Source of the DNA: a virus
Direction: 5' to 3' (one strand)
DNA length: 37,303 nt
IMG/VR virus record: IMGVR_UViG_3300020596_000065
Location: 1-37,303 of that record
The position numbers were made by a program, and so were the translations under genes. Position 1 is the first letter of the stretch; the number at the start of each line of letters is the position of its first letter. Below the pieces are notes generated by a model. The model searched no databases. It worked only from the letters and a program-made list of their open reading frames with translations, and was not told where the DNA came from. Positions 1 to 37,303 of the stretch are shown piece by piece.

Positions 1-1
1 A

Positions 2-106
2 CTGCCATGGAACCAGATAGTCGGGCAGATTCTGACACTCTGGGGAGGAGGAGCCTCAAGTTTCGGGCTGTTGAACAAGGTATCGAAAAACCTTTCAGCG
101 AAATAG
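2..106 (+). CDS. C-terminal end of an unidentified protein (cut by window start)
   Basis: An open frame runs from the window edge to TAG at 104-106 and gives 34 residues rich in hydrophobic and Gly residues (LPWNQIVGQI ... FGLLNKVSKNLSAK). It ends just before an extended -10 promoter, as the last gene of an operon would. Frame 1 is also open to 168, but it reads through the promoter and gives an Arg/Ser-rich unstructured peptide, so this frame is preferred. The fragment is too short to assign a family. Confidence 0.45.
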   Translation: MPWNQIVGQILTLWGGGASSFGLLNKVSKNLSAK

Positions 107-115
107 TGCTATACT
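107..115 (+). promoter_or_regulatory. Extended -10 promoter
   Basis: TGC-TATACT starts one base after the upstream stop codon. The same TGC-TATA(A/C)T element occurs in the strong promoters at 2908 and 6430. No good -35 lies 16-18 bp upstream, so it would rely on the extended -10. It would start a transcript of about 90 nt ending at the terminator at 174-212. Confidence 0.45.
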
Positions 116-120
116 ATGGT

Positions 121-212
121 AGACCTCTCCTGCGCCTGTCTTGCCAGTGTGCAGTTTGGTTAAATTAAACGATAAGACCCTTTTGTTTGTTAGATGGGGG
201 TCTTTTTGTTTA
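121..212 (+). ncRNA. Candidate small RNA between promoter and terminator
   Basis: This stretch lies between an extended -10 promoter (107-115) and an intrinsic terminator (174-212) and contains no credible ORF. A possible CTGCGC/GTGCAG stem with one G-U pair sits near 132-154. It matches no RNA family I know. It may simply be an operon tail followed by a terminator. Confidence 0.25.
174..212 (+). terminator. Intrinsic terminator
   Basis: AAGACCC at 174-180 pairs perfectly with GGGTCTT at 198-204, and a T-rich tail (TTTTTGTTT) follows. It separates the upstream operon from the promoter that begins five bases later. Confidence 0.75.
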
Positions 213-216
213 CCCC

Positions 217-244
217 TTGACAAGATTCCTGGGGGGTGTATACT
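217..244 (+). promoter_or_regulatory. Sigma70-type promoter for the first operon
   Basis: A consensus TTGACA at 217-222 and TATACT at 239-244 are separated by 16 bp, with a run of six G in the spacer. The predicted start near 250 leads into the bistable leader at 283-346 and then the genes from 537. It lies directly behind a terminator, as expected for an independent operon promoter. Confidence 0.75.
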
Positions 245-282
245 GTTAATAGTTCTCACAACTTAGTTTCCATCTCTTTAAT

Positions 283-346
283 TCTTGCGGGGTTAAAGGA
301 CAAAGATGACGGAAGTCCCGCAAGATTCCGTCTTTTTTGTTTTTTG
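283..346 (+). promoter_or_regulatory. Attenuator-like leader: pseudoknot or antiterminator with terminator
   Basis: Two interlocked pairings are visible. TCTTGCGGG (283-291) is fully complementary to CCCGCAAGA (317-325). GACGGAA (308-314) pairs with TTCCGTC (326-332), and the latter is followed at once by TTTTTTG-TTTTTT. The second stem is an intrinsic terminator whose loop contains the partner of the first stem. The two stems are either mutually exclusive (antiterminator against terminator) or form an H-type pseudoknot. It lies about 35 nt after the predicted transcription start, which is typical of conditional termination. No known riboswitch family is recognised. Confidence 0.6.
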
Positions 347-536
347 CAAAGGTTTAGAGGATTTTCGTGTTTTTTTCTTCAAAAAGATACTATAAACCCC
401 CGAAAACGCACTTGGCTCCTTTATACCGTAGAAGACAAGTAGACTCGATCCTCTCTAAAGAAAGAATCAAGAATACTACTACGGGTAATGGTGGAAGACG
501 ATTTGAGGGGGGATATGTGTAACAATAACGGGACAT
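347..536 (+). other. Untranslated stretch after the attenuator
   Basis: No convincing gene is present. An open frame across 236-442 begins inside the promoter and has no protein-like character. A 21-codon frame at 488-553 has no support. The stretch is T-rich at first and contains a run of six G at about 505-510. Confidence 0.4.
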
Positions 537-713
537 ATGAAACTTTACAGTGATAAAGAAGAGCTTGTCCTAAATGGTTCTTTTGGAGTAACGGAGGAGG
601 TCAAGCGCTTGATAGAGAAAGAGAAGAACCGACTCCTTACAGAAGAAAACAGAAGGGTATCCAGAGCAAAAATAGTCTGTAATTTAATAATAGAAAAGTA
701 TGGGGATGCTTGA
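537..713 (+). CDS. Small charged protein, 58 aa, unknown
   Basis: ATG at 537 (context CATATG) to TGA at 711-713. It starts MKLYSDKEELVLNGSFG and has a Lys/Glu-rich helical middle. The C-terminal stretch RVSRAKIVCNLIIEKYG resembles the second helix of ribbon-helix-helix DNA-binding proteins. That resemblance is weak, so a regulator is only a guess. Its end overlaps the next start (ATG 700) by 14 bp, which indicates translational coupling. It is the first gene after the attenuator leader. Confidence 0.5.
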   Translation: MKLYSDKEELVLNGSFGVTEEVKRLIEKEKNRLLTEENRRVSRAKIVCNLIIEKYGDA

Positions 714-894
714 TTTTGTTAAAAGAGAAGAGTTCTCGCCAAAGCAACCAGTGGGGAATATAGATATGAAGTGTGAACGATGTGGTAGCCCATTCAAAGG
801 GCACCAGTGGATGATAAAGGCAAAGATGGCTATAACGTGCCCTCAATGCTGGCGGTATGACAAGCTCGATGAGGAGGAAGGGCAAGCTCGATGA
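700..894 (+). CDS. Small zinc-ribbon protein, 64 aa
   Basis: The protein carries two CxxC knuckles, CERC near residue 25 and CPQC near residue 48, separated by a basic stretch. This is the pattern of a single zinc ribbon. Phages encode many such proteins as nucleic-acid or protein adaptors, and nothing here narrows the role. The start AGT-ATG fits the start context used throughout the window. Confidence 0.6.
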   Translation: MGMLDFVKREEFSPKQPVGNIDMKCERCGSPFKGHQWMIKAKMAITCPQCWRYDKLDEEEGQAR

Positions 895-924
895 AATAAT
901 CAACTAATATAAAAAGCAAAGAGT

Positions 925-2250
925 ATGAAATACCTCTCATTGTTTTCTGGAATCGGAGGATTTGAATTAGGAATACAACAAGCCTATGAATCAATGGACA
1001 GGTCTGAACAGACCGAGCAGAGGACCGGAGCCAAGGAAGGACATGTTGGCTTGCACAGTGAAGGCTGGACAAAGCGGAACCAAGAACCAGATTGTATTGG
1101 TTACTCCGAAATCGACAAGCACGCAATACAAACTTATCAAAAACACTTCCCAACACATCAAAACTATGGAGACATTACCAAAATCAAAGCCGAAGACCTA
1201 CCAGAATTTGACCTCCTTGTTGGAGGCTTTCCGTGCCAGTCGTTTTCTATCGCAGGAAAGCGAGGAGGTTTTTCAGATACTCGAGGAACTCTTTTCTTTG
1301 ACATCGCCAGAATCCTTAAAGCTAAACAACCTCGCCTACTACTCCTTGAAAACGTCAAAGGGCTTTTATCTCACGACAAAGGCGACACATTTAGAGTTAT
1401 CATCGCAACCCTTGATGAACTGGGGTATGACCTCCAATGGCAGGTGCTTAACAGCAAGAACCACGGAGTCCCCCAAAACAGGGAACGAGTGTTCATTGTC
1501 GGTAACCGAAGGGGTACTAGACGACCAGATGTTTTTCCTATAAGATATGAGTATGGAGAAACGACAATTAACGAAAAAGTGTACCAAATGTCACCAAGTG
1601 TTTCCGAAAACTCAAGAACACTTCTTTTGGGTATGGCACAAAGCAAGGGAGAAAAGCTATCCTTATCCGAAATGCAAGACTTGTTCACGCAAATTGAGCA
1701 AGGAATACAGACAGAAGAATGTTCAGAAGTTGAGAGAGAACCACAGGAAATACGACGGGAGTCCAAAGGGAATATACAAGAAGTTGAAACACTCGGAGCG
1801 TTCTTGGGAAGTCAAAATGACACAGGAGGACTTTGTGGAGTGGTACAAATCCCAACCAAAGAAATGTTGTTACTGTGGTCTAAAAGAGGAGGAACTTTCA
1901 ATCGTATCGGACAAGTACAACAACAGGACTCTCCGAATGACGATAGACAGGATAGACAACGGGAAACACTACGAAACTGGGAACATAGCCCTTTGTTGTT
2001 TGCGGTGCAACCATATCAAGGGAGACTTTTTTACTCAATTGGAGATGGTCGAGATTGGGTCAATATTTATCAAACCAAAATGGAACAAATATGCAAAGAA
2101 AACAACCTAAGCTCTATTTTAGAGGAATGCGTAGACCCGAAGTATTTCCTTTCGGAAGCACAGACAGCGAAGATACTACGCCTAGCATCACTACCAAACA
2201 AAGAGCGAAAGGGATTGCTACACGACACCTCGGGAGAAATGGAGGGCTAA
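925..2250 (+). CDS. C5-cytosine DNA methyltransferase, N-terminal half (split gene)
   Basis: Real similarity covers residues 1-205 (925-1539). Motif I is LSLFSGIGG (residues 4-12), motif IV with catalytic Cys is PCQS (C104), motif VI is ENV (142-144), and motif VIII is QNRERVF (184-190). This half binds S-adenosylmethionine and carries the catalytic cysteine that methylates cytosine C5. After RRPDVFP (to 1539) the frame runs to TGA at 2250 but overlaps an HNH gene and has no methyltransferase character. The target-recognition domain and motifs IX-X lie in another frame at 2121-2642. Residues about 22-50 look like a small insert compared with typical family members. The natural product is either a truncated subunit with a junk tail or half of a two-chain enzyme of the M.AquI type. 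Confidence 0.85.
   Translation: MKYLSLFSGIGGFELGIQQAYESMDRSEQTEQRTGAKEGHVGLHSEGWTKRNQEPDCIGYSEIDKHAIQTYQKHFPTHQNYGDITKIKAEDLPEFDLLVGGFPCQSFSIAGKRGGFSDTRGTLFFDIARILKAKQPRLLLLENVKGLLSHDKGDTFRVIIATLDELGYDLQWQVLNSKNHGVPQNRERVFIVGNRRGTRRPDVFPIRYEYGETTINEKVYQMSPSVSENSRTLLLGMAQSKGEKLSLSEMQDLFTQIEQGIQTEECSEVEREPQEIRRESKGNIQEVETLGAFLGSQNDTGGLCGVVQIPTKEMLLLWSKRGGTFNRIGQVQQQDSPNDDRQDRQRETLRNWEHSPLLFAVQPYQGRLFYSIGDGRDWVNIYQTKMEQICKENNLSSILEECVDPKYFLSEAQTAKILRLASLPNKERKGLLHDTSGEMEG
1510..1539 (+). repeat. Left copy of 30-bp imperfect coding repeat flanking the HNH insert
   Basis: It encodes RGTRRPDVFP. The right copy at 2121-2150 encodes RGMRRPEVFP. The copies differ at many third positions but keep the peptide. 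They lie 611 bp apart, and collapsing them would restore one methyltransferase frame. Confidence 0.75.
1547..2110 (+). CDS. HNH homing-type endonuclease inserted in the methyltransferase gene
   Basis: 187 residues from ATG 1547, or 185 from ATG 1553, whose AGT-ATG context matches other starts. The N-terminus has a CTKC ... CKTC zinc-binding pair. The C-terminal half is a classic phage HNH domain: CCYCG, then TIDRIDN, then ETGNIALCCLRCNHIKGD, with the paired cysteines holding the structural metal. Freestanding HNH enzymes nick or cut DNA and spread their own gene by homing. The ORF fills almost all of the 611 bp between the two repeats and leaves no room for a group I intron. Each methyltransferase half is in a different frame, so an intein is excluded. 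Base use does not clearly differ from its neighbours. Confidence 0.88.
   Translation: MSMEKRQLTKKCTKCHQVFPKTQEHFFWVWHKAREKSYPYPKCKTCSRKLSKEYRQKNVQKLRENHRKYDGSPKGIYKKLKHSERSWEVKMTQEDFVEWYKSQPKKCCYCGLKEEELSIVSDKYNNRTLRMTIDRIDNGKHYETGNIALCCLRCNHIKGDFFTQLEMVEIGSIFIKPKWNKYAKKTT
2121..2150 (+). repeat. Right copy of 30-bp imperfect coding repeat flanking the HNH insert
   Basis: It encodes RGMRRPEVFP and continues into FGSTDSEDTTPSI, which reads as the natural continuation of the methyltransferase. A short CTCTA/TAGAG hairpin overlaps its left edge at 2112-2124. Confidence 0.75.
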
Positions 2251-2642
2251 TGAGCGACATTGCATCAACTGTTCAGGTTGCAGAGACTCCGCACATAGTC
2301 CAGCTCAACCACCCCACCCACTCAAACGACAGAGTGTACGGAACAAACAGAGTAAATCCAACTCTTAACACAATGCAGGGAGGGAATAGACAGCCGTTTA
2401 TACAGAATCCAAAAATGATAAATTACAAGAAAGACTACGAAAACAGTGTGGCAATTACAGCAACCAGTTATAAAGAGCCACCTGTAGTAAATAGTATTCG
2501 CCGCCTAACCCCAACCGAGTGTATGAGACTCCAGGGCTTCCCTGATGATTGGTGTGACGGAATAAGCGATAGCCAAAAGTATAAGTGTGCAGGTAACGCG
2601 GTAACAGTGAATGTGATTCGGGACATAATACAAAAACTATGA
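2127..2642 (+). CDS. C5-cytosine DNA methyltransferase, C-terminal half (target recognition, motifs IX-X)
   Basis: The frame is open from 2055, but homology starts at the repeat (2121). It holds a variable target-recognition region and then motif IX, RRLTPTECMRLQGFPDDW, and motif X, KCAGNAVTVNVIRDI. A possible independent start is ATG 2127, 17 nt after the HNH stop. AGAGGA abuts this ATG, which is too close for a normal Shine-Dalgarno, so reinitiation after the HNH gene is the likelier route. Joining 925-1539 to 2151-2642 would give a complete enzyme of about 368 residues, the usual family length. The stop overlaps the next ATG (2639). Confidence 0.8.
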   Translation: MRRPEVFPFGSTDSEDTTPSITTKQRAKGIATRHLGRNGGLMSDIASTVQVAETPHIVQLNHPTHSNDRVYGTNRVNPTLNTMQGGNRQPFIQNPKMINYKKDYENSVAITATSYKEPPVVNSIRRLTPTECMRLQGFPDDWCDGISDSQKYKCAGNAVTVNVIRDIIQKL

Positions 2643-2911
2643 AGAAGCTAGAGCTTAGTATGGACAGATACACGTCTATACCAAAAACAAAGCTCAATGA
2701 GAGGCAGGAGCTGATAGGGATGTTCCTAGTCGCCCTTAATTTTTACAGAAAACCGCCCTACAAGCCTCTCAAGGCAGCAAGGGTGGGTGTAATGCTCAGA
2801 TACGTTGAAACGAAGGCCCTGAGGGCGTTTTATGGGGAATGCAACGCGGCCAGTAACTTCCACAGCTATTATTTCTGGCGGTTTAAGCAGGCTAAGAATC
2901 AACCCGGTTGA
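2639..2911 (+). CDS. Hypothetical protein, 90 aa
   Basis: The start overlaps the methyltransferase stop (ATGA). The protein is basic, with no recognised domain and several aromatic residues near the end (SYYFWRFKQAKNQPG). Its TGA stop lies inside the TTGACA -35 box of the next promoter, so the operon ends exactly where the next begins. Confidence 0.55.
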   Translation: MKKLELSMDRYTSIPKTKLNERQELIGMFLVALNFYRKPPYKPLKAARVGVMLRYVETKALRAFYGECNAASNFHSYYFWRFKQAKNQPG

Positions 2912-2936
2912 CAGACAACCGCTAGTCTGCTATAAT
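2908..2936 (+). promoter_or_regulatory. Consensus sigma70 promoter with extended -10
   Basis: TTGACA (2908-2913), a 17-bp spacer, and TATAAT (2931-2936) preceded by TGC. This is a perfect consensus. The spacer GACAACCGCTAGTCTGC matches 14 of 17 positions of the promoter at 6430, so the spacer itself may be a protein-binding site. It drives the accessory block from 2966. Confidence 0.88.
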
Positions 2937-2965
2937 CGAATTATTCTAAACATAATAACAATCGT

Positions 2966-3550
2966 ATGCCAAATTACAAAGTAGGCGACATCCTCAAGCC
3001 AATCGATGGAAGCAAGTGTAATGAATACAGTAGCTTCGAAAGCTTCGAAGCGCCTGCTGCCATCAGAATTACCAAGATTACTTCAGACGGTGGATATGGA
3101 TATGACATCCTCGACAAAGAAGGAAATATCGTGAGCGTGTGTGACTATTGCTTCAAAGACGCAAATCTCACGCCTGCCACCAAAACCCTCAACACTCTCC
3201 AGGTCGGTGATTATATGAAAAGCAAAGACGGAGGTTACAAAAGATTGCTCGCTGTCCTCAATCGAAGTGCTGAAGATGCTTTTTGTATGTATGTGATGTC
3301 AACTTACGGCGAGAAGGATTCGGAAGATACGAGTATATCTGATGGCGCGTGGAACGTCCTTGAGCTTAAAAAATATGGCTACTCCATCGAAGACCCCACA
3401 CCTGAAGCCGAAAACACCGAAGCACAAATCGCGGCAGAGAAGCGCATCCTCCTCGAAGAACTCGCCGCCACAATCAGAAAATCAGAACTCGATGGTGAAG
3501 ATGTATCAGCTATCCTCTCGATGATTCAAGATTTGAAAAAACGAGTATGA
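2966..3550 (+). CDS. Hypothetical protein, 194 aa, first gene after a strong promoter
   Basis: The family is not recognised. The N-terminal half seems to hold two related beta-rich units, one starting KVGDILKPIDG (residues 5-15) and one VGDYMKSKDGG (about 80-90), each followed by a hydrophobic strand. The last 50 residues are a charged coiled-coil-like helix (AAEKRILLEELAATIRKSE). Its place as first gene behind a consensus promoter suggests early, abundant expression, as for takeover or anti-defence proteins, but no motif supports a specific role. Confidence 0.6.
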   Translation: MPNYKVGDILKPIDGSKCNEYSSFESFEAPAAIRITKITSDGGYGYDILDKEGNIVSVCDYCFKDANLTPATKTLNTLQVGDYMKSKDGGYKRLLAVLNRSAEDAFCMYVMSTYGEKDSEDTSISDGAWNVLELKKYGYSIEDPTPEAENTEAQIAAEKRILLEELAATIRKSELDGEDVSAILSMIQDLKKRV

Positions 3551-3795
3551 ACCCAAAGAAAAAACACTTCACCCCGGCGCATCATCCCTTCGAGAGTAAG
3601 AACCCAGGGAAGGGCCTCGAAATAGTCTTCGGCTGGTTTGGAGCGATACTCAGCGCAATCACTATCTTCTTCGCCATGATTATCTTCGCTCCGATTGCTC
3701 TCGTCGCTCGGCTGAATGACTACTGGGAACGGCCGAAGAAACGAGACTGGCAAAGCGAGCGAGAAGACTATTATGCCGGGAAGGCAAAGAAATAA
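3547..3795 (+). CDS. Small single-pass membrane protein, 82 aa
   Basis: The start overlaps the previous stop by four bases. A basic N-terminus (about 25 residues) is followed by a hydrophobic stretch of about 28 residues (FGWFGAILSAITIFFAMIIF) and a highly charged tail (ERPKKRDWQSEREDYY). This suits an inner-membrane anchor with a cytoplasmic tail. The function is unknown. Confidence 0.55.
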   Translation: MNPKKKHFTPAHHPFESKNPGKGLEIVFGWFGAILSAITIFFAMIIFAPIALVARLNDYWERPKKRDWQSEREDYYAGKAKK

Positions 3796-3849
3796 GTTAT
3801 GAGCTTAGAAAGTGGTGAATAGTCAGGGGGGGGTGTAATAAAAAACACT

Positions 3850-3993
3850 ATGTCTGAAAGTATGGACAACTACGATACAATAAAAGAATGTAAAGAGTGT
3901 AGAAAATCAACATCTGGTCGATGTAATAAACATTTAGATATTTCACCAATTCCTATTTTTAATACAGGAGGAGTGGAAATAGGAACTGAATAA
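3850..3993 (+). CDS. Cys-rich mini-protein, 47 aa
   Basis: ATG 3850 (context ACT-ATG) to TAA at 3991-3993, directly followed by the next ATG. It contains CKEC-x6-C-x2-H, a plausible single zinc site, then a short hydrophobic tail. A run of eight G lies 17-24 bases upstream at 3826-3833. The function is unknown. Confidence 0.5.
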   Translation: MSESMDNYDTIKECKECRKSTSGRCNKHLDISPIPIFNTGGVEIGTE

Positions 3994-4194
3994 ATGGAAC
4001 ACCAAACTATCGGCTCACTAGGAATCCCCGTGTCTCACCGGCCTAAATGGCTGGCGTTACGGGGAGTACCTATTGTAGAGCCGGTATTCAACAGAGAAAT
4101 GGTTGGCTTTTACTATGGGTCGAGAGAGGAACAAGAGTGCGAATACTGCGACGAAAAAAGGATTGACCATAAAATCGCTTTTAACCCTAAATAA
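3994..4194 (+). CDS. Small protein with a CxxC pair, 66 aa
   Basis: The ATG is contiguous with the preceding TAA. A CEYC pair is present near residue 48, but no other Cys completes a zinc site. The last codons and stop (FNPK-TAA) are formed by the first copy of the repeated TAACCCTAAATAAAGAGT element, so the repeat supplies the gene's end. The function is unknown. Confidence 0.55.
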   Translation: MEHQTIGSLGIPVSHRPKWLALRGVPIVEPVFNREMVGFYYGSREEQECEYCDEKRIDHKIAFNPK

Positions 4195-4202
4195 AGAGTA
4201 TG
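4182..4202 (+). repeat. Inter-gene repeat, copy 1 (before rtcB)
   Basis: TAACCCTAAATAAAGAGT followed by ATG of rtcB. It is identical over 21 bp to copy 2 at 5371-5391, so rtcB is bracketed by a perfect direct repeat. Confidence 0.85.
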
Positions 4203-5345
4203 AAAAAGTATATACACGCAGAAAATATAGAAGCGGAAGCACTAGAGCAGTTTGAAGATTGCATGAAGCATGATTTTGTTATTGAAGGTGCTTTAATGCC
4301 AGATACGCACATGGGCTATGTTGCTCCTATTGGTTCTGTACTAAGGACAAAAGACGCAGTTGTGCCAGCTTGGGTTGGGTACGATATCGGTTGCGGAATG
4401 ATTGCGGTTTTAATTTCAGAAGAGTTAAGTGTGCAAAAGAGTATTAAAGATAAAGCAACTGAAATTTTTAATCAAGTGAATAGAGATGTTCCTATGGGGG
4501 CTGGTGTTTTCAATAAAAGAGTTGAAGATATACAACAAAGTACAATGACAAATATGGGAAAGGTGGTGGAGACGCTTAATTCAAAAGTAGAAAATGATGA
4601 ATTAAGAAATTATGTATTAAAAATTACTAGCCGAAACCTTGGAACATTAGGCTCTGGTAATCACTTTATAGAAATCCTTACACATAAAAGTGAGACATGG
4701 CTAGTTATTCATAGTGGCTCGCGTGGAGTCGGACACTTCATAGGTACTCACTTTATGAAATCAGCTTCTGGCAAAGAAAAGGGGTTTGAAGAGACACATA
4801 TTCTAATGGGTGGAGAAGTTGAAAGATATATGGCATACCAAAACTACTGTCTTGACTTTGCACTACTTAATCGTCTTGATATGGCGAAGAGAGTAGCTAA
4901 TGCGATTGAGAGAATAACGGGTTTTACTTTTAGTGTTGATGGTAACTTATGGACTAACAAAAACCATAACCACTGCGTACTAGAGGAAGATGGCACATAT
5001 ATTCATCGAAAAGGCGCTACAACGTCTAACAAAGGAGAAAGAGGTGTGATTCCAGCAAATATGAGAGACGGTTGTTTTCTTGTTATTGGAAAAGGGAATC
5101 CTGAATTTTTAAACAGCTCTTCTCATGGTGCTGGCAGATTGATGAGTCGCGGAAGAGCTAGAAAGGAGATTACTATGGAAACTTTTAAAGAGCAGATGGT
5201 TGGTATTGTTGCTCCTGTAGTCCAAAAAGTTATAGATGAAAGCCCTAGTGCTTACAAAAACATAGTTGAAGTTATGGAATGTCAAAAAGAAAGCGTAGAC
5301 ATAGTGAAGCATTTGAAGCCGATAATCAATTGGAAAGGATTTTAG
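4200..5345 (+). CDS. rtcB: RtcB-type RNA ligase
   Basis: 381 residues, close to the usual RtcB length of about 400. RtcB joins RNA 2',3'-cyclic phosphate or 3'-phosphate ends to 5'-OH ends using GTP and Mn2+, and repairs or splices tRNA. Visible signatures: YDIGCGM with metal-binding D62 and C65, LGSGNHFIE, HSGSRG, NHNHC, and SSHGAGR, whose H309 should be the guanylated histidine. All metal and catalytic residues I can place are present, so it is probably active. The gene looks AT-richer than its neighbour at 5541 and is flanked by perfect 21-bp repeats, which suggests acquisition as a unit. No RtcA or archease is nearby. A phage copy is most simply explained as repair of RNA cut by host anticodon nucleases. 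Confidence 0.95.
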   Translation: MKKYIHAENIEAEALEQFEDCMKHDFVIEGALMPDTHMGYVAPIGSVLRTKDAVVPAWVGYDIGCGMIAVLISEELSVQKSIKDKATEIFNQVNRDVPMGAGVFNKRVEDIQQSTMTNMGKVVETLNSKVENDELRNYVLKITSRNLGTLGSGNHFIEILTHKSETWLVIHSGSRGVGHFIGTHFMKSASGKEKGFEETHILMGGEVERYMAYQNYCLDFALLNRLDMAKRVANAIERITGFTFSVDGNLWTNKNHNHCVLEEDGTYIHRKGATTSNKGERGVIPANMRDGCFLVIGKGNPEFLNSSSHGAGRLMSRGRARKEITMETFKEQMVGIVAPVVQKVIDESPSAYKNIVEVMECQKESVDIVKHLKPIINWKGF

Positions 5346-5370
5346 ACGACCTCCTTTCCTCTCTCCAAGA

Positions 5371-5391
5371 TAACCCTAAATAAAGAGTATG
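5371..5391 (+). repeat. Inter-gene repeat, copy 2 (after rtcB)
   Basis: Identical to copy 1 through the following ATG. It forms the upstream region of the 45-residue gene at 5389. Confidence 0.85.
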
Positions 5392-5526
5392 AACGAAGAA
5401 CAAAACGAGTTGTATAGTGAGTTTATCAAGAAAGGGCTATCGGCAGGATTCACTGACGACCAGATAAACTTCATGTGGGAGTTCATAATGATGACCACGC
5501 TCTCAATGATACGGATGAATAAATAA
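5389..5526 (+). CDS. Mini-protein, 45 aa, unknown
   Basis: ATG 5389 comes from repeat copy 2, and the TAA at 5524-5526 is the beginning of copy 3, so the whole gene sits between two copies. The sequence starts MNEEQNELYSEFIKKG and ends in a Met-rich hydrophobic helix. No family is recognised. Confidence 0.55.
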   Translation: MNEEQNELYSEFIKKGLSAGFTDDQINFMWEFIMMTTLSMIRMNK

Positions 5527-5543
5527 CCCTAAATAAAGACATG
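5524..5543 (+). repeat. Inter-gene repeat, copy 3
   Basis: TAACCCTAAATAAAGAC then ATG. It differs from copies 1 and 2 only near the ATG, with one base changed and one missing. Confidence 0.8.
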
Positions 5544-5969
5544 CTACCAACGGCAACGGATGAATTGCATGACATGATGATACTCGCTCAAAAAGCGACA
5601 TCACTTTGTGATTCAATTCGGAAAGAGCTTAGGCTTCCGAGCAAGCTGAGACTTTTCGAGGCCCAGGTAGATACATTCAAGGATCGGGAACGGATATTCT
5701 TTCTTAGTGACGTGTGTGCCTTGCTACAAGAGTCCATGAATGTCGATGAGGTCAATCCGTTCATTGTCCCCTTCGGGTTCAGCCACTGGGCGAGGCGCGG
5801 TGCCAAGGTCGATGGGTACACCGTGGTTGTTCAGCTCTGTACCGTCGTCAGTCCTGTCAGAGAGCTGGAAGCGCTGGAGAAAAACAACTACCAGGTGAAA
5901 ATGATGGAAGAAAAGAAGGCTGGTACCTACGACGCTTTCACTTATAAGAAATATAAAGCCGGAGTTTAA
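5541..5969 (+). CDS. Hypothetical protein, 142 aa
   Basis: The family is not recognised. It is an alpha/beta-looking soluble protein with an Arg/Lys-rich N-terminal helix region, a central hydrophobic segment (VDEVNPFIVPFGFSHWARRG) and a Lys-rich C-terminus. It lies between repeat copies 3 and 4. Its codons look more GC-rich than rtcB just upstream, which supports separate origins. Confidence 0.55.
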   Translation: MLPTATDELHDMMILAQKATSLCDSIRKELRLPSKLRLFEAQVDTFKDRERIFFLSDVCALLQESMNVDEVNPFIVPFGFSHWARRGAKVDGYTVVVQLCTVVSPVRELEALEKNNYQVKMMEEKKAGTYDAFTYKKYKAGV

Positions 5970-5987
5970 CCCTAAATAAAAAGTATG
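5967..5987 (+). repeat. Inter-gene repeat, copy 4
   Basis: TAACCCTAAATAAAAAGT then ATG. It has one substitution from copy 1, and the TAA is the stop of the upstream gene. Looser relatives occur at about 6749-6764 and 6265-6292. Confidence 0.8.
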
Positions 5988-6287
5988 AATGAAAAAATAC
6001 TAGAGGAGTTTGATGAGAAGTTTGAAATACCAAAAAGCTGTCCAGATTTTCTGAGGAAACATTTATCAGAATTGCTTATGCACATCAGAGCCTTCCTCTC
6101 CGAGAAACTAGACCAAGCCAGAGCAGAAGAAAGGGAGAGGATGGGGGGGAAGATAAAATATATATTAGACTTTGCAGAAGACGACAAAGAAATGGCAGAT
6201 GACCCAGAAGACCCTAAAGTAAGAATAAATTATTTTAGAGATGAATTAAATCAAATCCTAGACAAACCCTTAACAGATAAAGAATAA
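5985..6287 (+). CDS. Coiled-coil-like hypothetical protein, 100 aa
   Basis: The protein is acidic and highly helical, with a long charged stretch (FLSEKLDQARAEERERMGG) likely to form a coiled coil. It has no catalytic motif. The start comes from repeat copy 4. The function is unknown. Confidence 0.55.
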   Translation: MNEKILEEFDEKFEIPKSCPDFLRKHLSELLMHIRAFLSEKLDQARAEERERMGGKIKYILDFAEDDKEMADDPEDPKVRINYFRDELNQILDKPLTDKE

Positions 6288-6291
6288 AGAT

Positions 6292-6447
6292 ATGGAAACG
6301 AATAAACACGCCAGGGCACTCGGCAAGAAGCGGTGGGAAGGGAAGACGAAAGAGGAGCGATCGGAGTATGGACAAATGATGGTCGCGGCGAGGAGGAAAA
6401 AGGCCAAGGAAAGGGAAGAAACCGGTTATTTGACTGACAAGCGGTAG
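6292..6447 (+). CDS. Small basic KRW/EERS-type protein, 51 aa
   Basis: ATG 6292 (context GAT-ATG) to TAG 6445-6447. The pattern HARALGKKRWEGKTKEERSEYG ... AARRKKAKE resembles the short basic proteins common in phage and bacterial genomes (AxxLGxxRW..T.EERS..), whose function is unproven but may involve nucleic acid binding. The -35 box of the next promoter lies inside its last codons. Confidence 0.55.
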   Translation: METNKHARALGKKRWEGKTKEERSEYGQMMVAARRKKAKEREETGYLTDKR

Positions 6448-6458
6448 TATGCTATACT
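6430..6458 (+). promoter_or_regulatory. Sigma70 promoter with extended -10, sister of the one at 2908
   Basis: TTGACT (6430-6435), 17 bp, then TATACT (6453-6458) preceded by TGC. The spacer GACAAGCGGTAGTATGC closely matches the spacer of the 2908 promoter. It drives the recombination operon after a leader of about 90 nt. Confidence 0.85.
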
Positions 6459-6505
6459 TAGGCCACGGTCAAGAAAGGTAGTAGCCCAAGATATACTTTA
6501 GGCCA
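6453..6505 (+). repeat. Duplicated -10 region in the leader
   Basis: TATACTTAGGCCA at 6453-6465 recurs as TATACTTTAGGCCA at 6492-6505. GGTAGTA occurs upstream of both. The second copy lacks a good -35. It could be a decayed tandem promoter or a repeated operator. Confidence 0.55.
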
Positions 6506-6556
6506 GACACCGATCGACACCAAGTAATCCGCGTTCTCCTAGTATCATAAAACCTT

Positions 6557-6754
6557 ATGCAGGTGACAACACAAGAAGTCGAGGCAGCCGTAACAGCTAA
6601 TAATCTCTACGTTTGGCGGAATTTCACCATCGAGGAGGCAGAGAACGCGGTGCCAGCACAACCGTTCGCGGATGCTCTCAGGGGCAAGAAAGAGAAGGAA
6701 TCTGCCTATTGGGATCACTACGACTCGGAAGAATCTCGAGCTACCGGTAACTAA
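6557..6754 (+). CDS. Hypothetical protein, 65 aa
   Basis: A short acidic soluble protein with aromatic residues (NLYVWRNFTIEEAENAV, YWDHYDSEE). It is the first gene after the promoter at 6430. A degenerate relative of the inter-gene repeat (TAACTAAATAAACAG) forms its stop. The family is not recognised. Confidence 0.5.
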   Translation: MQVTTQEVEAAVTANNLYVWRNFTIEEAENAVPAQPFADALRGKKEKESAYWDHYDSEESRATGN

Positions 6755-6787
6755 ATAAACAGGGTAGGTGGGTGAACTATCAACCCT

Positions 6788-7447
6788 ATGAAAAACAAAA
6801 AATCGCTTAAAAATCTGAAACAGTATCGAAATCGTGTCCGCTTCATGTTTTATGCAAGGTTCCGGCCGATGGCCCAAAAACTGTTCTTTGTCCCAGCTCT
6901 CATCTTGATCGTTTGCATCGCAGTCAACGACTGGTATGAGAATCGAGGAGAGTGGGAGTTTATCAACACGGCTGTGGTTTCTGAGGAGGTTTCTGTTCAA
7001 GAGGACACACGCGCCTCTAAAAGTTGGAATCAATCCGTTACGATGGCCGTACATACAGATCGGGAGGCTGGCACGGATGGTGGCACCACACAACCAACCA
7101 TTTCCAATCCAGCCTTCTCGGTCATTCAGAAAGTAGGGGAAGAAGAAGGCGTTAACTGGAAAATCCTCATGGCTATCTGCCTCAAGGAATCCAACTGCCG
7201 GAATGACCGGATCGGAGACAGTGGTCACTCCCTTGGGGCCTTTCAAATTCATACCCTCTATCATCCAGCGGTCAAGAAGGATCAAGCCGTTGATCTCGAA
7301 TGGAGTGCTCGATGGACAGCCAAGCGACTCAAGCGGTACGCCCACCTCGGAGAAGCGGAGATGATCCGGTCTCATAACGGCCTCGTTCCGAATCAAGCCA
7401 ATGCCTACTATGTGAAAGACATTTATAAGATTATCGAAACGCTATGA
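6788..7447 (+). CDS. Membrane-anchored lysozyme-like (SLT-type) muramidase
   Basis: 219 residues. A basic N-terminus precedes one hydrophobic segment (about 31-46, KLFFVPALILIVCIAV), then a linker, then a soluble transglycosylase/lysozyme-type domain from about 108. Catalytic Glu is E134 in AICLKESNC, followed by SLGAFQIH (148-155) and a SHNG motif. Such enzymes cleave the MurNAc-GlcNAc bond. The signal-anchor or SAR-like N-terminus means it could act outside the cytoplasmic membrane without a holin. The stop overlaps the ERF start (ATGA). Its position in the recombination operon, far from the holin-like genes at 35.3 kb, is unusual. It could be an endolysin or a wall-remodelling enzyme for DNA entry. 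Confidence 0.8.
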   Translation: MKNKKSLKNLKQYRNRVRFMFYARFRPMAQKLFFVPALILIVCIAVNDWYENRGEWEFINTAVVSEEVSVQEDTRASKSWNQSVTMAVHTDREAGTDGGTTQPTISNPAFSVIQKVGEEEGVNWKILMAICLKESNCRNDRIGDSGHSLGAFQIHTLYHPAVKKDQAVDLEWSARWTAKRLKRYAHLGEAEMIRSHNGLVPNQANAYYVKDIYKIIETL

Positions 7448-7974
7448 CCGAACCAGAAACCATGCCAGAAACCATCTATCAAGCACTCGCCAAAGTACAG
7501 GCAGAAATGCCCGTAATCGGCAGGAACAAGACCGCCAACGTAGGAAAGTTCAGCTACTCATACGCTGATCTAGAAAAGATATGGGAGATTGCCCGGCCCA
7601 TTATCGAAAAGCATGGGTTTACTGTCTACAACTGTGGAGACGGCGACAAAGTAGTGACCGTTGTCGTCCACACATCCGGCGAAAAGCTCCTAAGCGCAAT
7701 GAACATTTCGCAGGTTGACCCTCAGAAGAAGGGCGGTGAGGTGACGTACTATCGCCGCTATAATCTCTGTATGCTCTTCAACATCATCGTGGCCGAAGAA
7801 GACAAAGATGCGGTGGGAACGGGGGAGGTAAACGAAGAGAAGCTCGCCATGATCGAAGGAGTACTAAGCCTCCTCAATACGGTCGAAGAGCTCTCAAACT
7901 ACCATAAGCAGCTGGGCACACCGAAAGATAAGGCCACCCTCGCCCTCTTTACCGCACGAAAGAAAACTCTATGA
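7444..7974 (+). CDS. ERF-family single-strand DNA annealing protein
   Basis: 176 residues. The ERF core is recognisable: YSYADLEKIWEIARPIIEKHGF (about 38-59), then the Gly-rich strand region, then GGEVTYYRRYNLCMLFNII with the EEDKDA acidic end. ERF proteins such as P22 Erf anneal complementary single strands during phage recombination and genome circularisation. It is followed by its usual partner, a YqaJ/lambda-type exonuclease, with overlapping stop and start. Confidence 0.9.
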   Translation: MTEPETMPETIYQALAKVQAEMPVIGRNKTANVGKFSYSYADLEKIWEIARPIIEKHGFTVYNCGDGDKVVTVVVHTSGEKLLSAMNISQVDPQKKGGEVTYYRRYNLCMLFNIIVAEEDKDAVGTGEVNEEKLAMIEGVLSLLNTVEELSNYHKQLGTPKDKATLALFTARKKTL

Positions 7975-8555
7975 ACATCCACCAAGTAGAGCAGGGGACG
8001 AAGGAATGGCTCGACCTCAAAAAGGGACGAGTCACGGGAACCCGTCTCAAGGAAGTGATGGGACGAAGCCCAAAGAAGCTCATGTACGAGATGATCGCGG
8101 AGAAATACGACTCGACACCGGGCTATCAAACGAGTGCCATGTCGGAAGGAACGCTCAAGGAACCGTGGGCGGTAGACCAGTACCAAGAAGAAACCGGCCA
8201 GACCGTCAAAGAAATTGGGTTTATCTCGAACGGCCCAGACATCGGCCTTTCACCTGACGGGATGGTCGGGAAGCGGAAGGCAATCGAAGTGAAGTGTCCA
8301 TCCCTTCCCAAACACATCGAGTACATCGTAAACGGCATCCCAAGCGAATATCTCTGGCAGATCGTCCATTACTTTGTCGTCATCGAAGACCTGGAGGAAC
8401 TCGACTTTGTGAGCTACCACCCGAACTTCCCGATCAAAGAACTGCACATTGTGAACATCAAGCGCGAAGCATTGGCCGAAAAGATACTCGAAGCGAAGAC
8501 CAAGCTCGAAACATTCCTCAAAGAATATAACCAACTCAACGCTCAACTTTTTTAA
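7971..8555 (+). CDS. YqaJ / lambda-exonuclease-type recombination nuclease
   Basis: 194 residues. PD-(D/E)XK signatures: E64 in GTLKEP, D96 in SPDG, E106 and K108 in EVKCP, and Q130 in WQIVHY. These enzymes digest one strand from double-strand ends and make 3' single strands for the annealing protein encoded just upstream. Length and motif order match the family. Confidence 0.92.
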   Translation: MNIHQVEQGTKEWLDLKKGRVTGTRLKEVMGRSPKKLMYEMIAEKYDSTPGYQTSAMSEGTLKEPWAVDQYQEETGQTVKEIGFISNGPDIGLSPDGMVGKRKAIEVKCPSLPKHIEYIVNGIPSEYLWQIVHYFVVIEDLEELDFVSYHPNFPIKELHIVNIKREALAEKILEAKTKLETFLKEYNQLNAQLF

Positions 8556-8556
8556 T

Positions 8557-8817
8557 ATGGACAAAGTATTTATCCCGGGACTTTATTTCAAGAAACCAAG
8601 CGAGAAAGCACCCTCCTTCATCATCGGATCGCTCTCAGCTAAGAAGCAGGAACTTATAGACTTCCTCGCGCACCAAGAGGGTGTCTGGGTGAACATGGTT
8701 ATCAAAGAATCCAAGGGCGGCAAGCAGTACATCGAACTCGACACTTGGAAGCCGGAAGAGAAGAAACCGGAGAAGGAACCTGTTATCGGAGACGACGGGG
8801 GAGAAGTGCTATTCTAA
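8557..8817 (+). CDS. Small protein with SSB-like acidic tail, 86 aa
   Basis: The pattern KKPSEKAPSFIIGSL ... VWVNMVIKESKGGKQYIELDTWKPE matches short proteins I recall from many phage recombination operons. It ends in GDDGGEVLF, an acidic tail with a terminal Phe as in single-stranded DNA-binding proteins. It lies between the exonuclease and NinB. A single-strand-binding role is inferred from tail and context. No biochemical family is assigned. Confidence 0.65.
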   Translation: MDKVFIPGLYFKKPSEKAPSFIIGSLSAKKQELIDFLAHQEGVWVNMVIKESKGGKQYIELDTWKPEEKKPEKEPVIGDDGGEVLF

Positions 8818-8836
8818 CGTAGCGGAAAAAAAGATT

Positions 8837-9238
8837 ATGTTTCAAATACAAAACAAAAAAATAGTTCCGGTAGAAGCATGGGAAGAATACCTCTCCAAAC
8901 ATGAAGGAGAGTGTTTTGACGTGCTCCCCGTAGAGAATCAGCGTACCGGCCAACAAAACAAAGCGCTGCATGTGTTTTTCACCCTCCTCGCCGAAGCCCT
9001 CAATGATGCCGGTTGGGATATGCGCCGGTTCCTCAAACAAGAGATTTCTATCCCGTGGACGAAAGACTCAATAAAGCGATTTCTCTGGAAGCCGGTCATG
9101 GACTCAATGCTCGATAAAGAGAGCACTAAGGCGCATACCACGAAAGACATTGACCAAGTGTATGAAGTCATCAATCGGGCTGTAGGAGAGCGAACAGGGG
9201 TACATGTGCCGTTCCCGGAGAGAGAAACGACGGTATGA
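8837..9238 (+). CDS. ninB: NinB (lambda Orf-like) recombination mediator
   Basis: 133 residues. NinB features: RTGQQNKALHVFFTLLAEAL (about 36-55), GWDMRRFLKQE, the SIKRFLWKPVMDSM core, STKAHTTKDID, then the C-terminal VHVPFPERE. Lambda Orf/NinB binds single-stranded DNA and SSB and helps load the annealing protein. The gene order ERF, exonuclease, SSB-like, NinB forms a coherent pathway. The stop overlaps the next start. Confidence 0.9.
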   Translation: MFQIQNKKIVPVEAWEEYLSKHEGECFDVLPVENQRTGQQNKALHVFFTLLAEALNDAGWDMRRFLKQEISIPWTKDSIKRFLWKPVMDSMLDKESTKAHTTKDIDQVYEVINRAVGERTGVHVPFPERETTV

Positions 9239-9525
9239 AGGCATCACAAATACAGAGCTTCCTCGATCTCCATCCTGAAATGAAACACCGTCGCTACATT
9301 CCTCAAATCGTGGAAGCCCTGACCGGAGTGGAACCAGAGAAGCAAATTGAAGTAAAGGTGGCGATTAGAAGGCTTCAAGAGGCCATCCCGAACGACTCAA
9401 AAGGAGAGCGGCTAGAGCGCGAATGGAGAGCCGAAAAAGGGATGCAGTCAATACACGAACTGAATGAAGCTGTCGGGTACAAAACATTTGTGATAAACGG
9501 TGAGATAATGAGGGTAAAGGTCTAA
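9235..9525 (+). CDS. Hypothetical protein, 96 aa
   Basis: A charged helical protein with no recognised domain. The last residues form a small beta hairpin-like end (KTFVINGEIMRVKV). It is translationally coupled to ninB (ATGA), so a role in recombination or replication is possible but unsupported. Confidence 0.55.
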   Translation: MKASQIQSFLDLHPEMKHRRYIPQIVEALTGVEPEKQIEVKVAIRRLQEAIPNDSKGERLEREWRAEKGMQSIHELNEAVGYKTFVINGEIMRVKV

Positions 9526-9569
9526 AAATATGGCGCTAGACATAATCCGCCTAGAGAAATGGAAATATA

Positions 9570-9938
9570 ATGACTTGGAATAAAACTTATGCCTACTATA
9601 AAACAAAGAAACAAGGAGCCTATGACAGTAAGTTTGAGGCTGGATATGGACAAGAGTTGGAGTTCCGCAAAAAAGCAAAGGAAATTAAAGGATATGATAC
9701 ACACGTTAGGACTCCTCTCGTTGTTAACGGGTACACAGTCTGTGATTACTACATCGACTTCATCATCTATCACAATGACAATTCATTGGAGTACGTTGAA
9801 ACTAAAGGATATGCAACAGATGTTTGGAAACTTAAATGGAAAATCTTTTGTGCCATTTACGAAGACAAAGAAAACGTCAAAATAACTCTTGTTATGCAAG
9901 GGAAAGGATATAAACCAAGATTAAAAAAAGCATTATGA
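9570..9938 (+). CDS. DUF1064-type PD-(D/E)XK nuclease-like protein
   Basis: 122 residues. SKFEAGYGQELEFRKKAKEI (about 20-39) supplies the first Glu, then DYYIDFIIY with Asp, then LEYVETKGYAT with the E-x-K pair, then VWKLKWKIFCAIY. This order is that of the DUF1064 phage family, predicted to be restriction-like or resolvase-like nucleases. It is likely involved in Holliday-junction or branch cutting with the recombination genes upstream. A 17-codon frame at 9530-9583 overlaps its start and may be an upstream leader peptide. Confidence 0.78.
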   Translation: MTWNKTYAYYKTKKQGAYDSKFEAGYGQELEFRKKAKEIKGYDTHVRTPLVVNGYTVCDYYIDFIIYHNDNSLEYVETKGYATDVWKLKWKIFCAIYEDKENVKITLVMQGKGYKPRLKKAL

Positions 9939-10026
9939 AATTCCGCTTGTATCTCTTGCCATCGGACAACAGAAACATGGGGTAGACAAATAAATTGGTA
10001 TCATGGACAATATATTTAAAATATAT

Positions 10027-10254
10027 ATGGCAACAATAAAATCAACCACTGGACACATCGCAGGGAAAAGGCGAGAAGTGCCAGAACACGAACACCGAAC
10101 ACAAGAAGACATAGACTGGGAAAAATCATTGTTGATTGAGAGGATAACCGCTCTCTATGACGAGCCGCTCAAAGATATCGGCCCAGAGGGGCTGCTAAAG
10201 AGGGAACAAGCCATTGATAATTTATTCGCCCGTAAAAGGTCTTTAGAAGTATGA
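10027..10254 (+). CDS. Hypothetical protein, 75 aa
   Basis: ATG 10027 is chosen over 10003 because it has T at position -1, like most starts here. The earlier in-frame start would add eight residues. The protein is charged and helical (RREVPEHEHRTQEDIDWEKSL) with no known domain. It is coupled to the next gene by an ATGA overlap. Confidence 0.5.
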   Translation: MATIKSTTGHIAGKRREVPEHEHRTQEDIDWEKSLLIERITALYDEPLKDIGPEGLLKREQAIDNLFARKRSLEV

Positions 10255-11069
10255 CTTACTTGATTACTGGCGGTTCTGGCTTCCTCGCCGAAGCACTTAT
10301 TGCAAGATTAAAGGGAAAGGCTATCCGAGTCGTCGCAAGAAACGAGGGAAATTTGGTTGCTCTCAAGGAGAAGCACCCTGAAATAGAGATACTGACTGGC
10401 GATATCGCTGACGAATGGGTCGCTAGAAAAGCGATGGTTGGGGTAACCGGCGTATACCATCTCGCGGCGTTTAAGCATGTCGGCCTCGCTGAAAAGAATG
10501 TCTTCGAGTGCGTGAATACAAATATCACGGGGACAATAAACCTTTTGAGGGAGTCAATGACTGTCCGGCCGTCTTTTTTCGTGGCGATCTCTACTGACAA
10601 AGCGGCGCAAGTCGTAGGCGTATATGGCGCGACCAAGCTCATCATGGAGCGGCTTATTGCCGAAGCGGAAACGATAAACAGCGAAACGAAATATCGCACG
10701 GTTAGATATGGAAATGTCCTTTACTCTACCGGATCCGTTTTGTGTAAATGGAGAGATAGGATTCTGACAAACAAAGAGATAACGATAACTGACGGAAACG
10801 CTACACGGTTCTTTTGGACGAGAGAAGAAGCTGTCGACCTCATTTTCAAATGTATCGAAGAAGCGAAGGACTCCACCCCATTTGTCCCGGCGATGAAGGC
10901 TATGAGCATGGGAAAGATACTGGAAGCCATGCAGAAGAAATACGGTTATACTTCTGTGAAAGAAATAGGCCTACAACCAGGAGAAAACCTCCACGAGACT
11001 ATGGATGGTAAAGTTTTCAGCAATGAAGTAGAACAGTTTTCAGTCGATGAGATTATAGAAAAAATATGA
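10251..11069 (+). CDS. NAD-dependent nucleotide-sugar dehydratase/epimerase (PseB/CapD-like)
   Basis: 272 residues of an extended short-chain dehydrogenase. GGSGFL at 7-12 binds the dinucleotide, HLAAFKHV at 70-77 and STDKA at 114-118 are typical of UDP-GlcNAc 4,6-dehydratases of the PseB/FlaA1/CapD type, and Y125-x3-K129 (YGATK) is the catalytic pair. RYGNVLYSTGSV and TRFFW lie further on. It would make an unusual UDP-sugar in the cytoplasm. It is the first of five linked sugar-related genes. The exact product cannot be told from sequence. Confidence 0.88.
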   Translation: MTYLITGGSGFLAEALIARLKGKAIRVVARNEGNLVALKEKHPEIEILTGDIADEWVARKAMVGVTGVYHLAAFKHVGLAEKNVFECVNTNITGTINLLRESMTVRPSFFVAISTDKAAQVVGVYGATKLIMERLIAEAETINSETKYRTVRYGNVLYSTGSVLCKWRDRILTNKEITITDGNATRFFWTREEAVDLIFKCIEEAKDSTPFVPAMKAMSMGKILEAMQKKYGYTSVKEIGLQPGENLHETMDGKVFSNEVEQFSVDEIIEKI

Positions 11070-11911
11070 TTTTCTACATACCAATCGCAGACGATAACCT
11101 CGGCGGATCAATATGGATTCGACATATCGGAGACACTCTTATCCAAATGGGTCACGATGTCCGATACTGCCACTATGAGAGCGATACATCCTATGGAGAC
11201 TATACAATCATCCAGTCGGAGTGGATTCTGACGAACGCCTATAAGACAAGTAAGAAGGCCATTGTTCTTCTGGGACACTTTACAAAGACTGTCTATCCTA
11301 ACCCCTACGAGATACGCCAGAAAGACATTATACTGACCCAGTGGAAAGGAGCAGTGATTGAAAAATTTGAAAGTGAATCAGGACTCAAGACACACTACTT
11401 CCCTCATGCGTACTTTCCAATGCCAGTGATATCGTCAATAAAAGATTTGTTTGACGGTATGTGGATTGGGAGCGATACCTCATTCAGGGATATCTCACGT
11501 TTTGAGGGGCTACCTATACGGAAAGAGACTAACCTCACCCCTGAGAGCGTCTCAGACTTCTATGTTCATTCAAAGATATGCCCGAACGTCCATCTCAACA
11601 TTCAAAAGGGAAAAATGCTAGACGTTCCTGAATCAGTAATTGATGTTCCCGGCTACGCAGTCAATGAGAGATTGTTTTGGATCCCCGGCGCAGGAGGGTT
11701 TCAGATAGCAGACGAAAACCCTTTAGTGAGAGACTTCTACGATGATGACGAGGTGCCTATGGCAACAGCAGAAGACTTCAAAGAGACATTCAACTACTAC
11801 CTAGACCACCCTAAAGAACGAGAGGCGATGGCCATGAAAGCCCATCTGAGAACGATGAAGGAACATTTATACGAACATCGGATAACCAAAATAATGCTTC
11901 CGTTACTATGA
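11066..11911 (+). CDS. Glycosyltransferase, CgeB/GT1_2-like
   Basis: 281 residues. The C-terminal half has the signature of the Glyco_trans_1_2/CgeB group: GYAVNERLFWIPGAGGFQI, then VRDFYDDDEVPMATAEDF, then YYLDHPKEREAMAMKA. The donor-binding C-terminal Rossmann domain is clear. The N-terminal acceptor domain is more divergent. It is coupled by ATGA overlap to genes on both sides. The sugar donor is presumably made by the upstream dehydratase. Confidence 0.8.
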   Translation: MIFYIPIADDNLGGSIWIRHIGDTLIQMGHDVRYCHYESDTSYGDYTIIQSEWILTNAYKTSKKAIVLLGHFTKTVYPNPYEIRQKDIILTQWKGAVIEKFESESGLKTHYFPHAYFPMPVISSIKDLFDGMWIGSDTSFRDISRFEGLPIRKETNLTPESVSDFYVHSKICPNVHLNIQKGKMLDVPESVIDVPGYAVNERLFWIPGAGGFQIADENPLVRDFYDDDEVPMATAEDFKETFNYYLDHPKEREAMAMKAHLRTMKEHLYEHRITKIMLPLL

Positions 11912-12390
11912 TTACTAAATTAACGCTCGGGCCAGGCCCTGGGTGGAGAGAGCAAAAACAAAGAGACCTCGAAAAAGGGAAGGAGTCAATCGCCATTGAT
12001 TTAATACCAGAGTTTGAGCCAGACATAGTCGCTGACATAACGCATGGATTCATCGACCTCTTAGACGGAGCGCAGTTTGATGAGATAGAGGCGTACCATA
12101 TTTTCGAGCACCTTGAGATGAACGCTGACTTTAAGCAGGTGATGTGGGATTGCCTCAACACTCTTAATCCAGGAGGAACGCTTGATATCTGTGTCCCCTA
12201 TTGGAAGTCTAGCTCAGCGGTGGAATGTTTTGAACACACAAGATTTTTCAATGAGAACTCTTTTATGAACTTCTACGCAAATCCTTATTGCAAGGAAATG
12301 AAGCTCCCGATGTTTGACCTTATTTTGAATGAGTTGAGACCGAAAGATGGAGAATTGGAAGTTCATGTTATTCTTAGGAAACCATTATGA
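11908..12390 (+). CDS. SAM-dependent methyltransferase-like protein
   Basis: 160 residues, short for class I methyltransferases. LGPGPGW near residue 7 is a reduced motif I, an acidic strand end (IAIDLIPEF) follows, then AYHIFEHL and LNPGGTLDICVPYW, the usual motif III-like turn in sugar and lipid methyltransferases. It probably methylates a sugar or glycan in this cluster. The activity is inferred, and part of the N-terminal SAM fold seems shortened. Confidence 0.72.
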   Translation: MITKLTLGPGPGWREQKQRDLEKGKESIAIDLIPEFEPDIVADITHGFIDLLDGAQFDEIEAYHIFEHLEMNADFKQVMWDCLNTLNPGGTLDICVPYWKSSSAVECFEHTRFFNENSFMNFYANPYCKEMKLPMFDLILNELRPKDGELEVHVILRKPL

Positions 12391-13838
12391 CTCTATCGGC
12401 TCTACTCTGTTGCAAAAACGAAGAAGCCTTCTTGGCTCTTTGCCTCGAACACATCGAACCGTATGTGGACGAAATCATTGTCGTTGATAACGGGAGCACG
12501 GATAAAACAAAGGAGATAGCCTCAAGGTTTGCTAAAGTGAAGCTCTTTGATTACCCCGTAACGAATAACATGGCAGAGGTAAGGAACTTCTCTCTCTCAA
12601 AAGCTACTGGAGACTTTTTCCTACAAATTGATGCAGATGAAATCTACCCAGCCAGTGAGATGAAGAAGATCCGCGAGTTTATCGAGACGGCAGATGGAAA
12701 AGGATTCATATCGGCTCGTGTACATTACAAGAACCTCGCATGGCGCTCCGGATACGCTCAGAAAGACTTTGGACACTACCCAGACCGCATTTACAAGAGA
12801 GAAGTAGTAGAGGGGTACAGAGGAGTGCTTCCCATTGATATGACCTATGTGAAGAAAGAATATCTACTAGCTCCGAACAAGACGAAGGGAGACATCGGGC
12901 CACTAGAGTATGACAACGAGGATGATAGGTCGTTCATCCATCCCAAACAGCCGATAATTGACGTAACTTATTATCATCTCGCAAGAACGAGAGGTTATCA
13001 TTTTGAGTATGCCAAACAAATCAACTACCAAAAAAACATCCACCCGGAATGGCACGAAGAGCAGTGTCGAGAAAGCGCCCTCATTAACCACTGGGTTTCT
13101 GGCCGCTACGAAAGCGAGCAAATCGAAACGCCACTGGGCATACCGACTAAAACAATTTCTTCACCTAGAGTAAGTATAGTTATAACAAACTTTGAGTATG
13201 AAAAATATGTCGGAGAAGCCATCCAAAGCGCACTCAACCAAACATACAAGGCCCACGAAATCATCGTTGTTGACGATTGTTCGTATGACAATTCGAGAGA
13301 GGTTATTGACCGATATACTGGAATTACGAAGATATATCGCAGAGAAAACGGAGGCCCGGCTGCGGCAAGAAATGAAGGGATTGCGCGTTCAACTGGTGAC
13401 TATTTTATTCTTCTGGATGCTGACGATCGGTTACGTCCTAACGCGGTAGAAGAATTGCTCCAAGAAGCGATACGAACGAACGCGGAAGTAGTATATGGAG
13501 ACCTGACTTGGATAGGAGAGAGAGTTGGAGATTGGCCATTCCCTGATTACGATAAGAGCAGAATGCTAGAGGCTTCGATGATTCCGAGCGTGTGTGCCTT
13601 GGTCGATAGACACGCATTCGATTGCTCGGGCGGTTTCGATATCACATGTGCGCTGGAGGACTGGGAGTTTTGGCTAAACCTTTCTCAAACCCTCAATCTC
13701 AATTTCAGGCACATCCCAGTAGTAACCCTTGAGTACCGAGACCATCACAGTACACAGCGGTGTCGAAGCGATGACGGAAACGCCAGAAGAGAAGAAACGA
13801 TGGAGTATTTTAAACTTAAATATCCGATGAACGTATGA
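12387..13838 (+). CDS. Two-domain family-2 glycosyltransferase
   Basis: 483 residues carrying two GT-A domains. The first (about 1-240) has LLCCKNEEAFL, IIVVDNGSTD and the metal-binding LQIDADE. The second begins near 258 with VSIVITNFEYEKYVGEAI, then IIVVDDCSYDNS, GGPAAARNEG, LLDADDRL, and an ED-W acceptor-side motif (ALEDWEFW). Both active sites look complete. Such bifunctional enzymes extend glycans by two steps. The start overlaps the methyltransferase stop. Confidence 0.9.
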   Translation: MTLSALLCCKNEEAFLALCLEHIEPYVDEIIVVDNGSTDKTKEIASRFAKVKLFDYPVTNNMAEVRNFSLSKATGDFFLQIDADEIYPASEMKKIREFIETADGKGFISARVHYKNLAWRSGYAQKDFGHYPDRIYKREVVEGYRGVLPIDMTYVKKEYLLAPNKTKGDIGPLEYDNEDDRSFIHPKQPIIDVTYYHLARTRGYHFEYAKQINYQKNIHPEWHEEQCRESALINHWVSGRYESEQIETPLGIPTKTISSPRVSIVITNFEYEKYVGEAIQSALNQTYKAHEIIVVDDCSYDNSREVIDRYTGITKIYRRENGGPAAARNEGIARSTGDYFILLDADDRLRPNAVEELLQEAIRTNAEVVYGDLTWIGERVGDWPFPDYDKSRMLEASMIPSVCALVDRHAFDCSGGFDITCALEDWEFWLNLSQTLNLNFRHIPVVTLEYRDHHSTQRCRSDDGNARREETMEYFKLKYPMNV

Positions 13839-13960
13839 ACTGGAATGCAACATTTGAAGAGTTTTATCAAACATCCGGGGTAGACAGGGAAACTGCAAGA
13901 AAACAGTGGAACACAGCATGGGCGTATAGGCTAGATAATCCATCAGAATTTATGCACTAA
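13835..13960 (+). CDS. Mini-protein, 41 aa
   Basis: ATG 13835 overlaps the previous stop (ATGA), and TAA is at 13958-13960. A soluble, Trp-rich peptide (MNWNATFEEFYQ ... RKQWNTAWAYRLDNP). No family is recognised. Tight coupling on both sides supports expression. Confidence 0.5.
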   Translation: MNWNATFEEFYQTSGVDRETARKQWNTAWAYRLDNPSEFMH

Positions 13961-13961
13961 T

Positions 13962-14216
13962 ATGATCAAACCAGTATCAGGGTACACCCTCATAGAGGTA
14001 GAAACAGTCGGCGGTTCAGAGTTCATTTCCTCAACGGGCGAACAAATCGGGGTTAAGAAGGTGAACAAGGTGGTGGCGGTCAGCAAGAAAGACGAGGTCG
14101 AATGGGCGGTAGGCGATACAATAACAGTCGGAGAAAACACTGGGATGTTCACTATCGAAGGGAAAAAGAAGAAATACTATCTCCTCCCTAATTCAGCTAT
14201 CATTGCAATTCTATGA
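13962..14216 (+). CDS. GroES-like co-chaperonin
   Basis: 84 residues, about the length of GroES. The pattern matches the family: MIKPVSGYTLIEVE at the start, VNKVVAVSKKDE then EWAVGDTITVGE (the VGD turn), and a terminal YYLLPNSAIIAIL equivalent to the ExxILAxI end. The mobile loop region is shorter and divergent. Phage co-chaperonins such as T4 gp31 help host GroEL fold coat protein. Its place inside the sugar cluster, just ahead of the late operon, is odd. The call rests on overall pattern, so it is moderate. Confidence 0.6.
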   Translation: MIKPVSGYTLIEVETVGGSEFISSTGEQIGVKKVNKVVAVSKKDEVEWAVGDTITVGENTGMFTIEGKKKKYYLLPNSAIIAIL

Positions 14217-14329
14217 AATACTTCTTAGGGTTTATTGGTATCATCATGGCGCTGTGGCTCATCGCCCTGTTCCCGTGGCTACTCCTCTTGATTGGCCTTG
14301 GCTGTATATTAAATTATATGAACGAATAG
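14213..14329 (+). CDS. Tiny membrane protein, 38 aa
   Basis: ATG 14213 overlaps the GroES-like stop, and TAG is at 14327-14329. Almost the whole peptide is hydrophobic (FLGFIGIIMALWLIALFPW), long enough for one or two membrane passes, with a charged end (NYMNE). It could be a holin-like or membrane-targeting peptide. There is no proof of function. Confidence 0.5.
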   Translation: MKYFLGFIGIIMALWLIALFPWLLLLIGLGCILNYMNE

Positions 14330-14330
14330 T

Positions 14331-15248
14331 ATGATTGCATTCGTCTCAACTAACACTATCACCTGTGGAGGGATGATCGTTCCGTTTGAGTATATTTCAC
14401 GCCTCAAGAAGCTAGGGCATGATGCTCGGATGTACGCCGAAGAAGGGAACAAAGAGCTTGAGGATTTCTATGGAGTCGAAGTCCTTCCTCTTTCAACACT
14501 GGAAACGTCCGAAGATGATGTCATAATCGCAACAAGATGGGAACAGTGCGAAATGCTTTCAACATATAAGGGGAGGAAATACCAATTCGTCCAAGGCGAT
14601 GACCTACTCTTGCTCGGAGACGATGTAGCGAGGGGAATGTGCTCACGAGAGCGAAACAATCCAGCATGGAGTCTTATCGGTGTCTCTCGGTATTGCTTGA
14701 TGAGATGGAATAGAGGCGAGGTTATACCAAATGGCGTGAACGAGAGATTCTTTGAAAACTTCAGGCTAGATAAAGACATTGATATCCTGATCGAAGGGAA
14801 CAACGAACCAAACAAAAATATCCCAGAGGCAATATGGATAGCGGATAAGGTTGAAACATATCTCGACCAGAAGCTAAAAATTGTCTGGCTTGGAAGAGAG
14901 ACTGATGATAGACTAGGAGTAGAGTGTATTACCAACCCGAGACAAGAAGAAATCCCTGCTATCTATCAGAGGGCTAAAACATTCATAAAGCTCTCCACTT
15001 CAGAGGGGTTCTGTCTCCCTATTCTCGAAGCAATGGCCTCTAAATGCCTTGTAGCGACCAGAAACATGGGTGGAAACGATGCCTGGTGTGATGAAACAAA
15101 CTGTATCATGGACGACTATTTCAAACAGCTCGGAGATCATATCCGATCCGGTGAGCATAAGTGGATAGTAGAAAAAGGATATCAAACAGCGCGAAACTTC
15201 ACCTGGGATAAATCAATAGAAAAGTTAATAAAAACAGTTGGTGTATGA
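14331..15248 (+). CDS. Family-4-type glycosyltransferase (GT-B)
   Basis: 305 residues. VIPNGVNERFF (131-141) and E225-x7-E233 (EGFCLPILE) are the phosphate- and donor-binding motifs of the GT4/GT1 retaining group. N-terminal features include the Gly-rich TCGGMIVPFEY acceptor-side loop. It transfers a nucleotide-activated sugar, probably onto the same glycan as the neighbouring enzymes. The stop overlaps the next start. Confidence 0.88.
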   Translation: MIAFVSTNTITCGGMIVPFEYISRLKKLGHDARMYAEEGNKELEDFYGVEVLPLSTLETSEDDVIIATRWEQCEMLSTYKGRKYQFVQGDDLLLLGDDVARGMCSRERNNPAWSLIGVSRYCLMRWNRGEVIPNGVNERFFENFRLDKDIDILIEGNNEPNKNIPEAIWIADKVETYLDQKLKIVWLGRETDDRLGVECITNPRQEEIPAIYQRAKTFIKLSTSEGFCLPILEAMASKCLVATRNMGGNDAWCDETNCIMDDYFKQLGDHIRSGEHKWIVEKGYQTARNFTWDKSIEKLIKTVGV

Positions 15249-15430
15249 TGCCTAATGATTTGCTAGCGGATAACCTGCGATCAAAAGTTCTCAAAATGGT
15301 AGACGAAGCGATCACGATGATGGACGGGTATAAGAAGCATGGTGGGAAAATAATTATAAACATACCGAGAAGGGTTCTTTCCCAGGAGAGGAAAGTAAAG
15401 GTTGCCGCTTTCCAGGAGTGGGAAGTTTGA
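15245..15430 (+). CDS. Hypothetical protein, 61 aa
   Basis: Helical and basic (MMPNDLLADNLRSKVLKMVDEAITMMDG), with no known domain. It is the last gene of the sugar operon. Its TGA stop lies inside the TTGACA of the late promoter, the same arrangement as at 2908. Confidence 0.5.
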   Translation: MMPNDLLADNLRSKVLKMVDEAITMMDGYKKHGGKIIINIPRRVLSQERKVKVAAFQEWEV

Positions 15431-15455
15431 CAAGAAAATAAGGGTGTGCTAGTAT
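15427..15455 (+). promoter_or_regulatory. Late (structural) promoter
   Basis: TTGACA (15427-15432), a 17-bp spacer, and TAGTAT (15450-15455) preceded by TGC. The spacer differs from those of the 2908 and 6430 promoters, so it may be controlled differently. It opens the long virion operon, with a leader of about 145 nt before the first ATG. Confidence 0.75.
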
Positions 15456-15485
15456 TCGGGTAATTGAATATGTCCATCTGTTGAA

Positions 15486-15595
15486 GGGACGCAGCCAATT
15501 TTTTTTGGACGCGTCCTATTTGCTTTATGAAGGCGTATTTCCTTAAATGGAAGCGAGAGGTGGCCGGGTAAATCCCTTATAAAATCCGCCTTTAT
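15486..15595 (+). promoter_or_regulatory. Structured 5' leader of the late operon
   Basis: Two stems are visible. GGGACGC (15486-15492) pairs with GCGTCCT (15511-15517, one G-U), with a T8 run in its loop. It competes with the palindrome GGACGCGTCC at 15507-15516. A longer stem pairs 15527-15540 with 15582-15595 at 13 of 14 positions, and its right arm ends 13 nt before the first start codon. No ORF of note lies in the 178-bp gap. A role in late mRNA stability or translation control is inferred. Confidence 0.55.
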
Positions 15596-15608
15596 AACGT
15601 AAAAAACT

Positions 15609-15794
15609 ATGGACTCATCAGCAAACATCTCAAAGGAGCACAAGACAGGAACTTCATTCAAGGCCAAGATGGCTAAGAGTGGGCCAAGTCTTAAAGCCTA
15701 CAAGGTCGAAACACATCAGCTCGTAAATGACCACCACGATACTCGTGTATCAAAGCCCAGCACTTCTGGTGAGCGTTTAACATTCAAAAAATAA
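15609..15794 (+). CDS. Small Ser/Lys-rich protein, 61 aa, first late gene
   Basis: Low-complexity, basic and hydrophilic (SSANISKEHKTGTSFKAKMAKSG), with no hydrophobic core, so it is likely disordered. It resembles the next small protein in composition. First position behind the late promoter suggests high expression, perhaps as a DNA-associated or minor virion protein. The function is unknown. Confidence 0.5.
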   Translation: MDSSANISKEHKTGTSFKAKMAKSGPSLKAYKVETHQLVNDHHDTRVSKPSTSGERLTFKK

Positions 15795-15795
15795 T

Positions 15796-15984
15796 ATGCA
15801 AGCATCCACACCAAAGCACACATCAAGCACATCAAAGGTAACCATCAAGGCTACTACATTTGGCAATCAGAGAAAGTCCAACGGAGGAGAGACTATGTAT
15901 CCAAAGAAAGATAACGGATCACGCCCTAACACAAAGAGCATGACTCCTAAGCTGACACATAACAAAGAAGACACAAAAGCATAA
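15796..15984 (+). CDS. Small Thr/Ser/Lys-rich protein, 62 aa
   Basis: It starts two bases after the preceding stop. Basic, likely disordered (MQASTPKHTSSTSKVTIKAT). The composition is like its upstream neighbour but no clear alignment is visible. Its last base is the first base of the terminase small-subunit ATG. Confidence 0.5.
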   Translation: MQASTPKHTSSTSKVTIKATTFGNQRKSNGGETMYPKKDNGSRPNTKSMTPKLTHNKEDTKA

Positions 15985-16403
15985 TGGCAAGGCCGACTAT
16001 TTACGATGAGACCTTTTTAGTGAGAACGAGAGAGTACATTGATAGCTGTGAAGATGACTTGGCAAACAAGAAAGTCAATCTCCCAACTATTGAAGGACTA
16101 GCGTTCCATTTAAAGATAAACAAGGACACAATTTACACTTGGCGTAAAGAGAAGGATGAGTTTTCCGAGCTTATTGCAGATTTACTCGCTAAACAAGCCA
16201 AAGCATTAGTGAATTGTGGCTTAGCTGGGACATATAACTCTACCATTGCAAAAGTGCTTCTTACTAAGCATGGATATAGAGAAGGACAAGACATCACAAC
16301 AATGGATGAGAAGTTATCAACAGGAGTAATAATGCTTCCTCAAAAGAATGACCGTACATTGGAAACCACAACCGAAACAGATAGAAGCTCTAGCGAGAAC
16401 TGA
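15984..16403 (+). CDS. Terminase small subunit
   Basis: 139 residues. A helix-turn-helix segment (LPTIEGLAFHLKINKDTIYTWRKEK, about 34-59) recognises packaging DNA. The NSTIAKVLLTKHGYREG stretch (about 88-104) is typical of phage small terminases. The disordered acidic tail overlaps the large subunit by 56 bp in another frame, and the two genes are adjacent as usual. Confidence 0.85.
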   Translation: MARPTIYDETFLVRTREYIDSCEDDLANKKVNLPTIEGLAFHLKINKDTIYTWRKEKDEFSELIADLLAKQAKALVNCGLAGTYNSTIAKVLLTKHGYREGQDITTMDEKLSTGVIMLPQKNDRTLETTTETDRSSSEN

Positions 16404-17637
16404 AGATGAGGTTCTCTATGGTGGCGCAAGAGGAGGTGGGAAAACAGACGCAGGACAAGCATGGTTACTCTATGATAAAGACAATCCACGCTACCGAGCA
16501 TTGGTGATCCGAAGAAACGCTGATGACCTCAAGGACTGGATAGACAGAGCAAGACGAATGTACCTTCCAACAAAAGCAGATTTTACAGGCAACCCTGCTG
16601 AGATACGTTTCCCAAGTGGAGCGATCATACGAACAGGACACTTAAAGGATGAGAGTGCTTATACCAAGTACCAAGGGCATGAGTATCAGAAGATTCTTAT
16701 CGAAGAACTCACCCACATTCCAAGAGAGTCAGACTATGAGAAGCTTTTAGGTTCGTGTCGAAGCACTGTCCCAAACATTTACCCACAGATATTTTGTACA
16801 ACAAATCCAGACGGCCCGGGGTATGGATGGGTGAAAGAAAGATTCCGGATACCAGACGAGCCAAAGGAGGGAGTCCTCACTGAAATGCCAGACGGGAGAA
16901 AAAGAGTTTTCATCCCAGCAAGAGTAGAAGACAACCCAGTTCTGATGACAGCCGACCCAGGGTATGTAAGATACCTGGAATCAATGAAGGATGAAGACCT
17001 AAAGAAAGCATGGAGAGAGGGCAGCTGGTCAGGCATCCATGTCGAAGGTGCATACTACCGAGAAGTGCTGAATAAAGCGAAGGGAGAAAACAGAGTCACA
17101 AACGTCGCCTACAACCCAGGACTTCCAGTGTTTACTTACTGGGACCTCGGAATGGGAGACTCAACAGCGATTCTCTTCTTTCAGAAAGTTGGTCAAGAAC
17201 AACATTGGATAGATACCTATGAACAAGACGGAGAAGGATTCCCACATTATGCGCAAGTCCTCCAAGCCAAAGGGTATGTTTACGGAGCTCATTACGCCCC
17301 ATTTGACATCGAGGTTAGGGAACTCGGTACTGGGAAATCTCGTCTCGAAATGGCACAAGCCCTTGGTATCAATTTCCAAATTGTCCCGAGACTGTCGATC
17401 GAAGATGGGATAAACGCAGTGAGAGCACGATTCGGAAGCCTCTGGATAGATGGAGAGAAGAATAAGGACGCTATCAGAGCTATATCGAACTATCATAAAG
17501 AATTTGATGAGAAGCGAGGAACCTATAAGAATCAACCGTACCATGATTGGTCAAGTCATATTGCAGACGCTCTCCGCTATTGGGCGGTAGCACCAGATAA
17601 CTACTATGGAGGACAACTCAAAACAAGTTACAGATAA
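16348..17637 (+). CDS. Terminase large subunit
   Basis: 429 residues. ATPase domain: adenine-side WKPQPKQ (5-11), Walker A GGARGGGKT (25-33), Walker B ILIEEL, coupling motif CTTNP. Nuclease domain: YWDLGMGDST, the APFDIEV acidic site, and the C-terminal HIADALRYW. It cuts concatemers and drives DNA into the prohead. ATG 16348 is chosen because the conserved WKPQPKQ lies only four residues in. This forces a 56-bp overlap with the small subunit. Confidence 0.96.
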   Translation: MTVHWKPQPKQIEALARTEDEVLYGGARGGGKTDAGQAWLLYDKDNPRYRALVIRRNADDLKDWIDRARRMYLPTKADFTGNPAEIRFPSGAIIRTGHLKDESAYTKYQGHEYQKILIEELTHIPRESDYEKLLGSCRSTVPNIYPQIFCTTNPDGPGYGWVKERFRIPDEPKEGVLTEMPDGRKRVFIPARVEDNPVLMTADPGYVRYLESMKDEDLKKAWREGSWSGIHVEGAYYREVLNKAKGENRVTNVAYNPGLPVFTYWDLGMGDSTAILFFQKVGQEQHWIDTYEQDGEGFPHYAQVLQAKGYVYGAHYAPFDIEVRELGTGKSRLEMAQALGINFQIVPRLSIEDGINAVRARFGSLWIDGEKNKDAIRAISNYHKEFDEKRGTYKNQPYHDWSSHIADALRYWAVAPDNYYGGQLKTSYR

Positions 17638-19636
17638 GGTGAACGAGATGGCTATCAATGCCTGGATAGGACATCGAACATCCTTCACTGATTGGCGCTT
17701 ACGCTCACAGGACTTAATGGATCGGTACGAGAACAAGCTCCGGCCCGGCTCGCTTGTCGCTCTACTGAAAATGAACGCACTCTTAGGAGCGGCGTTTGCT
17801 TTGGTTGAAAATGCTTTACCTCGTGTCTTCGGGAGAAACCCAAAGTGGCGTTACCTCGGACGAGAAACAGAAGACACTGAAGAAGCCGAACTCTACGATG
17901 CCTATTCTGAGTATCAGTTTGATGAAGCCAATGCTAAAGAAGAGATTGAGGAGGTAGTGAAGTGGGGACTGGTAACAGGTCTTTCTGGAGCCGAGATGGG
18001 ATGGACGACACGAACAAGAGTCGTCCAGAAGTCAGGAAAGAAAATCCTCGGTCTTATCGTCACCAACCCTCTCGCATTAAAGGCTCTGAAAAGCCTCAAT
18101 TTAGATACTAAACTCGAAGATGGCAAGAAGGAGGAGTCTAAAGTAGTTTCAAACTGGACCATCACCGCTATCCCTACCTATGACCTCATCTGGTCGCCTA
18201 CTGTTCGGAGAATCAAAGACGCTCCTGTTCGCGGATACAAGATGCGAAAGTCTATCATGGAGCTCGAAAGAGACGGATACAAGACTGACGCTCTTAAGAA
18301 TCAAATGCTTACCAACGACACTGATGTCCAAAGAGCTAGCGTACAGGACGAAACGCTGACTCAGAAGGTCTCAAACCCTCAAGAACAGATCGTAGACGTA
18401 GCCAAGCTCTATGTAGACTATCAGGACGAAAAGGGGATGGTGCGAAGCCACGTTGTTATGCTGGGCTGTGTTTCTAACGGCGCTCCTGTCTCTATCGGGA
18501 CTATGGAGAACCCACTCGATGAGAAGTTCACTCCTTTGGTGTTCTTCACTCCTATCAAGCGACCAGGAAAGGCCTATGGCTTTGGAATCATCGAACCGTC
18601 TATGGGAGTGTTAGACGCAGAAGAAGACGCTTTCAACCTGAACCTAAAGGCAGAGATGATAGCTACTGTTCCTCCGATTGAATACAACCCTGCCAACATC
18701 ATTGACCTCGATGCTCTCAAGTACGAAGAAATGGCCCTGGTACCAGTTAGAAACCTCGGACAGACCATGAACGTCATGCAGACACCAAGACCCTCTACAG
18801 GGGCATATCAGTTCATCCAGGAGTATCTCCAAAGAGCTAAGCAAAACATCTCCGGCATTACAGACTTCCAGACAGGTGCCGATCAAGGAGCTGGTGGCAA
18901 GACACTGGGAGAGATACAAATCAAGACCGAGGAGTCTAACTCTCGAATGGCTCAGATACAAGCAAACTTTGAAGACCAAATCGTTCAACCTCTTGGTGAG
19001 TTCGCCTTGATGATGAACAAGCAGTATCTCAAAGACCAAAAGGAAATGGTATTCCGTGTTGTCGGGAAGAAGGGTGCGGTTATGTCAAAGAAAATCAACT
19101 TCGATGACATTGACTCTATCAAGGACGTGGTAGTTATCGCTGGATCCACCGCACTTATCTCACAGTCGGAAGAAATGCAGAAGTACATGAATCTTCTCTT
19201 GATTGCGAATAACGAGCTCCTGACTGCTAATCCAGTCCCAATGGAGAAAGAACCAATCATCGAGAGACTCCTTACTTATGGCTTTAGAATCCAAGACATC
19301 GAAACATTCCTCCCGAACGTAAGAGACAGAGAAGAGGAAGAGGTTGGAGGCAAAGAAGCCCAGATTGCAGACGCTAAGAGTGAGAATGAACAGCCACAGA
19401 ACGCTCGTGTCCTTCCTACAGACGCTGATGATGTCCACATCCCTCTCCATAACGCGGAAATAGAACGAAGAAACCGTGAGCTGGAAGCGGCACAACAAGG
19501 TGGCATGGAAATCCCTCAGGAAGTAATAGAAGAACTCCAAATGTTGACACAGCACAGAGATGACCACGTTACGAAGGCAGGCGGTGTTAACCCAGGAGCA
19601 ATGCCAGGTGAAGTCCCTCAACCACAACCACAATGA
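17606..19636 (+). CDS. Portal protein (P22-like)
   Basis: 676 residues, in the size range of podovirus portals. N-terminal WRLRSQDLMDRYENKLRPGS, a central region with VDYQDEKGMVRSHVVMLG and TPLVFFTPIKRPGKAYGFG, and the conserved QTGADQGAGGKTLGEIQI ... SNSRMAQIQANFEDQIVQP stretch typical of these portals. The C-terminal 100 residues are Glu/Gln-rich helices, as in the P22 barrel. It forms the dodecameric DNA gate. It overlaps the terminase end by 32 bp. Confidence 0.9.
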   Translation: MEDNSKQVTDKVNEMAINAWIGHRTSFTDWRLRSQDLMDRYENKLRPGSLVALLKMNALLGAAFALVENALPRVFGRNPKWRYLGRETEDTEEAELYDAYSEYQFDEANAKEEIEEVVKWGLVTGLSGAEMGWTTRTRVVQKSGKKILGLIVTNPLALKALKSLNLDTKLEDGKKEESKVVSNWTITAIPTYDLIWSPTVRRIKDAPVRGYKMRKSIMELERDGYKTDALKNQMLTNDTDVQRASVQDETLTQKVSNPQEQIVDVAKLYVDYQDEKGMVRSHVVMLGCVSNGAPVSIGTMENPLDEKFTPLVFFTPIKRPGKAYGFGIIEPSMGVLDAEEDAFNLNLKAEMIATVPPIEYNPANIIDLDALKYEEMALVPVRNLGQTMNVMQTPRPSTGAYQFIQEYLQRAKQNISGITDFQTGADQGAGGKTLGEIQIKTEESNSRMAQIQANFEDQIVQPLGEFALMMNKQYLKDQKEMVFRVVGKKGAVMSKKINFDDIDSIKDVVVIAGSTALISQSEEMQKYMNLLLIANNELLTANPVPMEKEPIIERLLTYGFRIQDIETFLPNVRDREEEEVGGKEAQIADAKSENEQPQNARVLPTDADDVHIPLHNAEIERRNRELEAAQQGGMEIPQEVIEELQMLTQHRDDHVTKAGGVNPGAMPGEVPQPQPQ

Positions 19637-19944
19637 TCCCAGGAATATACAAAAAAACCACCCTTGATAAGATAATGCGCTCAAAGGATAAGCGAGATGA
19701 GCTGAAAGGGTGGGCGGAGGCCGAGAGTGACTTCGACTCTGTATGTATGCAGTTCAGGAATGACTTCTCAAAGCTCTACGAGTTTATGAAATCACGGTAT
19801 GTAAGGGACGGAGAGGAATCGCTGATGAGGGTGCTCATAAAAGAAAACGACCCGAGAAATGAAGAGAAGCTTATCGGGCAGATTAAAAGGATGAGACAGC
19901 TTCATAAGAAATTCATGCAGTATGGAGAGAACCTTCAAAACTAA
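19633..19944 (+). CDS. Hypothetical protein, 103 aa, between portal and scaffold
   Basis: A basic, highly helical protein (KRDELKGWAEAESDFDSVCM ... EEKLIGQIKRMRQLHKKF), coupled to the portal gene by an ATGA overlap. It is likely an assembly factor by position only. Confidence 0.55.
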   Translation: MIPGIYKKTTLDKIMRSKDKRDELKGWAEAESDFDSVCMQFRNDFSKLYEFMKSRYVRDGEESLMRVLIKENDPRNEEKLIGQIKRMRQLHKKFMQYGENLQN

Positions 19945-20107
19945 GATTACCAGGAGAGCGATATTAGACTTTCTCAATGAGAGACGTGAAGAAGCGTCTT
20001 ACCGTGTGAAAGTCGGGTATCGCGGTGACGAGTCAGACTTCTCTGGCTTTGATCTCCAGCGGTATCAGGCCAATAACCATAACCCCGACCATCTTCCTGG
20101 TCGTTAA
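19922..20107 (+). CDS. Hypothetical protein, 61 aa
   Basis: It starts inside the end of the previous gene (AGT-ATG context). Arg-rich N-terminus, aromatic C-terminus (DFSGFDLQRYQANNHNPDH). No known domain. Confidence 0.5.
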   Translation: MERTFKTKITRRAILDFLNERREEASYRVKVGYRGDESDFSGFDLQRYQANNHNPDHLPGR

Positions 20108-20122
20108 AATGGATGTAATGTT

Positions 20123-20722
20123 ATGGCAGAAATGCAAACAGGCGTAAAAGAAGAGCCGGTGGCTCCTGTTACCTCGCCAGTAGTAGAAACACCAACCCCT
20201 AGCGTCAGTGAAGACGTAAAACCTCAGGACTCATCCGACTACAAGGCCCTCTACGAGAAAGCCAAAGAGGAGGCTGAAAACAAGGCAGTCGCCTTGAAGG
20301 AGACCAGGGAGCGTGAGAAAGCAGAACGAGAAGCAAGGATTGCCCTTGAAGCTCAGATGCAGTATCAGCCTGCCCCTCAATCCAACGACAACGATGAAGC
20401 CGTGCAGATGTTTTATGAGAATAAGGCCAAGACAGACCTCTTAACCCTTGCGGTGACAGACCCGTTTGTTAAGGATAACTTTAATCTCGTACTTCAGGAG
20501 CTCGCTCAAAACCCTATGCAGGGAGCAGACGTGGCCTCCATGAGGGTTAAATCAAGCATTATGGACGGAATCATTAAGTCGGCAGAAATCGCCAAGCCTG
20601 TCGCTCAGGCAACCCCTACCCCTGGGGCAACACCAGAATCACAGAACAACGAAGCGTTTTTCAACGGAGATGAACAAGGTGTCATTGCCGAGATGGACGC
20701 GCGTTTGAAAGCTATCCGGTAG
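20123..20722 (+). CDS. Capsid scaffolding protein
   Basis: 199 residues. A Pro/Val/Thr-rich disordered N-terminus is followed by a long charged coiled coil (ALYEKAKEEAENKAVALKE, about 40-75), then a helical C-terminus. It lies directly before the major coat gene and after the portal, the standard place for a scaffold. The basic ends needed to bind coat protein are present (C-terminal DARLKAIR). The assignment comes from composition and position. Confidence 0.78.
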   Translation: MAEMQTGVKEEPVAPVTSPVVETPTPSVSEDVKPQDSSDYKALYEKAKEEAENKAVALKETREREKAEREARIALEAQMQYQPAPQSNDNDEAVQMFYENKAKTDLLTLAVTDPFVKDNFNLVLQELAQNPMQGADVASMRVKSSIMDGIIKSAEIAKPVAQATPTPGATPESQNNEAFFNGDEQGVIAEMDARLKAIR

Positions 20723-20727
20723 TTGGA

Positions 20728-20744
20728 AAGGGTTTAAACCCCTT
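20728..20744 (+). promoter_or_regulatory. Palindromic hairpin before the major capsid gene
   Basis: AAGGGTTTAAACCCCTT contains the perfect palindrome GGGTTTAAACCC, 12 nt before the coat-protein ATG. Hairpins here often protect or process highly expressed coat mRNA. There is no T tract, so it is not a terminator. Confidence 0.45.
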
Positions 20745-20755
20745 AGACCAAAATT

Positions 20756-21634
20756 ATGGCATCTATTGCTAACACAATGAATCGTCAAACGGGGTCAGTG
20801 TTCATCCCACGAGTAGTCTCTGACTACATCATCAAGTTTCGCCAGGCCAACTTGCAGTTTGCAAAGTTCGTAACTGTCCGAAGCGAAGATGTTTCTTTCA
20901 TGGGCCAGACCATTGACTTCCCAACCTCGACCGAACTTACCGCTTCTGCTTATGTAGACGGTAACGACCTGATGGATCTTCTCTCGGCTCCTATCGAGAC
21001 CAAGAAGAGCCTGACGGTGAACGAGCTCGCAGTGTGCCCAGTCGTAATCCTCGACACGCTCTCCGCCCAGGCGAAGACCGACTCGAAGGCTCTTGCTATC
21101 GAGAGCTGTGGATACGCTATCGCCAAGCGAGTTGATACGGTTATCCGTAATGAAATGCTTGACTTCTCTGTCAATGCTATTCAGAACGAACTTACTCCTT
21201 CAACCGCTATCGCCAGAAACCACCTCTTGGACGCTCAGAAGACTCTCGACCTCTTGGATGTGCCAGAGGAAGATCGTGTCTGGTTCCTCGGACCGAACGC
21301 GATTCGTGACCTTATGGCTGACACTGGTAACTACTTTACCTCGATGGACTTTGCTGATACCAAAGCTCTCGTGAAAGGTCAGCTCCAGTACCTCATCCTG
21401 GGTTCTCCAGTTGTGAAGACAACCAACTTGGCTACAGGCACCGCTGGTTCCCCAGTCGCTACCTATTACAAGAACGGTTACTTCCACAAGTCTGCTATCG
21501 GACTCGCGATGCAGAAAGATGTTGAAGTGCAGCAGGAATACACATTGCGCTTCCAGGGTCTCACTATCAATGCTCGCTGTTTGTTTGGAACAGAGACATT
21601 GCGCCCGAACCATGGCGTTATGATCTATCGCTAG
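20756..21634 (+). CDS. Major capsid protein
   Basis: 292 residues with HK97/P22-coat-like features: a short N-terminal arm, FRQANLQFAKFVTVRSEDVSF (E-loop side), TIDFPTSTELTASAYVDG, a helical spine (AIESCGYAIAKRVDTVIRNEM), DVPEEDRVWFLGPNAIRDLM, and a beta-rich C-terminus (RFQGLTINARCLFG). The position after the scaffold and codon use consistent with a highly expressed gene support the call. It would form the icosahedral shell. Confidence 0.88.
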   Translation: MASIANTMNRQTGSVFIPRVVSDYIIKFRQANLQFAKFVTVRSEDVSFMGQTIDFPTSTELTASAYVDGNDLMDLLSAPIETKKSLTVNELAVCPVVILDTLSAQAKTDSKALAIESCGYAIAKRVDTVIRNEMLDFSVNAIQNELTPSTAIARNHLLDAQKTLDLLDVPEEDRVWFLGPNAIRDLMADTGNYFTSMDFADTKALVKGQLQYLILGSPVVKTTNLATGTAGSPVATYYKNGYFHKSAIGLAMQKDVEVQQEYTLRFQGLTINARCLFGTETLRPNHGVMIYR

Positions 21635-21689
21635 ATACAAATTGAATACTTTGAGGGACGCCTACGGGCTCCCGATTAAGTACTGAATT

Positions 21690-21881
21690 ATGAATCTCTA
21701 CATTTGCCCCAACTACTGCCATATAAAAAACGATACAGGCGCATCAAGATGTATCCACTGTGGATCATGGATGCTTCAGGCAGGTCCAGATACGGAAGAG
21801 AACAGGAACAGACTGCAAAAAGACGCGCAACAGAGGCAACTCGCTTACAAGGATAAGTTTTCAAGACATAAAATAGCGTAA
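21690..21881 (+). CDS. Small zinc-finger protein, 63 aa, between coat and adaptor genes
   Basis: CPNYC at the N-terminus and CIHCG at about 21-25 form a four-Cys zinc knuckle (C-x3-C ... C-x2-C), followed by a Gln/Lys-rich helix (RNRLQKDAQQRQLAYKDK). Its place in the head genes suggests a minor head or assembly protein. The role is unknown. Confidence 0.6.
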   Translation: MNLYICPNYCHIKNDTGASRCIHCGSWMLQAGPDTEENRNRLQKDAQQRQLAYKDKFSRHKIA

Positions 21882-21882
21882 T

Positions 21883-22497
21883 ATGGCGACACTCTCCACC
21901 TACACAGTCCACGTCCAGAACGAAGTCGATGACACATCGTCACGGGCTCAATCCGTCATTGAACGCGGACTTCAAGATGTTTACCAGGAAATACTCAAGC
22001 ATTGTTCTCGGTATCTTATTGGCACAACCACTTATTCAGCCGTGGCGACAGCCGGGAGTCAGCAGTACACCCCGACCGCCTTCTACGAGACAGTGAGAGT
22101 GATGTGGCACAACGCTGACCAGACAAACTTCAATGAGTTAAAGGAGATTTCCGAGACTGAAGCGATCGAACAGCACTACAACGCCGCCGATGGTTCACCG
22201 CAGTTCTATTACCGCAACGCGAATACAGTAATCCTCGTGCCGACACCCAATAACGCAGGAACGCTCGAAGTGGTCTATGTTCCAGTACAAAACGAACTCA
22301 CTGGAGCGACTGTTTCCGTGGTGCCTGATAGATACACCAATGTTGTCCTTCTGGGCGGAGTGGCTCGTTTCAAGATGTACGAGGGTGTATCGGAAGCCGT
22401 AGACTATCAAGCAAAATACGCTGCCTCTCTTCAGGACATGAAAAAAGAGCTTGCCGCACAGTTCACGCCAGTCAAACCTAAATTCTTCGGACGATAG
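21883..22497 (+). CDS. Head-to-tail adaptor protein (podovirus gp4-like)
   Basis: 204 residues. VIERGLQDVYQEILKHCSRY (helical) near the N-terminus, then FYETVRVMWHNAD and EISETEAIEQHYNA, then a beta-rich part (LVPTPNNAGTLEVVYVPVQ) and a C-terminal helix with YAASLQDMKKELAA. This layout is typical of the adaptor that binds under the portal. It directly follows the coat-gene region. Confidence 0.72.
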   Translation: MATLSTYTVHVQNEVDDTSSRAQSVIERGLQDVYQEILKHCSRYLIGTTTYSAVATAGSQQYTPTAFYETVRVMWHNADQTNFNELKEISETEAIEQHYNAADGSPQFYYRNANTVILVPTPNNAGTLEVVYVPVQNELTGATVSVVPDRYTNVVLLGGVARFKMYEGVSEAVDYQAKYAASLQDMKKELAAQFTPVKPKFFGR

Positions 22498-22498
22498 T

Positions 22499-24049
22499 AT
22501 GGGATTCAGTAATTCATACCGGATACGCAACATTGCAAACCTCTCAGGGGGCTTGAATAACTTTGCCGATCCGACTGAAATTGCTGATAACGAAATGGCA
22601 GAGTGTGAAAACATCGAAGTGGATGACAAGACTATCAAGACGGCTCCCGGATATGTCATGTATGGCACCCCGACCGCCGACAGATACTGGGGAGGGTTTC
22701 ATGCTCGGTTCTCTTCGGGAACGCAAAGACTGATTCGCCAGAGAGGCACGACCCTCGAATATGATAACGGTTCAGGGACATGGACGAACTGTACCCTCCC
22801 AAACTACGCCTCACCAGCAACAGTAGTCGTTCTTTCCCAAATCCAGAGCTCTTTTGAAATGCTCAACGACATCGTGCTCTTTTCAAACGGACTAGACTCG
22901 GTTATGAGCTCAACAGACGGCATCACCTGGACACTGCGCTCTTCACTGCCGAAGTCAAAGAAGCTTTTACATAATGGCCTCAACCGAATCCTCTATCTTG
23001 CCCAGACAGGGGCTCCTTCAAGGATAGACTGGTCAGATATCAACGACCCTCTCACAATCAATGCCGCTTCCTATCAGTTTATCGGGAAGAATGATGGAGA
23101 CGACATCGTTGACGCGGTAATGACCCCGACTGGAGGGATATTTGTCAATAAAACGACCCGATTCTACACCATTTCAGACATCACCGAAGGAACAGTGGCT
23201 GTAGACCCTATCGGCTTCGCTCTCTGTGTCGGGAGGACAGCCGTGGCGACTGAGAACAGCGTCATGTGGTCTGGCCCGAATGGTGAAATCTATGAGTTCG
23301 ATGGTACGGTGGCTAAGATCATTTCAGGGAACATCTCCAGAGCTCAAATATCGCCCCAGGACACGTCTTTGATGTGCGGAGTGTACTTCAATGGCAAGTA
23401 CCGCCTCGCCCTCCCTGAGACGACGAATAGCTATAATTCTCTGGAGCTTGTAGTGAACCGAAAGCTCTCCACTGGGAAGGATGAAAACCCCTACGTTATT
23501 ACAAGAAACCGCAGGAATATCGGCTGTTACATCAAAGAGGACAGATTTGTTTCCAGCATACGAAGGACACGCCTTTATTTTGGGGCCTCATTGTATACCG
23601 CTCTTTTCGCCTACATCAACGACTTTAGAGATGCATCGGTGACTCAGGGCCTTAATGGAGCAGCTCAAACCTGTTTCTTCTCTACTAAGTTCTATCAGGA
23701 AAATGATCCGTACTACCTAAAGCGGTATGTGAAGTCTTTTATAGACACCTACGTTGAACAGGAAACAACCATCACTTTCTCATACCGATTTGATAAAAAC
23801 GCCCAATGGACAGACGTGCAAAGGACTGCAGCCGGAGTAGATATCGACTTTACATACGATGACGGAGGAACGGGTGGGTTTTCAGAAGGCTATTCGTTCT
23901 CAGGACGAGCAACGAGTAAAATCTTTCAAGACCTAGAGAAAACAGGAGAAACATACGGGATTCAACTAAAAGTAACAGTATCAACAAACAAAGATGTCAC
24001 CTTCTACGGCGCCGCTTACAAATTTTTAACTCATGGTAATTTCCACTAA
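22499..24049 (+). CDS. Tail hub / stabilisation protein, beta-propeller-like
   Basis: 516 residues from ATG 22499 (AGT-ATG). The earlier in-frame ATG 22451 would invade the previous gene by 47 bases and is rejected. The opening IANLSGGLNNFADPTEIADNEMAECENIEVDDKTI-type sequence is characteristic of P22 gp10-like or T7 nozzle-like proteins. It is followed by repeated beta blades (SSTDGITWTLRSS, NSVMWSGPNGEIYEFDGTV). It likely closes the tail tube below the adaptor. Confidence 0.8.
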   Translation: MGFSNSYRIRNIANLSGGLNNFADPTEIADNEMAECENIEVDDKTIKTAPGYVMYGTPTADRYWGGFHARFSSGTQRLIRQRGTTLEYDNGSGTWTNCTLPNYASPATVVVLSQIQSSFEMLNDIVLFSNGLDSVMSSTDGITWTLRSSLPKSKKLLHNGLNRILYLAQTGAPSRIDWSDINDPLTINAASYQFIGKNDGDDIVDAVMTPTGGIFVNKTTRFYTISDITEGTVAVDPIGFALCVGRTAVATENSVMWSGPNGEIYEFDGTVAKIISGNISRAQISPQDTSLMCGVYFNGKYRLALPETTNSYNSLELVVNRKLSTGKDENPYVITRNRRNIGCYIKEDRFVSSIRRTRLYFGASLYTALFAYINDFRDASVTQGLNGAAQTCFFSTKFYQENDPYYLKRYVKSFIDTYVEQETTITFSYRFDKNAQWTDVQRTAAGVDIDFTYDDGGTGGFSEGYSFSGRATSKIFQDLEKTGETYGIQLKVTVSTNKDVTFYGAAYKFLTHGNFH

Positions 24050-24051
24050 AT

Positions 24052-25074
24052 ATGGCTATCAATCTATCGTTTCCGGATTTAACATACAGCTCTTCAAATA
24101 AACCTTCGGCGGTCACGCTCAAGTCGGATTTGGCGATTATCGAGACCGCTGTAAACGCGGCTCCTGGGCTATCAGATAATAATACTTTCACAGGAAATCA
24201 GATCATTACCGGCTCCCTCATCGCAAAACTGAACGCTCCTCAAGGCTTCCTCATCAACGGGAAAATATCTGTCTTGGACGCAGCTGGAATCACGGTCGCT
24301 ATCAAAACTCTCGCAGGTGCTGACCCATCCGCTACTGACCCAGTGTATGTACGAATCGGAGATACAGTACGGACTATCTCGGCAGCTCTTTCGGTGGCTA
24401 AAGCAGACGGTACAAACTGGTTCAATTCTGGTGGTACTGAACTCGCTACCAAAGAAATCGATTACTTTGTCTACCTCGGCTACAACGCTACGGATGGAGT
24501 GGTAATAGGTTTCGCTCGTATTCCTTTCGCCAATCAGTATTCTGACTTCTCTGCCACGACCACCAACGAAAAGTATTGTGCTATCTCGACCATCACAACT
24601 GCCGCTTCCACTGACTACTACGAAGTGATAGGACGGTTTGCTGCTACTCTCTCTGCCACGGCTGCCTTCACTTGGACTGTACCAACTTTCACGGCTATCA
24701 ACCTCATTCAGAGACCGATTTATGAGACGAGACAAATGACTTTTACTATCACTCCATCAGGAAGCATGACCGTTGCCTCTCTAGTAACTACCTTGGCTCA
24801 ATACAAGATATTTGGGAATCGATGTAAAGCTGACGTTAACTTTACGGTGACCACATCAGCAGGCCCTGGGAACGAAATACGATTTGTGGTTCCATTTTCA
24901 CCGTCTAGTACCACACAAACAGTTGGGCTTGGTCAAGCAAGTGACTCTACGTCGGTTGGGTGTTTTGGGTATTTCTCATCTACAACCATTCTTGCCTGCC
25001 GAAGATTCGATGCCTCAGTTTGGGGAACAGGGGCTGGCCGTGGGCCTAGTGGTAATTTAGAGTATTCAATCTAA
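24052..25074 (+). CDS. Tail-fibre or tail-associated structural protein
   Basis: 340 residues. The N-terminal virion-anchoring-like stretch (INLSFPDLTYSSSNKPSAVTLKSDLAIIETAVN) is followed by beta-rich Thr/Ala/Ser repeats (NNTFTGNQIITGSLIAK), typical of fibre shafts, and a Gly-rich C-terminus. It starts two bases after the previous stop. The exact part is not known. Confidence 0.65.
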   Translation: MAINLSFPDLTYSSSNKPSAVTLKSDLAIIETAVNAAPGLSDNNTFTGNQIITGSLIAKLNAPQGFLINGKISVLDAAGITVAIKTLAGADPSATDPVYVRIGDTVRTISAALSVAKADGTNWFNSGGTELATKEIDYFVYLGYNATDGVVIGFARIPFANQYSDFSATTTNEKYCAISTITTAASTDYYEVIGRFAATLSATAAFTWTVPTFTAINLIQRPIYETRQMTFTITPSGSMTVASLVTTLAQYKIFGNRCKADVNFTVTTSAGPGNEIRFVVPFSPSSTTQTVGLGQASDSTSVGCFGYFSSTTILACRRFDASVWGTGAGRGPSGNLEYSI

Positions 25075-25126
25075 ACATAGTTAAAGAAATGGAAGACTTT
25101 CGAATCATCTAATCTTAATCGGGCTT

Positions 25127-25321
25127 ATGGACTTTCTCAGAACAATCTCAAGAAGCTACGAACCTCAGATACGAAATATCTTACTAAGATTCATGGCGCC
25201 ATCAATGACAACGACAGAGAGAGACGCAATCACAAATCCTCAGAACGCTCAAATCATCTATAACGAAACAACTAATAAGCTCCAGGTAAGAGCATCAGGT
25301 TCCTGGGTTGATCTGCATTAA
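25127..25321 (+). CDS. Short fibre-like protein, 64 aa
   Basis: APSMTTTERDAITNPQNAQ then IIYNETTNKLQVRASGSWVDL matches the (RDAI.NP..G..IYN..TNKLQ.....WVDL) motif found in many phage tail fibres and adhesin tips. As a separate small gene it may be a fibre subunit or a remnant of a larger fibre gene. Confidence 0.65.
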   Translation: MDFLRTISRSYEPQIRNILLRFMAPSMTTTERDAITNPQNAQIIYNETTNKLQVRASGSWVDLH

Positions 25322-25324
25322 ACT

Positions 25325-26737
25325 ATGGCATCAAAAGAAAGAGGCGGTCTCTCGAAAAGAGAATTCGCTGCACAAAATGGAGGAAGTGTATCGGGCTCAT
25401 CAGGCTCAAGTTCTTCTGGCAGTCTCAAGGCTCCAAAGGCTCCAAAGGCTCCTTCTTATGGGTCTTTCAAATTCAATTCTTCTAAGCTCATCCCTCAGTA
25501 CCAGACAGAGGCCGCTTCGCTGTTCAACCCACAACTGCAACAGATTCAAGGACTAAGGCAAACGACGGCTTCCCAAATCGGAGACGCGAAGACGAAAACA
25601 AATGACGAGTTCGCACAATTACTTAAAAGAGAGACAGAGAATATCAACCGCCGTGGAGCTTTCTTCTCTGGTGGAGCAATCGACCAAGAGAACCGCATTG
25701 GAGCACAACAGGCTGGAGCTATCCGTGATCTCGGCTATCAAGAACAGCAAGCGAACAATCAATACGCTGGTCAAGAAGCTCAAATCGGGCAGGCCTCGAA
25801 AGACTATGTTTCTTCTAAGGTAGAGGGGGCTTATTCAAGCGCATACAAGACATTTCAAGACAACGTATCCAATCAGATGAACTCGTATCAGTTACAGTTG
25901 GGCCAGTTCAATCAAGACCGGTCATTTGAGCAGAACAAGATTGAAAGTGATAGAAACTACGCTCTTTCCGCGGCTGCTTCTGCTCGCGCTGGTTCTTCTG
26001 CAGCTAACTCAAGGGCTCTCGGTGGAATATCCGCTACGGCGCAAGAGGCTCTCCTCGCTTCTCGTGGAGAAGTAGATGGAAAGGCAGACCCAGGAGTTTA
26101 TGCAGCTCAAAAGGCAGCTTATATGCGAGCCAACGGGAGTGCCGCTGACTTCGACGCAGCCTTTGGAGGACTTCTTAGCTCTAATGAACAGAACAGACTG
26201 GGGTTACAAGGTTTGGCACCAGTTGGTCTTTCAACGGGTGCTCAAGCTACTGTTCGTGGCATTGCTGGAAACTTCGACAATGAACAACAAGTTAAAAACT
26301 TTCAGCAAGTTCAGAGCGCTAATAGTTTGATTCAAGCTATTCCGAAGGATACAAAGAACCCTGCTGATAACCAGGCTTTGATTTACTCGTTTGCAAAAGC
26401 AATGGATCCAAATTCTGTTGTACGCGAAGGTGAATATGCTACGGTTCAGAAATACGCTCAATCATGGGCTGATACTCAAGGATTTAATGCATCTCGAATC
26501 CTCGCTAATAAAGAGTTCTTGACAGAACAGGCTGTTCAGAATATCAAAGATACGGTTCAGAAAAAATACGATGTTGAAAAGGTGTCTTTTGACAACGTTT
26601 ATACTGAATATGCACGAAGAATCGACCGTGAGACAGGTTCTAGTAATGGGAAAGATTATCTGACTAACTATGGTCTTAATCAAAACCAAGGGAATAATCA
26701 ATTCGATCTTAACGACCCACTGGGTATCTTAAAGTAA
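25325..26737 (+). CDS. Internal virion / ejection protein, Ala-Gln-rich
   Basis: 470 residues. A Ser/Gly-rich N-terminus with a threefold KAP repeat encoded by 9-bp units (about 25427-25452), then long Ala/Gln/Asn-rich helices (QAGAIRDLGYQEQQANNQY, YALSAAASARAGSSAANS). There is no catalytic motif. Such proteins in podoviruses are packaged and ejected with the DNA. The assignment is by composition and position between the tail hub and a very long membrane-like protein. Confidence 0.65.
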   Translation: MASKERGGLSKREFAAQNGGSVSGSSGSSSSGSLKAPKAPKAPSYGSFKFNSSKLIPQYQTEAASLFNPQLQQIQGLRQTTASQIGDAKTKTNDEFAQLLKRETENINRRGAFFSGGAIDQENRIGAQQAGAIRDLGYQEQQANNQYAGQEAQIGQASKDYVSSKVEGAYSSAYKTFQDNVSNQMNSYQLQLGQFNQDRSFEQNKIESDRNYALSAAASARAGSSAANSRALGGISATAQEALLASRGEVDGKADPGVYAAQKAAYMRANGSAADFDAAFGGLLSSNEQNRLGLQGLAPVGLSTGAQATVRGIAGNFDNEQQVKNFQQVQSANSLIQAIPKDTKNPADNQALIYSFAKAMDPNSVVREGEYATVQKYAQSWADTQGFNASRILANKEFLTEQAVQNIKDTVQKKYDVEKVSFDNVYTEYARRIDRETGSSNGKDYLTNYGLNQNQGNNQFDLNDPLGILK

Positions 26738-26741
26738 GATT

Positions 26742-29249
26742 ATGACACCACAAGAAATCGGTCGACAAGTCAAGGCGAAATACCCTCAGTACCAGAATAT
26801 GAGCGATGAAGAGCTGGGGAATAGGACTTTGCAGAAATATCCTCAATACGACCCAAGTGCAAAGAAACTCGATAGGAAAGAAATGCTTTCTCTGCGTGTT
26901 AAAAATTCTCAGTCGGCTCTTAATAATGCAAGAGTCGAAGAGGCAAGAGCGAAAGAAGAATCTGGTTTTACTAATACCATAGTTCGATTAGTTAGTGGGC
27001 AGAAACCCGTCGATGTCTTTGCTCGTGCAGGAGGAAGGGCAATGTCTTCACCGGAAGAACGAAAATTCATACCAAAGCCTACTCGTGGTGAAATGGCAGG
27101 GGCCATAGGGCAGACTGCTCTTCTCGCTTATCCTGGGGCTACAGCAGCAAAGGTTCTAGGAAAGGCTGGCTCATTTCTTGGGGCTGGAGTTGGTTATGAT
27201 GTAACTGAGAACTTATTGGATGGTAAAACAGGGGCAAGCGTCTTAACGCCTGGGTTTGGAACGGCTATTGGTTCAATCCCAATAGCGGGAAAAGCGCTTG
27301 GTGCAGCAAAAAACAAGGTACAAAAAATCGCCGCTGATCAAGCGCCGAGAATTATAAACTCTATTATAAAACCACTACAGAAGGACTTTTCTTACGGTAA
27401 GAATCCGGGGAGAGCTGTCGCTGGGATGAAAGCTAATTCCTTTGAAGAGCTTATCACTAAAATTAGCGAAGGTCGCCAAAAAGCTGGTCAAGAAATTGGA
27501 TTCCTAGGAGATAGACTAGAAGGAAAAGTAGTATTGAACCTGCGAGAATCATTGAAACCTATTAATGATGCAATGGATGTTGCTGCAAAGCAGAACAACC
27601 AGACTCTACTCCAAAGATTGAATTCTGTCAAGCAATCAATTACTGAAAACCTTCAGAAGGGCTTAGACGAGGCTGGAAATCCAACCATCATCTCTGCTGG
27701 CGCAAGAAACCTCGATCAAGCATCTTTCAAGGAAGCTAGGGAAATAATGCGTTCAATCGGAGACGTAACGCAGTTTACTGGCAATCCATCAGACGACAAA
27801 CTTGTGAACTCTGCCTTGAAACGTGTTTATGGTAAAGCAAAAGAAATTACCATAAGAGGAGCAGAAATGGCTGATCCTAATGTTGCGGCTCAATTTAGAA
27901 AGGCAACGGAAAGGTATGCTGACCTCACCTCTGCTGAAATCGCTGCTAAGTATCGAGACAAGATAATGGAGCGTCAGAATCTTATTAGTTTCGGACAGAC
28001 GACTGTTGGCCTCGGTGGAGCCTTGGCGACCGCTATCGCAACCGGTGGAGCGGCAGTCCCTACTATTATCGCTGGTATGGGGGCAGCTGGACTACAAAAA
28101 GCTCTCGGATCAACGGCAGTTAAGACCAGACTAGCCTCTTGGCTTTCTAAACTTCCAAAAAAAGAGGCAAGGACTATGCTTGACCGCTTTCCAAAGCTTG
28201 AAGTTTTGTTCAAAACTCGAACTCCTGGGGACATTCTCCTCGACACACCTTTTGGGAAAAAGCTGAAAGAAGGCGTTCAAAACATGAAAGGCAAAGGTGG
28301 CCTCTCTATTCAAGATGTCTCAAAAATGACGCCAGAGGAACTGAAGAGAGCTGGTCTAGGCTCTCTCCCAAAAGCAGGCAGTGCCAAAGAAGCTGTTACT
28401 AAAGAACAGTCATTTGATGAGTTTGTGAAGGCACATGGAACACCTTTGTATCATGGGACTGGTGAAGGTGTGAACTTTGAAAAGTTTGATTCTTCGTTGG
28501 CACAAAAGGGTAATAGGGGGAAACAGATATACCTAACAGAGAGCAGAGTGGCAGCAGACTGGTTTAGCCAGCTGAAATCACAGACAAATTTCATGAAGAC
28601 CGACGAGTTCAGAAACGGAACTGCGCCAGGGTCAATTGGCGACTTCGTTCCAAACACAAAAGAGTTTGTGGTTCTCAATGGGGCAAAAATAAAAGTGCTT
28701 AAAAGCCTTCCTCAGCAGAGTGCTGAATCGGTAATTGCTAACCTGAAAAATGAGGGGTATGATGGAGTGCGTTTCACTGATGATGTTCTTGATACGATTG
28801 AAGGTCAGACCGGCTTAGACAAGGCGTTTATTAACGGAAAACATCCAGACACAACTCTTATTTTCAACCAAAGTATTCTCAAAACCTCCTCCCAACTCCG
28901 TGCAGAGTATCAGGCAGCGAAAGGAGCAGGGAAGACTACCAATCAAAAGATAGGCTCTCTCCTCAGCGGTAAAAAACCATCTGAACTCGATGGGATCAAG
29001 ACGGCTGTCGGAAACATCTTCGAGAAAGGAACAAAGAAAGTAAAGAGAGGCATTCTCAATGAAATGGCCGACTTCACTGACTATGCAGCAAAGCAGAAAA
29101 CGGCTACGACAAAGACGCTTGTTGCTGAAGAGATTAGAGCTAGAGAAATAGCTAAAAAACTTGGGTGGAGTCCTGAAATGACCAACTGGAATCTTGCTAA
29201 ACGATTTGGGGCGCTACTCCAAAAGAATAACTGGCAACCTAAGAAATAG
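26742..29249 (+). CDS. Large internal virion protein with ADP-ribosyltransferase-like domain
   Basis: 835 residues. The N-terminal motif GRQVKAKYPQYQNMSDEELG is common in ejected virion proteins. Two Gly/Ala-rich hydrophobic segments (about 115-170 and 415-455, e.g. GLGGALATAIATGGAAVPT) could insert in the host membrane. Residues about 565-715 look like an ADP-ribosyltransferase of the polyvalent-protein type: LYHGTGEG (H571), GKQIYLTESRVAADWF (Y597), EGYDGVRF, and the closing strand TTLIFNQSILK. The Glu usually expected before that strand is not evident (DTT at 703-705), so activity is uncertain. Injected transferases such as T4 Alt give a precedent. Confidence 0.7.
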   Translation: MTPQEIGRQVKAKYPQYQNMSDEELGNRTLQKYPQYDPSAKKLDRKEMLSLRVKNSQSALNNARVEEARAKEESGFTNTIVRLVSGQKPVDVFARAGGRAMSSPEERKFIPKPTRGEMAGAIGQTALLAYPGATAAKVLGKAGSFLGAGVGYDVTENLLDGKTGASVLTPGFGTAIGSIPIAGKALGAAKNKVQKIAADQAPRIINSIIKPLQKDFSYGKNPGRAVAGMKANSFEELITKISEGRQKAGQEIGFLGDRLEGKVVLNLRESLKPINDAMDVAAKQNNQTLLQRLNSVKQSITENLQKGLDEAGNPTIISAGARNLDQASFKEAREIMRSIGDVTQFTGNPSDDKLVNSALKRVYGKAKEITIRGAEMADPNVAAQFRKATERYADLTSAEIAAKYRDKIMERQNLISFGQTTVGLGGALATAIATGGAAVPTIIAGMGAAGLQKALGSTAVKTRLASWLSKLPKKEARTMLDRFPKLEVLFKTRTPGDILLDTPFGKKLKEGVQNMKGKGGLSIQDVSKMTPEELKRAGLGSLPKAGSAKEAVTKEQSFDEFVKAHGTPLYHGTGEGVNFEKFDSSLAQKGNRGKQIYLTESRVAADWFSQLKSQTNFMKTDEFRNGTAPGSIGDFVPNTKEFVVLNGAKIKVLKSLPQQSAESVIANLKNEGYDGVRFTDDVLDTIEGQTGLDKAFINGKHPDTTLIFNQSILKTSSQLRAEYQAAKGAGKTTNQKIGSLLSGKKPSELDGIKTAVGNIFEKGTKKVKRGILNEMADFTDYAAKQKTATTKTLVAEEIRAREIAKKLGWSPEMTNWNLAKRFGALLQKNNWQPKK

Positions 29250-29252
29250 TTT

Positions 29253-30875
29253 ATGCAAAAAGGCGACCAAATATATCATAAGAAGCGCGGCGCACTCACC
29301 GTCTCCGATAAACGCTATTCTAAAAAAGGGAATAGAACTATTTGGTATGCCAACGACGAAAAAGGGACGAGTCACGAGTTAGACGGAACCGAGGTACCTA
29401 TGGATGAAGTTGAGGATAAAGAAGCAAACAAAAATGATGTTGATGAGCTTGTGGCATTGCTCGGTGTCCAGAAGGGTGACCCAGGGAATGACGCTGATGA
29501 AGAAAGGATTATATCCTCTGTTTTGAGTAAGATTCAGCTTCCAGAAAACGGAGCGCCAGGAGAAAACGCTGACAACGAACTCATTGTAAGAGAACTCCTC
29601 CCACTAGTCATGGATCAAATGCCGAGACCTGAAAAGATAAATGAGGTAGCTATCATCTCTAAGATTCTTTCTCGTATCAATATCCCTCGGAACGGGAAAG
29701 ATGGAGAAAACGGCTCGGACGGATCCCCGGATGAACCAAAGGAAATCGTCACCAAACTCGAATCACTCACAGGAGACGACAGACTTGACGCTCGTTCTAT
29801 CAAAAACCTTCCGAAGTCTCAAACGGGTGGTGGTGGTTCTTATACTGGCCTCGCTAAAATAGACACTCTCGGTACTCCTGGGACACTCCAAGAGAAAATC
29901 ATTGCTGGTGCTAATGTCACAGTGACAAAAACAGGCGACACTCTGGTGATTGCTGGTAGCGCTGGTGGTGGCGGAGGTTCTGGCGATGCTCTCGTCGCTA
30001 ACCCTCTCTCTCAATTCGCTGCTACTACTTCCGCCCAATTAGCAGGCGTTATATCTGACGAAACTGGTTCTGGAGCATTAGTCTTTGGAACGTCTCCAGC
30101 TATTACAACTCCTACAGGGATAGTCAAAGGTGATGTCGGGCTTGGCTCAGTAGACAACACAACCGACGCTGGTAAACCAGTCTCGACTGCACAGCAAACA
30201 GCTCTTAACCTCAAGGCAAACCTAGCATCACCTACCTTTACAGGCACAGTAGTTCTTCCAAGTGGACAAGCTCTTATCGCTCCAGCTCTCGGTACTCCAG
30301 CATCGGGGGTGATGACTAACGTAACGGGTACGGCTTCGGGGCTGACAGCAGGGAATGTCACTACCAACGCTAACCTTACGGGCCCAGTTACATCGGTAGG
30401 AAATGCAACGGCAATCGCTGATGCTGCGCTCTCTATCGCCAAGACAAGCGGACTACAAGCTGCACTCGACGCTAAACAACCACTCGATGCACAACTTACT
30501 GACTTGGCAGGATTAGCCTACGCAAGTAATTCACTTAAGGTCGTACGGGTAAATGCAGGAGAGACAGCGTTTGAACTAGCTACGATTGGGAGTGGCTCAG
30601 GTATCACAAGGGCAGTAGCCGTAACTTCAGGCTCCATTACGATGGGTTCTACAGCCTCTACAGATTACGTCTACTTTGTCGCAGGTGCTCATACCTTGAG
30701 TCTTGCTGCAGCCTCAGGAAATACAAATCGCTACACAATAAAGAACAACCATTCAGCCGCAATCACAATAGATACGGTCGGAGCAGAAACGATTGATGGC
30801 AGTGCAAGTATTCAAGTTGCTCCGGAAGACTCGGTAGACATTATTTCAGACGGTACTAATTTCTTTGTAATATAA
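29253..30875 (+). CDS. Tail fibre with shaft repeats
   Basis: 540 residues. The basic N-terminus (GDQIYHKKRGALTVSDKRY) is followed by short collagen-like pieces (GAPGENAD, GKDGENGSDGSPD), a poly-Gly hinge, and classic fibre-shaft repeats: VGLGSVDNTTDAGKPVSTA, LNLKANLASPTFTGTV, ALGTPASGVMTNVTGTASG. The C-terminal beta domain ends in SIQVAPEDSVDIISDGTNFFVI, a common fibre end. It probably binds the host receptor. Confidence 0.85.
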   Translation: MQKGDQIYHKKRGALTVSDKRYSKKGNRTIWYANDEKGTSHELDGTEVPMDEVEDKEANKNDVDELVALLGVQKGDPGNDADEERIISSVLSKIQLPENGAPGENADNELIVRELLPLVMDQMPRPEKINEVAIISKILSRINIPRNGKDGENGSDGSPDEPKEIVTKLESLTGDDRLDARSIKNLPKSQTGGGGSYTGLAKIDTLGTPGTLQEKIIAGANVTVTKTGDTLVIAGSAGGGGGSGDALVANPLSQFAATTSAQLAGVISDETGSGALVFGTSPAITTPTGIVKGDVGLGSVDNTTDAGKPVSTAQQTALNLKANLASPTFTGTVVLPSGQALIAPALGTPASGVMTNVTGTASGLTAGNVTTNANLTGPVTSVGNATAIADAALSIAKTSGLQAALDAKQPLDAQLTDLAGLAYASNSLKVVRVNAGETAFELATIGSGSGITRAVAVTSGSITMGSTASTDYVYFVAGAHTLSLAAASGNTNRYTIKNNHSAAITIDTVGAETIDGSASIQVAPEDSVDIISDGTNFFVI

Positions 30876-30879
30876 ACGT

Positions 30880-31677
30880 ATGGCGTATAAAAAATCCAAT
30901 GCCAATGGCCAGGCGACAATGGCCAACTCAGAGCCAATAGTCATAGCCAGCGACCAATCATCCATTCCTGCTTCAATAACAATCGCCGCTGGTGCTATTA
31001 CCGCTGGTGCTACTTCTATCGCTACCACAGAGGACACTGCTTCTTCTGCTGCTGACCACTTGGTTAAAGTAGCTCAAATCCGTCTCGATGTACCTGTTTC
31101 TGGAGCGAACCTTTCTGCCTCTGGTGACTACACGCAATTCATTGCTGATAGTTTTGGTAAGACATGGATTGCTGGGTCTGTACCAGAAGACACTGCTCAT
31201 ATCGCCGGAGAACCTATCCTTCAGGGAGGAGTTCGGAGAATTGACACCCCTGCCACCTCAGCAGGAACTTCAGGGGACTGGGCTACTATGGATGCGAGCG
31301 CAGAAGGAGCACTCTGGGCGACACTCACCCCGACGACTACTGGTGGTTGCACTATCTTCAAGTCTATCGACATTGACGAGACGGAAGAGGAAGTGAAAGC
31401 AACAGCTGGAAATATGTACGGGTATTATTTCGCGAATACAACAGCCTCGGCTCGATACTTGAAGTTCTACAATGCAACAGCCGCCAACGTCACGGTTGGA
31501 ACGACTACACCAGTCATTACCCTCTACCTCCCACCGACATCCGCTGGTCATATCGGTCTACCCTTCCCAATCGGATTCTCTACGGCTATATGTGTCGCAG
31601 CGACAACAGGTGTCGCAGACTCTGATACGGGTGCACCCGGAGCAAGTGATTGTTTAGTCATGGTCTACTACAAGTAA
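30880..31677 (+). CDS. Virion structural protein, beta-rich, 265 aa
   Basis: ANGQATMANSEPIVIASDQSSIPASI near the N-terminus recurs in phage fibre or baseplate-associated proteins. The remainder is Ala/Thr/Gly-rich and beta-predicted (YYFANTTASARYLKFYNATAANVTVG). Its place in a run of fibre genes supports a tail or decoration role. Confidence 0.6.
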   Translation: MAYKKSNANGQATMANSEPIVIASDQSSIPASITIAAGAITAGATSIATTEDTASSAADHLVKVAQIRLDVPVSGANLSASGDYTQFIADSFGKTWIAGSVPEDTAHIAGEPILQGGVRRIDTPATSAGTSGDWATMDASAEGALWATLTPTTTGGCTIFKSIDIDETEEEVKATAGNMYGYYFANTTASARYLKFYNATAANVTVGTTTPVITLYLPPTSAGHIGLPFPIGFSTAICVAATTGVADSDTGAPGASDCLVMVYYK

Positions 31678-31698
31678 AAACGGTCTGGCCAATACGAT

Positions 31699-32853
31699 AT
31701 GAAACACTATTACAAAGCGCAATGGGAATGGTTCTGCGAAGCTGATAAATGCTATTGGCGTTCTCCTCATGGAACCAATACTGGAGTTGTAGACTTGCGA
31801 TCTAGTATTCAAGCAGGGAAGAAAGGTGGCCTACCAGAGGGGTTTGGAGTTTTTTCGTATGCAGACCCACAAACCATAACGGGGGCTGAATACCTTGGGA
31901 CAGATTCATCAGTTGTCGCTGATTTCATTTGGGGAAAACTCACCATTGAAGCCGACCCTACTGGTGTAACCGCTCCAAAACCAGTAACTGGTAGATTCGG
32001 AAAAGAAGTTGCTTTGTATCTTGGCGGAGAAAAGTTAAAGTCCGAAGAGTTCACCGAAGCTCATAAACAAAGAACAGTTGATGTTTTCCAACACGATTAT
32101 CGCCAAAATGTTGGAATGTATCCTAAGGCTCTTTTGCAGAAGTGGGTGGGCGCAAAAATGAAGGAAATCTACGGAGAGATGTCTAATGAAAAAGCCAACC
32201 TTCTCGTGCCAGTTGAACATCGAAAGGGTGTTCTTTGGAAAAAACCGGAGACTATTATTGGAGATACTTTTGTAGACACTAATGGGGTAGACCTTGAAGC
32301 TCATACTGCCAGTGGCCCTAATAGTGGCTTTAGTTGGTCAAAGCTTGCTGGGAGTAGCATGGAAATACAGACTAACAAAGTTCAAAGAGACACCACTACT
32401 GGGCACGGAGATAGAGACTACCGAGCTGATAGCGACCTTTCCAGTGATGATATGTACTGCAAGGCAACTATCGGCTCAACAGGAACAAGCTTTGACGTGT
32501 CCGTTTCTACAAGATTTTCGTCAAGTGCTCGAACTCACTATCAGACGGAGTGGGGAAACGGATTTCGCCGAATATCAAAATTCGTCGCTGGTACTCATAC
32601 TATTATGCAGTCTGACGGAAGTTCAAACTCTCTCGGAGACATTCTCGAGTGTCGCGTGGATGCAAGCATCATTCAGGCTTATAGAAATGGGAGCCAAGTT
32701 TTGACCAACCAAACAGATACCGCTATTACAGGACATCTTCGAGCCGGGCTATCTATTTGGCATGACAACTCAACTTGGGATGATTGGGAAGCTGGTGATT
32801 TGGGCGCGGCTGCGACAGTCCGTCATCTCGGTCTTTTAGGTATTGGAGCATAA
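31699..32853 (+). CDS. Virion protein with C-terminal lectin-like domain
   Basis: 384 residues. The N-terminal half is unrecognised. From about residue 185 the text GDTFVDTNGVDLEAHTASG ... SGFSWSKLAG ... LRAGLSIWHDNSTWDDWEAGDL is typical of concanavalin/LamG-like sandwich domains that bind glycans. It likely contributes to host-surface attachment. It may recognise sugars related to those handled by the glycosyltransferase block. Confidence 0.68.
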   Translation: MKHYYKAQWEWFCEADKCYWRSPHGTNTGVVDLRSSIQAGKKGGLPEGFGVFSYADPQTITGAEYLGTDSSVVADFIWGKLTIEADPTGVTAPKPVTGRFGKEVALYLGGEKLKSEEFTEAHKQRTVDVFQHDYRQNVGMYPKALLQKWVGAKMKEIYGEMSNEKANLLVPVEHRKGVLWKKPETIIGDTFVDTNGVDLEAHTASGPNSGFSWSKLAGSSMEIQTNKVQRDTTTGHGDRDYRADSDLSSDDMYCKATIGSTGTSFDVSVSTRFSSSARTHYQTEWGNGFRRISKFVAGTHTIMQSDGSSNSLGDILECRVDASIIQAYRNGSQVLTNQTDTAITGHLRAGLSIWHDNSTWDDWEAGDLGAAATVRHLGLLGIGA

Positions 32854-32947
32854 ATATAAATCTATGGAAAAGGCACAAGGCGAAAAGACATCCGCAACTA
32901 ACTCAAAGTTCTTTCAATTCTTATAAGAAAGGGGATATAATAGAAGT

Positions 32948-33865
32948 ATGGAAAAAGAATCCGTTCTAAAAAGTCTGGTAATCGCAAAAACGATTTCTTC
33001 GGCGATCAAAGCAGAGTCCCGGGAGACTCAGAAAGTCTTTCAGGCCTCACTGGAAAACGCTTCCTCAGCGATTGTTCAAGCTGTAAAAGATATCAAGGAA
33101 GTGAACATTCCTGAATACCCTGCGTTCCCGACAATACCTGATTATCCTAAATTCCCTGACTTCCCGAAGTTCCCTGAGTTTCCAAAAGAAATAGCAGTTA
33201 ACACTGTTGACCTTAGTAATGTTGAAGACTCCCTCAGTAAAATCCTTTCTAAGGAAGTTGATTTGAGGCCACTGATCGATGAGTTTAAGAAGACAAAGGA
33301 CGTTGAAAGGCTTGTTAAAGCCATAAAAGAAATAAAGACTGTCGATTATACTGAGGCATTTACATCCCTGGCGACAAAACTTGAAGAGCTTGGGGACGAG
33401 ATAAAAAAGAAAAAACTTCCCTTGAGTGATGACGGGCGCATACAAGTAGAGGTTGATCGCACTGGTGGCGGTGGCGGTGGAGCTGGCGGACTATCAACAG
33501 TTGATTCTACCAAACTGCAAACTCTTGCTACCGAAGCGACGCAGCTTCTTGTCAAAAGTGCTATTGAAAATATAGTACCTGCCCCAGTTGGAGGAGCAAC
33601 CGAAGTAACGGCCCTCGACATCAAAAGTCTTACCGAAACATTGCAGGAACTTAACCACAGACTTGTTTTTCTGGCTGGACTGGCAAACGCAGGTGCGCCA
33701 GCTCTCCGAGTTATTCCAATCGGGTCTTTTGCAACATCAGTCATTGGTTCAGTTTCAGTTACTACCCTTACCAACTTTGGAACGGGTGTCCCTGCTAGTC
33801 TTGTCGCTCAGGCTCAGTTCAACCTCACTGCAATTCAATCAAATATTAACAACGTAACAGTCTAA
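32948..33865 (+). CDS. Structural protein with Pro-aromatic tandem repeat, 305 aa
   Basis: The helical N-terminus is followed at about 54-81 by a three-residue tandem repeat, P-x-F/Y (IPEYPAFPTIPDYPKFPDF, continuing), then more helices, a poly-Gly hinge near 173-180 and an Ala/Val-rich beta C-terminus. The repeat may form an extended, polyproline-like spacer. The gene lies among the fibre genes. The 94-bp gap upstream holds a 20-codon frame (32864-32926) and a possible TATAAT at 32936-32941 without a clear -35. Confidence 0.6.
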   Translation: MEKESVLKSLVIAKTISSAIKAESRETQKVFQASLENASSAIVQAVKDIKEVNIPEYPAFPTIPDYPKFPDFPKFPEFPKEIAVNTVDLSNVEDSLSKILSKEVDLRPLIDEFKKTKDVERLVKAIKEIKTVDYTEAFTSLATKLEELGDEIKKKKLPLSDDGRIQVEVDRTGGGGGGAGGLSTVDSTKLQTLATEATQLLVKSAIENIVPAPVGGATEVTALDIKSLTETLQELNHRLVFLAGLANAGAPALRVIPIGSFATSVIGSVSVTTLTNFGTGVPASLVAQAQFNLTAIQSNINNVTV

Positions 33866-33867
33866 CT

Positions 33868-35307
33868 ATGCCCGAAACTCAAAACAACACGCCGATTCTT
33901 CACAGGGCAGAATGGCAGACCATGATGCCATCTCCACTGGCTACGGCGGCAGGAGCGTTCATCGTGAACGACAACCACAATCTTTCACGGTTTGCTTTGC
34001 TGATGTCGTCAAACGTCGTCCACTACCTCTACGACCACACCAACGATGACTGGATACCGATTGCTTCAGGAGCTTTCCCTGTTGCTCTCGCAGCTGGTTC
34101 ATGCGGAGCTTACAATGATTGGTCAAACAACTTCACAGCAACGGGCGGAACAACCACAACTATTTCCTATAACGTTGCGAGCTTTAATATCAATGGGTTC
34201 GTTGTCGGAGAGACAGTAGAGATTTTGAGTGGTACGGCCGCCAACCTCGGACTGCGAAGAACCATCACCGCCATCAATACACCAGCCACCGCAACAGGGA
34301 CAGGAACGCTCACGTTTGATGTCGCTCTCCCGTCTGTTGTCGCAAACAATGATACCTTCAAGATTTCTTCTGGCCGGTATTTTATTCTCACTGCAGGAAC
34401 TCTCGCTGCTACTTATTTCAAGTCCTACGACATCGCTACAGGCGTGTGGACGAGCCTCTCCAACACGGGTCTGTCAGCAACATGGGGGACAGATGGCCGC
34501 CTCGTTTTTCCTGGCATGATTGGGAATGACTATGATTCTGTCACAAACGCAGATGTTTCCAGCGCCACCACAATCGGCCTCACGACCAAAGCCTGGGCGG
34601 TGAGCCAGTGGATAAACTATCAGGTGAGAATTATAAGCGGCACAGGTATCGGACAAATTCGAGTGATTACCGCTAACACGGCAACAACGCTCACTGTCGA
34701 CACCTGGACGACCACGCCAGATGCTACTTCTGACTTTGTGATTGAAGGCGATGTAAACGCCATCTACGCTCTCGGAAACAACGCTGTCACGCTCTACAAA
34801 TACTCTATCTCAGGAAACTCATGGACAACGGTCACTCCAACATCAGCGAGAGTTGGCGCTGCCATTGCTGGTATGTCGGCTGATTTTGTCGGCGTAACAG
34901 GCGATACCGTCTGGGCAGACATCACAAACATCCGAAACGGAAAGTACATCTACTCTCTCCGTGGCGGAACGGCCGTTCTCGACCGTTTCAACATCTCATC
35001 ACTCGCTTGGGAAGTGATTATCTATCATCCCTACCTCACGACCTTTGCGCTCGGCGATTCCACCGATTGGGACGGCCTCTTTATCTACATTGCTAAAGAA
35101 GGAACAGCGGCCATCCCTCAGCGATTCTACCGCTACAACGTCGTCAAGAACTCCATTGTAACCTGTAACACCGACTGGTACTTGGGCGGTGCTGCCACGA
35201 TTGGAAATAAGATTTGGATTCAAAACCTCTCGTCATCCAAAGTCGTGAAATGGCTCTACGTTCTGCAATCAACCTCGACCAACCTCCGAAGAATTATGTT
35301 ATTTTAA
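33868..35307 (+). CDS. Kelch/beta-propeller-like tail protein with repeated SGT modules
   Basis: 479 residues, Thr/Ser/Ala-rich and all-beta. Two copies of a small module are inserted: VGETVEILSGTAANLGLRRTI (about 112-132) and NYQVRIISGTGIGQIRVIT (about 250-268), each ending in ...D-x-F-x-I. The blades KYSISGNSWTTVTP and DRFNISSLAWEVIIYH resemble kelch repeats. It looks more GC-rich than the preceding gene. Probably a tail-tip or appendage protein. Confidence 0.62.
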   Translation: MPETQNNTPILHRAEWQTMMPSPLATAAGAFIVNDNHNLSRFALLMSSNVVHYLYDHTNDDWIPIASGAFPVALAAGSCGAYNDWSNNFTATGGTTTTISYNVASFNINGFVVGETVEILSGTAANLGLRRTITAINTPATATGTGTLTFDVALPSVVANNDTFKISSGRYFILTAGTLAATYFKSYDIATGVWTSLSNTGLSATWGTDGRLVFPGMIGNDYDSVTNADVSSATTIGLTTKAWAVSQWINYQVRIISGTGIGQIRVITANTATTLTVDTWTTTPDATSDFVIEGDVNAIYALGNNAVTLYKYSISGNSWTTVTPTSARVGAAIAGMSADFVGVTGDTVWADITNIRNGKYIYSLRGGTAVLDRFNISSLAWEVIIYHPYLTTFALGDSTDWDGLFIYIAKEGTAAIPQRFYRYNVVKNSIVTCNTDWYLGGAATIGNKIWIQNLSSSKVVKWLYVLQSTSTNLRRIMLF

Positions 35308-35323
35308 CCATTTTTTCAACCCT

Positions 35324-35512
35324 ATGAAAAAGGTACAAAGCGCAAAAGCAAGAGCAGCCTCGATTAAGAACCTCGAAGACATGGAAGCCAAGCAAGCCAT
35401 GAAGAATCGTCTCTCGGATAATAAGGAGATGATACTGGTGGGATTTGTCATTGGTGTCGTGGTCATGTTTCTTGGTGGATTGCTTGGGTACTCTTTATCA
35501 ATAAATCTATGA
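35324..35512 (+). CDS. Small membrane protein, holin-like candidate, 62 aa
   Basis: A charged helical N-terminal half (KARAASIKNLEDMEAKQAMK) followed by one strong hydrophobic span (ILVGFVIGVVVMFLGGLLGY, about 37-56) near the C-terminus. It lies at the end of the virion operon, the usual place for lysis genes, and its stop overlaps the next membrane protein. Confidence 0.55.
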   Translation: MKKVQSAKARAASIKNLEDMEAKQAMKNRLSDNKEMILVGFVIGVVVMFLGGLLGYSLSINL

Positions 35513-35826
35513 CCATTGAGCAGAAAATACTCGACAAACTTGACCATGCACTCATTATGGCGAGAGACTCCACTCCGCCGTCTCTTTCACCCTTATTGAG
35601 AGAGTTACAAAAAACACTCGATAACCACATCCTCACTCACGAGGCCGATACCAAGAAAATCAATCAAGATATTGTCGATGTTAAAAACATCATAAAGCCA
35701 ATGACAGAGGCATTTGATGGCAAGCAGGGATTCTGGAAAATGTTCTTTTTTCTCGCTAAAGTTGCTGGTGCGACGACTGCTATTGGTTTTCTCATTACAG
35801 GTATCATCGTTTTCCTAAAAAAATAG
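35509..35826 (+). CDS. Putative holin, coiled coil plus C-terminal membrane span, 105 aa
   Basis: The N-terminal 70 residues are helical and charged. The C-terminal span (FLAKVAGATTAIGFLITGII, about 80-99) ends in FLKK, a positive tail typical of several holin families. It is paired with the membrane protein upstream by an ATGA overlap, as in holin/antiholin or holin/spanin pairs. No endolysin is adjacent. The only muramidase-like gene seen is at 6788. Confidence 0.6.
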   Translation: MTIEQKILDKLDHALIMARDSTPPSLSPLLRELQKTLDNHILTHEADTKKINQDIVDVKNIIKPMTEAFDGKQGFWKMFFFLAKVAGATTAIGFLITGIIVFLKK

Positions 35827-35922
35827 ACCTCTCCCCTTGCCTTCGACGGTAAAGGGAGGGCGCCTAACCGCTTAAACGAGGCTTGCTTCGACCCTCTCCG
35901 GTTCTTTTACAAAGGAGGAAAT
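35827..35922 (+). other. Inter-operon gap with imperfect hairpin
   Basis: CCTCTCCCCTT (35828-35838) can pair with AAGGGAGGG (35852-35860) with one or two bulges, but no T tract follows, so it is not a clear terminator. The gap ends in AAAGGAGG at 35911-35918, the first strong Shine-Dalgarno in the window. Confidence 0.4.
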
Positions 35923-36114
35923 ATGTTCATCGCCCAAAAAGACGGGACGGTCTATTTCCTCACAGAAATCAGACTGTGCTGTTTATGTTGTCGGATGTTC
36001 GACAGGAACGTGACCAGTCACAACATCGTCATTCGCGACAGGTTCATCTTGTTCGCGCATATGGTGTGTCCATCGCAAAAGGAGTCCTATGAAAAACGGG
36101 CGAAATCTGCGTGA
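35923..36114 (+). CDS. Small Cys-rich protein, 63 aa, with strong Shine-Dalgarno
   Basis: AAAGGAGG lies four bases before the ATG. The protein has a CCLCC cluster at about 19-23 and a later single Cys, possibly a metal site, in a hydrophobic context (IRDRFILFAHMVC). The end overlaps the next gene by 26 bp. It is the first of four genes that use a Shine-Dalgarno, unlike the rest of the window. The function is unknown. Confidence 0.5.
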   Translation: MFIAQKDGTVYFLTEIRLCCLCCRMFDRNVTSHNIVIRDRFILFAHMVCPSQKESYEKRAKSA

Positions 36115-36358
36115 CCTGCAACAAGAACGCAAAGACAGGGAGCCGTGGGTCAAACCACAACCATGCCTGACGTGTAAGAAAGTCATCCCTGGGGCCTACG
36201 GAAATCATTCCGATGGCTGGACTTGCTCGCGCGTTTGCGAGCGCACTTACGACGAAAGGAAACACCATGCTTCTCTTCTTCAGGAACAAGCTTTTACAGC
36301 TAAACATGGAGCCGCTGACATTCTTCCGGGTAGCCCATGTGTGGGCATTCGGGACTGA
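36089..36358 (+). CDS. Zinc-finger-like protein, 89 aa
   Basis: AAAAGGAG lies four bases before the ATG. CLTCKKVIPGAYGNHSDG then CSRVCERTYDER gives C-x2-C ... C-x3-C, a four-Cys zinc site (about residues 26-51). The natural domain seems to end near residue 57. The last 30 residues overlap the next gene in another frame, so the tail may be meaningless or the stop could be affected by a frameshift. Confidence 0.55.
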   Translation: MKNGRNLRDLQQERKDREPWVKPQPCLTCKKVIPGAYGNHSDGWTCSRVCERTYDERKHHASLLQEQAFTAKHGAADILPGSPCVGIRD

Positions 36359-36446
36359 CCCAGACCTCCACAATGACCTGGCGCAGTACACGCTCCACGG
36401 CGTCTTGCCACCCTATGTGGTGAGATATCTCAAAACCCTTCAATAG
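36267..36446 (+). CDS. Small protein, 59 aa
   Basis: ATG 36267 with AAAGGA six to seven bases upstream is preferred to the earlier in-frame ATG 36213, which lacks one. It begins MLLFFRNKLLQLNMEPLTFF and is amphipathic, with a Tyr/Val-rich end. It overlaps the zinc-finger gene by 92 bp, more than usual. The function is unknown. Confidence 0.45.
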   Translation: MLLFFRNKLLQLNMEPLTFFRVAHVWAFGTDPDLHNDLAQYTLHGVLPPYVVRYLKTLQ

Positions 36447-36455
36447 GAGAACGAA

Positions 36456-36761
36456 ATGGAAATCAGATGGAAACGCCTCGGCTATATGCTGACGTTCTTG
36501 GTACTGATGTTCGCGGCCATTGTTGTCTTTGCTGAACGGCCTCCCGATGTGCTGTCGAATTACTTGGCAGGTCTCCGCACGGTCTTCGATGGGCGGTGTA
36601 CCGTACCGAGCCAAGGACTCGTGAAGGTAGAGTGCCTCATCGTTGTTGATGACAGAAGGGACATTTTCGTTCTCGTCCTCTTCACTGACGATATCAAGCT
36701 AACCCACATCATCGGCGTGAAGGACGGCAAGGAAACGGTGTTGTGGTCGGGAAACATCTGA
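36456..36761 (+). CDS. Small secreted or membrane-anchored protein, 101 aa
   Basis: AGGAG six bases before the ATG overlaps the previous TAG. The N-terminal basic residues and a hydrophobic span (LGYMLTFLVLMFAAIVVFA, about 8-26) make a signal peptide or anchor with a possible cleavage near FAE. The rest is a compact beta-rich domain with two Cys (about 48 and 60) that could form a disulfide outside the membrane. Confidence 0.55.
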   Translation: MEIRWKRLGYMLTFLVLMFAAIVVFAERPPDVLSNYLAGLRTVFDGRCTVPSQGLVKVECLIVVDDRRDIFVLVLFTDDIKLTHIIGVKDGKETVLWSGNI

Positions 36762-36786
36762 CCGACGAGAGCCAACATGATATAAT
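36758..36786 (+). promoter_or_regulatory. Promoter before the structured noncoding region
   Basis: TATAAT at 36781-36786, preceded by TGA (extended -10), with a weak -35 CTGACC at 36758-36763 and a 17-bp spacer. The predicted start near 36793 leads straight into the first long hairpin. Confidence 0.5.
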
Positions 36787-36799
36787 AATAACAAGTTGG

Positions 36800-36959
36800 C
36801 CCTCTCTCTTAGACCATATTCGTGGCGTTACGAAAATGGTTTGTGAGAGGGGAAAGAAGAAGGGTGGATTTATCACGACCTCTCAAAATGAGAGCGCCAC
36901 CCTGTCCCCTGACATATAAAAGACCTTCCTTCGCGAAGGCACTAATCAAATAAAATTAG
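36800..36959 (+). ncRNA. Candidate structured noncoding RNA
   Basis: Successive hairpins are visible. CCCTCTC (36800-36806) pairs with GAGAGGG (36845-36851) and encloses ACCATATTCGT (36813-36823) pairing with ACGAAAATGGT (36830-36840) at 10 of 11 positions, with a six-base loop. Next, AGGGTGG (36861-36867) pairs with CCACCCT (36897-36903) and encloses CTCTCA/TGAGAG (36880-36885 / 36889-36894). Then comes the perfect palindrome CCTTCGCGAAGG (36928-36939) and a weak CTAAT/ATTAG stem (36942-36959). No protein-like frame spans it. It matches no family I know. Confidence 0.55.
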
Positions 36960-36989
36960 CCTATAATAAATGAAAACAACGTCGTCAAA

Positions 36990-37214
36990 TTGGCTCTTCG
37001 TGACCTTGCTCTTGTTATTCTCGGCCTTATACTATTCGTGGCTGGGGTATTGTTTGTATTCTATCTCGCAGCTAAAAGCGTAGGGCCAACGCCACGGCAG
37101 CCTCACTCAATCGCGACCGTGAAGTATCAACCAAACCCACGGTACGAGACGAGAAAAACAGATGAGGAATGGGCCAAAGCAAAAGAGCGTTCTGAGTTTG
37201 AAATCCTTTATTGA
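36990..37214 (+). CDS. Small membrane protein, 74 aa (TTG start)
   Basis: TTG at 36990 is the first usable start in this frame. The peptide has one hydrophobic span (LALVILGLILFVAGVLFVFY, about 6-25) and a Pro/charged cytoplasmic-like tail (RKTDEEWAKAKERSEFE). An ATG at 36970 in another frame gives a 37-residue hydrophobic peptide ending at 37083, which is an alternative. The TATAAT at 36962-36967 is only a few bases upstream and is too close to serve this gene with a normal leader. Confidence 0.5.
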   Translation: MALRDLALVILGLILFVAGVLFVFYLAAKSVGPTPRQPHSIATVKYQPNPRYETRKTDEEWAKAKERSEFEILY

Positions 37215-37220
37215 TAACCT

Positions 37221-37303
37221 ATGATATTTCATGGAGACTGTTTATCGGAAATGCAGAAGATGCCCGATAACTCGGTGGATTCAATCGTGACTGACCCTCC
37301 GTA
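37221..37303 (+). CDS. N-terminus of a DNA amino-methyltransferase (cut by window end)
   Basis: ATG 37221 (context CCT-ATG). The residues MIFHGDCLSEMQKMPDNSV then DSIVTDPP are the start of a beta-class type N6-adenine or N4-cytosine methyltransferase. GDC.E....P..S.D.I..DPPY is motif IV at the N-terminus, which contains the catalytic DPPY. The Tyr codon is cut by the window. This is a second methyltransferase of a different class from the split C5 enzyme at 925. Confidence 0.88.
   Translation, partial: MIFHGDCLSEMQKMPDNSVDSIVTDPP

Follow-up and report, generated by a model that had tools for sequence, protein, structure and literature searches.

Short repeats at successive gene junctions of an uncultured phage genome and their possible part in accessory-gene exchange

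The known kinds of system closest to the repeat array reported here are the PeSL-mediated shuffling of T4-type phages, the boundary sequences of lambdoid phages and the Start-Associated Sequences (SAS). Lambdoid boundary sequences vary from border to border. They are short conserved sequences at gene borders which act as sites of homologous recombination (PMC3029335). In the passages of PMC4503421 that treat them, citing Arbiol 2010 and Comeau 2014, the PeSL of T4-type phages are described as a repeated short intergenic promoter with a stem-loop, located between small accessory genes and serving as shuffling sites. SAS are short conserved sequences found just before the starts of non-structural genes in Cluster K mycobacteriophages (PMC3203893) and Cluster EF Microbacterium phages (PMC7302621). 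Integron cassettes also form arrays, in which a repeated site stands between genes that are unrelated.

The window, that is the whole stretch of DNA analysed, is an entire viral record of 37.3 kb. It encodes TerS, TerL, portal and head proteins, ERF, YqaJ, a glycosyltransferase and a C5-methylase. The best GenBank matches of TerL were an uncultured Caudoviricetes phage and a TM7 (Saccharibacteria) phage, with 45-46% identity, and the TM7 phage among these matches makes a Patescibacteria host likely. The C5 cytosine methylase was found in two overlapping frames at 925-2642 (ORFs 925-2250 and 2055-2642), each corresponding to a different part of PF00145, which may be a frameshift, a sequencing error or a programmed shift.

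A scan of the window with up to three mismatches allowed found TAACCCTAAATAAAGAGT at 4182, 5371, 5524 and 5967 compared with 0.03 matches expected (mean of shuffled sequence). These are exactly the positions at which the preliminary description had placed four near-identical copies, each abutting an ATG. The copies at 4182 and 5371 had no mismatches to TAACCCTAAATAAAGAGT, the copy at 5524 had two and the copy at 5967 one. In the whole viral record the pattern TAACCCTAAATAAA occurred exactly four times, consecutively within 1.8 kb and with no reverse copies, and the backwards control pattern gave 0 matches. The features of the array and its surroundings are as follows.

3994-4194, + strand: 66-aa ORF before the array, with its stop TAA (4192-4194) within copy 1
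4182-4199, + strand: junction repeat copy 1, TAACCCTAAATAAAGAGT, adjoining the ATG of rtcB; 23 bp identical to copy 2
4200-5345, + strand: rtcB-type RNA ligase gene, 381 aa (PF01139, PHROG 1075), GC 37.7%
5371-5388, + strand: junction repeat copy 2, adjoining the ATG of the 45-aa gene
5389-5526, + strand: 45-aa gene, GC 39.1%, with its stop TAA as the start of copy 3
5524-5541, + strand: junction repeat copy 3, TAACCCTAAATAAAGAC and then ATG
5541-5969, + strand: 142-aa gene, GC 48.3%, with its stop TAA as the start of copy 4
5967-5984, + strand: junction repeat copy 4, TAACCCTAAATAAAAAGT, adjoining the ATG of the 100-aa gene
5985-6287, + strand: 100-aa gene behind the last full copy, GC 36.0%
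6749-6763, + strand: probable degenerate copy, TAACTAAATAAACAG, at the end of ORF 6557-6754, with no ATG directly after; contains the fifth and last TAAATAAA
7444-7974, + strand: ERF-type single-strand annealing protein, candidate recombinase (PF04404, E 5e-15)
7971-8555, + strand: YqaJ-type exonuclease, probable partner of ERF (PF09588, E 5e-21)

The gap between repeat and start codon was 0 nt in all four copies, with the ATGs of the next genes at 4200, 5389, 5541 and 5985. Copy 3 is one base shorter at its 3' end and its 18-bp match therefore takes in the A of the ATG. The repeat had been described as supplying the stop of one gene and the start of the next. This held for the start in every copy, but the stop of the upstream gene opens the repeat in copies 3 and 4 only. 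In copy 1 the TAA inside the repeat terminates the upstream 66-codon ORF, and the stop of rtcB (5343-5345) lies 25 bp 5' of copy 2, which is thus not a stop supplier. Stop codons are present in two of the three frames of the repeat. The copies flanking rtcB are identical as had been stated, over 23 bp instead of 21 bp, and all other pairs of copies over 14-17 bp. Among the looser copies previously noted, the one near 6749 is probably a true copy that has decayed, since all five occurrences of the octamer TAAATAAA in the 37.3 kb are confined to 4188-6759 and to the + strand; the one near 6265 looks like an ordinary A-rich gene start. Base composition does differ between the units (GC contents above; window 45.8%).

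Like PeSL, the window repeat is a short repeat between small accessory genes, a setting in which PMC4503421 describes gene shuffling among related phages. PeSL in that account consist of promoter and stem-loop, whereas the window repeat has neither and combines stop codons with a start context. Readings of the window repeat as a promoter, terminator, hairpin or tRNA were not supported; no promoter-like or terminator-like site coincided with the repeats, and no stem or stable fold was found in them. The lambdoid boundary sequences are likewise short and conserved at gene borders, but in the window one sequence serves several successive borders, which would make single genes interchangeable.

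The four copies enclose three genes, namely rtcB and those of 45 aa and 142 aa. The rtcB product matched PF01139 with an E value of 4.7e-75 and PHROG 1075 with 2e-103. A relative with 85% identity was found in two near-identical viral contigs (L079, L080). DNA similarity to this contig spans 4194-5344, i.e. the gene itself, and ends at the gene ends, and no other window protein matched there at E ≤ 1e-3. By this comparison rtcB is clearly mobile as a single gene between unrelated phages. The contig of the 85% relative is without the window repeat, which suggests that the repeat is a property of this phage and not of rtcB. Comparison of RtcB with bacterial and archaeal genomes gave only archaeal matches (51-54%) and no information on the host. 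The 45-aa gene had no match in Pfam or PHROG. For the 142-aa gene, no relative was found among viral contigs or GenBank phages and no Pfam family scored above the cut-off.

An exact-motif scan of IMG/VR for the window repeat gave 74 single matches, which by our estimate is about the chance number for a 16-mer. No public viral contig in IMG/VR had an array of the exact window repeat. Searches with ERF, the 142-aa protein and the major head protein found no relatives, and the TerL search produced 80 related loci. Repeat enrichment was assessed in 40-nt windows upstream of starts in 82 related contigs against eight control windows. Exact repeats of at least 14 bp between upstream windows amounted to 23 pairs in 8 of the 82 contigs (0-2 in controls), and those of at least 16 bp to 10 pairs in five contigs (0-1 in controls). 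L111 was rejected as a third repeat case, as its two-copy repeat is the common 3' end of two adjacent methylase genes. At 1050-1846 of this contig, the adjacent DNA methylase genes are identical over at least 40 bp at their 3' ends, and this identity extends into the next ATG, so that a repeat-gene-repeat unit arises through coding homology. In L152, the degenerate sequences GTTAAAAGTT / GTTAGAAGTT lie upstream of at least seven starts (6551, 7047, 7702, 8194, 8868, 9126 and 16311) and are a further, looser start-associated repeat. The terminase relative L128 has TTTTTCAAAATGCTATA three times, at 3364, 5078 and 13041, possibly a phage promoter.

The strongest case of enrichment besides the window was L099 (TerL identity 59%). 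This contig has a repeat of its own, TAGTAAATTAACTTAGTAA, at 4925, 5900, 8291 and 8551, all of them stop-to-start borders as in the window, and an N6/N4 DNA methylase is enclosed by two of the copies. TAGTAAATTAACTTAGTAA was present in seven contigs, most with two to six copies; the background count in 900 kb from other TerL relatives was 0. A wider scan added no multi-copy contigs, and most of its extra single matches were in one conserved context with no start codon after the repeat. The TAGTAAATTAACTTAGTAA contigs form at least two groups whose cores are unrelated. G006 and G007 have TerL and TerS in common with the window, and G007 also ERF; in G001-G003 no gene in common with the window was detected. 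Two small accessory genes of G005 are shared with G007 and one with the G002 group. TAGTAAATTAACTTAGTAA has stops in all three frames, and genes that reach it end at its first codon or a few codons in (e.g. ...NSKLT-stop). Stretches resembling the halves of a tRNA-Leu, 100-200 bp apart, were observed in L176 (18220-18487), L184 (7895-8110 and 9206-9340) and L174 (about 5990-6080). In several arrays such stretches end in CACCA or similar directly 5' of TAGTAAATTAACTTAGTAA; no tRNA was identified in them by ARAGORN (default settings) or Rfam. It was also observed that an RNA ligase gene lies within both repeat families and belongs to a different protein family in each, RtcB (PF01139) at 4200-5345 of the window and RNA_ligase (PF09414) at 26804-27463 of G002 (L174:6804-7463). 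The enclosed RNA ligases perhaps perform RNA repair that counters host nucleases.

Comparison of G002 (43.7 kb) with G003/G001 showed 31,385 matching bases and one mismatch, at the left repeat edge. The left arm of G002 equals G003 over 17,830 bases, with the single mismatch at the TAGTAAATTAACTTAGTAA edge, and the right arm equals G001 over 13,555 bases with 0 mismatches. The sole other difference is one block, of 1,086 bp in G002 (X) and 663 bp in G003/G001 (Y). Block X contains the RNA ligase gene, a further TAGTAAATTAACTTAGTAA copy and a 130-aa gene, and block Y a 132-aa gene, a small ORF and a tRNA-like stretch. The left edge of the block is right behind a TAGTAAATTAACTTAGTAA copy at the start codon, and the right edge is inside another TAGTAAATTAACTTAGTAA copy. 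Homology at the exact edges of the exchanged segment is therefore present in this comparison, within the sister family only. The variation of gene content between repeats among related phages, as with PeSL, was also seen in this family. The block replacement gives direct comparative evidence that cassettes are exchanged, within the sister repeat family rather than in the window, and it is recent, the exchange having been caught very soon after the event.

The cassette system proposed in the preliminary description is thus borne out in the sister family, where different genes lie between the same repeats (G002 and G003/G001), but not for the window repeat itself. Exchange at the window is argued by analogy, because no relative with an array of the window repeat was present in IMG/VR, and the window array may have arisen by the same exchange route. 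Overall, the repeats are probably gene-junction adaptors that double as homology patches for accessory-gene exchange, a reading to which we give a probability of roughly 60%. Each copy would combine stop codons and a short spacer with an optimal start site of the non-Shine-Dalgarno type, and a gene placed between two copies would be properly terminated and followed by re-initiation. The same sequence on either side of a gene would form a short homology patch for phages that share the junction sequence, at which homologous recombination or single-strand annealing could add, remove or replace one or a few accessory genes.

The ERF-type protein is a candidate for the acting recombinase. The genes of ERF and YqaJ lie 2-3 kb downstream of the window array. 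Minimal pairing lengths of 31-34 bp for RecA and 23-27 bp for Red-beta have been reported, and an Erf/exonuclease pair matched Red in efficiency (PMC3945230). The longest identity in the window, the 23 bp flanking rtcB, is at the lower edge of the Red-beta range and below that of RecA. The suggested ERF/YqaJ annealing pathway agrees with the position of these genes near the window array and with the ERF of G007. It is not established, however, since G002, the record showing the swap, has no recognisable ERF or RecT (ERF absent by Pfam).

The repeat could also be a Start-Associated Sequence, i.e. a phage-specific leader before co-regulated genes that is under selection for translation (or regulator binding) and has no role in exchange. 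Conserved start repeats are known from the Cluster K mycobacteriophages and Microbacterium phages, some SAS include the upstream stop, and every window copy adjoins an ATG. The start consensus of the window is T at -1 (86% of 51 starts), A at -3 (61%) and A at -6 (65%). No more than 8 of 55 starts were SD-like, and the window is thus non-Shine-Dalgarno; this preference for T right before ATG, with hardly any Shine-Dalgarno sequence, is unusual and may reflect the host. The 3' half of the repeat (AAATAAAGAGT) agrees with this consensus, so the repeat is also likely to have a role in translation. To this extent the alternative of a translation-start module, raised in the preliminary description, has support, but the 5' part TAACCC does not fit the start consensus. 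SAS also differ in having a Shine-Dalgarno core, whereas the window repeat has neither this core nor the SAS consensus. SAS are dispersed, but the window copies follow one another within 1.8 kb, flank each gene on both sides and are missing from the remaining approximately 50 gene starts of the record. In TM4 the ten SAS copies that were checked are scattered across 21 kb, accompany single genes and stop several nt short of the ATG. Finally, the edges of the sister repeats are edges of gene replacement, which selection on expression alone does not predict. A start-associated leader with no exchange role is therefore considered unlikely; a translation role and an exchange role of the repeat are compatible and not mutually exclusive.

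If the swap between sister phages were an assembly artefact at a short repeat, the cassette reading would have no direct support. All records are metagenome assemblies, the breakpoints are within repeats and block X is present in one record only (G002). In addition, G004 changes to another phage type at a repeat. This record (L180 1686-5698) equals G003 up to TAGTAAATTAACTTAGTAA and continues as a phage that encodes MetK and a terminase. The first gene of G004 past the repeat is paralogous (84%) to one located two repeats upstream. G004 is possibly a recombinant or a misassembly and was hence kept out of the exchange evidence. Against an artefact, G002 returns to 100% identity on the far side of the block for all 13,555 bases, block Y is agreed by three separate records (G001, G003 and the left part of G004), and at its right junction X has a separate, diverged TAGTAAATTAACTTAGTAA copy that retains only the last 13 of the 19 repeat bases intact. 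Misassembly of the swap is thus improbable.

Local duplication, in which tandem copying of a single gene start was followed by replacement or divergence of the genes behind it, would leave the repeats as passive traces. The copies are indeed all adjacent, and the 45-aa and 100-aa genes have 75% identity over 51 nt from the repeat into the coding sequence. The enclosed genes, however, have no recognisable common origin and neighbours differ by up to 12 GC points, rtcB has a close relative in an unrelated phage, and real exchange is found in the sister repeat family, which together make duplication decidedly improbable as the explanation. A dedicated site-specific, integron-like cassette system with the repeat as recombinase site would account for repeat-gene-repeat units of variable content, but it is very improbable, as neither a tyrosine integrase (PF00589) nor a serine resolvase (PF00239) was found in the window or in six sister-repeat records, the repeats have no stem or attC-like folding, and the site is a stop/start junction and not a hairpin.

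How single genes enter and leave at precise phage gene borders is a long-standing question, and most mosaic joints, to our knowledge, have no visible homology. If the repeats are junction adaptors as proposed, one short sequence, reused at successive borders, would be both translational punctuation and homology. Tentatively, this might extend to a general plug-in system, in which every lineage of phages or hosts would have a frame-tolerant stop-plus-start junction of its own, reused at successive borders and shared by phages whose cores are unrelated. Single genes, for instance those of RNA ligases and methylases, could then be gained, lost or replaced with their neighbours undisturbed. The enclosure of RNA ligases in both repeat families is a hint that the functions carried by such arrays may change with host defences.
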